Of a DNA stretch of 38,021 bases, positions 1 to 38,021 are shown piece by piece (the first letter of the stretch is position 1; each line of letters opens with the position of its first letter). The notes under the pieces were generated by a model. The model had not been told where the DNA came from. It ran no database searches and worked only from the letters and a program-made list of their open reading frames with translations. The position numbers and the translations under genes were made by a program. Origin of the DNA: Eggerthellaceae bacterium (lineage in GTDB: Bacteria > Actinomycetota > Coriobacteriia > Coriobacteriales > Eggerthellaceae); contig JAFUBE010000444.1 of the NCBI GenBank assembly GCA_017460365.1, positions 1 to 38,021 on the forward strand, in the 5' to 3' direction.

Positions 1-141
1 CGTGTGGGCGCGCGAAAATAAAGCCCCCCGTCAGCCGCCTCACCACTTCCTCGAGGTCGCGTCGCGCTTCCTCGCGCGCTCGCCTCTTGCCAAGGCGAGC
101 ACCTGGGCAACGGAGCGGTTGCCTCTCCAGTTGTTGCAAGC
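1..141. repeat. Terminal redundancy, copy 1 (copy 2 at 37881-38021)
   Basis: Bases 1-141 are identical to 37881-38021, beginning CGTGTGGGCG and ending TTGTTGCAAGC. The repeat interrupts the HNH endonuclease gene, which is only complete at the left end. This is what an assembler leaves at the ends of a circular or circularly permuted molecule, so the unit genome is 37,880 bp and gene order should be read around the circle. Confidence 0.95.
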
Positions 142-369
142 GCGATGCGCCGCGTCCACGTTGGCGTAGTCGACGGGGCTCCCGCCTTTCGAGACGGGCA
201 CCAGCTCGTCCACCTCGAACGCCATCGGGTGGCGGGCGGGCAGCGAGTAGTCGATCGCGTCGGGGCGACCGAACGCGCGGCATATCCAGCAGCCGCGCCC
301 CTCCGCCTTCAGGCGGTTGCGCAGCTTCACGCGGGCGGCCCCGTTCGCGTACCTGGGATTAGCGGCCAT
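40..369 (-). CDS. HNH endonuclease
   Basis: 109 aa if begun at the ATG at 369, which follows a GGAGGGG ribosome binding site. An open frame extends upstream to 504 but runs through a terminator hairpin, so the longer start is rejected. The protein has a CWIC zinc knuckle near residue 31, then EVDELVPVSKGGSP and later HRACNNWRGNR, the treble-clef HNH pattern. The first HNH position reads D-E rather than D-H, a variant I recall from actinobacterial and Firmicutes phage HNH proteins. In phages an HNH gene beside the terminase genes often assists DNA packaging. Here it is the first gene of the late leftward run and is separated from the terminase genes only by the ParB-methyltransferase gene across the circle junction. 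Family is confident; a packaging role is inferred from position. Confidence 0.85.
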   Translation of the reverse strand: MAANPRYANGAARVKLRNRLKAEGRGCWICRAFGRPDAIDYSLPARHPMAFEVDELVPVSKGGSPVDYANVDAAHRACNNWRGNRSVAQVLALARGERARKRDATSRKW

Positions 370-475
370 GCCCCCTCCATGCAGCGCGCAGGCGCGGACG
401 ATCTGAGCCGTTCGGGTGTGCGCTGAAAGGAGGAAGCGCCCCGCCGCGCCCGTGCGTGCCCGCGTGATTGCAAAA

Positions 476-504
476 GGAGAGCCGTCCGGGAGGGCGGCTC
501 TCAT
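476..504 (-). terminator. Rho-independent terminator
   Basis: On the - strand GAGAGCCGCCC, loop TCCC, GGACGGCTCTC form an 11-pair stem with one imperfect pair, followed by CTTTT. It lies after the HTH gene ending at 562 and before the HNH gene, so it separates the small two-gene unit from the late genes. I see no clear promoter in 370-475, so how late transcription enters HNH is unresolved. Confidence 0.75.
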
Positions 505-561
505 CGTCGAATCTTGTCGCTTAGCATATTACGGCATTTCCAACTGCCCGCGACTGCCCGA

Positions 562-921
562 TTACGCGTTCAGGCGGTTGTCCACGCTGTGCCGGTACAC
601 GTACCACGTCTTGCCGACCTTGCGGCCTTCGAGCTGCCCGGCCTGCAGGAGCTGGTGGACGCGTTGGCGGGAAACGCCGAGGAGCTCGGCGGCTTCGGAC
701 ACGTCCACGAGGTCGCCGCCGTCGGCGTCCGCGCCGTTCGAATCGTTGTACACGGTCGCGATGATTTCCCCGTCATCGCCGGAGAGGATCGCGTAATCCC
801 AGTTGTCGTAGCAGTTGCGCAGGTTGGCTATGATTTCTCCGAGCGCGGCGGTGTCCTTGTACGTAATTTCGTCCATGTTGGAGCCGTTGGCGGTCGTGTA
901 TGTCTCGGCGGTGATGGTCAT
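562..921 (-). CDS. HTH (excisionase/MerR-like) DNA-binding protein
   Basis: 119 aa. The C-terminal half (about residues 70-119) reads VDVSEAAELLGVSRQRVHQLL, then LEGRKVGKTWYVYRHSV, the typical winged HTH_17 excisionase/MerR pattern: a helix-turn-helix followed by a wing that begins GRKVGKTW. The N-terminal half is acidic and resembles nothing I recognise. The ribosome binding site AAAGGACAG precedes the ATG. It is the second gene behind the operator-controlled promoter at 1281-1310 and is closed by the terminator at 476-504. It could be the excisionase, the protein that binds the two TTGACA-N-TGTCAA palindromes, or a regulator of late genes. The sequence does not decide between these. Confidence 0.8.
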   Translation of the reverse strand: MTITAETYTTANGSNMDEITYKDTAALGEIIANLRNCYDNWDYAILSGDDGEIIATVYNDSNGADADGGDLVDVSEAAELLGVSRQRVHQLLQAGQLEGRKVGKTWYVYRHSVDNRLNA

Positions 922-990
922 TGCCCTGTCCTTTCGGTCGCGATGGTCGATGCTGGAGTTTAGCCGCTCCTGCCTTCGGGCTGCTAGCCG

Positions 991-1212
991 TTACGCGGCG
1001 GTCATGTTGTTGATGGCTATCTGCGCAGATTCGTACTCGCCGGCGAAGATGGCGTCCAGGGCGACGCGCATGCCGTGGAACAGCTTCTCGGCGCGGTTGC
1101 TGTCGTTGGTGTTCCATACCTCGATGCCGTCGCACATGTCGTAGAGGTAGCTCACGTCGGCCTTGTCGATACTCAGCTTGCCTTCCTTCATAGCGCGGTA
1201 GACGACGCCCAT
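991..1212 (-). CDS. Hypothetical protein behind an operator-controlled promoter
   Basis: 73 aa from the ATG at 1212, which is preceded by AGGAAGCAG. I do not recognise the family. It is acidic and helical-looking, with repeated aromatic residues (SYLYDMCDGIEVWNTND). The open frame continues upstream to 1338, but that extension runs through the -10, both operators and the inferred transcription start (about 1274), so a start beyond about 1270 is unlikely. A strong AAAGGAG lies at about 1247-1253 with no ATG, GTG or TTG at the right distance; a rare ATA codon sits there in frame. The true start is therefore uncertain. It is followed by the HTH gene at 562-921, and the pair forms a short operon of its own. 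Confidence 0.65.
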   Translation of the reverse strand: MGVVYRAMKEGKLSIDKADVSYLYDMCDGIEVWNTNDSNRAEKLFHGMRVALDAIFAGEYESAQIAINNMTAA

Positions 1213-1267
1213 CTGCTTCCTGCTGTAAGTCTTCGCGAATATCTCGGCTCCTTTCCCGTCATTCCCT

Positions 1268-1311
1268 CTTGACAGTGTCAAGTATACAGCATCACTATTG
1301 ACATTGTCAAG
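1268..1311 (-). promoter_or_regulatory. Promoter with two palindromic operators
   Basis: On the - strand a -35 box TTGACA (1310-1305), an 18-base spacer and a -10 box TATACT (1286-1281) make a near-consensus sigma-70 promoter reading toward the gene ending at 991. Two near-identical palindromes overlie it: TTGACATTGTCAA at 1298-1310 covers the -35, and CTTGACAGTGTCAAG at 1268-1282 covers the end of the -10 and the start site. Their centres are 29 bp apart. Binding at either would block polymerase. The motif differs from the CCAATTGG operators at the immunity switch, so a different regulator is implied. Confidence 0.85.
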
Positions 1312-1324
1312 TGTTACGGCGAAG

Positions 1325-1357
1325 AAAAAGCCGCGCAACGTCGCAGGTCACGCGGCT
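1325..1357 (-). terminator. Rho-independent terminator of the early operon
   Basis: On the - strand AGCCGCG, a 15-base loop and CGCGGCT form a 7-bp perfect stem running into TTTTT. It lies 20 bp after the stop of the ArpU-like gene and just upstream of the promoter at 1281-1310, so it closes the long early operon before the next transcription unit starts. Confidence 0.75.
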
Positions 1358-1376
1358 GTTTTGAGATTTCCCGAAA

Positions 1377-1853
1377 TCAAATCGCAGGCTCCATCGGGTC
1401 GCGCTCGGCAATCGGCATCACTTCCCAGTACGAGAACAGCGCGCGCCGCCTCAGCTTCATCATGCCGTCGTACGTGTAGTGCATCTCCACGCATACCGAT
1501 TCCCAATCCATGCAGCAGATGTAGCGGAGCCTGAGGGCGCGCGCCTCGGTGTAGTCGTCCATCGCGTTCATCGCGTCGCTCGCGTGCCTGCGCTCGTCCA
1601 GCAGCTCGGCCAGCTTGAGCGCGTAATCGCGCACGGCTGCACGTATGGCCTCGACGGCGTTCACCATTCCCTCGTCGGTCGCGCTTGTGGACACCACGTC
1701 GCGTGCGTAGTCGATGCCCGTTACGCCGCTGGCCCTGTCGCGCGCGTCGTCCACCTCTTGCTGCAAGGCGGCGCAATCGTCGCCCATCTTGCGTATGCGC
1801 TCCAGGTAGGCGTGCGCCTGGTCTATGCGGTACTGGCGGTATTCCTCGTCCAT
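1377..1853 (-). CDS. ArpU/RinA-like phage late transcription regulator
   Basis: 158 aa. The N-terminal 90 residues are helical with heptad character (EYRQYRIDQAHAYLERI, ALQQEVDDARDRAS). The last 60 residues carry a sigma-70 region-4-like helix-turn-helix: TEARALRLRYICCMDWESVC, then VEMHYTYDGMMKLRRRAL, then SYWEV. This coiled coil followed by a region-4-like layout is typical of the DUF1492/ArpU/RinA proteins that close the early operons of Gram-positive phages and activate packaging and structural genes. It is the last gene of the early operon, directly followed by a terminator, which fits that role. Family assignment is by pattern; the late-gene activator role is inferred. Confidence 0.7.
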   Translation of the reverse strand: MDEEYRQYRIDQAHAYLERIRKMGDDCAALQQEVDDARDRASGVTGIDYARDVVSTSATDEGMVNAVEAIRAAVRDYALKLAELLDERRHASDAMNAMDDYTEARALRLRYICCMDWESVCVEMHYTYDGMMKLRRRALFSYWEVMPIAERDPMEPAI

Positions 1854-1860
1854 GCGGGTC

Positions 1861-2835
1861 CTATCGATGTCCGTTGCGCTCGCAGTAATGCCTGTCCGGG
1901 TCGTAGCCTGGGCACTTGCGCTCTCTCAGGAGCTTGTTCTCGGCTTTCAGCTCTGCGTTCTTCTTCTCCAACTCGGGGTACTTCACGTGCCACCCGTGAC
2001 GGCCTTCCTGCATCTTGGCGATGTGCGCCTTGAGTGAGCGGTTCTTGGCGTGCGAGGATTCGAGCTGTTCGGTCAGCTCGGCGTTCTTCTCTGCGTATTC
2101 GACAATCGCTCTGTCCTGCTCGGCGATTCGCTGATGCATTCCGAGGTCGAACACACCACGCTCGAAACATTCGCGCTCTGTTATCGCCGCTTGGCGGTCG
2201 AGCCATCCGCGCACGATGCCCCACGTCACGTCAATCGGCGTGGAGTCGTTCAGCGACCATGCGCCCTGGTAGTCGAGCACGTCCGCTTCCAGCTTCTCGC
2301 GTGTGTCCACGCTCGCGTCGTTAGCGTCCACGTCTTGCGGTTTAACGTCGTTTTCGGCGGGTAAACCGTCGTTAGCAAGCTGCTCGGCCTTGGCCTTCCA
2401 TTTGTCGCGCTCGCGTTCCAGCTTGTGGGCTTTCTCCATCCACTCCGAGCACTTGAGGTTCGCTATCCACTCAGGGTAGGCCTCAACGAAATCCCGCCGC
2501 ACGTAATCGCGCTCCACCATGTCGGCAAGTTCGTTTAGCACATGTGTGTGCTCTGATGGTAAAAGCGGTGCTGCGTGGAATCTTTCGCACAGTCTGGTAA
2601 TCGGCGCTTCTGATAAAGCCACCTTGCGAAGCAGGCTTACCGCATCGCCCTCGGGAAGCTCGTCGTCGGTCAGCAGGTCGATGAGCGTGTCAAGCTCGAC
2701 CGTCCAGTTGGCGCTGTTCACGGTCACGCCTTCGGGCACCATCGCTTTCACGATGTCTTCGCTGTCGTCGTGCTCATCGAGTTGTTTCAGCCGCTCCACA
2801 GCCTCCGCGCGGAGCTGGCGTTTAGTCTTTGCCAT
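1861..2835 (-). CDS. Coiled-coil early protein, unknown function
   Basis: 324 aa. No family recognised. The first 40 residues are a basic then acidic helix (KRQLRAEAVERLKQL). The middle has a tryptophan-rich stretch (ANLKCSEWMEKAHKLERERD) that runs into a predicted coiled coil. A second long coiled coil occupies about residues 245-305 (ECFERGV to LKAENKLLRERK), and the protein ends in a short Cys/His tail, CPGYDPDRHYCERNGHR. Its start overlaps the preceding gene by 14 bp. It is by far the longest gene in this run of tiny early genes. Coiled coils suggest a scaffold or multi-protein partner, but no activity can be assigned. Confidence 0.8.
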   Translation of the reverse strand: MAKTKRQLRAEAVERLKQLDEHDDSEDIVKAMVPEGVTVNSANWTVELDTLIDLLTDDELPEGDAVSLLRKVALSEAPITRLCERFHAAPLLPSEHTHVLNELADMVERDYVRRDFVEAYPEWIANLKCSEWMEKAHKLERERDKWKAKAEQLANDGLPAENDVKPQDVDANDASVDTREKLEADVLDYQGAWSLNDSTPIDVTWGIVRGWLDRQAAITERECFERGVFDLGMHQRIAEQDRAIVEYAEKNAELTEQLESSHAKNRSLKAHIAKMQEGRHGWHVKYPELEKKNAELKAENKLLRERKCPGYDPDRHYCERNGHR

Positions 2836-3118
2836 CGTTCAACTCCTTCCCGCACATCGGGCAGAACCTGATGCGGAACGCCCAGTTCGCCGCCAGCTGC
2901 CCGCCGTCCACGTGGTGGACCATGCCGCCCGTGATCCGCTTGTTATCCAAGTCGACGAACACCGCCACCTCTGTATGGGAGCCGTCTGCGCGCGCAACGT
3001 CCTCCGCGTACAGGCGCTCCACGCTCTTCTCGTTGCCGGGCAGTCCGTCCACGGCCATGTCGCTGGTGCAGAAACGGCAGCGTTCCGCGCCGTCGCGCCG
3101 CCTCACGTCATCCGCCAT
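2822..3118 (-). CDS. Small zinc-ribbon protein
   Basis: 98 aa from the ATG at 3118 behind GGTGAGG; the frame extends 7 codons further but overlaps the previous gene. It has two CxxC pairs, CRFC near residue 14 and CPMCGKEL near residue 87, so both ends of the chain probably clamp one zinc ion, with a beta-rich middle (EVAVFVDLDNKRITGGMVHH). The CPxCGKEL ending is common in small phage zinc-ribbon proteins. Function unknown. Confidence 0.8.
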   Translation of the reverse strand: MADDVRRRDGAERCRFCTSDMAVDGLPGNEKSVERLYAEDVARADGSHTEVAVFVDLDNKRITGGMVHHVDGGQLAANWAFRIRFCPMCGKELNDGKD

Positions 3119-3120
3119 CC

Positions 3121-3336
3121 TCACCACCCCTTCTTCCACACGACCTTCGAGTTGTCGATGTTGTCGCTATCTTCCTCGCCTTCCCCCCAGACCGTCCAGC
3201 AACCGTCTCCGTAGTAGTTCAGCACCGCCACGCGCATCGTCGTGCCGTCGTCCCACGCGATGATGTCCCCGATGCCTATCGGCACGCCGTTGCGGTCGCG
3301 CGGCAGCTTGACCTTCTTGCGTTGCTTCTTGCTCAC
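3121..3336 (-). CDS. Small hypothetical early protein (beta-rich)
   Basis: 71 aa, starting ATG with a very basic head (SKKQRKKVKLPRD) followed by NGVPIGIGDIIAWDDGTTMRVAVLNYYGDGCW. The pattern 'D.NGVPI.IGD.I...DG....V' recurs in the gene at 4052-4510 (DADGVPIRVGDYLQLGESRGEVVALTY), so the two share a small beta-barrel-like module. Its ATG overlaps the stop of the preceding gene in an ATGA, implying translational coupling. Function unknown. Confidence 0.75.
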   Translation of the reverse strand: MSKKQRKKVKLPRDRNGVPIGIGDIIAWDDGTTMRVAVLNYYGDGCWTVWGEGEEDSDNIDNSKVVWKKGW

Positions 3337-3569
3337 TTGAACCTCCTATGTATCTCGCGCCCTTCGGGGCACTCCCTCTTCGTTATGGCGTACAGCTCCT
3401 TGAACGTGAACCGCCTGTGGAGCCTGCTGCAGTAGTACATCCACCTGTGCAGCCCCGCGCCCTCCTGCGGTATGCAGCTCAGGTGCGGGCAGTTGTCGCA
3501 CCTTGTGCCGCGCGTCTCGGGCGAGCTATGGGGCTCCGGGCGGAGCGCCCAGGTGTCGCTATCGAGCAT
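3333..3569 (-). CDS. Small Cys-rich hypothetical protein
   Basis: 78 aa from the ATG at 3569, which overlaps the end of the previous gene by 11 bp. The longer open frame to 3701 lies entirely over the neighbouring gene and is discarded. Cysteines at TRCDNCPHLSC and YYCSRLHRR could bind zinc. The C-terminus is basic (REIHRRFK). No family recognised. Confidence 0.7.
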   Translation of the reverse strand: MLDSDTWALRPEPHSSPETRGTRCDNCPHLSCIPQEGAGLHRWMYYCSRLHRRFTFKELYAITKRECPEGREIHRRFK

Positions 3570-3840
3570 CGGAATCACCGCCTTTCGGCTCAGCCCACGC
3601 GCAGAAGCCGTCTGGCTCAACATCGAACGTGCCGCCAACTGCAATGTCCAGGCCAGTTCCGCTCGGGTCGTATAGGTACGAGTTTCGGAAGCATTCGTCA
3701 CCGTAGCTGCCGCTGTGGAAACACTCGCAATTGCGGCACCTGACGACCCGCTCCCTCGGCCCGCCCGTCACCACGGGAGCATGAAGCTCGCTCACGTAGA
3801 CGCCGAGGGTCGGGTATATGTGCTCGGTCGGCTCCATCAC
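3559..3840 (-). CDS. Small Cys-rich hypothetical protein
   Basis: 93 aa. The central CRNCECFHSG...ECF and the later GFCAWAEPK form a treble-cysteine pattern often seen in short phage proteins of unknown function. I recall similar 'CxxC(x)F......C.......GFC.w' proteins next to Lar-like genes in Firmicutes and actinobacterial phages. It overlaps both neighbours (ATGA at its start), so it belongs to the coupled early operon. Confidence 0.75.
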   Translation of the reverse strand: MMEPTEHIYPTLGVYVSELHAPVVTGGPRERVVRCRNCECFHSGSYGDECFRNSYLYDPSGTGLDIAVGGTFDVEPDGFCAWAEPKGGDSDAR

Positions 3841-4055
3841 TCGTCCTCGCCGTCCCAGTCGCGCTCTCGTGCGGGAACGTAACGCACGCCGTTAATGGAC
3901 AGCTCGAACCTCTGCGGCAGCGGCCCGTTGGCGGTAAGCCTCAGCATCCGCCTGCCGTTGAGCGCGAGCGGGTACATCCAGGGGAACTCCTGGCCCTCGA
4001 AATCCGCTTGCAGGCGCAGCACGTCGTAGCCGGCGTTATTTGAACAGTCGCTCAT
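3837..4055 (-). CDS. Small hypothetical early protein
   Basis: 72 aa. No recognised motif. It has a short hydrophobic-aromatic core (EFPWMYPLALNGRRMLRL), ELSINGVRYVPAR, and an acidic tail. It starts in an ATGA overlap with the upstream gene and its own stop is overlapped by the next ATG. Confidence 0.7.
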   Translation of the reverse strand: MSDCSNNAGYDVLRLQADFEGQEFPWMYPLALNGRRMLRLTANGPLPQRFELSINGVRYVPARERDWDGEDE

Positions 4056-4510
4056 TCGGTATCACCGCCGAGCAAATCGCGTATCTCGGCGGCGAAGTCG
4101 GCGATGTTGCCGCTCTCCATCACGTTGCCCACGTCGTAATACCTGAACGCGGATTTCTCGTCTTTCCACATGTTCGCGCAAAGCGTCACCACGTCCCGCA
4201 GCACGTCTTCAAGCGTGCGGGGCTTGGCGTGGCGCGCAAAAGCCGTGTTGTACCAATCGCCCGTGTCGCATTGCCACTCCCACGGCAGCTTGCCGTTGCT
4301 CGGGCAGTAGGTGAGCGCGACCACCTCGCCTCGTGATTCTCCGAGTTGCAGATAGTCCCCCACGCGAATCGGCACGCCGTCTGCGTCCACTGGCAGCTCC
4401 ATGTAACGCTCGGCGATTTCGCGCTCGATTCCGTCAACCATTGCGTTCATGAGTGGCCCGTTGATGATGTGCTCGTTCGCGTAATCGCGCAGCTTCTCAA
4501 TGCTCTCCAT
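4052..4510 (-). CDS. Hypothetical phage protein with DGVPI..GD module
   Basis: 152 aa from the ATG at 4510, overlapping the stop of the 25-aa micro-ORF upstream (TGATG). It has an N-terminal helix (SIEKLRDYANEHIINGPLM), a central beta module DADGVPIRVGDYLQLGES followed by GEVVALTY, then a C-terminal helical segment (TLEDVLRDVVTLC, then NIADFAAEIRDLLGG). This resembles a family of phage proteins of unknown function with a central SH3-like barrel; I cannot name it. The central module is shared with the product of 3121-3336. Confidence 0.75.
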   Translation of the reverse strand: MESIEKLRDYANEHIINGPLMNAMVDGIEREIAERYMELPVDADGVPIRVGDYLQLGESRGEVVALTYCPSNGKLPWEWQCDTGDWYNTAFARHAKPRTLEDVLRDVVTLCANMWKDEKSAFRYYDVGNVMESGNIADFAAEIRDLLGGDTE

Positions 4511-4587
4511 CACTTCGCACCTTCTTCCATAGCGTTCTCCATGTACTCGCGCCTGAACTGCTCGAAGCACGGCTCGCATAGGGTCAT
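4510..4587 (-). CDS. 25-aa micro-protein in the early operon
   Basis: The product starts MTLCEPCFEQFRREYM and ends EEGAK. Its ATG overlaps the TGA of the gene at 4584-4766 (ATGA), and its TGA overlaps the ATG of the gene at 4052-4510 (TGATG). It therefore fills the only slot in the operon that would otherwise be a gap, and both junctions are the standard coupling arrangement used by every neighbour. The single CxxC near the start suggests half a zinc knuckle, perhaps acting as a dimer. Function unknown. Confidence 0.6.
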   Translation of the reverse strand: MTLCEPCFEQFRREYMENAMEEGAK

Positions 4588-4766
4588 TCGACCTCTCCTT
4601 CCCCGCGCAGCCGCTCGGCGTGCGCGTAATCTCGTCCGACTTTCCTGCAAACCGCGCTCTTGCTCCCGCATTTCGGGCATTTGCTCTTATGCTTGCCGAC
4701 CATCGGGCCAAGGTCTATGTCGCAATCGAAGCAGAACCATCGCCATTCGCCCTCATGCTCGCTCAT
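4584..4766 (-). CDS. Small zinc-ribbon protein
   Basis: 60 aa. WFCFDCDIDLGPM, then CPKCGSKSAVCR: two CxxC pairs about 17 residues apart form a classic zinc ribbon. The C-terminus is charged. ATGA overlaps at both ends tie it into the early operon. Function unknown; a nucleic-acid-binding or adaptor role is possible. Confidence 0.75.
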   Translation of the reverse strand: MSEHEGEWRWFCFDCDIDLGPMVGKHKSKCPKCGSKSAVCRKVGRDYAHAERLRGEGEVE

Positions 4767-4948
4767 TCCGCATCACCCCTCATCTTGTCGCAAACCTTGC
4801 AGATGTCGTGCGGCTCGTCGTCGCCGTGCGAGCGCCCGACGCCGAAGCACGTGCCGTCTCTCCTGGTTTCCCACTTGCACACGTTCCTACGCCACCGCTC
4901 ACGTCTGGCCTTCGAGTACGCGGCGTCGCAGTCCTTCCAATGAATCAC
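4763..4948 (-). CDS. Small Cys-rich hypothetical protein
   Basis: 61 aa, basic N-terminal half (KARRERWRRNVCKWETRRDG), cysteines at DCDAA, NVCKW, GTCFG and HDICKVCDKM. Probably a small zinc-binding protein. It is coupled by ATGA overlaps to both neighbours. No family recognised. Confidence 0.7.
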   Translation of the reverse strand: MIHWKDCDAAYSKARRERWRRNVCKWETRRDGTCFGVGRSHGDDEPHDICKVCDKMRGDAE

Positions 4949-5379
4949 TCGCTCTCACCCCTCAGCCATTCGAGCAGCGCGTCGTAATCGTCGCCGCAGC
5001 CGTAATACCTGCAAGCACCACGCGCCCAGCAGTCGATGCAATCGGTGACGCGGCAGTTGTTCAGCGTCACGATTACCCGCGCCGCCCTCTCGGGCGTGCC
5101 GAAGAGCTCGGCGAACCTTGACACGTCGCGCCATCCTCTGTCCGTGCTGTACTTACAGTGCTCGTAGTTGGCTTGCGTTGCGTAGCATGATTGCCCGTCC
5201 GATGTTTGCAGCCTGTTCCGCAGGCCCTCGATGGTGTCGGCGGCTTTGCGCATTTCGGCTGCGCTCTCGAATAGTTCTTGCCATGCTGGAAAGCCTTGGT
5301 TCACAGCTTCAATTGCGAGCTGGCGTAACCTCTCGGAATACTTACGTAGCCTGTTCGCCTGCAAACTCAACACGCTCAT
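4945..5379 (-). CDS. Hypothetical protein with Cys cluster
   Basis: 144 aa from the ATG at 5379 (ATGA overlap with the Lar-like gene). The N-terminal half is helical (MSVLSLQANRLRKYSERLRQ, then AAEMRKAADTIEGLRNRL). The C-terminal half carries CRVTDCIDCWARGACRYYGC, a dense cysteine cluster that could bind zinc or an Fe-S centre. I do not recognise the family. Confidence 0.75.
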   Translation of the reverse strand: MSVLSLQANRLRKYSERLRQLAIEAVNQGFPAWQELFESAAEMRKAADTIEGLRNRLQTSDGQSCYATQANYEHCKYSTDRGWRDVSRFAELFGTPERAARVIVTLNNCRVTDCIDCWARGACRYYGCGDDYDALLEWLRGESE

Positions 5380-5714
5380 CGCTTCACCGCCTTCCTCCCA
5401 CAGTGCGGGCACCTCGGGTAGCCACCGTTGACGTGCTCGCAGGTCTCGCCGCACGCGCTGCATTCGAGCACGTGGACTGTCTCATGTGCCGTGTAGACTT
5501 CGGTTTCCTCAAGTTCGCACGTCCTGCTCCCCAGCTCGGCGCGGGTGTTCCACGCGGCGATTGCCTCCGCCTCCGTATCGGCGATGACGTATGCGTGGTG
5601 GAACGGGCTGTCGTTACCGCAGTGCATTGTGTTTACATGCCACATGCCGCTGTCGTCGTTTTGATGTATCTCCGCCTTGCCCCCGCAGAACGGGCATGGC
5701 TTCAAGTCGGTCAT
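5376..5714 (-). CDS. Lar-like restriction alleviation protein / double zinc ribbon
   Basis: 112 aa from the ATG at 5714 (ATGA overlap). It opens DLKPCPFCGGKAEIH, followed by CGN near residue 32 and AEAIAAWNTR at 46-55: the full signature of the Lar restriction-alleviation family (CPFCGG ... C...a....a...WN.R). A second zinc ribbon, LECSACGE and then YPRCPHCGRK, fills the C-terminus, longer than usual Lar proteins of about 60-70 aa. In Rac, Lar relieves type I restriction by modulating methylation; most phage Lar-like proteins are untested. Family likely, function only inferred. Confidence 0.75.
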   Translation of the reverse strand: MTDLKPCPFCGGKAEIHQNDDSGMWHVNTMHCGNDSPFHHAYVIADTEAEAIAAWNTRAELGSRTCELEETEVYTAHETVHVLECSACGETCEHVNGGYPRCPHCGRKAVKR

Positions 5715-5920
5715 CGCTCCACCGCCTTCCACCCGCCGCACCAGTCCTCCCGGTTCACGGGCGGGAATATCGCCGCGAAGCCGCCGTCCTCGCCCATCGG
5801 CAGGATCGTCGGCGGGTTCTTGCGACAAGCGCCGTCGTCCCCGCACTCGATTTCCTGGCCGTGGTCGATTTGCGGCCCGAAGTACCCGCAGTTGTCGCAG
5901 ATTTGCATCAAGTCGCTCAT
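5711..5920 (-). CDS. Small Cys-rich hypothetical protein
   Basis: 69 aa. CDNCGYFGPQIDHGQEIECG, then GACRKNPP...., then NREDWCGGWKA. This pattern (CxxCg....C.....c...PP.........g.fp.v...dWCGe) is one I recall as a widespread small protein in phages and actinobacterial genomes, with the conserved DWCG motif near the end. It is probably a zinc-binding protein of unknown role, coupled by ATGA overlaps. Confidence 0.75.
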   Translation of the reverse strand: MSDLMQICDNCGYFGPQIDHGQEIECGDDGACRKNPPTILPMGEDGGFAAIFPPVNREDWCGGWKAVER

Positions 5921-6114
5921 GCGCCCACCGCCTCTTCCTCCTGGTACTCATCCACCTCTTCCTCGCCCCATTCGGACAGGCCGTTCTCAATCCGCGCTAT
6001 GCGCACCTTGGCCTCAGCCGAGTGCCTGACGCAGAACCAAACGGTCAGGCACGCCACGATCACCGCCAGCAGCGCGCACGTGCAAATCGCGCACAGCTCG
6101 TTTTGCCAAATCAT
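5917..6114 (-). CDS. Small single-pass membrane protein
   Basis: 65 aa. Residues 7-27 (LCAICTCALLAVIVACLTVWF) form one transmembrane segment. The rest is a soluble, strongly acidic tail (SEWGEEEVDEYQEEEA). It lies directly after another micro membrane gene (6111-6239) and a lipoprotein gene (6239-6811), so three consecutive genes are directed to the cell envelope. Function unknown. Confidence 0.75.
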   Translation of the reverse strand: MIWQNELCAICTCALLAVIVACLTVWFCVRHSAEAKVRIARIENGLSEWGEEEVDEYQEEEAVGA

Positions 6115-6239
6115 TTGATTTCCTCCTCCTCGTCATCGCCGCCCCGCTTCAGCGCGAACGCCACGATTCCCAGCGCCACCGCAGCTCCGCAGAGCATCCA
6201 CCAGAGGGCGCAGGCGGCTGTCGCTATCCATCCGGCCAT
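6111..6239 (-). CDS. 42-aa membrane micro-protein
   Basis: The frame starts ATG at 6239 inside the stop of the lipoprotein gene (TGATG) and ends TGA overlapping the ATG of the next gene (ATGA). The product opens MAGWIATAACALWWMLCG and continues with a hydrophobic stretch up to about residue 30 (AAVALGIVAFAL), then KRGGDDEEEE. That is one transmembrane helix and an acidic tail. The perfect coupling at both ends and the membrane-like composition support a real gene. Confidence 0.65.
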   Translation of the reverse strand: MAGWIATAACALWWMLCGAAVALGIVAFALKRGGDDEEEEIK

Positions 6240-6811
6240 CAGTACCACCCGCTCACGCAGTAATCGGTCACGCCGGGCGCGGCCCCGTCGTCAACGACCT
6301 CGCAAGTGCCCTGGCTACCCTCGAACGTGTCGCCCTTCGAGTAGTCGCCGCTGCTCGTGGCGACCGCGTAGTTGCCCGACTCGGTGCGGTAGAAGCCCTG
6401 GTCGTCCACCCACAGCTCGCTTCGGTACGCCGCGTTGTCGCCCGAGTAGAACGTCTCGGTGCGCCCGTCGTGGTGGTTCACGCCGTCGAAGCTGTTCAGG
6501 CCGTCCGGGTTGCCGTGGTATCCAGAGCCGCCTGAGCCGCCGTGAGCCCCGTATTCCGCGTAACCGCCCTCGTACTCGTATTCGGCTTCTAACGCCGCTC
6601 CTGCGGCCTCCTGCTCTGCCTGAGCGCGTTCCTGCATCTCCTGCATGATGCGCACCATGCCGCTCGGCTCCTTCGGCTCAGCCCAGTCGTGGACGTAGGC
6701 GAACTCCGCGGCGGGCTTCTCGGGCGCGTCGGCCTGCGCGGTGGCGCAGCCGGTGATGGCGAGCGCCGCGAGGATCGCGACGAGCGATGCTGTGATTGCG
6801 ATCCGTTTCAT
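6239..6811 (-). CDS. Predicted lipoprotein
   Basis: 190 aa from the ATG at 6811 (ATGA overlap with the upstream gene). It has a short basic n-region (MKRIA), a hydrophobic core and a lipobox AITGC with the modified Cys at about residue 22, so it should be exported and lipid-anchored. A coiled/acidic linker (IMQEMQERAQAEQEAAGAAL) and a Gly/His-rich stretch follow. The C-terminal 60 residues (SELWVDDQGFYRT, NYAVATSSGDYSKGD, ending VTDYCVSGWY) resemble a small secreted beta-domain, possibly RlpA/3D-like; this is tentative. A lipoprotein inside an early operon could act in superinfection exclusion or envelope modification. Confidence 0.75.
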   Translation of the reverse strand: MKRIAITASLVAILAALAITGCATAQADAPEKPAAEFAYVHDWAEPKEPSGMVRIMQEMQERAQAEQEAAGAALEAEYEYEGGYAEYGAHGGSGGSGYHGNPDGLNSFDGVNHHDGRTETFYSGDNAAYRSELWVDDQGFYRTESGNYAVATSSGDYSKGDTFEGSQGTCEVVDDGAAPGVTDYCVSGWY

Positions 6812-6993
6812 CTCAATGCCTCCATGATCTTCTCGTTGTAGAAATCGCGCGGGCTCGTGCCGTCTGGCACGTCGGCGAGCCACGCGCACTCGGAATCGGG
6901 CGTTTCCTTGTAGGCGCATCCGGTAGCACCGTCCGCGTGGGTTCGTCCCCCGTCGCATTCGCAGCCCGTGAACAAGCATTCCGATTCGCTCAT
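6808..6993 (-). CDS. Small Cys-rich hypothetical protein
   Basis: 61 aa. CLFTGCECDGGRTHADG, then GCAYKE, then ECAWLADVP: a zinc-binding-like cysteine cluster followed by a C-terminal helix (FYNEKIMEALR). It is the first gene downstream of the putative replication origin and is coupled by ATGA to the lipoprotein gene. No family recognised. Confidence 0.7.
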   Translation of the reverse strand: MSESECLFTGCECDGGRTHADGATGCAYKETPDSECAWLADVPDGTSPRDFYNEKIMEALR

Positions 6994-7036
6994 TTCAACC
7001 CCTTTTCAAGCAGCCACGCTCGCGCGCGTGTTACGC

Positions 7037-7219
7037 GATGTACACCTCTTTTTTTCTATTTCCTTTTAAAGAAAACCTGGCGTTGTGCGTGGCTGCGTGG
7101 CTTTTCATATCTGACCTTGCGTTTTCCCTCTCTTTAGTGCGTGGCTTCTGCGTGGCTTCTGCGCGGCTGCCAGCCACGCACGTGCGTGGCTTTTCGTCAT
7201 GCGTGGCTTTTGCGTGGCT
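7037..7219. other. Candidate replication origin: iterons plus AT-rich block
   Basis: TGCGTGGCT occurs at 7086, 7094, 7138, 7149, 7183, 7200 and 7211. A one-mismatch copy (TGCGCGGCT) lies at 7160 and an inverted copy at 7172-7180. From 7138 to 7183 the copies fall at about 11-bp steps, one helical turn, as expected for a protein loading along one face. A pyrimidine/AT-rich block (about 7040-7075, CTCTTTTTTTCTATTTCC) adjoins them as a possible unwinding element. The cluster lies directly behind the stop of the primase-helicase gene (7245). No convincing gene occupies 6994-7244. Confidence 0.7.
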
Positions 7220-7244
7220 ACTGCATTGCGCCGTCCTAACGGTG

Positions 7245-9296
7245 TCACACATTGACGAAAATCCTCACCCTCTTGCTGTTCCTCCGAGTGTTGTGAACCT
7301 TGAATCCGAACTTCGAGCAGATGTCTGATGTAAACTGGTTCTTGCCGTAGGGCTTTCGGACACCGCTCTCCTGGCACCAGTCGGCGTAGTACTTGTAGGC
7401 GTCGCGCGTCTCGCGCTCCCATAGCCACTCGCGCTCGATGAACTCGTCCTCGATCCACTGCAGAATGGTCGAGTTGTCGGTCTCGATGTCCCGCAGCATC
7501 TGACGGCTCTCGTCGTTGTCGGTCGGGCCGCGCTGCGCAATGACGCGCCGCAGGCCCCATATACCCCTGACGATTGCGGCTTCTGCGCACTCTTCGGACC
7601 TCAGCTTCTCGCCTATGTCGGGGTCGAAGTCGGGGTCTTCCTTCATGAAATGCGCGTTGAACCGAATCGGGAAGAGCCTGCGCAGCGTGCCGTCGTCAAG
7701 CTTCTCCATCTTCGGGAACTTGTTGGCGGAGAACACCATCGTGCAGTACGGGGTGAACTCGTAGCCCCTGCTGTTCTTCACGTCGGTGCTTATCTTCGAG
7801 CCCGACACGGCCTTCTTAAACACTTCCAGGCTGGAGCCGTCCGTGAACTCGCTCGATATGTCATCGCCCAAGTTCGCGAGCTTTCCCGATAGGTACTGCT
7901 GGTTGAACCTGTCTCCAAGGGCGCGCAGGCTGAGCGACGAGTAGTTGTCCTCGCCGAGCACGTTGCGGATAATGTCGATGTAGGTCGACTTGCCGTTGCT
8001 CGCGGTCTTGCTCTGCTGCCCCAGCAACACGGCGGCGAACGCGTACTTGCCGCTTCGGAACATGCACAAACCAAGGAACTCGCATAGGTTCGACTCGATG
8101 AACGGGTCATTGCAGGCAACGCGCCTGAACATCCCGTCGAGCAGTTCGCTCTGTGCATCCGGGTTCCAGTCGTGCGGTATCACGTTGGGAATGCGGAACT
8201 CGGGCGAGAACGACATAAGCTCCATCGTGTCGATGTCCAGCACGCCGTTCTTGAACCCGATGAAGTTCGGCGGGCTCTGGGTCTCGCGCGGCATCACGAG
8301 GCCAAGGTACTTGATTACCTCCTTGCGATCGCGGTCCTTCGAGTTGGGCCACTCGCGCAGGATGACGCGCTCGACCTCACCCCATCCAACGCGGTACGAA
8401 AGCCCGTCGAAGATCGCCGGGGCGCCGTCGAGATAGCATGCGTTGTACTTGTTAAGGATCGTCTTGGCGGTCGTGACGTGCTTTGCCGCCTTAGAGCCCC
8501 CGCCAATTGCAAGCGACTTCTCGTATTCCTCGCTGTGCCCTTTCGGCTTGGACAGGACCGAGCCGATGATCTTCCTCACCTCGTCAGCCGGCAGCGGGGG
8601 CCTGCATTTAGACGCGTTGTACCCCTCTATGGTCGCAGCCACGAGGTCGTCGTCCCAGCTCTGCGCTTGCAACTTGCAGCCTAGCTTGAACAGGTAATCG
8701 TTCCTGCCGCCCTCGCCCATTCCCTGGGTGAGCACTTCGAGTCTTTCGCCATCGACGCCCGCGGGCTCCTTGCGCACCGACTCGATGAACGCGTATACGT
8801 TCTCGTCGGCGTCGGCTATCTCGTGCTCGTCGGGATCGAACTCCCAGACGTACTCGGTCTGCGTGTCCGGATGGAGCGACGGAGGCAGCATCGCGTACGA
8901 CCCGTCGCCGCGTATGTCGACGCCAAGCTCCTTGTTCACACTCGGGCGCACTTCCCTGTCCACCCGGTAGTAGTAGTGGTAGCCGCCAGTTGGAGTGCAG
9001 CACGTGACGGTCTCTGGAAGGTCGCCGTGCTCGATTTCCCAGTCGCGCAACACGCCCGATCCGTCTACACCGTGCTTGTTGTCCACGTCTACGATGATGA
9101 CGTTGCCGGAAGGCTCCCCGCACGAAATCGCGATGTTCGACTCCGGCTTGATGCTGAACAGGGATATGACGCCAAGCGGGTCGCTCGTTGCGTCCTCGAA
9201 CCCGTGAGACCCCTTATACGGGTCCTTGCTGCCATACGGTGTGACGAACACCGCGAAACCGTGGTTCTCCGCGTAGGCTACGGCAGCATCGCGCAT
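7245..9296 (-). CDS. Bifunctional primase-polymerase / SF3 helicase (P4-type replicase)
   Basis: 683 aa from the ATG at 9296; a GTG at 9311 is also possible. The N-terminal prim-pol domain (about 1-200) begins AVAYAENHGFAVFVTPYGSK and has NVIIVDVDNKHGVDG, supplying the catalytic DxD, and GGYHYYYRV. A linker with PPLPADEVRKIIGS (primase C-terminal helices) follows. The superfamily-3 helicase domain then shows the D5-type segment (NFIGFKNGVLDI), Walker A QSKTASNGKST, Walker B-like LANLGDDIS, and FSANKFPK before an arginine finger region (RRLFPIRF). It should make primers and unwind the origin. The iteron cluster immediately downstream fits an origin-binding initiator of this class. Confidence 0.9.
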   Translation of the reverse strand: MRDAAVAYAENHGFAVFVTPYGSKDPYKGSHGFEDATSDPLGVISLFSIKPESNIAISCGEPSGNVIIVDVDNKHGVDGSGVLRDWEIEHGDLPETVTCCTPTGGYHYYYRVDREVRPSVNKELGVDIRGDGSYAMLPPSLHPDTQTEYVWEFDPDEHEIADADENVYAFIESVRKEPAGVDGERLEVLTQGMGEGGRNDYLFKLGCKLQAQSWDDDLVAATIEGYNASKCRPPLPADEVRKIIGSVLSKPKGHSEEYEKSLAIGGGSKAAKHVTTAKTILNKYNACYLDGAPAIFDGLSYRVGWGEVERVILREWPNSKDRDRKEVIKYLGLVMPRETQSPPNFIGFKNGVLDIDTMELMSFSPEFRIPNVIPHDWNPDAQSELLDGMFRRVACNDPFIESNLCEFLGLCMFRSGKYAFAAVLLGQQSKTASNGKSTYIDIIRNVLGEDNYSSLSLRALGDRFNQQYLSGKLANLGDDISSEFTDGSSLEVFKKAVSGSKISTDVKNSRGYEFTPYCTMVFSANKFPKMEKLDDGTLRRLFPIRFNAHFMKEDPDFDPDIGEKLRSEECAEAAIVRGIWGLRRVIAQRGPTDNDESRQMLRDIETDNSTILQWIEDEFIEREWLWERETRDAYKYYADWCQESGVRKPYGKNQFTSDICSKFGFKVHNTRRNSKRVRIFVNV

Positions 9297-9300
9297 CTTG

Positions 9301-9822
9301 TTACCATCCACGCTCCCACCCCGCTGCTTCGAAGAGGTTCGTGGGGTCGTCGAAACTTCCCTCGGTGCATGGATTGCCGTCGTAACCGTGGCACGAATGA
9401 CACTCGTAGCTGCCGACACCCCAGAACACGTAACGGCCGCACGACGAGCATTTTCCGATATGGGTTTCACCCGGCTGAGAGATCACCCAGCCGGAGCCGC
9501 CATCGGAATTACGCCATCCTTCGTAAAGGGTCATCGTGCCGTCAGGACCTCCGACGACAACCCACTTGCATTCTTCGGCGAGCATCTTGACCTTGCGTTC
9601 GCTCGCCTCGTCCATGACGCCCTTGACCTCGAAATACGTGTCAATCTCAGGCATGTAGAAATCGGGGCAGTACCAGGTGCCGTCGTCGAACGCGAAACCG
9701 TGGCCCTCGTACTCCCAAACGATGCCCAGGCGGTCGAAAGCCTGGGCGTACTTAGCTTCGAGCTTGCTGCGAAACTCGATTCCGCGATACGTCGTCGGTA
9801 TCGCCTTCAACATCTTCGCCAT
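9301..9822 (-). CDS. PD-(D/E)XK nuclease with C-terminal zinc ribbon
   Basis: 173 aa from the ATG at 9822 (AGGTG upstream); a GTG three codons earlier is possible. It has YRGIEFRSKLEAKYAQAFD, then WYCPDFYMPE and TYFEVKG: the E...PDF...ExK series of a PD-(D/E)XK nuclease fold, close to the DUF1064/VSR-like phage endonucleases. Residues about 125-150 hold a zinc ribbon (CSSCGRY, CHSCHG). It overlaps the upstream ERCC4 gene by about 70 bp, which is unusual in this genome and makes the exact start uncertain. Likely a recombination or replication endonuclease. Confidence 0.75.
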   Translation of the reverse strand: MAKMLKAIPTTYRGIEFRSKLEAKYAQAFDRLGIVWEYEGHGFAFDDGTWYCPDFYMPEIDTYFEVKGVMDEASERKVKMLAEECKWVVVGGPDGTMTLYEGWRNSDGGSGWVISQPGETHIGKCSSCGRYVFWGVGSYECHSCHGYDGNPCTEGSFDDPTNLFEAAGWERGW

Positions 9823-10384
9823 ATTCAACACCTAACAATTCGCATATCCGCATCGCGGACTCGTCCGGCTTGCAGAACTCGAACCGCACCGAGCGGTTGG
9901 CCTGCATCGTCTTCATCTGCTTCGAAACCGTCTCGCCTTGCAGCGGTTTCTTCGTGCCGTGCCTCAGGCATATGTCGCTTGACAGAAGCGGGTCGCACTC
10001 GCCGCGCAGCATCACGGAGCAGCGCCTGCAATGTGAGTTGACCCACTTGCGCACGTCGTCCACGGTTTCGGCCTCTTCGGTCTCCACCAGCACGACGAGC
10101 AGGTATCCCTTATCGTTCGCACGCTTGACCTCGCGCTTGAACGCGTCGTGCTTGCGCCCGAGGTTGGTGGACACCTCTGAAAGCGACGCTTTCGTGTCCA
10201 CGCTCACGTTCGACGACGGGTCGAGCGTGCCGTCATCGAAGCCGCGCATGTAGTCGCCGAAGTCGAGCTTTATCATCTCGTCGCGGGATAGGTACGGGAC
10301 GCCGAGCGCATCCCATACCTCGTGCTTGTTCTCGTGCTTGCCCGCGTGCTGGCGGTCGTCCTCGATTATCACGACGCGCTTCAT
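9752..10384 (-). CDS. ERCC4-domain nuclease
   Basis: 210 aa from the ATG at 10384. The N-terminus MKRVVIIEDDRQHAGKHENK, then LDFGDYMRG, VDTKASLSEVSTNLGRKHD and FKREVKRANDKGYLLVVLVE match phage ERCC4-type nucleases (VDxRE, GDY, ERK-like). The usual D-T-R-E reads D-D-R-Q and the ERK-like step reads V-D-T-K, so catalytic residues are partly substituted. A Cys cluster (SHCRRCSVML...C) and a basic tail follow. It sits between a DUF669 protein and a PD-(D/E)XK nuclease, next to a Sak4-like ATPase, a typical phage recombination module. Confidence 0.75.
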   Translation of the reverse strand: MKRVVIIEDDRQHAGKHENKHEVWDALGVPYLSRDEMIKLDFGDYMRGFDDGTLDPSSNVSVDTKASLSEVSTNLGRKHDAFKREVKRANDKGYLLVVLVETEEAETVDDVRKWVNSHCRRCSVMLRGECDPLLSSDICLRHGTKKPLQGETVSKQMKTMQANRSVRFEFCKPDESAMRICELLGVEYGEDVEGDTDDVSRNRVSQQARS

Positions 10385-10386
10385 GG

Positions 10387-11007
10387 CTACACGTTGTACG
10401 TCGCGCCCATCGAGGCGGGGGCGCCGCCGTTCTTCGGCTTCGCGCGGTTGTCCGTAACCTTCGGCTCCGGATGATCTCCGCTGCGAACTTGCTCGGGCGT
10501 GATCCAGGCGTCGATGTCGAGCTTCCAACGGTCGTAGCCGTTGTCGTTGAGGTCAACCTCGCCGCCGATGACGGCCCAGAACCTCTTACCGACGAACTGC
10601 GCCCACTGTTTCGGGTCGTACGCGTCGTCTGGAATTGCGTCGAACGCGGCCAGCGAATCGAAGCCGGGGTTGTTCGCGTCGATGGCCTCGAAGCGCCCCT
10701 TGAGGTACGCCATGTTCTTCCACGAGAGCATGGTGGAGTGCATGTAATCCTTGTCGGGGTCGGGCCTGCCCTCCCAGTCGACGAAGTAGGCGTCCGTGAA
10801 CTTCTTCTCGAACGGGCCGCTCGCCACGTCCCAGACGATGCGCACGCACTGCTTCTCAAGGCCGCGCGTGTGGCCGTTCTTCGTGTCCCACTCGGTGCGG
10901 ACGGCCTGGATGTAGAGCTCGTACACGCCGGGCTCCATCTGCTCGAAGCCGCCGCCGCCTTGCTTCGCCTCGGTCTTGTTGTATTCCTCGCGGTTGAGTT
11001 TAGGCAT
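10387..11007 (-). CDS. DUF669 protein (probable ssDNA-binding partner)
   Basis: 206 aa. It opens MPKLNREEYNKTEAKQGGGG then FEQMEPGVYELYIQAVRTEW: the DUF669 signature of an N-terminal tail followed by an OB-like strand set. The middle has CVRIVWDVASGPFEKKFTDA and FVDWEGRPDPDKDYMHSTML; later KRFWAVIGGEVDLNDNGYDR and a proline/lysine-rich tail. DUF669 genes in phages regularly accompany Sak4 or other annealing ATPases and are thought to act as SSB-like proteins. That is the arrangement here, with the ATPase gene 23 bp upstream. Ribosome binding site AGAAAGGAAAA precedes the ATG. Confidence 0.8.
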   Translation of the reverse strand: MPKLNREEYNKTEAKQGGGGFEQMEPGVYELYIQAVRTEWDTKNGHTRGLEKQCVRIVWDVASGPFEKKFTDAYFVDWEGRPDPDKDYMHSTMLSWKNMAYLKGRFEAIDANNPGFDSLAAFDAIPDDAYDPKQWAQFVGKRFWAVIGGEVDLNDNGYDRWKLDIDAWITPEQVRSGDHPEPKVTDNRAKPKNGGAPASMGATYNV

Positions 11008-11030
11008 GTCGTTTTCCTTTCTCCGTAGCC

Positions 11031-11696
11031 TTATTTCCCGTTATCCAGGCGGTACGCCTCACGGATGCGGGCGTCCACCGCTTTCAGGTCGTTGTCGATG
11101 AACTCGTCCTCGAAAAGCCCGGGCGGGCATTTCGCGGGATTCGCGTTGTTTGTGTGGAACCCGTAGCGGTCGCCTTCCTTCGCGCTTTGGAGCGTGCAGG
11201 TTACGAGGCCCCTGATGAGCAGCTTCTCGTTGAGCAGCTTGCCGACCGTGAGGATGTCGATGCTTCCGTCCTGCTGTTTCTCCTGGTGAAACACGAAGTA
11301 CACGATCCGCGTCGCGTCGCCGTCCTCGATGACGGCCTGGAACAGGTTCCACATCCTCGCGGCGATGTCCGTGTAGACCGCGTACTTGTTGTCGTAAGCC
11401 TCGGCGCCAGTGTTCCACCTCACGAACATCTCGCTGATGCAGTAGCCGCAGTCGTCGATGACCACGGCGCGCTTCTCGTGGTGGTTCGCGAGCCAGCTCT
11501 GCACGATGTCGACCCTCAGCGCGTTCCCGTTGTCGCGCGCCAGGTCGGGAATGCTCACCGTGTCGAGCGCGTTATCGAAGAACGGCAACAGCTTGTTCTG
11601 GACGTTGAGCACGCTCACGTCGTCGTTGCTGAAGTTCCTCAGTGAGTACGACTTGCCGGTGCCGCTATCGCCCATGATAATTATGGGAATGCTCAT
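11031..11696 (-). CDS. Sak4-like RecA-fold ATPase
   Basis: 221 aa. Walker A GDSGTGKS at residues 9-16, Walker B AVVIDDCGY near residue 77, and a sensor-like VYFVFHQEK near 135. Single-domain P-loop ATPases of this size next to DUF669 and nuclease genes are the Sak4 group of single-strand-annealing recombinases, which load on SSB-coated DNA. Sequence similarity is judged by motif and neighbourhood only. The ATG follows the previous stop directly (TAG-ATG), consistent with coupled translation. Confidence 0.8.
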   Translation of the reverse strand: MSIPIIIMGDSGTGKSYSLRNFSNDDVSVLNVQNKLLPFFDNALDTVSIPDLARDNGNALRVDIVQSWLANHHEKRAVVIDDCGYCISEMFVRWNTGAEAYDNKYAVYTDIAARMWNLFQAVIEDGDATRIVYFVFHQEKQQDGSIDILTVGKLLNEKLLIRGLVTCTLQSAKEGDRYGFHTNNANPAKCPPGLFEDEFIDNDLKAVDARIREAYRLDNGK

Positions 11697-12011
11697 CTAA
11701 TCCCCTCCTTCCAAGTTGAACTGCTCGTCCACGGCGGCGTCGAACCGCCGCATGAAGTCGGTCCAGTACTCCGAGTCTTCGGGCCTCTCGCCCGTCGACT
11801 CGTCGAAATCGCGGTACTCGCCGCCGTAATCGCGGAACATCACATTGAACGCAAGGTGCGCGCCGACGTATATGCGCGTGTCTGAAGCATCGGCTTCGCC
11901 GTGCTCGTCGATGCGCTGCTCCAATGCCTTCATGAGCCCGCGCACGTCCACCTCGTCAAGCAGGAACTGCTCGCCGTAAGTGCGCTGCGGCCTGAACTTG
12001 CACAGCGTCAT
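11697..12011 (-). CDS. Hypothetical early protein
   Basis: 104 aa, acidic. It has a helix LDEVDVRGLMKALEQRIDEH, then DTRIYVGAHLAFNVMFRDYGG and a C-terminal helix MRRFDAAVDEQFNLEGGD. No motif recognised. It is coupled by ATGA to the zinc-ribbon protein gene upstream and abuts the Sak4-like gene, so it may belong to the recombination module. Confidence 0.7.
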   Translation of the reverse strand: MTLCKFRPQRTYGEQFLLDEVDVRGLMKALEQRIDEHGEADASDTRIYVGAHLAFNVMFRDYGGEYRDFDESTGERPEDSEYWTDFMRRFDAAVDEQFNLEGGD

Positions 12012-12394
12012 GACCGCATCGCCTCCCTAATCGGGTCGTATACGGCCTCTTGCAAAAACCGCTCGCCCTCCTCCGCGTACCAATCGGAGTCGCCAGAAAG
12101 GTGGACGGCGTCCCAGTCGATGCGCTTGCCGCATCCAGGGCACGCCCACCAGTGGCGCTTCAGTTCGGCGTTGCACTCGCCGCACTCGTACTCCCCCTCG
12201 TCCACCTCGTAGGGGTCGGTGACGAGGTTCGACTTGCGCAGCTTGTCGTTTGCGAACATTAGGTTCATCTTCATGTCGTAGCAGGCTCGCTTCGCGTCGT
12301 TCAGCTCGCCCTTGAGCCGCTTCACCTCGGCGCGCAGCTCCTGGTTGTCGAGCGAGACGTCGTATGCCATGTCCTTGAAGCTGTCGTACGTCAT
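12008..12394 (-). CDS. Coiled-coil protein with zinc ribbon
   Basis: 128 aa. Residues about 15-60 form a coiled coil (VSLDNQELRAEVKRLKGELN). Residues about 70-92 form a zinc ribbon, YECGECNAELKRHWWACPGC followed by GKRIDW. Phage proteins with this arrangement are common but untested; nucleic-acid or protein binding is the obvious guess. ATGA overlaps at both ends. Confidence 0.75.
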   Translation of the reverse strand: MTYDSFKDMAYDVSLDNQELRAEVKRLKGELNDAKRACYDMKMNLMFANDKLRKSNLVTDPYEVDEGEYECGECNAELKRHWWACPGCGKRIDWDAVHLSGDSDWYAEEGERFLQEAVYDPIREAMRS

Positions 12395-12612
12395 TCCGCA
12401 TCACCCTCGTCGGGCATGTAGTACTCGCACAGCCTGCCGTCCACGCACGCGAAGAACCGCTGGCTGCCGTCGGCGTCGAACAGCGACATGCGCGCCACGC
12501 GCCCGTCCTTCACCACGAGCATCGCGTCGGGGTAGCCGTCGCGCCCGCACATGCCGGCGAACTGGACGGCCTTGGCCTCGATGCCCGTGGGCACGATCGC
12601 GCGCGCTACCAT
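12391..12612 (-). CDS. Hypothetical early protein
   Basis: 73 aa from the ATG at 12612, which overlaps the stop of the membrane micro-protein gene upstream. The product is VARAIVPTGIEAKAVQFAGM, then MLVVKDGRVARMSLFDADGS and a beta-rich end (FFACVDGRLCEYYMPDEGD). The longer open frame to 12693 lies over the upstream gene and lacks a ribosome binding site. No family recognised. Confidence 0.65.
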   Translation of the reverse strand: MVARAIVPTGIEAKAVQFAGMCGRDGYPDAMLVVKDGRVARMSLFDADGSQRFFACVDGRLCEYYMPDEGDAE

Positions 12613-12782
12613 CCCAACCACGCTCCCGCGACGAGCATCAGCCCGAAGCTGACCGCTATGATCAGGCCGGCGACTAGCGTTCCCCGCTCCCAATCTGATA
12701 TAATTCGCCCTGGCGTTCGACCAGAGCGTATGGCGCGCGTGTAGTGGCTGCTACCGCGCGCCGCTTCGTGTCTAGTGGACAT
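12606..12782 (-). CDS. 58-aa membrane micro-protein
   Basis: It begins ATG at 12782 inside the end of the upstream gene and stops TAG at 12606-12608, overlapping the next ATG (GGATGGTAG). The first 34 residues are basic and polar (MSTRHEAARGSSHYTRAIRS). The last 24 are one hydrophobic helix (TLVAGLIIAVSFGLMLVAGA) ending WLGW. Without it there would be a 160-bp gap in an otherwise gapless operon. It is a probable single-pass membrane protein of unknown function. Confidence 0.55.
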   Translation of the reverse strand: MSTRHEAARGSSHYTRAIRSGRTPGRIISDWERGTLVAGLIIAVSFGLMLVAGAWLGW

Positions 12783-13086
12783 TCGCGACCTCCTTCCCCG
12801 CCAGCGCGTCCAGCAAGACGGCCAGCGCGTCTCCTAACCTCATGTCTGCCGTCACGATCGGTGCGCGTTGCGCCGTCTCCCGGACGACCTCGGCCTTCTC
12901 GGGTTCCGGGAACAATTCGGGCCACTCAGCAGTGCAGTTGATGAACCACTTCCTGCCGACCTTCTCGGCGTGCCTTATCGAGCCGTCGCGGCATTGCATG
13001 TTCACCGTGTTCATCTGCGTCACCGTCGGCTCGTCGCATTCGTAGTGCCATTTGGCGAACTGCCTCGCGCTCATTACAACGGGCAT
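12772..13086 (-). CDS. DNA-binding protein, excisionase/HTH-like
   Basis: 104 aa behind a very strong AAAGGAGG (spacing 6). The first 50 residues, MSARQFAKWHYECDEPTVTQ, NTVNMQCRDGSIRHAEKVGR and KWFINC, follow the helix-turn-helix then wing layout of MerR/excisionase-type small DNA-binding proteins (the wing 'A.KVGRKWFI'). The C-terminus adds a short helix (ADMRLGDALAVLLDALAGKE). It is the first recognisable gene of the early operon after the Cro-like gene, a usual place for an excisionase or antirepressor; the precise role is inferred. Confidence 0.75.
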   Translation of the reverse strand: MPVVMSARQFAKWHYECDEPTVTQMNTVNMQCRDGSIRHAEKVGRKWFINCTAEWPELFPEPEKAEVVRETAQRAPIVTADMRLGDALAVLLDALAGKEVANVH

Positions 13087-13448
13087 GATGACCTCCTTTC
13101 ATCGGTTTCGGCGCGGCGTATTTCGATGCCGCGTTTGACTTCGTGAGTTCGCGTGCGTTGTCGTTCCAATCTCCACACGCCTCCACATTTCGACTTGCCA
13201 GCAGCCCCGCGCAGACGGCGCGGGTTGGTTCGTATAGCGCGTATGCCCTTGATTTGCGGATGAAAGGAGGTTTCGTGTCCCGCGCCGCCAGCGTGGAGCT
13301 GCTGTCTTGCGTTTGTATTGCATCCAGGGTTCTTCCGAGGTCCGTTGGCTATTACTCCGGTTCTCCCGGCGGTCTTCTCTCCGGCTGGGACCCTCCCGTT
13401 CGCCCTGGTCGTGCATTCGGTTGTCAAAGTGCGGTCGCTCGTGTGGAG
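13087..13448. other. 362-bp stretch without a supported gene
   Basis: It lies between the Cro-like gene and the first early gene. Several open frames cross it on both strands, all arginine-rich or of mixed composition. A + strand GTG at 13275 has a good AAAGGAGG ahead of it, but its frame runs antisense through the whole start of the Cro-like gene to 13556. A - strand frame (13427 to 13074) starts at TTG and has no recognisable content. It may be an untranslated leader, a regulatory RNA or an unrecognised small gene. Confidence 0.4.
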
Positions 13449-13661
13449 CTAGGCGTCAACCTCGGCAAGCTCGTTCAGCGTGCAGCCCGTGAGCTGAGAG
13501 ACCCTGACGACCTCTTCCCACTCCCATTTGGACGTGCCGTTGAGACGGTTCTGTAGCGTTGGCCTAGTCATGCCTAGCTCTTCAGCGAGCTTGTTGCGGG
13601 TGTGGCTCTTGTCTTCGATGAGCCACGCTCCCAACTTCTCGTTGATCTTCTGAGTAGTCAT
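13449..13661 (-). CDS. Cro-like HTH repressor
   Basis: 70 aa. Residues about 22-50, RNKLAEELGMTRPTLQNRLN followed by GTSKWEWEEVVRVSQLTG, form the HTH and following helices of a minimal Cro/XRE protein; no dimerisation tail remains. It is the first gene from the leftward promoter at 13704-13731, whose spacer is a perfect operator palindrome, and faces the CI-like gene. Ribosome binding site GGAAGGGAG. By position, it is the lytic-side regulator of the switch. Confidence 0.85.
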   Translation of the reverse strand: MTTQKINEKLGAWLIEDKSHTRNKLAEELGMTRPTLQNRLNGTSKWEWEEVVRVSQLTGCTLNELAEVDA

Positions 13662-13681
13662 GCTTGCTCCCTTCCGAACCT

Positions 13682-13731
13682 CCTAATTGGCAGGTTCTTG
13701 TTCAGTATATCTCCCAATTGGGAGATTTCAA
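13682..13731 (-). promoter_or_regulatory. Leftward early promoter with embedded operator
   Basis: On the - strand: -35 TTGAAA (13731-13726), 16-bp spacer, -10 TATACT (13709-13704). The spacer is exactly the perfect 16-bp palindrome TCTCCCAATTGGGAGA (13710-13725). A second, imperfect site CCTAATTGGCAGG (13682-13694) lies downstream in the transcribed leader. A dimeric HTH repressor bound in the spacer would shut off the Cro-like gene and the whole early operon. Confidence 0.85.
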
Positions 13732-13740
13732 TAGAATTTT

Positions 13741-13775
13741 TCCCAATTGGCAATTTTTCCGTTATCTAGTAAAAT
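13741..13775 (+). promoter_or_regulatory. Rightward repressor/lysogeny promoter with operator
   Basis: -35 TTGGCA (13747-13752), a 17-bp spacer and -10 TAAAAT (13770-13775) read into the CI-like gene. The -35 is part of TTCCCAATTGGCAA (13741-13754), a copy of the CCAATTGG operator, so repressor can control its own gene. Together with the leftward promoter this gives three operators across about 70 bp, the classical layout of a bistable switch. Confidence 0.8.
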
Positions 13776-13804
13776 TTCCTTGCCGTTTCGGGACGGAGGG
13801 AATC

Positions 13805-14023
13805 ATGCGGTTTTACGAGGCATTTGAAATTGCGTTGAAGGAAAAAGGCCTGAAAGCGGCTGATATTTGCTCCGCGACTGGAATACATTCGTCGTACTTC
13901 TCGAAGCTGAAGAGCGGGCACACGAAAGACGTGACTTGGGAGAAGGCGCTCCTCATCATCAATGCGCTTGGCATGACTCCCGATGAGTTCTATGCGCTGC
14001 AGACGCAGGAGGTGGACAGATGA
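13805..14023 (+). CDS. CI-like HTH repressor (minimal)
   Basis: 72 aa from the ATG at 13805 behind GGAGGGAATC. It reads YEAFEIALKEKGLKAADICS, then ATGIHSSYFSKLKSGHTKDV and TWEKALLIINALGMTPDEFY: a five-helix XRE domain and nothing else. A canonical CI has a C-terminal cleavage/dimerisation domain, which is absent, so induction cannot be by RecA-stimulated autocleavage of this protein. It lies upstream of the integrase and is transcribed from an operator-controlled promoter, so it is the likely prophage repressor. Its stop is overlapped by a coupled micro-ORF. Confidence 0.8.
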   Translation: MRFYEAFEIALKEKGLKAADICSATGIHSSYFSKLKSGHTKDVTWEKALLIINALGMTPDEFYALQTQEVDR

Positions 14024-14094
14024 AGGTAAAGAGCTCCGCGATCCAACAGCACGCCGCCGTGCTGACAATGGTCGAAACGATGCTGGGGAGGTAG
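14020..14094 (+). CDS. 24-aa micro-ORF coupled to the repressor
   Basis: An ATG in ATGA overlap with the repressor stop opens a 24-codon frame, MKVKSSAIQQHAAVLTMVET then MLGR, ending 3 bp before the next ATG. The end of the frame contains the GGGGAGG ribosome binding site of the next gene. It could be a real micro-protein or a device that couples translation of repressor and downstream gene. Confidence 0.4.
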   Translation: MKVKSSAIQQHAAVLTMVETMLGR

Positions 14095-14096
14095 TC

Positions 14097-14561
14097 ATGG
14101 GTTTGTTCGGTTTTGGCAAGAAAAAGCAAGAATCAGCGCAACAGCAGCAACTGCCGCCCATCATGGTCGCGCCGTGGCAGATGCCGCCAGCGACGAAGGT
14201 GTATAGGCTGCCTGCCGAGCACGAGAGCAACATATACACGTACAACGGGACTCCATTTAAGGGTGTGCCGGCAAACACGCGGTTCGTCGTGACAGCCATG
14301 CCTGCTGAAGTGCGCATGGAGAGCATCTACAACGGTAGCGCGAGCGCGACGGTTGATCGCGGCGACGTTGCATATGCCTTCAACGGCCAGCCGTTCGGTT
14401 TCGCGTCATCGCATGCCGAAGCCGTGCGCAAGCTAATGCAGAACGGGTACATTGTTGAAGTTGAAGCGTACATCAGCGGATATGATGGAGAACTTGGTTT
14501 TCCGAAAGTGCGCGGTTTGTTCGGTTTCGTCGACGATGATTTATACAAGACTTTGCAATAG
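14097..14561 (+). CDS. Unknown lysogeny-region protein, possibly HIRAN-like
   Basis: 154 aa from the ATG at 14097 behind GGGGAGG. The first 25 residues are a Lys/Gln-rich head (MGLFGFGKKKQESAQQQQLP). The rest is a beta-rich domain with FVVTAMPAEVRMESIYNGSA, DVAYAFNGQPFGFASSHAEA, VRKLMQNGYIVEVEAYISGY and a repeated GLFGF near the end. The strand order with 'G.PFGF...aeav..l...Gy.VeV.a...Gy.g' recalls HIRAN domains; this is a weak resemblance. Between repressor and integrase it is expected to be expressed from the prophage, so a superinfection-exclusion or defence role is a reasonable hypothesis without direct evidence. Confidence 0.7.
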   Translation: MGLFGFGKKKQESAQQQQLPPIMVAPWQMPPATKVYRLPAEHESNIYTYNGTPFKGVPANTRFVVTAMPAEVRMESIYNGSASATVDRGDVAYAFNGQPFGFASSHAEAVRKLMQNGYIVEVEAYISGYDGELGFPKVRGLFGFVDDDLYKTLQ

Positions 14562-14570
14562 ATAATTAAA

Positions 14571-14611
14571 AGAAAACACCCCCGCGCGTCCGGCCAAGAC
14601 TTACGCGGGGG
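14571..14611 (-). terminator. Hairpin between the lysogeny gene and integrase
   Basis: CCCCCGCG (14579-14586) pairs with CGCGGGGG (14604-14611) across a 17-base loop. Reading on the - strand the stem is followed by TGTTTTCTTTT, so it can terminate leftward transcripts that would run antisense into the repressor region. On the + strand it is followed by a palindrome, GCTGTACAGC. It may insulate integrase from the repressor operon in both directions. Confidence 0.5.
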
Positions 14612-14653
14612 CTGTACAGCACGTACGGAATACGTCTGTGAGGTGATTCTACC

Positions 14654-15823
14654 ATGAAGGTCACGGGCTCGACCATCCAGCAGCTCGACAAGTCGAAGCC
14701 GCGCAACCGCTGCCGCGACTGGCGCATCTGGGCCACCACGGAGGAAGGCCGCAAGTCCGAGCGGTTCCATGGCACGTACACGCAGGCGCAGGGGCGCCAG
14801 AAGGCGTTCGTTGCCGAGTTTGAGGAATTGGTGCCCAACGCGGAGACGTTCGGGGCTTACGCAGAATCATGGAGGCTGTGGCGCGAGAAGTCGGGCAACC
14901 TCGACGAGCAGACCGTCGGGAACGACAAGCGCAACGTCAGCGTGCTCTCGCGCGTGCTCGGCGATAAGAGGATGGACGCGATCACGCCGGAAGCGGTCAA
15001 ATCCGCGCTGCTTGAACTCAAGACGGGCGGGGAGCGCGAGCTGTCCGGCACCTACATGAACAACCTGTTCACGGCGCTGAACAACATCATGCGCACGGCG
15101 GCGGACGACGGCCGCATCGCGTCGAACCCCTGCGAGAAGGTGAAGCCGCCGAAGACCGACACGAAGGAGCGCAAGGCGCTTACGGCCAGCCAGATGGACG
15201 GCCTATGGGACGCCATGCTCCCGCATGCCGAATCGGGCGACGGGCGCGCCATGGCGATGCTGCTGATGCTCGATGCCGGGCTCCGCCCGCAGGAGGCCCT
15301 CGCGCTCAAGCCCGAAGAGGTGGACTACGGGCGAAAGGCTCTCCACGTGCGCTCGGCCATGAAGGAGCGCAGCGGCAACATCGGCAAGACCAAGCGCCCG
15401 TCGTCCGTCCGCGACTTGCCGATGACCGACAGGCTGGCCGACGCGTGCGCGGCGTACTCGCGCATGCGCGTCGGCGGGAAATGCTTCTGCGAGAACACCC
15501 GCGGCGGCTCCCCGCTGCGCATGCAGAACGTCAGGCGGTGGTGGGATGCCAACCGCGACGCGTTCGGCGCGCCAGGTTTCGTCCCCTACGAACTCCGCCA
15601 CTCGAACCTGACGAAGATGGCGCGTTTCATGTCCGTGTTCGACTTGCAGGCGTGGGCTGGGTGGTCGTCCATCGAGCCGGCGAAGGTCTACGTCCACCGC
15701 GACCAGTCGTCGCTCGAAGCCGCTGTGGCGCGCTCGCAGCTGTCCGCCACGGTGCTCGGAGCTGTGCCGAACGCACCAAAAACGCACCACAACGAGAAGC
15801 AGGCCAGAGCTTCAAGCTTCTGA
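14654..15823 (+). CDS. int: Tyrosine integrase (site-specific recombinase)
   Basis: 389 aa. There is an arm-binding-like N-terminus (KPRNRCRDWRIWATTEEGRK), a SAM-like core-binding domain (about 62-165), and a catalytic domain with R211 (LDAGLRPQEALAL), a beta-hairpin lysine near 246-248 (KTKRPSS), Y312-ELR315-H316 (Tyr where His is common), GW337 and the nucleophile Y346 (KVYVHRD). The attP core begins 14 bp after the stop, the usual arrangement. The final codons themselves contain one pair of arm-type repeats. It should integrate the phage into a host tRNA gene. Ribosome binding site GAGGTGATT precedes the ATG. Confidence 0.92.
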   Translation: MKVTGSTIQQLDKSKPRNRCRDWRIWATTEEGRKSERFHGTYTQAQGRQKAFVAEFEELVPNAETFGAYAESWRLWREKSGNLDEQTVGNDKRNVSVLSRVLGDKRMDAITPEAVKSALLELKTGGERELSGTYMNNLFTALNNIMRTAADDGRIASNPCEKVKPPKTDTKERKALTASQMDGLWDAMLPHAESGDGRAMAMLLMLDAGLRPQEALALKPEEVDYGRKALHVRSAMKERSGNIGKTKRPSSVRDLPMTDRLADACAAYSRMRVGGKCFCENTRGGSPLRMQNVRRWWDANRDAFGAPGFVPYELRHSNLTKMARFMSVFDLQAWAGWSSIEPAKVYVHRDQSSLEAAVARSQLSATVLGAVPNAPKTHHNEKQARASSF

Positions 15824-16015
15824 CCTGCGGTTTTCGTGGTGGGCGTTACAAGATTTGAACTTGTGGCCTGTTGCCGTAACACTCTCACCTGGGCAAACGT
15901 ACTCACGCGTACTCACATGCCCAAATTACGAGTGCCGAGGTCGAAACACGAAAACTCACTAATTCAAGCATGCTCAAATCTGACTGGACGCACCAGAAAC
16001 GCACCACGCGCACCA
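15771..16015. other. attP: attP: tRNA 3' end core with arm-type repeats
   Basis: Positions 15837-15864 (- strand sense) read as the 3' end of a tRNA: a T-arm ACAAG/CTTGT with loop TTCAAAT, acceptor strand AACGCCC, discriminator A and CCA. This is the fragment that restores the host tRNA gene after integration. The octamer ACGCACCA occurs twice on each side, at 15771 and 15782, and at 15988 and 15999, each pair 11 bp apart. A near copy GCGCACCA is at 16008. These look like integrase arm sites on the P and P' arms. CGTACTCAC is also repeated at 15898 and 15908. Confidence 0.8.
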
Positions 16016-16018
16016 ACG

Positions 16019-16048
16019 AAAAAAGCCCCCGAGCCGAAGCCCGGGGGC
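16019..16048 (-). terminator. Terminator at the end of the lysis cassette
   Basis: On the - strand GCCCCCGGGC, tetraloop TTCG, GCTCGGGGGC (one G-U pair) and TTTTTT: a strong intrinsic terminator 17 bp after the last lysis-cassette gene. It protects attP and integrase from late leftward transcription. Confidence 0.9.
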
Positions 16049-16065
16049 GTCCTCTTCGCGGAGGT

Positions 16066-16224
16066 CTACTTGTCCCTGATTTGCGTCTCGACGCTGTACG
16101 GCCAGTACGCGTTGTGCAGCTGCGCGGATCGGTGCGGCTGGCTGTCCACGGTCATGACGCCGACCAGCAGGCACAGCGCCAGCACGCCGATGCCGATTGC
16201 GATTGCAAACACGATATTCCTCAT
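16066..16224 (-). CDS. Small membrane protein at the end of the lysis cassette
   Basis: 52 aa from the ATG at 16224, overlapping the endolysin stop (ATGA). It is MRNIVFAIAIGIGVLALCLL then VGVMTV, one N-terminal transmembrane segment, then a polar tail (DSQPHRSAQLHNAYWPYSVE). The longer open frame to 16380 lies over the endolysin. Its place directly after the lysin suggests an accessory lysis protein such as an antiholin or spanin-like factor; no family is recognised. Confidence 0.7.
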   Translation of the reverse strand: MRNIVFAIAIGIGVLALCLLVGVMTVDSQPHRSAQLHNAYWPYSVETQIRDK

Positions 16225-17039
16225 CGGATGGTCACGCCGTCGACCACGCCGTTCCACTCCCCCATGCGGTGGACGTCCACGTCGTGGCCCTCGGCCTGCA
16301 CGAGCAGGATGGGCGTGCCGTCGCCCGCGCAGCCGTTCTCGGTGTCGCTGGCGTCGTATTCGTCCACCCAGGGGAGCCACTCAGGGAAGCTCGCGGCGGT
16401 CATCACGCGCAGCTTGCAGTTCGCGGCGATGAAGTAAATCGCCTTTCCCAATTCGCCCGCCCAGGTGTCGTCCGAACCGCCCGTGTCGTGGGTGCCGACC
16501 ATCTCGTCGAGCCATTCGCGGCCATCTGGGTCGGTGGACGCGCAATAGCGCACGCCCTCGGGCTGCGGTTCGTGTTCGGGCTGCGGGTCGTCACCGTCAG
16601 CAGGCGGCGTGAGCACGTAGTCCCAGCTCCCCCAGTTCGGCGAGACGGAAATCTCGTTGCCCGTCTGGTCGCCGGGCGCGCCGTCGATATCGCCAGTTTC
16701 CGCGATGTGCGCCCCCACGTTGTCCCCGCCGCCGACGTACATCTCGGTGTGCTGGCGGCTCCCGTTGTGCGCGAGCAGGATGTCCCCGGGCTCGCAGTCC
16801 CAGATGTTTCCGTCCCACGGGTCGGCGCGGAAGCCAGCCGCCGTGAAGTCTTCCAGCATCGTCCCCGTGTAGCCGCTCGTCGGCACGTCGTAGCCAGCCT
16901 GGTTCGCGCACCAGTACATGAGCGAGCTGCAATCGAAGTCGCTGCCCTGCCAGGGCCAGCGGCGGTACTGCGAGTAGCCGTGGGAATCGTCTGCCGCGAT
17001 GTCCAGGGCGATTTGGACCATGCGCTCTCGTCTGCCCAT
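16221..17039 (-). CDS. Endolysin, Amidase_5/NlpC-P60-like
   Basis: 272 aa from the ATG at 17039 behind GAGGGTGA; a GTG three codons earlier is possible. Catalytic domain about 1-150: FDCSSLMYWCANQAGY with nucleophile Cys37, then GDILLAHNGSRQHTEMYVGG with His97, the Cys-His pair of the phage peptidoglycan hydrolase family Amidase_5. A D/E/P-rich linker (PPADGDDPQPEHEPQPEG) leads to a C-terminal domain of about 110 residues (RYCASTDPDGREWLDEMVGT, DTGGSDDTWAG, DTENGCAGDGTP). I recall domains of this kind in lysins of Coriobacteriia and presume it binds the cell wall. It is preceded by two membrane proteins that are holin candidates. Confidence 0.88.
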   Translation of the reverse strand: MGRRERMVQIALDIAADDSHGYSQYRRWPWQGSDFDCSSLMYWCANQAGYDVPTSGYTGTMLEDFTAAGFRADPWDGNIWDCEPGDILLAHNGSRQHTEMYVGGGDNVGAHIAETGDIDGAPGDQTGNEISVSPNWGSWDYVLTPPADGDDPQPEHEPQPEGVRYCASTDPDGREWLDEMVGTHDTGGSDDTWAGELGKAIYFIAANCKLRVMTAASFPEWLPWVDEYDASDTENGCAGDGTPILLVQAEGHDVDVHRMGEWNGVVDGVTIR

Positions 17040-17040
17040 G

Positions 17041-17262
17041 CTATTCACCCTCTTCGGGCGTTTCGGGGACTTCGGGAAGCCCTGCCACGCTGGTGAGCAT
17101 CGAGAGGATGCCCGCCAGCACCGACGCGCTGCCCACGAGCGCCCAGTTCACGTCGCCCATGGCCGCGCTCGTGCCGATGGTGGCGACGGCGGTCTGGGCC
17201 ACCGTCTTGATTGCGCGGACGCCCGCCGCCTTGAACCATTGCTTGATGTTCGACTTGTTCAT
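17041..17262 (-). CDS. Holin, r1t-type
   Basis: 73 aa. KQWFKAAGVRAIKTVAQTAV, ATIGTSAAMGDVNWALVGSA, SVLAGILSMLTSVAGLP: the FWK.AG.RA.KTFAQ opening and two hydrophobic segments match the phage r1t holin family, followed by an acidic tail (EVPETPEEGE). It immediately precedes the endolysin gene. It should form the membrane lesions that release the lysin. Strong ribosome binding site AGGAGG. Confidence 0.85.
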   Translation of the reverse strand: MNKSNIKQWFKAAGVRAIKTVAQTAVATIGTSAAMGDVNWALVGSASVLAGILSMLTSVAGLPEVPETPEEGE

Positions 17263-17271
17263 GTCTTCCTC

Positions 17272-17607
17272 CTAGCTCTTGCAGTGCTTTTCCAAATACT
17301 CGTCAACGTCCATGCCCACCAGGCCGTCCATGTAGGTCTTGGTCTGGTGGTTGCCGCCGTTGTCGCGGTACACGATGTAGGCTTCCAGCTTCTCGTCGAT
17401 GCTGAACTTGTCTGAGTAGATGACCAGGCGGCACGTCATGAGCGTGTTCTGCACGATGAGCTTCTTCAGCTCCTCGCTCTCCCTCTTGGCGTCCGCCGAC
17501 GTCTTCCTCACGACGCGCACCTTCATGACAACCGCGCTCACGACAGCCGCCACCAGCGCGGAGATGAGCGACGATAGCGCCGTCATCACGAGCGGGTTCC
17601 CCATCAT
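17272..17607 (-). CDS. Membrane-anchored lysis-cassette protein (holin-like)
   Basis: 111 aa. Residues about 5-30 (LVMTALSSLISALVAAVVSA) are one transmembrane segment. They are followed by a basic/coiled stretch (KVRVVRKTSADAKRESEELK) and a soluble domain ending YLEKHCKS. This N-anchor plus coiled coil is frequent next to holin genes in Gram-positive phages and is often annotated as a second holin or holin-like protein. Its ATG overlaps the stop of the upstream gene (ATGA). Confidence 0.75.
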   Translation of the reverse strand: MMGNPLVMTALSSLISALVAAVVSAVVMKVRVVRKTSADAKRESEELKKLIVQNTLMTCRLVIYSDKFSIDEKLEAYIVYRDNGGNHQTKTYMDGLVGMDVDEYLEKHCKS

Positions 17608-17828
17608 TCACCGCCTTCGAGCGCCGCGATTATCTCGGCCTTCGTCCACGACTCGTACGCCTCGACGCCGCGCTCCGCTGCGAGCGCGAGGAGTTCGGCC
17701 TTGGTCATAGCTTCGAGCGGCTTGTTGCGTTCCTCGATGATCGCGCGCACCGCCTCGCGCCAATGCGCCGGCACTTCATCGATTCGCGTGATGTCGTAGT
17801 TGATGCGCTTCGCGTAGAACTTCGCCAT
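17604..17828 (-). CDS. CD1375/XkdX-like small protein with SAP-like C-terminus
   Basis: 74 aa. MAKFYAKRINYDITRIDEVP then AHWREAVRAII resembles the short CD1375/XkdX-type proteins found between tail and lysis genes (MAKIYA.LI..G..tiddVP..wr..V). The last 34 residues, MTKAELLALAAERGVEAYES then WTKAEIIAAL, form a SAP/HeH-like helix-extended-loop-helix that normally binds nucleic acid. The role is unknown. Confidence 0.7.
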   Translation of the reverse strand: MAKFYAKRINYDITRIDEVPAHWREAVRAIIEERNKPLEAMTKAELLALAAERGVEAYESWTKAEIIAALEGGE

Positions 17829-17830
17829 GG

Positions 17831-18133
17831 CTACCCCTCCATTCCCACGATGATTTCACTCACGACCTCGCCGAGGTCGGCGAGCCCGTCACTCACGTCT
17901 TGGAGGGTCAGGCCCTCGGACGTGTGCTCGGGCTCGGGCTCCGGAATCGGCCCGGTCCAGTGAATCGCGTCGAATATCATCTGAGCGTGGTTGGGCGCCA
18001 CTTTCTTCGCGGCCACCCACGCGGTCACGTTCTCGGCGATGCGCATGTGCTCGTCAACGTCGGCCTCGTCGAGCTTTTCGATGGCCTTGAGGGTGACTTT
18101 CGTGAGAAACGTGCCCAGGTTCTTGTAAGCCAT
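17831..18133 (-). CDS. Hypothetical protein, first gene of lysis cassette
   Basis: 100 aa behind AAAGGAG. MAYKNLGTFLTKVTLKAIEK then LDEADVDEHMRIAENVTAWV: helical, followed by HWTGPIPEPEPEHTSEGLTL (a Pro/Glu linker) and a C-terminal helix (DVSDGLADLGEVVSEIIVGM). No recognised family. It starts a cluster of five further lysis-region genes; the 450-bp noncoding stretch ahead of it must hold its promoter or the exit of late transcription. Confidence 0.75.
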   Translation of the reverse strand: MAYKNLGTFLTKVTLKAIEKLDEADVDEHMRIAENVTAWVAAKKVAPNHAQMIFDAIHWTGPIPEPEPEHTSEGLTLQDVSDGLADLGEVVSEIIVGMEG

Positions 18134-18586
18134 AATCGGCTCCTTTCGTCCGATTGCCTTCGAAATGTTGGCCCCTGTGTCGCTTCGATTATGCGGGGCC
18201 TGTCACACATACGTTCATCGGCCTGTCAAGTGGCAATATTTCGCCAACCCCCGGTTAGCTAGTCCGGGGGTTGGCTTCCCTCACCTCCGTGCCTGGGCTG
18301 CGAGCGTGTCCTCGAGTCGGGGCAAGCCGCCCCGTAATGTCGGATGCTCAGTGCGATCCACTCACAGACTCGCGGCTACCGGGTCTCCCCGGCCCGCAGT
18401 ACGATTCCTCCGGTACGGGCAGTGTCGCAGGCCCCGCGCATGGCGGGCAGTCAAGTGACGCGCCTGGCCGCTTCTTCAATGCGCTCTCGCGCGCATCCTC
18501 CGCAGCTGCGCATGTGACGATCGCGAGTTGCCCTACGCACCGCAAGCTCGAGGCGGCGGAGGGGATGGCTATAGCTGCGGGACGCC
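18134..18586. other. Noncoding region between lysis cassette and IS110 gene
   Basis: No supported gene in 453 bp. A 12-bp perfect hairpin, GCCAACCCCCGG/CCGGGGGTTGGC with a 9-base loop, lies at 18243-18275 with no T-run on either side. The 9-mer GGCCTGTCA occurs at 18197 and 18220; on the - strand the second copy includes TTGACA. GC-rich small dyads continue to the transposase stop. The right part is the 3' flank of the IS110 gene and may hold its end or, in IS1111-type elements, the guide RNA. Confidence 0.6.
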
Positions 18587-19723
18587 CTACGCGTCCGCCT
18601 GCTCGCGCTGCACCTGCAGGCCCAGCGCCCACATCCAGCGCGCCATCTCGCTGACCACGGCGATCTTGGCGACGTTGGTGTGCTTGCCGGCCTTCTTCAG
18701 CGCGTCGTACTTCATCTTCAGCCGCGCGTTGGCCTCGAGCGCGATGTCCTCCACCTGGGGCGACACCTCGTGCCCCGGGCGCAGGTACTTCTTGTGCGCC
18801 GTCTGGCGCGATATGGTCGAGATCCCCTCCACGAGGGCGCGCCGGAGATGAGAGCTGCCCTCCTTGGTGATCTTACCCTGGCGGCGGTTGTCGCCCGTGG
18901 AGTCCTCGGATGACGTGCAGCCGATCCAGCGCGACACGCGCCTGCCGCTTCGGAAGCGCGAGAAGTCGCCGAACTCGGCGCAGGCCAGGAAAGCGGTCTG
19001 CACGTCGACGCCCTTCAGGCGAATGAGCGCGTCCACGTAGGGCTTCCACCTGGGTTTCTCGGCCTCCGCGGCCACCGCCTTCGCCAGTTCCTTGGAGCTT
19101 CGCTCCATGCGCTCGACCATCTCGACCTCCATCTTCAGCGCCATGTTCGACAGCGGGTCGCCCAAATCGCACGAGAGCGCCCACTTGCGCCAGGCCGGGG
19201 TCCACGTCGCCCTCAGGTTGCCGGCCGGCGTGCGCTCGTTCCACACGTACCCGTGCTTGACCAGCAGCATGCTGCCTCGCTGCTTCGCAGACTTCACAAG
19301 CTTCGCTGTAGTGTCGGAGGCCCGCGCCAGGTCCCTCGCGCCTTCGACCTCCGGATCCGGCACCCACACGTAGGAGACGTCGCTCGCTGGGTTGCACATC
19401 TCGCGAAGCACCACGCCAGCGTCGTGCCGGTCGTCCTTGTGCTTCTTGTTCTTCGGCGACCTGGGGATGGTCGACACGGCCATCACCTCACACGCAACGC
19501 CCCCGCGCTCCAAGAACCTGCTCAGCCAGAATCCGGTGCAACCGGACTCGTAAGCGCAGCGGACGGGGCCGGGCAGCTTCTTCGCCCACTCCAAGAGCTC
19601 GTGCTCGTGCCCCTCGCCGGAAAACGTCTTGGCCCAGCACTCGCCGGTGTCCGGCCTCAGCGCCTTGCACGACACGCTGCGCGCGTGGACGTCCATGCCT
19701 ACCTGCGTGGTATACTCGCTCAT
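18587..19723 (-). CDS. IS110-family (DEDD) transposase / Piv-like recombinase
   Basis: 378 aa. The N-terminal RuvC-like domain has the DEDD residues: VGMDVHARSV (D10), CAYESGCTGFW (E), then KDDRHDAGVV (D, D). The C-terminal Tnp_20 domain has LKGVDVQTAFLACAEFGDFS and RRVSRWIGCTSSEDSTGDN, followed by RRQGKITKEGSSHLRRALVE, containing the catalytic serine region. Length is normal for the family. IS110 enzymes are guided by a bridge/seek RNA encoded next to the gene; the related Piv protein is a DNA invertase. The frame looks intact and its context is unusual: it abuts an invertible tail-fibre locus. I cannot fix the element's ends, and no terminal inverted repeats are expected. Confidence 0.92.
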   Translation of the reverse strand: MSEYTTQVGMDVHARSVSCKALRPDTGECWAKTFSGEGHEHELLEWAKKLPGPVRCAYESGCTGFWLSRFLERGGVACEVMAVSTIPRSPKNKKHKDDRHDAGVVLREMCNPASDVSYVWVPDPEVEGARDLARASDTTAKLVKSAKQRGSMLLVKHGYVWNERTPAGNLRATWTPAWRKWALSCDLGDPLSNMALKMEVEMVERMERSSKELAKAVAAEAEKPRWKPYVDALIRLKGVDVQTAFLACAEFGDFSRFRSGRRVSRWIGCTSSEDSTGDNRRQGKITKEGSSHLRRALVEGISTISRQTAHKKYLRPGHEVSPQVEDIALEANARLKMKYDALKKAGKHTNVAKIAVVSEMARWMWALGLQVQREQADA

Positions 19724-19726
19724 CGG

Positions 19727-19808
19727 GAAGCCCCCTTCTCTTTGTGGCTCTGGCAGCCGCTTGCAGATAAGAGGATGCTAACCCACGGCCTAAGCGCACG
19801 GGGGCTTC
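19727..19808 (-). ncRNA. Structured leader of the IS110 gene (candidate bridge RNA)
   Basis: GAAGCCCCC (19727-19735) and GGGGGCTTC (19800-19808) are a perfect 9-bp inverted repeat enclosing 64 bases, with a smaller hairpin GGCT/AGCC within. On the - strand it ends 3 bases before the transposase ATG and contains the only purine-rich ribosome-binding-like run (GAGAAGGGGG), so folding should sequester translation initiation. In IS110-group elements the guide RNA is transcribed from exactly this 5' noncoding end. This is a structural candidate only. Confidence 0.4.
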
Positions 19809-19882
19809 TCTCTTTCCAAGACTGCTTCAGCCTGAGTCGCCGATGAACATATGGTCAAACTCTAAGCGCCCTGTGAGACGCG

Positions 19883-19935
19883 AAAATCCCAGTCGCGCTT
19901 ACGGCGCGTTCGGGCAATATGGGGCTGGGATTTTT
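19883..19935 (+). promoter_or_regulatory. Two-tier hairpin upstream of the invertase gene
   Basis: AAAATCCCAG (19883-19892) pairs with CTGGGATTTT (19925-19934), with an internal CGCGC/GCGCG hairpin (loop TTACG) in between. On the + strand the stem is followed by a fifth T and then CCC, 35 bp before the recombinase ATG. It could act as an attenuator that keeps recombinase expression low, or as a recombinase binding site or insertion-sequence end. Confidence 0.45.
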
Positions 19936-19969
19936 CCCATGTGCAAACCTCCGTTGAAAGGAAGAGACC

Positions 19970-20857
19970 ATGTTGTTCGAGCAGGCGGTTTACGAGTACG
20001 TCGACGACAAGCAGTTCGGCCGCAAGAGGGTGCGCCCCAACACCATGGAGGGCTACCTGAGCGCCATCAAGTGCCACCTCATGCCCAAGTGGCAGGGCCG
20101 CGAGATGGAGTCCATCGGGTCAGACGAGCTGCAGGAGTGGCTCGACGGCTTCGAGCTTCCCGGTGCGGCCGACAATGCGTGGAAGACGTTCAGGCAGGTC
20201 TACCGCTGGTGGCTGAGGGCCTACCGCGTGCGCATCTACGACGAGACGCAGGGCGTCGAGCCGCCCACGGCCCCCAGGCGCAAGCCCAACGCGCTCACCG
20301 CCCGCCAGGCCAACGAGGCCATGCGCGACATGCGCGGCCAGGGCTTCGAGGCGTGCGCGCTCGTGCAGCTCTCGTGCGGGCTGCGCCCCTGCGAGGCCGT
20401 CGCGCTCACGTGGGCCGACGTGAACCTGTCCACGGGCGAGGTGAGCGTGACCAAGGGCCTACACGAGGCGTTCGGCGAGGTCTACGAAAGCCCGACGAAG
20501 ACCGAGAAGAGCACGAGGACGGTTGTGCTGCCGCGCTACGCGGTGGACCGACTGCGCGAGCTGAGGCGCGCCGGGGGCGCGAGGCGATCGGACAGGCTGT
20601 GCCCGTCGGCCCCGTCGAAGTACCGCCGCCAGGTGCGCTCGTGGTTCGCCAAGCGGGGCCTCAAGATGTGCGCGCAATGGCTGCGGCACACGTTCGGGAC
20701 GCTCTCGCTGCAGGCCGGCACGCCCATAGAGACGGTGGCGCTGATGCTCGGCCACGAGGGCATATCCACCGCCTACGAGCACTACCTGGTGGGCAACTCC
20801 GCGATCATGCGCGACGCCCAGAGGGCCTTCGGGCGGCTGATACTGGACGCGGCGTGA
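19970..20857 (+). CDS. Tyrosine recombinase, probable tail-fibre DNA invertase
   Basis: 295 aa, ATG behind AAAGGAAG. Core-binding domain about 1-100 (QAVYEYVDDKQFGRKRVRPN). Catalytic domain with R139 (LSCGLRPCEAVAL), lysine near 177-180 (TKTEKSTRT), QWLR239-H240-TFGT, GHE262-264 and nucleophile Y272 (EHYL). It has no arm-binding N-terminus, like Rci-type shufflon enzymes. It is distinct from the integrase at 14654-15823 and has no attP beside it. Its TGA overlaps a 13-bp site (GAGTCCGTATCCC) whose inverted twin lies inside the tail fibre gene 587 bp away, and inversion would leave this stop codon intact. I infer it inverts that segment. Confidence 0.88.
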   Translation: MLFEQAVYEYVDDKQFGRKRVRPNTMEGYLSAIKCHLMPKWQGREMESIGSDELQEWLDGFELPGAADNAWKTFRQVYRWWLRAYRVRIYDETQGVEPPTAPRRKPNALTARQANEAMRDMRGQGFEACALVQLSCGLRPCEAVALTWADVNLSTGEVSVTKGLHEAFGEVYESPTKTEKSTRTVVLPRYAVDRLRELRRAGGARRSDRLCPSAPSKYRRQVRSWFAKRGLKMCAQWLRHTFGTLSLQAGTPIETVALMLGHEGISTAYEHYLVGNSAIMRDAQRAFGRLILDAA

Positions 20858-20868
20858 GTCCGTATCCC
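20856..20868 (+). repeat. Inversion site, left copy
   Basis: GAGTCCGTATCCC, perfect inverted match of 21455-21467. It starts within the TGA of the recombinase gene and is read as Glu-Ser-Val-Ser in the cassette frame. The T of the TGA lies outside, so inversion cannot remove the recombinase stop. Confidence 0.85.
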
Positions 20869-21170
20869 AAGCAGAAATCATCAACGGAACGATTGCCAGC
20901 GGGATGAGGGGCAGCTTCTTTGTTTGGAAGCTCGGGGCAATTCACGTGGTGCAAGTTAATGCCATGGCCTTGACCGTGCCTTCTGGGTCGTGGACTCTCA
21001 TAGGCACAGTTCCGCAAGGATACAGGCCAGATAGGGAAGTCCGCTCTGTAGGCTACGGCGGCGGAAAGTCATTTGTAATCAGGCTTTTGACCAATGGCAA
21101 TTTAGAGGTAATTTGCGATGAAGCAATGTCCGATATATGGACGCAGGGCCAGCTTATCTATTGGGTTTAG
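20856..21170 (+). CDS. Silent alternative C-terminus of the tail fibre (partial gene)
   Basis: The frame is open from 20841 to a TAG at 21168-21170 and enters the inversion site in the phase ESVS, the same as in the tail fibre. It continues QAEIINGTIASGMRGSFFVW. Later parts read ALTVPSGSWTLIGTVPQGYR and LLTNGNLEVICDEAMSDIWT, ending GQLIYWV. This is the typical phage tail-fibre tip fold ('..W..IG.LP.GYRP...v.....dG.l.v......w......Y'). An internal ATG at 20904 could make 88 aa alone, but it has no ribosome binding site. It is best read as a promoterless cassette that becomes the fibre's C-terminus after inversion. Confidence 0.8.
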   Translation, partial: ESVSQAEIINGTIASGMRGSFFVWKLGAIHVVQVNAMALTVPSGSWTLIGTVPQGYRPDREVRSVGYGGGKSFVIRLLTNGNLEVICDEAMSDIWTQGQLIYWV

Positions 21171-21206
21171 CGGCAGCCGTCATACACGTCAGGCTGACAG
21201 AGCACG

Positions 21207-22868
21207 TCACTTGACCATGATGTACCTCAAGCCGCCGCTAGTCAGGTTGTTCTGGATGGTGTAGTTGCCATCGTTGACCCCCAGCGTTACGACGTTGTCG
21301 TTGTTCACAATCAACAACGCCTGGCTCGGATAGAAGAACGCGACGAAAGAACGGTCTGACCTGTTTCCCCCCACCACGAGTGCCATGTTGCCGGAGAAGG
21401 ACAGCGTTCCCGCGCTGTTTATTACCCCGAACGTAATGCTGCGGTCCTTTACCAGGGATACGGACTCCCCGAGCGTGGCAATCGCCGCCGCGTTGTCGGC
21501 TATCGCCTGCTCCGCATCGTACAGCGAACCCGCGGCGTTCTCGGACTGCGCGGCGTCCAGGTTCGTGCGCGCGGCAGCGGCGGTCGACGCTCCTGTGCCG
21601 CCGTGGGCTACCGGCAGGAGCCCCGTCACGCCAGGGCGCGGCGTCGCGTCGTAGGGGCTCACAGCGTTCTCGCTCGCCAGGTCCGCGAGCATCGAGGGAA
21701 CGGCTGACTTGCCCGTGCCGCCACGCGCCACCGCCAGCGTGCCGCTCGTTATGTTGGATGCCGAGTGCGTGTGTGCTATCGCGGCGAACTTCGTCTTCAG
21801 CTTCGTCCACAGCGCGCTCCATACCGTCGTGTTGACCACGTTCGTGCTGGTAACGGTCTGGTCGTCGTCCATGATGGCGTTCATCTGCGCCGTCGTCATG
21901 GGGGTTATGGACGCTTCGGTTACGCCGTGGCGCTCCCAACGGGAGTTCGGACGGTCCCACTCCCACTCCACCCACTGGTCGTCGGCTGTCGGGTTCGCCT
22001 CGGGAACGTAGTACAGCGTGCCGTCGTCCGGCGATTGCACGGTCGGCTTGCGCGTCGCGGCGTCGTACTCGCCAACCGCGCAGTAGTACTTGAGCCAGCC
22101 GCGCGACCTCTGCTCCATGCTCGCGAACTCTAAGACTCGGTCGGCTTCCGCGCTGGCCCTGGCCGCTTCAGCCGACACGCGCGCCGACTCGGCGTTCGCG
22201 CGTCCCGCCTCCGCGCTCGCCCGCAGCGATTCCGCGTTTGCACGGCTCGTCTCCGCAGAAGCGCGCGACGATTCCGCGCTGGCCCTGGCGGTCTCCGCTA
22301 TTGCGCGCGCCCCTTCCGCGCTCGCTCGGCCAGATTCCGCGCTGGCCCTCATCGCCTCAGCTGCCGCCCTGGCGTTCTCTGCTGCGACGCGAAGCGCCTC
22401 AGCCGCCTCGATTGCGGCCTCGACCTCGGCTGCGCCGGCAGCGGCCTCGTTCGCTCGGCTCACGGCCTCGTTGATCTCGCTGATGTGCTGCTCTCCTGGG
22501 TCGACGCCCTCGCGCGCCCCGTCGAGCACGACCACGGCGATGCGGTTGGTCGAGCAGATAACGTCATCGCCGTCCAGCACCTCGACATACGCCATGTCGG
22601 TGCGCCCCGCGACCGCCGCGGCATACGACTCGTCGATGTCGAACGTTGCGACGTTGCCAGAAACGTCACCTGCCACCGAGTAGTAGTACTCTCCACCGGG
22701 CAACCGCATGCAGAAGCGCGCGCCGAGGCCCGTGAGGTCCATCGCCACCCCGTTGTCGTACACCGAGACGGCCAGCGTTGTGCCGTTTTTGTCACCCTGC
22801 CCGAGGTAAACGACGGGTGTGACGGCGGGACGCTTGCTCACGTCGAGGTTCAGTGTTTGGACATTCAT
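21207..22868 (-). CDS. Tail fibre / receptor-binding protein with switchable C-terminus
   Basis: 553 aa. N-terminal BppU-like baseplate-attachment domain (about 1-125; PAVTPVVYLGQGDKNGTTLA, then ARFCMRLPGGEYYYSV). A long coiled stalk of ASAE/ARAAAE repeats follows (about 140-255). A trimerising tail-fibre region comes next with HTHSASNITSGTLAVARGGT and the second GLLPVAHGGTGAS. The inversion site encodes ESVS at residues 468-471; the last 82 residues (LVKDRSITFGVINSAGTLSF through LTSGGLRYIMVK) are the present variable tip. The + strand cassette at 20856-21170 offers an in-frame alternative. The protein should bind the host surface and determine host range. Confidence 0.88.
   Translation of the reverse strand: MNVQTLNLDVSKRPAVTPVVYLGQGDKNGTTLAVSVYDNGVAMDLTGLGARFCMRLPGGEYYYSVAGDVSGNVATFDIDESYAAAVAGRTDMAYVEVLDGDDVICSTNRIAVVVLDGAREGVDPGEQHISEINEAVSRANEAAAGAAEVEAAIEAAEALRVAAENARAAAEAMRASAESGRASAEGARAIAETARASAESSRASAETSRANAESLRASAEAGRANAESARVSAEAARASAEADRVLEFASMEQRSRGWLKYYCAVGEYDAATRKPTVQSPDDGTLYYVPEANPTADDQWVEWEWDRPNSRWERHGVTEASITPMTTAQMNAIMDDDQTVTSTNVVNTTVWSALWTKLKTKFAAIAHTHSASNITSGTLAVARGGTGKSAVPSMLADLASENAVSPYDATPRPGVTGLLPVAHGGTGASTAAAARTNLDAAQSENAAGSLYDAEQAIADNAAAIATLGESVSLVKDRSITFGVINSAGTLSFSGNMALVVGGNRSDRSFVAFFYPSQALLIVNNDNVVTLGVNDGNYTIQNNLTSGGLRYIMVK
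21455..21467 (-). repeat. Inversion site, right copy (inside the tail fibre gene)
   Basis: On the - strand GAGTCCGTATCCC, codons GAG TCC GTA TCC, Glu468-Ser471 of the fibre. It is the perfect inverted partner of 20856-20868. The 586 bp between the two sites contain both alternative fibre ends, converging on stop codons 36 bp apart (21170 and 21207). Confidence 0.85.
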
Positions 22869-22904
22869 ATCATGCTCCTATCATGACCAATCGGAGGCAG
22901 AGTG

Positions 22905-25052
22905 CTAGTCTGACCATGTCCAGTTATCGCTGTACTGCCCGTTGTAGATTCCAAATCCTTTGCTGCCGCACCGCATGTACGCGCTAGAGCTGTTTATGCA
23001 AAGGAAATGCCTACTATCGGTTCCAATTAATATTTCTGTTGGCGAAATGTCGACTTTCCTATTGCCGTTTTTGTCGCCCAATAAGATGTCGTCTGCGTAT
23101 AATCGCAAGCTCCCTGAACTCCCAGACCGAAGTGGCCCGATTCCGTAAAGCGTCGCCGTTTCTGTCCCGTTTGTCTTCCATCGCAAGATTCCGAAACTAT
23201 CGATTGTCAGCCCGATTCCGCTGGAATTAGGGTCGAACGATATATTGAGCGACCCGGTAAGGGTGGCGCTCTCAGCTGTCATATCCTTCGTTTTCAGGGC
23301 GCCTGTACTGAGGTTCCATGAGTTTTTGTTGGCAGCATCCGAGATAACGCCTGCCTTGATGTAGTCCGCGTTGATTTCGCCGGCTTTTATATACGATCCG
23401 TTGATATACACAAGACCGTTCAACAAGTAGATGCCTTGCGTCTGCCCATCGTTCGTAAGCTTGTTGAAGATGGATGACTGCGTCTGGCCGTCCACCTTCT
23501 CCTGCGCGATGGCCGCGACGGTCTTGCCGCCGACCTTGGTGCTGGCGGCCATCTGGAGCTCGCCGGTGTCGAGGTCCCAGTAGTTCCCCGACCCCGCCGA
23601 GCCGATGTAGCCGGCCGTTATCTGCGCCGCCGTGACCAGCTCTGCGGCGACGTGCCCGCTCGTGAAGACGGTCTTCCAGTTCCAGGCGCCCTGGACCGTC
23701 TTGGTGTTCGCTATGCGGATTGTGCCGCCCTTGACCTCCACGACGGCATCGGCCTCTGCGCCCACCAGCGGGTCGCTCACGGCCTTGTCGTACGTCCTGA
23801 GGCCTTGGCCCTCGGTGATGTACGTGTAGCCGCCTGTCGCGTTTATCTCGGCGTTGATGCGGTCGAGCAGGCGGCTCAGGTAGTCCGCCGTCGAGAGCGT
23901 GCCGCCGTTCATCTGCTGCACGACGGCGGTCACCCTCGACACCTGCCTGCCGAGCGAGCCGAACATGCCCGTGAGGCCGTTGTTGATGTAGCCGATTGTG
24001 AGCTGCGTGGTGTTGCCGCTCAGCTCGTCCATGGTCATCGCGACGACGCGGCCAGACAGGCGCAGGCCCTCGCCGAACTTGCGGTCCACGATGTGGACGG
24101 CATCTCCCAGGCCCACGCCCTGCATGTCGATGCCCTCGCGGGCCAGCTGCAGCACGTCCACCTCGTAGGTGATTCTTGGAAGCGTGTAGTCGTCGAGCAC
24201 GGAACGCGCCCAGGCAAGCAGCTCGGCGGGCGTCTCGCAGTCCGAGTTCTCGACTTCGAGCGTGGGGTACTCCCAGCCGCCGTTGCCGTCGGGAAGCTTC
24301 GCCAAATCGACCATGGACGCCTTCTCGAGGTAGTCCTTGCCGCCGTTGACGCTCTCGATGGTTATCTTGCGCCCGTAGCCGCCCGAGTCGGTCTGCTCGC
24401 CCTTGCCACGAGGGGTTATGCGGCAGTACAGCGGGCCGTCCGCTATCGTCCTGCGCACCGACGATAGGTCGGCCCCGAAGTCGAAGCGCCTTCTGGCGGT
24501 CTGGTCGCCCATCTTGTCGTAGAGGTCCACCTTGCGGGCCGTCACGCCCGAGAGCGTGGACACCTCGATGGTCGCGGACAGCTCGCCGCCCCATGTTCCC
24601 ACGAGGGTGGCCATGGCGTCCCAGCCGTCGGTGTCGTACATGCTCGCGCCGCCGGTCGCGGTGCGCGTGACCGTGCCGCGAGACCAGCGCGAGGTGCCGG
24701 AAAGCGCCGCGTCGAGCGCCACGCCGGCTGAAACAGGCGAGTCGGTGCCTGGCATGCGCGAGACACGAGTACCCATCAGGTCGGGCTGAACGCTCCACGT
24801 GCAGTAATAGGTTCCGATGGGCCGCTCGCCCGAGTCGTGGAGCGCGTCCACGCCGTACACGACGTACTCGCGCCACACGCCCCGGTCGTCCTGCAGCAAG
24901 ATGCGGTTGCCCTGCTCCAATTGCCTCGTCGTGGTGATGGAAAGCGCGTGCTCGCCGTTGACCTGCTCGGTGCGGGTCAGCTCGAACACGTCGCCTTCCG
25001 CCAACTCGAACAGCGGGGCGTCGAAGCGGTCGAACACCATGATCCTGCGCAT
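22905..25052 (-). CDS. Tail tip protein (Tal/prophage endopeptidase-tail type)
   Basis: 715 aa from the ATG at 25052, overlapping the Dit stop (TGATG). The N-terminal about 380 residues resemble the siphovirus tail-associated Tal/gp18 baseplate hub: FDRFDAPLFELAEGDVFELT, IGTYYCTWSVQPDL, VGLGDAVHIVDRKF, then TTQLTIGYINNGLTGMFGSL. A helical segment (LSRLLDRINAEIN) leads into a beta-helical fibre-like region with AELVTAAQITAGYIGS, IKAGEINADYIKAGVISDAA and ILIGTDSRH. The last about 180 residues are coded by visibly more AT-rich DNA than the rest, suggesting an exchanged receptor-facing domain. It follows Dit and precedes the fibre, as in lactococcal and Listeria phage baseplates. Confidence 0.82.
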   Translation of the reverse strand: MRRIMVFDRFDAPLFELAEGDVFELTRTEQVNGEHALSITTTRQLEQGNRILLQDDRGVWREYVVYGVDALHDSGERPIGTYYCTWSVQPDLMGTRVSRMPGTDSPVSAGVALDAALSGTSRWSRGTVTRTATGGASMYDTDGWDAMATLVGTWGGELSATIEVSTLSGVTARKVDLYDKMGDQTARRRFDFGADLSSVRRTIADGPLYCRITPRGKGEQTDSGGYGRKITIESVNGGKDYLEKASMVDLAKLPDGNGGWEYPTLEVENSDCETPAELLAWARSVLDDYTLPRITYEVDVLQLAREGIDMQGVGLGDAVHIVDRKFGEGLRLSGRVVAMTMDELSGNTTQLTIGYINNGLTGMFGSLGRQVSRVTAVVQQMNGGTLSTADYLSRLLDRINAEINATGGYTYITEGQGLRTYDKAVSDPLVGAEADAVVEVKGGTIRIANTKTVQGAWNWKTVFTSGHVAAELVTAAQITAGYIGSAGSGNYWDLDTGELQMAASTKVGGKTVAAIAQEKVDGQTQSSIFNKLTNDGQTQGIYLLNGLVYINGSYIKAGEINADYIKAGVISDAANKNSWNLSTGALKTKDMTAESATLTGSLNISFDPNSSGIGLTIDSFGILRWKTNGTETATLYGIGPLRSGSSGSLRLYADDILLGDKNGNRKVDISPTEILIGTDSRHFLCINSSSAYMRCGSKGFGIYNGQYSDNWTWSD

Positions 25053-25768
25053 CACAACCACCTGTCCCGCCACGTGACCGTCGCCGCGCCCGTGCCGTTG
25101 TCCATGCGGAGCGTGTGGGCTCCTGGTTCGAGTTCGAGCCAGTCGCTGTCGAGCGTGGGGATGGCTGCGGAGCCGTTGACACTCAGCGTGCGCTCGCCGC
25201 AGTCGGCGACGATTGCGCGCGCCGACGCGCTGCCCGTGGCTATGTGGAGGTAATCGCCCTCGTCGAGGCGCAGGCCCCACACGAGCGACGAGGCGTTTCG
25301 CACCGCGTTGGCCGTGACGACCGGGCGCGTGGGGTAGGTGCCGCCCACGACGAACGTCACGGACCCGCCAGAGGGGACGGTGATTGAGTGCTCGTCGCCG
25401 TAGGCGATGGGGTCGGCCAAAAGGAACGTGAGCTTGCCCGTCTCGCCGCCGAAGAGCCTGTCGAGCTTCACTGCGCCGCTGGGTACGGCCATGTGGAACC
25501 TCTCGGGCGCGTCGGGCAGCACGAGCCGCCTGGGCCCGTCAACGTCCAGCCACGCCCCCAACGTGGACAGCTTGTCGCGCCTGTCGTGCGCGTTTCCGAT
25601 TGCGACGACCGTGAACGAAACCTCGGTCCTGCCCCACGTCCGTGAGAGCACCGACGCCCCGTCCGCGCCGGGCGGCTCCGCGAGGCTCACCGAAGAGTTG
25701 AGCGCCGTCAGCTGGGGGTCGCCGCATATCAGCAGCTCGCATAGGTCGTGACCGTCGAATAGGATCAT
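25052..25768 (-). CDS. Distal tail protein (Dit-like)
   Basis: 238 aa from the ATG at 25768 (ATGA with the tape measure stop). It opens MILFDGHDLCELLICGDPQL and has TEVSFTVVAIGNAHDRRDKL, then GAWLDVDGPRRLVLPDAPER, FLLADPIAYGDEHSITV and VGGTYPTRPVVTANAV: the Dit/sipho-tail family (SPP1 gp19.1-like N-terminal ring domain plus C-terminal galectin-like domain). It joins tail tube to baseplate. Upstream open frame to 26407 is antisense-like overlap with tape measure and is discarded. Confidence 0.85.
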   Translation of the reverse strand: MILFDGHDLCELLICGDPQLTALNSSVSLAEPPGADGASVLSRTWGRTEVSFTVVAIGNAHDRRDKLSTLGAWLDVDGPRRLVLPDAPERFHMAVPSGAVKLDRLFGGETGKLTFLLADPIAYGDEHSITVPSGGSVTFVVGGTYPTRPVVTANAVRNASSLVWGLRLDEGDYLHIATGSASARAIVADCGERTLSVNGSAAIPTLDSDWLELEPGAHTLRMDNGTGAATVTWRDRWL

Positions 25769-28206
25769 GCAACGCCTCCTACCAGCCCCCTGTTGACGCT
25801 TGCGCCTATACGCCCGGTCAATTCCCGTATCGTCATGTAGGGCGCATACTCGCTTATGATGGGGCCTATCTCGCGCCTGAACGCCCGTATCTCCTCGACG
25901 ACCTCGCCCATGTCGACCTCCTCGGTGACCGCGCTCGCGAAGTCGTTCATGAGCCCACCTGACTTCGGCAGGATCATCTCGGCGCCTGCCTCGCCCGCGC
26001 CTATGAGCGTCGCGCCGTCCACGAAGCCGCCTGCGGCGTACCACGAGACGTGCGGCATCCTGAACGTGACGTTCCCGAAGATGGTGTGCTCGTCCCACCA
26101 GACGTGCGGCTGCGGGTACTGCACGTTGCCGACCGCGTTCCTGATCCTGTCGCCGAGGCCGTCCCACGGCGGCACCGAATCCCTGGCGGAAACGGCTGAG
26201 CTCGAAGATATGCCGCCGAGGCTCGACGACGCGTTCCTGCGCGCGTCCTCGAACTTGCCGCCGACGCTTCCCGAGAAGCCGTTCCACGCGTTGGTCGACG
26301 ACCTGTACGCATTCGACGAATCGCCCGATATCGCGTTCAGCTGGCGGCTCGCGTTTGCCTTCGCGTCGCCGAACTTGCCGCCCATGTAATTCGACCACCC
26401 GGTCCACGCGCCTGTCGACGACTTGTACGAGGTCGCTGACGAGGACGAGATGCCCGAGAGCGCAGTGGCCGCGATGGACTTCGCCTCGTTGAACCTCGCG
26501 CCGATCACGTCGTCGACGTTGGCGAAGGACTTCCCCGATGCGTCTGCCGTGTCACCCGACTTCTTCCCGATGCCTTCCAACGCGGAGCTCGCGCTGTCCT
26601 CGGCTATCTCGAACGGTATGCCGAGGTAGTCGGCTATCGGCTTGAAGATGGTCTGGAGCCTGCGAACGATGGTGTCGAAGAAGTCGCCTATAGGCTTCCA
26701 CGCCGACTTCACGGCATCGGCCGCTTTCTGGAATTCGAGCTTGATGACGGGTGCAAGCGCGACGAGGTTGCCTACCGTCGTCGCCACCGTGTCGAACGCG
26801 GGGCCGAACGTGTCGGCGAGCCAGCTGCCGAACGGGGCCAGGGCGTTGTCCCATATCCACGACACGGTGTCGGCCACGTACCCGATGTTCGTCGCCAGGA
26901 CCTCGAACGCGAAGCCGAGCGCGGTCACGGCCCCGTCAGCCAGCGTCTGCAGGAACGGCCCGATGCGGTCGAGTACCGGTTGCAGGCGCTCGCCAATGCC
27001 GGATGCCAGCTCGCCTATCTTGTTGCGCAGCGGCTCGGAAGCCTGCCATACGGCGGTCATGCCCTCGCCGATGCCGTCGAGCAGCCCGCCCAATGTGCTG
27101 AACACGGCGCTGCCGAGCGGTTCGAGCGCCGCCTGCACTCGCGTCTGTATCAGCTCCCATTGCTCGGGCCAGTCCTTCGTTGCCTCGTACGTGCCCTCGA
27201 TGCTGCCGGTCGCGCCCAGCGCGGAATCCGACAGCTTGTCCATGTTGAGCGCGCCAGACTGCAACGCGCCGATGAACTGGGCCGCGCCGCGCGTGCCGAA
27301 CACCTTCGTCGCGATCTCCATCGCAGACGCGGTGTCGCCCGCCTCGATGTAGCCCTGCATCTCGCCCACCACGCGCCTGAACGCGTCCTGGGCGGACTCG
27401 CCTGGCTTGGACAATTCGACGAGCGCCTTGCTCATCTTGGACATGGTTGACGACGCGTCGATGCCGGCCTTGTCGAGCAAGCCCGCCATGTTCGCCGATT
27501 CCTCGAACGAGAAGCCGAGGTTCTGGAGCGTCGGCCCCGCCGACTTCATGATGGACGTGAGGCTGTCGAACCCGATGCCCGTGTTCTGGCTGACGCCGAA
27601 CATGTAGTCCATCTTCTCGTTCATGTCGTCTGCGCCTATCGCCCAGACGTTGAACATCGTCGCCATGTTGTCGTAGTTGAACCCGCCCACAATGTGGTCG
27701 AGCTGCGCGGCCCTCGTCGAGACGTCTTGCAGCGACTTGCCCGACAATCCGAGGCGCGTGTTGAAGTCCTGGATGATGTCGCCGGACTTGGCGAACCCGA
27801 CGGGCACTTCAGTGGCGACGCCCATCGCGTTCTGCTTCAACGCCTCCAGGGCCTCGCCCGACGCGCCCGTGCCGACGATTATCTCGTCGGTCATGGCGTC
27901 GATTTCCGCGCCGATGGACTCCAGTTGGTGAAGGGCCTCGACGCCTATAGCCGCAACAGCCCCGACAATCGCGAGCCTGCCAGCGCCAGACAAGAACTGC
28001 TCCATGCCTGTCGATATCTTCGAACCCATCTCGCCGCCCGTGCTGAGCAAGTCTCCGAACGTCGATTTCAGGGTTTCCTTGATTGAGCTGCCGATGCCCT
28101 CCGCGCCTTTCGCACCAGCATCTTGGCTAGCAGCTGCGACTTCAGAAGCGAAGCCGTCCGTCTTCGGGATGATGTTGACGTAAGCGACGCCGACTTCGGT
28201 CGCCAT
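25765..28206 (-). CDS. Tape measure protein (TP901-type)
   Basis: 813 aa, start in TAATG overlap with the chaperone frame. VGVAYVNIIPKTDGFASEVA opening, then helical repeats, a hydrophobic segment (AGRLAIVGAVAAIGVEALHQ), and the TP901 core (AMGVATEVPVGFAKSGDIIQ, RAAQLDHIVGGFNYDNMATM, STMSKMSKALVELSKPGESA, VFGTRGAAQFIGAL). The middle holds amphipathic helices and the C-terminus has Ser/Ala/Gly-rich repeats (GISSSSATSYKSSTGAWTGW and two similar units) and a hydrophobic tip (GGFVDGATLIGAGEAGAEMI). By the usual 0.15 nm per residue rule the tail would be about 120 nm. Confidence 0.92.
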   Translation of the reverse strand: MATEVGVAYVNIIPKTDGFASEVAAASQDAGAKGAEGIGSSIKETLKSTFGDLLSTGGEMGSKISTGMEQFLSGAGRLAIVGAVAAIGVEALHQLESIGAEIDAMTDEIIVGTGASGEALEALKQNAMGVATEVPVGFAKSGDIIQDFNTRLGLSGKSLQDVSTRAAQLDHIVGGFNYDNMATMFNVWAIGADDMNEKMDYMFGVSQNTGIGFDSLTSIMKSAGPTLQNLGFSFEESANMAGLLDKAGIDASSTMSKMSKALVELSKPGESAQDAFRRVVGEMQGYIEAGDTASAMEIATKVFGTRGAAQFIGALQSGALNMDKLSDSALGATGSIEGTYEATKDWPEQWELIQTRVQAALEPLGSAVFSTLGGLLDGIGEGMTAVWQASEPLRNKIGELASGIGERLQPVLDRIGPFLQTLADGAVTALGFAFEVLATNIGYVADTVSWIWDNALAPFGSWLADTFGPAFDTVATTVGNLVALAPVIKLEFQKAADAVKSAWKPIGDFFDTIVRRLQTIFKPIADYLGIPFEIAEDSASSALEGIGKKSGDTADASGKSFANVDDVIGARFNEAKSIAATALSGISSSSATSYKSSTGAWTGWSNYMGGKFGDAKANASRQLNAISGDSSNAYRSSTNAWNGFSGSVGGKFEDARRNASSSLGGISSSSAVSARDSVPPWDGLGDRIRNAVGNVQYPQPHVWWDEHTIFGNVTFRMPHVSWYAAGGFVDGATLIGAGEAGAEMILPKSGGLMNDFASAVTEEVDMGEVVEEIRAFRREIGPIISEYAPYMTIRELTGRIGASVNRGLVGGVA

Positions 28207-28661
28207 TAAGCCTCACCTCCGTAGTACCATTTGTTGAAATTCGTAATTGGAATCGGCTTCCTACCGTATCGGCTGGAACGCCTTTTCGCCCAAGGCCGCT
28301 CGTAGGGCTCGATTCTCGGCATGCGCTTGCCAGTGTTCTTGTAGGCAAGGTTCGTGAATCCAGCCCGCATCACGTCGATCATGTCGGCGATGAGCGCGCA
28401 CGCCACGCTCCCGTCCACCCACGCTGCGGTTTCCGCGCTTTCGGGGTGCGCGGCCTTGAAGTAGGACGAATCGGGGCCAAGCCCCTTCACGAACCTGATG
28501 AGCGAGCGGCTGTCCAAGTCGCCGCGCTCCCAGTCGCGAAGAGTCAGCCCCGCCTTCGTCATGAGGTCGTAGTCGATGGCCTCGCCGTAGACGCTGACGG
28601 TCTTGACGAGGCTCGCTATTCCCCCGAGGTAGCCCCGTCTTCCTTCGAAGCCTTCTCCCAC
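28206..28661 (-). CDS. Tail assembly chaperone, frameshifted C-terminal part (gpT-like)
   Basis: The frame lies -1 relative to the chaperone gene at 28616-28906 and should be reached by frameshifting at 28619-28625 rather than by its own start; from the slip site it adds about 137 residues. Content: GIASLVKTVSVYGEAIDYDL, MTKAGLTLRDWERGDLDSRS, DVMRAGFTNLAYKNTGKRMP. It contains no good independent ribosome binding site and start. In siphoviruses the G-GT pair coats the tape measure protein during tail assembly; the tape measure gene starts directly after (TAATG). Confidence 0.85.
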   Translation of the reverse strand: MGEGFEGRRGYLGGIASLVKTVSVYGEAIDYDLMTKAGLTLRDWERGDLDSRSLIRFVKGLGPDSSYFKAAHPESAETAAWVDGSVACALIADMIDVMRAGFTNLAYKNTGKRMPRIEPYERPWAKRRSSRYGRKPIPITNFNKWYYGGEA

Positions 28662-28906
28662 GCCTCGTAAATCGACATGATCGTGCCGAACGTGAGCTTT
28701 TCGTCTTCTTCAAGCTCGGGGCAGTACTCGTGCAAGAGCTCCATCGCGAAGCTCTTGTCCCCGTCCACGGTCAGCATACGGTGCATGAACGGGTACGGCA
28801 GATAAGCGGCGAGCGGGATGCGGTGAACTTTCTTCGAGCCCTCGATGGTGAACTCGAACAGCTGCGCTTCCTCGCGCTCAATCATCACGGCGGTCATCGA
28901 CTGCAC
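28616..28906 (-). CDS. Tail assembly chaperone (gpG-like)
   Basis: 96 aa. MIEREEAQLFEFTIEGSKKV, then HRIPLAAYLPYPFMHRMLTV, LLHEYCPELEEDEKLTFGTI, ending KASKEDGATSGE. It is an acidic helical protein of the size and position of gpG, between tail tube and tape measure. The final codons TCG GGG GAA TAG contain the slippery heptamer G GGG GAA, from which a minority of ribosomes should continue in the -1 frame to make the longer GT form. Confidence 0.85.
   Translation of the reverse strand: MQSMTAVMIEREEAQLFEFTIEGSKKVHRIPLAAYLPYPFMHRMLTVDGDKSFAMELLHEYCPELEEDEKLTFGTIMSIYEAWEKASKEDGATSGE
28619..28625 (-). promoter_or_regulatory. Programmed -1 frameshift site
   Basis: On the - strand the heptamer G GGG GAA immediately precedes the stop TAG of the gpG-like gene. 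After a -1 slip both anticodons still pair (GGG to GGG; GAA to GGA) and translation continues Ile-Ala-Ser-Leu in the downstream frame. It has the X XXY YYZ form used in this gene pair in many long-tailed phages. Confidence 0.8.
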
Positions 28907-28910
28907 CTGC

Positions 28911-29501
28911 TTAGTTGCTCGAAGTGGTCTGGCCGTCGTCGGTCAGGATGATGATGTTGTCGCCGTTGGAGTCGGCATTGCACTTCAGGCTCACCGACCA
29001 GGTGATGGGCTCGTTTGCGACGAACACCAGGTCGCCGTCAATCGTCGGCTGGGCGTTCGGCAGGACGATGCGCACGCGGGCGTCGCCGTCCTTCATCGAG
29101 AAGCACCAGGCCTTCGCGGGAGCCATGCGCGCGCCCATGGACACTTTGATCTGCTCGCCGTGCGTGGTGGTCGCTGCGACCTTCGTCACGTTGTCGGAAC
29201 CGAACAGGGCGACAAGGCTCTCGTAGTCGGTCTGGATGAACGCGAACTTCAGCTCGCCAGTGAACTCGTCGAGCAGAGACCGGACGCTGGCGCGCGACCA
29301 GTCCTTGATGTCCACGGTCGAGTAGGTCGGGGTGACGGACACGCCGTCCTCGGACACGTACCCGCCGTCTTCCCACCCGGTGCCGAGCGTCGCTACGGCG
29401 GTTGTGGGAAGCGTAGCCGTCGTGTCGGCGAACGCGACCGCGCCCGTGGTGGACGATTGGTCGGGCGCGCCGATGATGATCTTGCTTGAATCGATAGCCA
29501 T
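28911..29501 (-). CDS. Major tail protein (tail tube)
   Basis: 196 aa behind AAGGAGG. MAIDSSKIIIGAPDQSSTTG, VAFADTTATLPTTAVATLGT, WEDGGYVSEDGVSVTPTYST, then IKDWSRASVRSLLDEFTGEL and FAFIQTDYESLVALFGSDNV. This is the standard siphovirus tube protein found in actinobacterial and Firmicutes phages ('GyvsedGv......st..i..w........l.e...tf.f.l.e'). It polymerises into the tail tube. It lies between the tail terminator and chaperone genes as expected. Confidence 0.88.
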   Translation of the reverse strand: MAIDSSKIIIGAPDQSSTTGAVAFADTTATLPTTAVATLGTGWEDGGYVSEDGVSVTPTYSTVDIKDWSRASVRSLLDEFTGELKFAFIQTDYESLVALFGSDNVTKVAATTTHGEQIKVSMGARMAPAKAWCFSMKDGDARVRIVLPNAQPTIDGDLVFVANEPITWSVSLKCNADSNGDNIIILTDDGQTTSSN

Positions 29502-29523
29502 CTAGGGCCTCCTTCGTTTGTCG

Positions 29524-29862
29524 TCAGACGTGCGCGACCACGCTCACGGTGAGCTGGTACCTCGCCTTGCGCGATTGCGGGTCTGGCCAGTTGTAGATTG
29601 ATTGGACGGTCACGGCGCCGAAGCCGCCCGTCCCGGTGAGCTCTTTCAGCTCCGAGCGCACGTCGTCAGCCATGTCGGCTGCGCGCTTGCGCCTGTCGGC
29701 CCAGCATTGGACGGCCAGCGTCGCCGCGTCCACTTGGTTGCGGTCGCCGCCGCCCGTGCGCTCGACGGTCACGAACTCCGACGGCATCGGGTTCGGCGCG
29801 TCTGCGTAGGCGTTGCGCCCGTTCGCGGCGAGCGCCTGGATTACCGCTTGCTCCACGTTCAT
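29524..29862 (-). CDS. Tail terminator / tail completion protein
   Basis: 112 aa from the ATG at 29862; the longer frame to 30063 overlaps the previous gene. MNVEQAVIQALAANGRNAYA, FVTVERTGGGDRNQVDAATL, AVQCWADRRKRAADMADDVR, then VTVQSIYNWPDPQSRKARYQ and LTVSVVAHV. This layout (Vtv.RtGG....v....i.vq.wa......A..la) is that of the minor tail/tail completion protein that caps the tube. It is the fourth of the usual connector set after the capsid. Confidence 0.82.
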   Translation of the reverse strand: MNVEQAVIQALAANGRNAYADAPNPMPSEFVTVERTGGGDRNQVDAATLAVQCWADRRKRAADMADDVRSELKELTGTGGFGAVTVQSIYNWPDPQSRKARYQLTVSVVAHV

Positions 29863-29867
29863 GAGAT

Positions 29868-30137
29868 TCACCCCAAAGCCTTCAGGAGTACGTTTTCGGA
29901 AAGACAAGCGTTGTAGCCGTGCGGGTTGCCCGTGTAGGCCGACGCGCGCGCCATGCCGTTGGAGTCGACGCGCCCGCTCGCGTAGAACGCGTCGTTCACC
30001 ATCGCGTCGTCGGACACCATGGAGTTCGCGCGGTCGCGCACCTCCCCGGCATACCCGATGCACGCGGCGAGGACGCCTTCGGAGCCGAGCAGGGCGCGCA
30101 TTCCCTCCTTCGAGGGCCTGTACTCGACGTCAGCCAT
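29868..30137 (-). CDS. Head-tail joining protein (HK97 gp10-like)
   Basis: 89 aa. DVEYRPSKEGMRALLGSEGV, LAACIGYAGEVRDRANSMVS, then a Gly/Asn/Ala region and KALG. Short helical protein in the position of HK97 gp10-type neck components. Family assignment rests on gene order and size more than on motif. Overlaps the preceding gene by 8 bp. Confidence 0.7.
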   Translation of the reverse strand: MADVEYRPSKEGMRALLGSEGVLAACIGYAGEVRDRANSMVSDDAMVNDAFYASGRVDSNGMARASAYTGNPHGYNACLSENVLLKALG

Positions 30138-30465
30138 CGGCCCTCGCCACCTTCACGGAGCGGTTCCAGGGCGTCGGCGTGTTCTCGGGCATGTACGGCT
30201 GCGGGTCGCCCAGCACGCGGTACTCGACGCCCCTCACCTCGACGGCGCAGCCCTCGAGGCTGGCCGTGTACGATTTCGGGAAATGGAGCGTCAGCTCGCA
30301 TGTGACGCCGAACGCGCGGTTCGTCTCGTCCATCTCGTCGGTCGACGACGGCGCGACGAGCACGTTGCCGACCGTCTCGGTGGACGTGGCGAAAACCGGC
30401 TCGCCCATCTCGTCGCGGCCCGACATGACGCGCCGCAAGACGGACACGCTCATGCCGCTAATCAT
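30130..30465 (-). CDS. Head closure / head-tail adaptor protein
   Basis: 111 aa. VLRRVMSGRDEMGEPVFATS, TETVGNVLVAPSSTDEMDET, LHFPKSYTASLEGCAVEVRG then VEYRVLGDPQPYMPENTPTP: the beta-barrel stopper pattern (FPK....sl.g..v...G..yrV.GdP..y....tP..wn) of SPP1 gp16-like head-closure proteins. It overlaps both neighbours. Confidence 0.82.
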   Translation of the reverse strand: MISGMSVSVLRRVMSGRDEMGEPVFATSTETVGNVLVAPSSTDEMDETNRAFGVTCELTLHFPKSYTASLEGCAVEVRGVEYRVLGDPQPYMPENTPTPWNRSVKVARADG

Positions 30466-30871
30466 CTGGCACCTCCGCGTTCCCGAACGACGGGACCGCC
30501 ACGGCGAACCCGCTGCCCGTCATGCCGAGCGCCCTGCGCTCCGCCGCCTTCAGGTAGAGGTCGCCGTAGGGGTTGCCGATGGTGAACGACTCGGAATAGC
30601 CGCCAGCGGCCATTGACGCCTGGGTCGCTCCGTACGGTATCGAGAACGACGCCGACGAGCCGTCGCCGATGGCGCGCCGCACCATGTCGCGGCACACGCG
30701 CATGAGCCTGGCGGCGAAGTCTTCGTCGGGGTCGGAGTAGTCCACCCCTCCCCTGCCCATCTCCGCCGCCATGATGTCTGACGCGTCCGCGAGCCATTCG
30801 GCCAGCGTGCCGTCGTCCAATTCGGTTGCGTATTTGGCGCGGTACTGCGCCGTGGTCGCGAACGCCGTCAT
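30458..30871 (-). CDS. Head-tail connector (Gp19/Gp15/Gp42 family)
   Basis: 137 aa. AQYRAKYATELDDGTLAEWL, ADASDIMAAEMGRGGVDYSD, LMRVCRDMVRRAIGDGSSAS, then MAAGGYSESFTIGNPYGDLY, and LKAAERRALGM. These match the phage Gp19/Gp15/Gp42-like connector family (helical DNA-gate adaptor with the 'gpys.sft..np.g.lYlt..e...Lg' ending). It forms the ring below the portal. Confidence 0.85.
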   Translation of the reverse strand: MTAFATTAQYRAKYATELDDGTLAEWLADASDIMAAEMGRGGVDYSDPDEDFAARLMRVCRDMVRRAIGDGSSASFSIPYGATQASMAAGGYSESFTIGNPYGDLYLKAAERRALGMTGSGFAVAVPSFGNAEVPDD

Positions 30872-30872
30872 G

Positions 30873-31031
30873 CTACTGCCCCTTTTCCGTCGTCTTGCTA
30901 GCCGTGCGCCTGCGCGGCTGCTTCTTCTCTGCGGCCTTTGCCTGTTGCGGCTTGAAGCCAGCCGCTTTCAGGCTCTCAGCCGCCTCGTCGGCGGCTTCGA
31001 CGGCCACGCCGTTAGGCGATACGAACAGCAT
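30873..31031 (-). CDS. Small head protein
   Basis: 52 aa from the ATG at 31031, overlapping the capsid stop (TAATG). MLFVSPNGVAVEAADEAAES, LKAAGFKPQQAKAAEKKQ, ending in a basic tail PRRRTASKTTEKGQ. Short proteins with this head ('..v.v..g.A..l.aaGf...') are regular companions immediately after the capsid gene in siphoviruses. Role uncertain, possibly decoration or joining. Confidence 0.75.
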   Translation of the reverse strand: MLFVSPNGVAVEAADEAAESLKAAGFKPQQAKAAEKKQPRRRTASKTTEKGQ

Positions 31032-31936
31032 TAGGCGCTCGGCGTGTCGCCGGTGAGCAGCACGAACTCGGAGGTGGACTTCACGGCGAAGGCGACCTCG
31101 ATTTCGGCGCGGACGGCGAACATGTTGTTCTGCCACAGGTTGATGGTGGAGTCGCCGTCAGCCAGGGTGGCCTGGTCGGAGATGGCGAGCTTCACGCCCT
31201 CGACCGTGCCGTACACGGCGTCGGAGAAGTCGCCGGCGATGCCCTCGATGGCAGCGGTGCCGGGCGAGCCAGCCGCGCCAGCCACGTGGATTGCCTTGGC
31301 GACCTTGACGGGCGCGCCGAGGATATCGCCGACAGTGTTGGAGCCGACACCTGCAGTGAACAGCGGGCGGCTCTGGCCGTCGACGGCGGCGAGCACCTTG
31401 GACTTGCCGACGGGCGAGAGCGCGATGCCGTTCATGACGCCGTTAGCTGCACTGATGGCGCTGTCCACGGCGATGAATTGGTCGTACAGCGTTTTGCCAG
31501 ACGCGGGGTTGAGCGAGACCTTCGTCGCGCCGCCCAGCACATCGAAGCCGGTGCCGGGAGCGGTCGTGCCCATGATCGTCGCGTCGAACTTAGCTGCCAA
31601 CGCGTAGGGCAGGCGGCGCACGAGCTCTGCGTACAGGGCGTCGGCGTCGCGTGCGAACTCGTTGGAGAACGGCTCGATGACGGCCAGCTTGTAGGGCGTG
31701 ATGGCCTTCTTGCCGAACGTGTGGCGGCTGACAGGCTTCGCTGCCGTCTCGTCCACCCAGTTCGCAGTCGGCTCGCCGGTGATGGTCTGCACCGTCACGC
31801 CGTTGCCGGGCATGTTGATGCGACGGGCCAACTGCATGAAAGCGGACTCTTCGAGGATGTTGCCCCAAATTTCGGACGAGACCTCGGTGGGCAGCGCGAC
31901 GTTGGTGGTGCCTCGGTTGATGTCGATAGCGGTCAT
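31031..31936 (-). CDS. Major capsid protein (HK97 fold)
   Basis: 301 aa behind AAAGAGGTAAC. GTTNVALPTEVSSEIWGNIL, EESAFMQLARRINMPGNGVT, VQTITGEPTANWVDETAAKP, then ITPYKLAVIEPFSNEFARDA and LPYALAAKFDATIMGTTAPG: the P22-/HK97-type phage capsid pattern (lp...s..i...l.e.s....la....m...g......t..p.a.Wv.E...k....). A small separate scaffold gene lies directly upstream. It assembles the head shell. Confidence 0.92.
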   Translation of the reverse strand: MTAIDINRGTTNVALPTEVSSEIWGNILEESAFMQLARRINMPGNGVTVQTITGEPTANWVDETAAKPVSRHTFGKKAITPYKLAVIEPFSNEFARDADALYAELVRRLPYALAAKFDATIMGTTAPGTGFDVLGGATKVSLNPASGKTLYDQFIAVDSAISAANGVMNGIALSPVGKSKVLAAVDGQSRPLFTAGVGSNTVGDILGAPVKVAKAIHVAGAAGSPGTAAIEGIAGDFSDAVYGTVEGVKLAISDQATLADGDSTINLWQNNMFAVRAEIEVAFAVKSTSEFVLLTGDTPSA

Positions 31937-31958
31937 TTCGTTACCTCTTTCTTATCGG

Positions 31959-32444
31959 TTACTTCGCGTTCACGGCCTCTGCAAAAAGCGATGCCGTGCT
32001 CTTCTTGCCGGCGGGCGCCTTCGCCTCGCCGTAGTCGGGGACGTTCGGAAAACGCTGAGAGTTACCCACGTACGCCTTGATCTGCCCGGCGTGCGCTTCG
32101 AGCTCTTCCCTCGTGGTGCCGCGCAGCAGATCGGCTTCGATGCCTTGCTCTTTCGCGATTTCCGCTCGCAGCTCGGCGAGCTTGCGCTCGTCTTCGAGCG
32201 CCTTGAGCGCCCCTTCGGCCTTCTCGGCCCTCTCGACCGCCTTCTGCAACTCGCTCTTGCTGGCCTCTTCCGCCTCGTCGTACTTGGCGGCTTTGGCCTT
32301 CGCTTCGTCGTAGTCGGCGTACTTCGCCTTCAAGCGGCCCAGGCGTTCGCCGACAATGGCGTCCACCTCTGCCTGCGTGAAGGTCTTCTCCGCAGTTGCG
32401 CCCTGCGTGGCGTTCTCGTCCACCGTGTTGGTGTTCTCGGGCAT
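31959..32444 (-). CDS. Scaffolding protein
   Basis: 161 aa from the ATG at 32444 behind AAAGGGG; the frame extends upstream only through a terminator. An acidic N-terminus (MPENTNTVDENATQGATAEK) is followed by TFTQAEVDAIVGERLGRLKA, the 'FTQ.evd.iv..Rl.r.k.k' hallmark of phage scaffold proteins, then a long Ala/Glu/Lys coiled coil (about 50-115). The C-terminal KSTASLFAEAVNAK is probably the capsid-binding end. It directs procapsid assembly. Confidence 0.88.
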   Translation of the reverse strand: MPENTNTVDENATQGATAEKTFTQAEVDAIVGERLGRLKAKYADYDEAKAKAAKYDEAEEASKSELQKAVERAEKAEGALKALEDERKLAELRAEIAKEQGIEADLLRGTTREELEAHAGQIKAYVGNSQRFPNVPDYGEAKAPAGKKSTASLFAEAVNAK

Positions 32445-32508
32445 GATTCGCCCCTTTCCCCGCCTTTGGCGGTCGTCATTGACCGTGGGTAGCCCCCACG
32501 TGGGCATG

Positions 32509-32530
32509 AAAAAAGGGCCCGGAGGCCCTT
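32509..32530 (-). terminator. Intrinsic terminator before the scaffold gene
   Basis: On the - strand AAGGGCC, loop TCCG, GGCCCTT then T-run (TTTTTT including stem bases). It separates terminase-portal-MuF from scaffold-capsid-tail. Transcription of the abundant structural genes must therefore either start again in 32445-32508 or read through. A palindrome CCCACGTGGG lies next to it (about 32496-32505). Confidence 0.8.
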
Positions 32531-32559
32531 GGTTCATCGTGGTTGGCGGAGCGGCTGGC

Positions 32560-33333
32560 TTACCCGCCGCCGTTCATCGCCGCGTATCGCTCGCGGTGCT
32601 GTTCGTTTATCTTGTCCCTGTTCTCGGCGTACAGCTCGCGCCTGATGCTGTTGATCTTGTCTTGGCTGCTCCGCCCGTCGGCATCGCCGTAGATGTCCGC
32701 ATACTTCTGCGCGTCGTACGCGCCGTACTCGGTCGATTCGTTGAACCTGATGGCGAACTCGCACTCGCAGTTGTCGTGGATGTGGTCGGCGTGCTCGCCC
32801 ATTGCGGTCGCCTTGGCCGCCGGTTGCCATCCGTTTGCCGCGAGCGCGATGCAGAACGCGCACGTCTCGGCCCCGCCTGGAATCCACGCGTATTCCGCGC
32901 CGTTCTTCTGTGCGTTGAGCATGACTGTGTTCGTGGCCTGCCGCTTCACGTCTGCCGCGACCGCCGACGCTATTGCGCGGGCGAACCCCTCGACATCGCC
33001 CGCTTCGAGCTTCGGCAGTGCCTTGTTCGAGCATATGGCCATGCGCTTCACGCGCGTCTTCGCGGTGTCGTTGACCGGCACGGCCTTCATTGCGTCAGCG
33101 CCCTCGGCGCGCGCCATCTGGTCGAACCACGTGGCCGCGAGCGCAGCCGTGGACTTGCCGTGATGGTTCGCCGCCTCGACCATCATCAGGCGCAGGCGTT
33201 TCATGTCCAGCCTGCCCCTGCTCGGCACGTTCCGCACCACCCACTCGTAGGCGTCGTCGTACGCGGCGGCGCGCTGGGCTTCGAGCCTCCTCGTGTAGCC
33301 CTCCCACGCCCGCTTCGATACACGGCGCGCCAT
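32560..33333 (-). CDS. MuF-like minor head protein
   Basis: 257 aa. Helical N-terminal half (SKRAWEGYTRRLEAQRAAAY) and RLMMVEAANHHGKSTAALAA, then the MuF-like end: TNTVMLNAQKNGAEYAWIPG, GAETCAFCIALAANGWQPAA, HADHIHDNCECEFAIRFNES. The CxxC...H.H..C.C set is a zinc site conserved in actinobacterial and Firmicutes phage minor heads. It follows the portal gene with one base between. It is probably packaged in the head at low copy and injected or placed at the portal vertex. Confidence 0.85.
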   Translation of the reverse strand: MARRVSKRAWEGYTRRLEAQRAAAYDDAYEWVVRNVPSRGRLDMKRLRLMMVEAANHHGKSTAALAATWFDQMARAEGADAMKAVPVNDTAKTRVKRMAICSNKALPKLEAGDVEGFARAIASAVAADVKRQATNTVMLNAQKNGAEYAWIPGGAETCAFCIALAANGWQPAAKATAMGEHADHIHDNCECEFAIRFNESTEYGAYDAQKYADIYGDADGRSSQDKINSIRRELYAENRDKINEQHRERYAAMNGGG

Positions 33334-33334
33334 G

Positions 33335-34708
33335 CTACAACTCGCCCTCGAAGTCCACCATGGCGGCTATGCCCGCTGCGCGCTCCGCGTCGCCGTTGAT
33401 GCGCACGATGTCGGCCTGCGATATGCCGAGCTGTTCGAGCGAGTAGTCGCTCTGCGCCAGCTTCGGAACCGCCTGGATGGCTTTGAGCATCGCGTCAGCC
33501 TGGGCCACAAGCGACGGCTTGCGCGGGTCTTTGAAGTGAGCCGTGTAGTCCATTTCGAGCATGTCGTCGTATTCTCCGTCGAGCTCGATTGCCAGCGCCA
33601 TCGCGGCTATGTGGTCGAGCGCAGCCTGGTTCGAGCAGTTCAACGATTCGGCTTCGATGCACAGGTTCGCCGCCGCAGTCTGCACGGCCTCGGCGCTGAC
33701 GTACGTGGACTGCACGACGCCTAAATCGCTCACGGGGATGCTGGTAACTCCGCTGAACTGGTTGGCCAGCGAGTTGATGTAGTCGATGTGAGGGCCCATG
33801 GTCATCTGGGCGAACTGACCGATCGTCGGCGCGTCTCCCGTGCTCGGGTTGTCGGTGAAGCCCATCATCGAGCCCGTGACGTACTTCCACTTGTCCTCGA
33901 CGAGCGCCTGGAGCTGTTCGTCGGACAGGCCCGACGCCCACCTCTGCGGGTTCGTGTAGAACTCGGCGGACACCTCGACGCGCTCCATCTCGCGCAGGTA
34001 GTTGTCGGTCAGCGCCATGACGGGACGCGTTATACGGCTCCTGCCGAACGGCTTGGAAACGTCGGCGCGGTACATCATCGGCTCGACCATCGGCCGTCCC
34101 ATGTCGTGCGGGGCGGCTTGCGCCGACCACCTCGACCCATCGCGCACCAGGACCCATGTCACGTCGTCCATGTAGACGTTCACGATGCTGGGCTTGTACT
34201 TGTCGTCGACGTTCGACTTCCTGCCGTCGATGATGGCGAGCCCCGCGCTGATGCGCTGCTTGTCGTTGTCCCATAGGCCAGACGCGGTCTCGGCGCTGTG
34301 GTAGTTTACCTGCGCCCGTCCATCGCGCTGCGTGACGGTCGCGAAAGTGCAACCGCACACCAGCTCCGACGGCAGCGCGCGGGCGTACTTGTCCACCAGG
34401 CGCGTGTGTGCCACGATTGCCATGAGCTTGTCAGCGTCGCTTCCCACGAAGCCGTCGAAGCACGAGCGGTTCGCCAACGACATGACGGCCTTCTCGGGCC
34501 ATGAGCACGACGTTTCGAGGCGCACGTTGTCCGGAACGCTGATTCCAAGCGTCTTCGGGCGCACCTTGCCCTCGAAGTACCTGCGGCGCTTCTCGTTCCT
34601 TCCGACGTTCCTCGTCAGCACGTCGACCAACTCGGCGACGACTTCCTTAGATTCGGCGTCTAGCCCTCCCGCCGAGTCGATGCCGGCCAGATTGTTGTCC
34701 ACGATCAT
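33335..34708 (-). CDS. Portal protein (SPP1 gp6-like)
   Basis: 457 aa from the ATG at 34708, overlapping the terminase stop (ATGA). The 17-codon longer frame lies inside the terminase gene. GRNEKRRRYFEGKVRPKTLG, ISVPDNVRLETSCSWPEKAV, RADVSKPFGRSRITRPVMAL, TDNYLREMERVEVSAEFYTN, then QWASGLSDEQ-like segments and VTSIPVSDLGVVQSTYVSAE. This is the standard portal of this phage group: the dodecamer through which DNA enters and to which the connectors attach. Confidence 0.9.
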   Translation of the reverse strand: MIVDNNLAGIDSAGGLDAESKEVVAELVDVLTRNVGRNEKRRRYFEGKVRPKTLGISVPDNVRLETSCSWPEKAVMSLANRSCFDGFVGSDADKLMAIVAHTRLVDKYARALPSELVCGCTFATVTQRDGRAQVNYHSAETASGLWDNDKQRISAGLAIIDGRKSNVDDKYKPSIVNVYMDDVTWVLVRDGSRWSAQAAPHDMGRPMVEPMMYRADVSKPFGRSRITRPVMALTDNYLREMERVEVSAEFYTNPQRWASGLSDEQLQALVEDKWKYVTGSMMGFTDNPSTGDAPTIGQFAQMTMGPHIDYINSLANQFSGVTSIPVSDLGVVQSTYVSAEAVQTAAANLCIEAESLNCSNQAALDHIAAMALAIELDGEYDDMLEMDYTAHFKDPRKPSLVAQADAMLKAIQAVPKLAQSDYSLEQLGISQADIVRINGDAERAAGIAAMVDFEGEL

Positions 34709-36141
34709 CCCACGATTCCCTTTCTGCGCGGGTCCCTCCGCGCGGTCATGGCGCCCCACACGGCGAGGCTAGCCGCCGTGATGGGTGTGGGGTTCTCGCC
34801 TCCGAACCCCCAGGAACCGTTGTTCCCGATGTTTCTCCGTATCGATGTCACGGCGCTGTCCCGCAGGTCCTCCTGCGGCGCGTACCATGTAAGAGTCTTC
34901 TCGTTCACGCAGTCGAGCAGTGTAGCCGCCGCCGCGACCGCATCCTGCGCGCTCGCGACGTGCAGGTAGCCCTTGGGCATGCGCTCCAGCCTGTCCACGA
35001 GCGCCTGGACGCCCGACTTGCCGTCGATGACGCAACAGCACGCTGATCCGTGCCGCTCCGATATGAAATCGGCGAGCCACGTCAGCCCCGCGCTCGTGTT
35101 CTCGCGCCTGACCACTTCGACGTGGACGCCGCCCTCGTGCTTGAGGGCCGCGCACAGGCAGACCTCAGAGCCGTCGGGCGCGAAGCGCACGCCGTAGGCT
35201 GTTTTGCCGTCGCTTGGTGGATTGTCTGTCGATAGCCCCTCCCACTTGCCGCCGTCGAGCGCCATGGTCGGCAACCCTGCGGTCGGCGACCACCACCCGA
35301 GGTGTTCGCGTGCGAACGTATCGGGCGCCATCGTCATGACGTCCTTGTAGAGCGCGGATTCTAGGAGCTGGAACCCTAGCGACGGATTGAACTCGTACCA
35401 CCTCGAAACGTCCTCGACGTTGCCTATCTCCGACGCGCCCCATTCATGAATGCACGCGCCCACGTACGGCTCGTCGTGGAGCCTCTTGCGTATCGCGTAG
35501 AATTTCGCGCCCTTGTACGAACCCGGCTCTGGCACCGTCCCCATCAATATCGTTTGAGGGGAACCGCTCGGCGCGGCGCTGTTCAGCGGGCTTAATGCGC
35601 TGTCCTGAGCCTCCGTGTAGCATTGGGCCTCATCGACCACCACGAGGTCGAACGTGCCGCCGCGTCCCATGTCGCCGCTTGAACCGCGCGTTCTGAACTC
35701 GATGTGTGCGCCGTTCGTGAGGTCTAGAACCATCTGGTTCGCGCTGGTCGTATACCTGTCTACCAGTCGATTCAGCTCGGGGTACTTCGCGTGTGGGTCG
35801 TTCTTGCATTCCCCGAACTTGACGCGCAGCCTGTCGAACGCCTTTTTCGCCGTCTGGTATTCCTGCGCGGTGTGCAGGATCCATTCGCCGCGCTGTATGA
35901 GGCCCCACGTCTCGCGCGGGTCGCAGACTCCCGTTTTCCCGTTCTGCCTCGGAACGGGTAGCACGCATAGCTTGTTCAATAACTTCCCGTCGCCGTCCAG
36001 TGCGAGCCAATCGTCTAGCAGCCTGCGCTGCCACGGATGCGGCGACAGACCGTAGGCGTCAGCGACCGCAGCCGCGAACTTACCCTCGGTTTTCCCGTAT
36101 TCTGCGCACCACGAATACGTCGGCTCCTGCCTAGCCTGCAC
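34705..36141 (-). CDS. terL: Terminase large subunit
   Basis: 478 aa from a GTG at 36141 behind GAGGCGG; a TTG at 36168 would add nine residues and overlap the small subunit more. ATPase domain: Walker A PVPRQNGKTG near residue 69, Q-motif-like PHPWQRRLLDDWLAL before it, Walker B DLVVVDEAQCYTE near residue 160, coupling motif LMGTVPE. RNase H-like nuclease domain: YGVRFAPDGS, CCVIDGKSGVQALVDRL, and a late NPTPITAASLAVWGAM acid/alanine segment. It packages DNA through the portal and cuts the concatemer. Confidence 0.92.
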   Translation of the reverse strand: MQARQEPTYSWCAEYGKTEGKFAAAVADAYGLSPHPWQRRLLDDWLALDGDGKLLNKLCVLPVPRQNGKTGVCDPRETWGLIQRGEWILHTAQEYQTAKKAFDRLRVKFGECKNDPHAKYPELNRLVDRYTTSANQMVLDLTNGAHIEFRTRGSSGDMGRGGTFDLVVVDEAQCYTEAQDSALSPLNSAAPSGSPQTILMGTVPEPGSYKGAKFYAIRKRLHDEPYVGACIHEWGASEIGNVEDVSRWYEFNPSLGFQLLESALYKDVMTMAPDTFAREHLGWWSPTAGLPTMALDGGKWEGLSTDNPPSDGKTAYGVRFAPDGSEVCLCAALKHEGGVHVEVVRRENTSAGLTWLADFISERHGSACCCVIDGKSGVQALVDRLERMPKGYLHVASAQDAVAAAATLLDCVNEKTLTWYAPQEDLRDSAVTSIRRNIGNNGSWGFGGENPTPITAASLAVWGAMTARRDPRRKGIVG

Positions 36142-36475
36142 TTTCGAGCACCGCCTCGGCTTCTGCAAGGATGCGCGAAAGCGGGTTGTCCGGCTCGTCT
36201 GACTTGCCGCCGTACTCGCGCATGAGCGCCACGAGTTGTTCGAGCGTCTTGCGGTAATTGGCCATCAGCTGGTTGTAGCCCTCGAAGATGGGGTTCTTCC
36301 TGATGCCCTTCTGACCGCCGCCGTTATCGTAGGCGATGACGACCTGCTGGTTAACGAGGCCCTTGCGGGTTTCGAGCAACTTGCCCTCCATGAACAGCAC
36401 GTTCTCGGCAAGCTCCACGGCGCGTGGCCGTATGTCGTCGGGCATTCCAGCGCATAGCGTTTCGGCCTTGCTCAT
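36131..36475 (-). CDS. terS: Terminase small subunit (P27-like)
   Basis: 114 aa from the ATG at 36475 behind GGAGGTGG. It has a helical body with AVELAENVLFMEGKLLETRK, NPIFEGYNQLMANYRKTLEQ then LVALMREYGG: the C-terminal 'NP.......a...r..l..L.....l' of P27-type small terminases, though the N-terminal HTH is reduced. It recognises viral DNA for packaging. Overlaps the large subunit gene by about 11 bp. Confidence 0.8.
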   Translation of the reverse strand: MSKAETLCAGMPDDIRPRAVELAENVLFMEGKLLETRKGLVNQQVVIAYDNGGGQKGIRKNPIFEGYNQLMANYRKTLEQLVALMREYGGKSDEPDNPLSRILAEAEAVLESAG

Positions 36476-36492
36476 GCGGCCACCTCCGTTCG

Positions 36493-37818
36493 TTACCCGA
36501 GGGACGCGATGATCTCGCGCTCCCTGTCGCTCAACCGCCAAACGACCGAACCATCGGGTTCGACCTCTACGCCATCACCGAGCGCCTTGGCGGCTTCGAG
36601 CGCCTTGGCTTGCTCGGCGTCCTTCTTGGCTTGCTCGGCGTCCTTCTTGGCTTGCTCGGCGTCCTTCTTGGCTTGCTCGGCGTCCTTCTTGGCTTGCTCG
36701 GCGTCCTTCTTGGCTTGCTCTGAAATCAGGAATCCGCTGCCGTATATCCCCTTGTCCACTTCCTTTTGAGCATCGAGGGCTCCGATCTGGTACCCCTCCC
36801 CGCGCGGAAGTCGGAAGTCGACGCCGTAATTGCTCCAATAGGCGACCATAGCCGCCGTGATGACGTACGGCGGGTATTTGTATTTCAGATTCACGGGCTT
36901 CGCGATGTCCTCTCGGTTTTTCGCGTCAGCCTCCATGACAGCCGCGTTGAGCGTCGGCGCCGTGCGCACCATGTTCTCCGCGTCCAGGTTTGTGATGAAC
37001 GACGTGTTCACCTTGGCGCCGTTCTCATACGTGATGTCGCAGTTCGCCGCGATGTAACACACGTCGAGATCGCGCCCGCTGAACAGCGTCAACGTCGGAG
37101 CGAACACGAAGAACGGTATGCCGCGCTCCGTGTAAAACCTGACAATCTTGGCCATCAGCGAGAACGGCGGGTTGTCGACGACGACACGCCCTTCTGGGTA
37201 TTCTTCGTTCTCGTAATCGCCTCCAGGGTAGAACGGGCGCATGAACTTCGAGCGGTCGAGGCCGTATTCATCGGCCACCCAATCGGCGACCGCATCATAT
37301 ACCACGTCTGGCGTGTAGCAGTCGTCGGTCGTTTTCTTCGCCTCGAACTTGTCGAGGAAGTCGTTGTACTCGTCGTTGCCGTCCTCGCGGCTCGTGTCGT
37401 TGCGCTCGCGGTCGGTGAACCAATCGCCTCCGAAGTCGAAGCCGAAATCACCCCAGTCGAAGCCTGGGATGCTTTCGAGGTCGATGGTCAGCTCGTCCAA
37501 GTCGAAGCCGCTCGTGAGCGTCGTTTGGTTGTGCACGTGAACGTATGCGCGGCGGGCGTCGTCGTCCAAGTGGTCGAGCTTCACGATGGGGACGCGCTTC
37601 AACCCCAGCTCCTTGGCTGCGAGCACGCGCCCGTGGCCCTCCACGATTTCGAGCACGCCATGCGGGTTAGTCCAAACACCCACCGGGTCTGAAAAGCCGA
37701 ACTGCTCGATGCTGTTCGCGATCTGCGCGACTTGCCATTCTGGGTGCTCTTTCGCGTTTCCCGCGTACGGAGCGAGCGTTTCCGTTGGCACGTATTCGAC
37801 CTTAAGTTGCGGCTGCAA
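36493..37818 (-). CDS. ParB-like nuclease / adenine methyltransferase fusion with heptad repeats
   Basis: 441 aa from a TTG at 37818 behind GGGGGTGG. N-terminal ParB/Srx domain (about 5-110): YVPTETLAPYAGNAKEHPEW, then IVEGHGRVLAAKELGLKRVP. Methyltransferase-like domain (about 165-370): CYTPDVVYDAVADWVADEYG, then RVVVDNPPFSLMAKIVRFYT with the NPPF catalytic motif of amino-methyltransferases, then FVFAPTLTLFSG. The C-terminus holds five perfect EQAKKDA heptads plus a sixth partial one, a short coiled coil. ParB-Dam-like fusions in phages modify their own DNA, probably against host restriction. It sits between HNH and the terminases. Confidence 0.85.
   Translation of the reverse strand: MQPQLKVEYVPTETLAPYAGNAKEHPEWQVAQIANSIEQFGFSDPVGVWTNPHGVLEIVEGHGRVLAAKELGLKRVPIVKLDHLDDDARRAYVHVHNQTTLTSGFDLDELTIDLESIPGFDWGDFGFDFGGDWFTDRERNDTSREDGNDEYNDFLDKFEAKKTTDDCYTPDVVYDAVADWVADEYGLDRSKFMRPFYPGGDYENEEYPEGRVVVDNPPFSLMAKIVRFYTERGIPFFVFAPTLTLFSGRDLDVCYIAANCDITYENGAKVNTSFITNLDAENMVRTAPTLNAAVMEADAKNREDIAKPVNLKYKYPPYVITAAMVAYWSNYGVDFRLPRGEGYQIGALDAQKEVDKGIYGSGFLISEQAKKDAEQAKKDAEQAKKDAEQAKKDAEQAKKDAEQAKALEAAKALGDGVEVEPDGSVVWRLSDREREIIASLG
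36605..36720. repeat. Tandem 21-bp repeat inside the methyltransferase gene
   Basis: TTGGCTTGCTCGGCGTCCTT followed by C is repeated five times without a mismatch at 36605-36709, with an 11-base sixth start up to 36720. On the - strand each unit is one EQAKKDA heptad. Perfect copies at DNA level suggest recent slippage and expansion; changes in number stay in frame and only lengthen the coiled coil. Confidence 0.9.
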
Positions 37819-37880
37819 AAGCAGACCACCCCCTCGAAAAGTTCGCTTTTAGTGTGTCAACGCTGGGCCGCGGGGAGCGC
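37819..37880. other. Short intergenic stretch across the circle junction
   Basis: Together with 1-39 this is the roughly 100-bp gap between the HNH stop and the methyltransferase start. On the - strand it contains TTGACA (37860-37855 region) without a matching -10, and the GGGGGTGG ribosome binding site. No hairpin terminator is obvious. The rest of the window (37881-38021) is the repeated copy of bases 1-141, including the 3' end of the HNH gene. Confidence 0.6.
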
Positions 37881-38021
37881 CGTGTGGGCGCGCGAAAATA
37901 AAGCCCCCCGTCAGCCGCCTCACCACTTCCTCGAGGTCGCGTCGCGCTTCCTCGCGCGCTCGCCTCTTGCCAAGGCGAGCACCTGGGCAACGGAGCGGTT
38001 GCCTCTCCAGTTGTTGCAAGC
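37881..38021. repeat. Terminal redundancy, copy 2
   Basis: Exact copy of bases 1-141. It contains the last 34 codons of the HNH gene on the - strand (from 37920) and should be removed when the genome is closed into a circle. Confidence 0.95.

Follow-up and report, generated by a model that had tools for sequence, protein, structure and literature searches.

The segment at positions 20856-21467 of the window, by which we mean the whole 38,021-bp stretch analyzed here, is very probably a two-state Rin-family switch that inverts DNA and thereby swaps the receptor-binding heads of a phage tail fibre. In the proposed mechanism, the tyrosine recombinase Rin would bind two inverted rix sites, one over its own stop codon and the other within the fibre gene, and strand exchange inside an 8-bp core would flip the 612 bp between them. 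With each flip the unchanged BppU-anchored stalk would receive a different C-terminal head, and the Rin reading frame would be kept. If the heads are receptor-binding domains, the phage population should consequently hold two adsorption types. We infer these biochemical roles, and that this phage inverts the segment and so alters its host range, from the anatomy of the locus, the codon phase of its sites and the in-frame outcome of a flip, together with the homology that ties its recombinase, its sites and its silent tip to other Rin loci and the site-bounded rearrangements of relatives, as far as these can be read from sequence. An invertible fibre tip with a dedicated tyrosine recombinase had been proposed in a preliminary description made from the letters of the window, and comparative tests on the sequences of relatives support it as the best explanation.

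The window is a whole contig (C1017) of a gut-type Eggerthellaceae bin (G000), and its ends (1-141 and 37881-38021) consist of the same 141 bases, so that it very probably represents a phage genome that is complete, assembled as a circle and about 37.9 kb long. Its gene order is of the siphovirus type, with terminase, portal, capsid, tail tube, tape measure, Dit, a Tal-like protein and the fibre, followed by the rin/tip locus and then by lysis genes and an integrase (Table 1). The lysis genes and rin are about 2.6 kb apart in the window, compared to a few hundred bases in the related loci L002 and L003. The bin has a further copy of the IS110-family transposase gene, 86% identical, on its contig C984, in keeping with the bin being the host of the phage. 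The 3' end of the Tal-like gene (22905-23500) has a GC content of 47-57% against about 66% around it, as have both fibre tips, and is perhaps another recently exchanged tip, one with no visible rix sites. Rfam and tRNA scans of the window were empty, and promoter and terminator scans at the rin/fibre locus gave no more hits than in shuffled sequences.

Table 1. Features of the rin/fibre locus and its neighbourhood in the window.
Feature	Position	Strand	Basis
IS110-family transposase gene, immediately upstream of rin	18587-19723	-	PF02371, PF01548
rin-type tyrosine recombinase (putative invertase), 295 aa	19970-20857	+	PF00589 (4e-14), PF14659 (3e-8); phrog_1
rix site at rin stop	20856-20868	+	crossover core GTCCGTAT at 20858-20865
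rix site within fibre gene	21455-21467	-	ESVS, residues 468-471
Predicted invertible segment, 612 bp, two states	20856-21467		in-silico inversion
Silent tip (alternative receptor-binding head), start-less at its beginning	20856-21170	+	ESVS + 100 residues
Gap between converging tip stops, 36 bp	21171-21206		coordinates
Tip now joined to fibre, ESVS through stop	21207-21467	-	reading frame
Fibre constant part: BppU_N baseplate-attachment domain, 7-residue repeats, stalk	21468-22868	-	PF10651 (5e-11); 21-nt repeat units
Tal-like tail protein, neighbour of fibre	22905-25280	-	phrog_12312 (8e-73)
Separate phage integrase, 389 aa	14654-15823	+	phrog_1 (4e-49); outside rin clade

Rin carries the PF00589 domain of tyrosine recombinases and is not a serine recombinase of the Gin, Cin or Min kind. 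Since a separate integrase is encoded in the window, rin is a second tyrosine recombinase gene, distinct from the first and adjoining the receptor-binding fibre gene. Its SAM-like core domain starts at residue 3 and its catalytic domain at residue 128, compared to residue 175 in the integrase, and the N-terminal arm-type domain of lambda-type integrases is lacking. In a phylogenetic tree, Rin and 22 relatives form one clade of 23 (support 100/99); the eight phage integrases in the tree, with that of the window among them, fall outside it, this being a small integrase sample in which some branches are long. Rin is 35-38% identical to its rix-bearing counterparts in Bifidobacterium phage PMBT6 and Siphoviridae sp. 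ctl617, and 34-83% identical to the remaining relatives (the Rin proteins of Bb423phi1 and Eggerthella lenta themselves lie outside the compared set). Five residues, R139, K177, R239, H262 and Y272, are invariant across the family and appear to fit the conserved residues of tyrosine recombinases. In the HxxR motif, the usual first catalytic histidine is replaced by Gln236 in the window and by other residues in relatives, the position not being conserved.

The two rix sites form a perfect 13-bp inverted repeat, GAGTCCGTATCCC, at exactly the coordinates given for it previously, and no further exact copy is present in the window. The whole 4.53-Mb bin has only two exact copies of its 12-bp core, both at the rin/fibre locus, and no extra rix sites or stray tips were found elsewhere in the bin, from which very short contigs may be absent. 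With exactly two sites in the window and the whole bin, the locus is a two-state Rin switch rather than a shufflon, which comprises multiple cassettes. By itself the repeat is not beyond chance: 0.22 perfect 13-bp inverted pairs spaced 100-2000 bp apart are expected in a region of 2.9 kb, and at least one arose in 15% of Markov-simulated regions of this size, while about 3.1 pairs are expected per window and seven distinct ones are seen. Because the length of the repeat alone is not significant, the case rests on its position, its codon phase and its conservation in relatives. The rix site may also resemble the sfx core of R64.

As to position, the TGA stop codon of rin overlaps the first bases of one copy, and the other copy reads as ESVS inside the fibre gene (21207-22868, minus strand; 553 aa), both as described earlier. 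The silent frame likewise opens with ESVS; it had been presented as a second tip with no start of its own, which holds for its beginning, but the frame has an internal ATG at 20904. The two tips do converge on stops separated by the short gap that had been reported. As the codon phase of rix is identical on the two sides, a flip in either direction would be in frame and leave Rin intact. Inversion in silico yields a fibre of 571 aa, in which 82 tip residues are replaced by 100, leaves the recombinase unchanged with its stop regenerated, and places the old tip in the silent frame; the clean swap foreseen for either orientation is thus borne out in the computed product. By extension from the Rin family, the recombinase would be active and the fibre would switch in the window phage itself. 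The bin contains only one orientation of the segment, and IMG/VR has no contig near-identical to the phage and no opposite-orientation copy of it. No relative turned up when IMG/VR was searched with the stalk, with the silent tip or with the active tip, so there was no opposite-orientation copy to compare. A DNA junction scan of IMG/VR with CTCGGGGAGTCCGTATC matched two contigs (L073 and L074), which show no rin, fibre or tip homology and were taken as chance matches.

The identity of the heads is best seen from the silent tip. In phmmer comparisons within the collected set (about 1e-5) it proves related to tips that other loci carry on a stalk, and it shares with related heads the motif T-x-P-x-G-x-R-P. 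An AlphaFold2 model of it is an all-beta domain (pLDDT 85), whose 24 best PDB matches in Foldseek (E up to 0.001) all come from the lactococcal phages bIL170, p2 and TP901-1 and are either receptor-binding protein (RBP) heads or baseplates, with TMq 0.72-0.78 and E 8e-5 to 1e-3 to the RBP heads; among these structures, 2fsd is taken by us to be that of bIL170. Matches were also obtained to viral models that bear the name of a receptor-binding protein or a minor tail protein. The active tip folded as a single sequence reached a pLDDT of only 42 and this model was discarded. At the other end of the fibre, the BppU_N domain is a part of TP901-1-type baseplates. The matches of the silent tip, in both sequence and model, together with this N-terminus make a switch of receptor-binding heads well supported.

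Homologues of rin were found in 16 of 138 Eggerthellaceae genomes, as well as in IMG/VR contigs and in the phages PMBT6 and ctl617; in the other 14 searched genomes of the window's own genus no rin was found. Relatives within the family are, by record title, Adlercreutzia, Enterorhabdus and Parvibacter, with loci in Adlercreutzia caecimuris B7 (L043) and Parvibacter caecicola DSM 22242 (L050). The closest relatives of the window locus are six IMG/VR contigs (L002-L006 and L010), presumably from rumen, judging by their sample numbers. In PMBT6 and ctl617 the homologue is annotated as an integrase, although PMBT6 has another one: in its genome (MK932884.1) the annotated second integrase at 31228-32100 is the Rin homologue, with rix-like sites downstream, and the phage integrase lies at 189-1391. 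In nearly all loci of sufficient length, a 12-bp site with the consensus ATTCCGTATCCC lies at the end of rin, beginning 2-8 nt from the first base of the stop codon, and further copies follow downstream in both orientations; this arrangement is not shown by L037, where the contig ends soon after rin, nor by L041, L042 and L055. The last site is inverted and lies in frame within an open reading frame that continues upstream as the stalk in all of the 22 loci checked. At 146 of 153 sites the phase used by the window gives an open tip frame of 45 aa or more, compared to 52 and 20 sites in the other two phases. The number of heads per locus ranges from two (the window, L035 and L065) to twelve (L047), and at least two relatives look equally reduced to the two-head form. 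The first head of L008 (25 aa) and sites at contig ends were left out as evidence of working heads. The array of L047, from an uncultured Coriobacteriia bacterium (CATLBX010000001.1), is unusually large: the 2.3 kb behind rin contain twelve rix sites ATTCCTTGTCCC, of which eleven are inverted.

The site itself may be narrowed by comparing its copies. Positions 1 to 8, which read TTCCGTAT in the consensus, are identical among all copies within each locus (22 loci, 101 sites), while between loci several of these positions agree in only 42-69%. Over the 12 bp, within-locus identity is 0.975 compared to 0.783 in 2000 shuffles (sd 0.011, maximum 0.820), and beyond this stretch the similarity drops to background, apart from a weak GGG to its left. 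Identity within and variation between loci is what homology-dependent strand exchange would leave. The core falls on the 8-bp rix, 5'-ttccgtat-3', given for E. lenta prophages (PMC8778435). Both copies in the window deviate alike from the family consensus, with AGTCC for ATTCC. The outer bases form an imperfect palindrome, GGGAT...ATCCC, which would plausibly serve as recombinase-binding arms.

Rearrangements between closely related loci have their breaks at these sites. L064 and L066 (rin 99.6% and stalk 98.4% identical) carry the same six heads in a different order and orientation, and order and orientation also differ among the seven heads common to L009 and L063 (rin 99.0%, stalk 97.2%); within each pair a different head is expressed. 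In a model that permits nothing but inversions between sites of opposite orientation, 240 of 11,520 comparable arrangements can be reached for the first pair and 1,440 of 161,280 for the second, and in both cases the partner is among them, at four and five steps, respectively. Of the L066 array B-A-F-G-J-C, only heads F and G are present in L065. This is as expected from a deletion between sites of the same orientation, but the evidence is weak, since L065 is an 11.7-kb contig of a fragmented provirus and may reflect an assembly effect. Over 3.4 kb, which include four heads and the stalk, L052 and L057 are 100% identical, but between their rin genes identity falls to 70%; this places a mosaic break at or near the rix of the rin stop.

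Other explanations of this anatomy differ in how well they account for such data. That Rin is a plain phage integrase and its repeat a coincidental attachment site is hardly credible: PHROGs does group Rin with integrases, and 13-bp inverted repeats are common by chance, but the window has its separate integrase, the rin clade stands apart from integrases with high support, and relatives hold several sites per locus in both orientations. The diversity of tips might instead arise when phages recombine homologously or pass tip cassettes to one another horizontally, with no inversion in place, and the mosaic break near rix in L052 and L057 would fit this. We regard this too as improbable, as L064/L066 and L009/L063 have the same sets of tips in inverted orders, and homology between the sites of one locus is confined to about 12 bp.

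A less remote alternative, though in our judgement still unlikely, is that the anatomy was inherited from an active shufflon and that the two-tip remnant no longer flips. The single orientation seen, the apparent collapse of L065 at same-orientation sites and the decayed look of some tips elsewhere (the first tip of PMBT6 has 25 aa) are in line with such a locked locus. Against it, the recombinase is intact with its family-invariant residues, the two sites of the window are still identical despite their one-base departure from the consensus, and both tips are open to full length. An inversion switch is the reading that we retain; the points that count against it are the lack of an opposite-orientation copy in the bin and IMG/VR, the insignificance of the repeat by itself, the non-conserved histidine of HxxR and the discarded fold of the active tip. 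Beyond the window, it is possible, though somewhat less likely than not, that Rin loci form a family of recombinase-site pairs whose core drifts in concert within a locus and differs between loci, and that multi-head arrays collapse by same-orientation recombination into two-head switches which, like that of the window, have no same-orientation pair and so are unable to lose heads.

Inversion of tail fibre genes by Gin (phage Mu) and Cin (phage P1) depends on serine recombinases and an enhancer. These systems share with the window locus one inverted pair, two states and alternative C-terminal tips, but differ in the type of recombinase. In the Rci shufflon of IncI plasmids a tyrosine recombinase swaps C-terminal segments behind a constant N-terminus; there, the target is pilV of the conjugative pilus and multiple segments are involved, as opposed to a phage fibre. 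The window locus is a member of the published Rin family, and a tyrosine fibre switch is thus a known kind. The Rin shufflon was described in Bifidobacterium prophages (Bb423phi1 and others), with inversions seen in virion and lysogen reads (PMC6109161), is reported for E. lenta clade 1 prophages (PMC8778435), and is mentioned in passing elsewhere (PMC12282274). Like the window, the Bifidobacterium loci have a second, non-integrase tyrosine recombinase beside a receptor-binding gene, a constant N-terminus with swappable C-terminal heads of the lactococcal RBP type, and short asymmetric sites upstream of each head (PMC6109161); in the window, such a repeat lies inside the constant gene and at each head. 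Between the published Bifidobacterium rix, TTCCCTAACCC, and TTCCGTAACCC of the Bifidobacterium-type loci in our set there is one difference in 11 bases, and the published loci have several heads and more than two sites, unlike the two heads and one inverted pair of the window (PMC6109161). The E. lenta system belongs to the same bacterial family, its Rin directly adjoins small Rv heads, and its rix shares seven of eight bases with the window core (ttccgtat and gtccgtat); it is multi-cassette, unlike the window, and no two-head form was found in the accessible part of that paper (PMC8778435). The novelty expected of a compact tyrosine version accordingly does not extend to the tyrosine mechanism, already published as Rin, but no description of the one-pair, two-tip form was found in the open-licence literature, and it may have been described elsewhere.

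In that literature, tyrosine-recombinase switches of receptor-binding heads are known only from a few Bifidobacterium and Eggerthella prophages. The window locus and its relatives extend Rin switches across the Eggerthellaceae and metagenomic phages, and narrow the crossover site to about eight bases. How deletion between same-orientation sites is avoided was left as an open question (PMC6109161), and one relative suggests that it is not always so. The two-state form is simple enough for a plasmid test.
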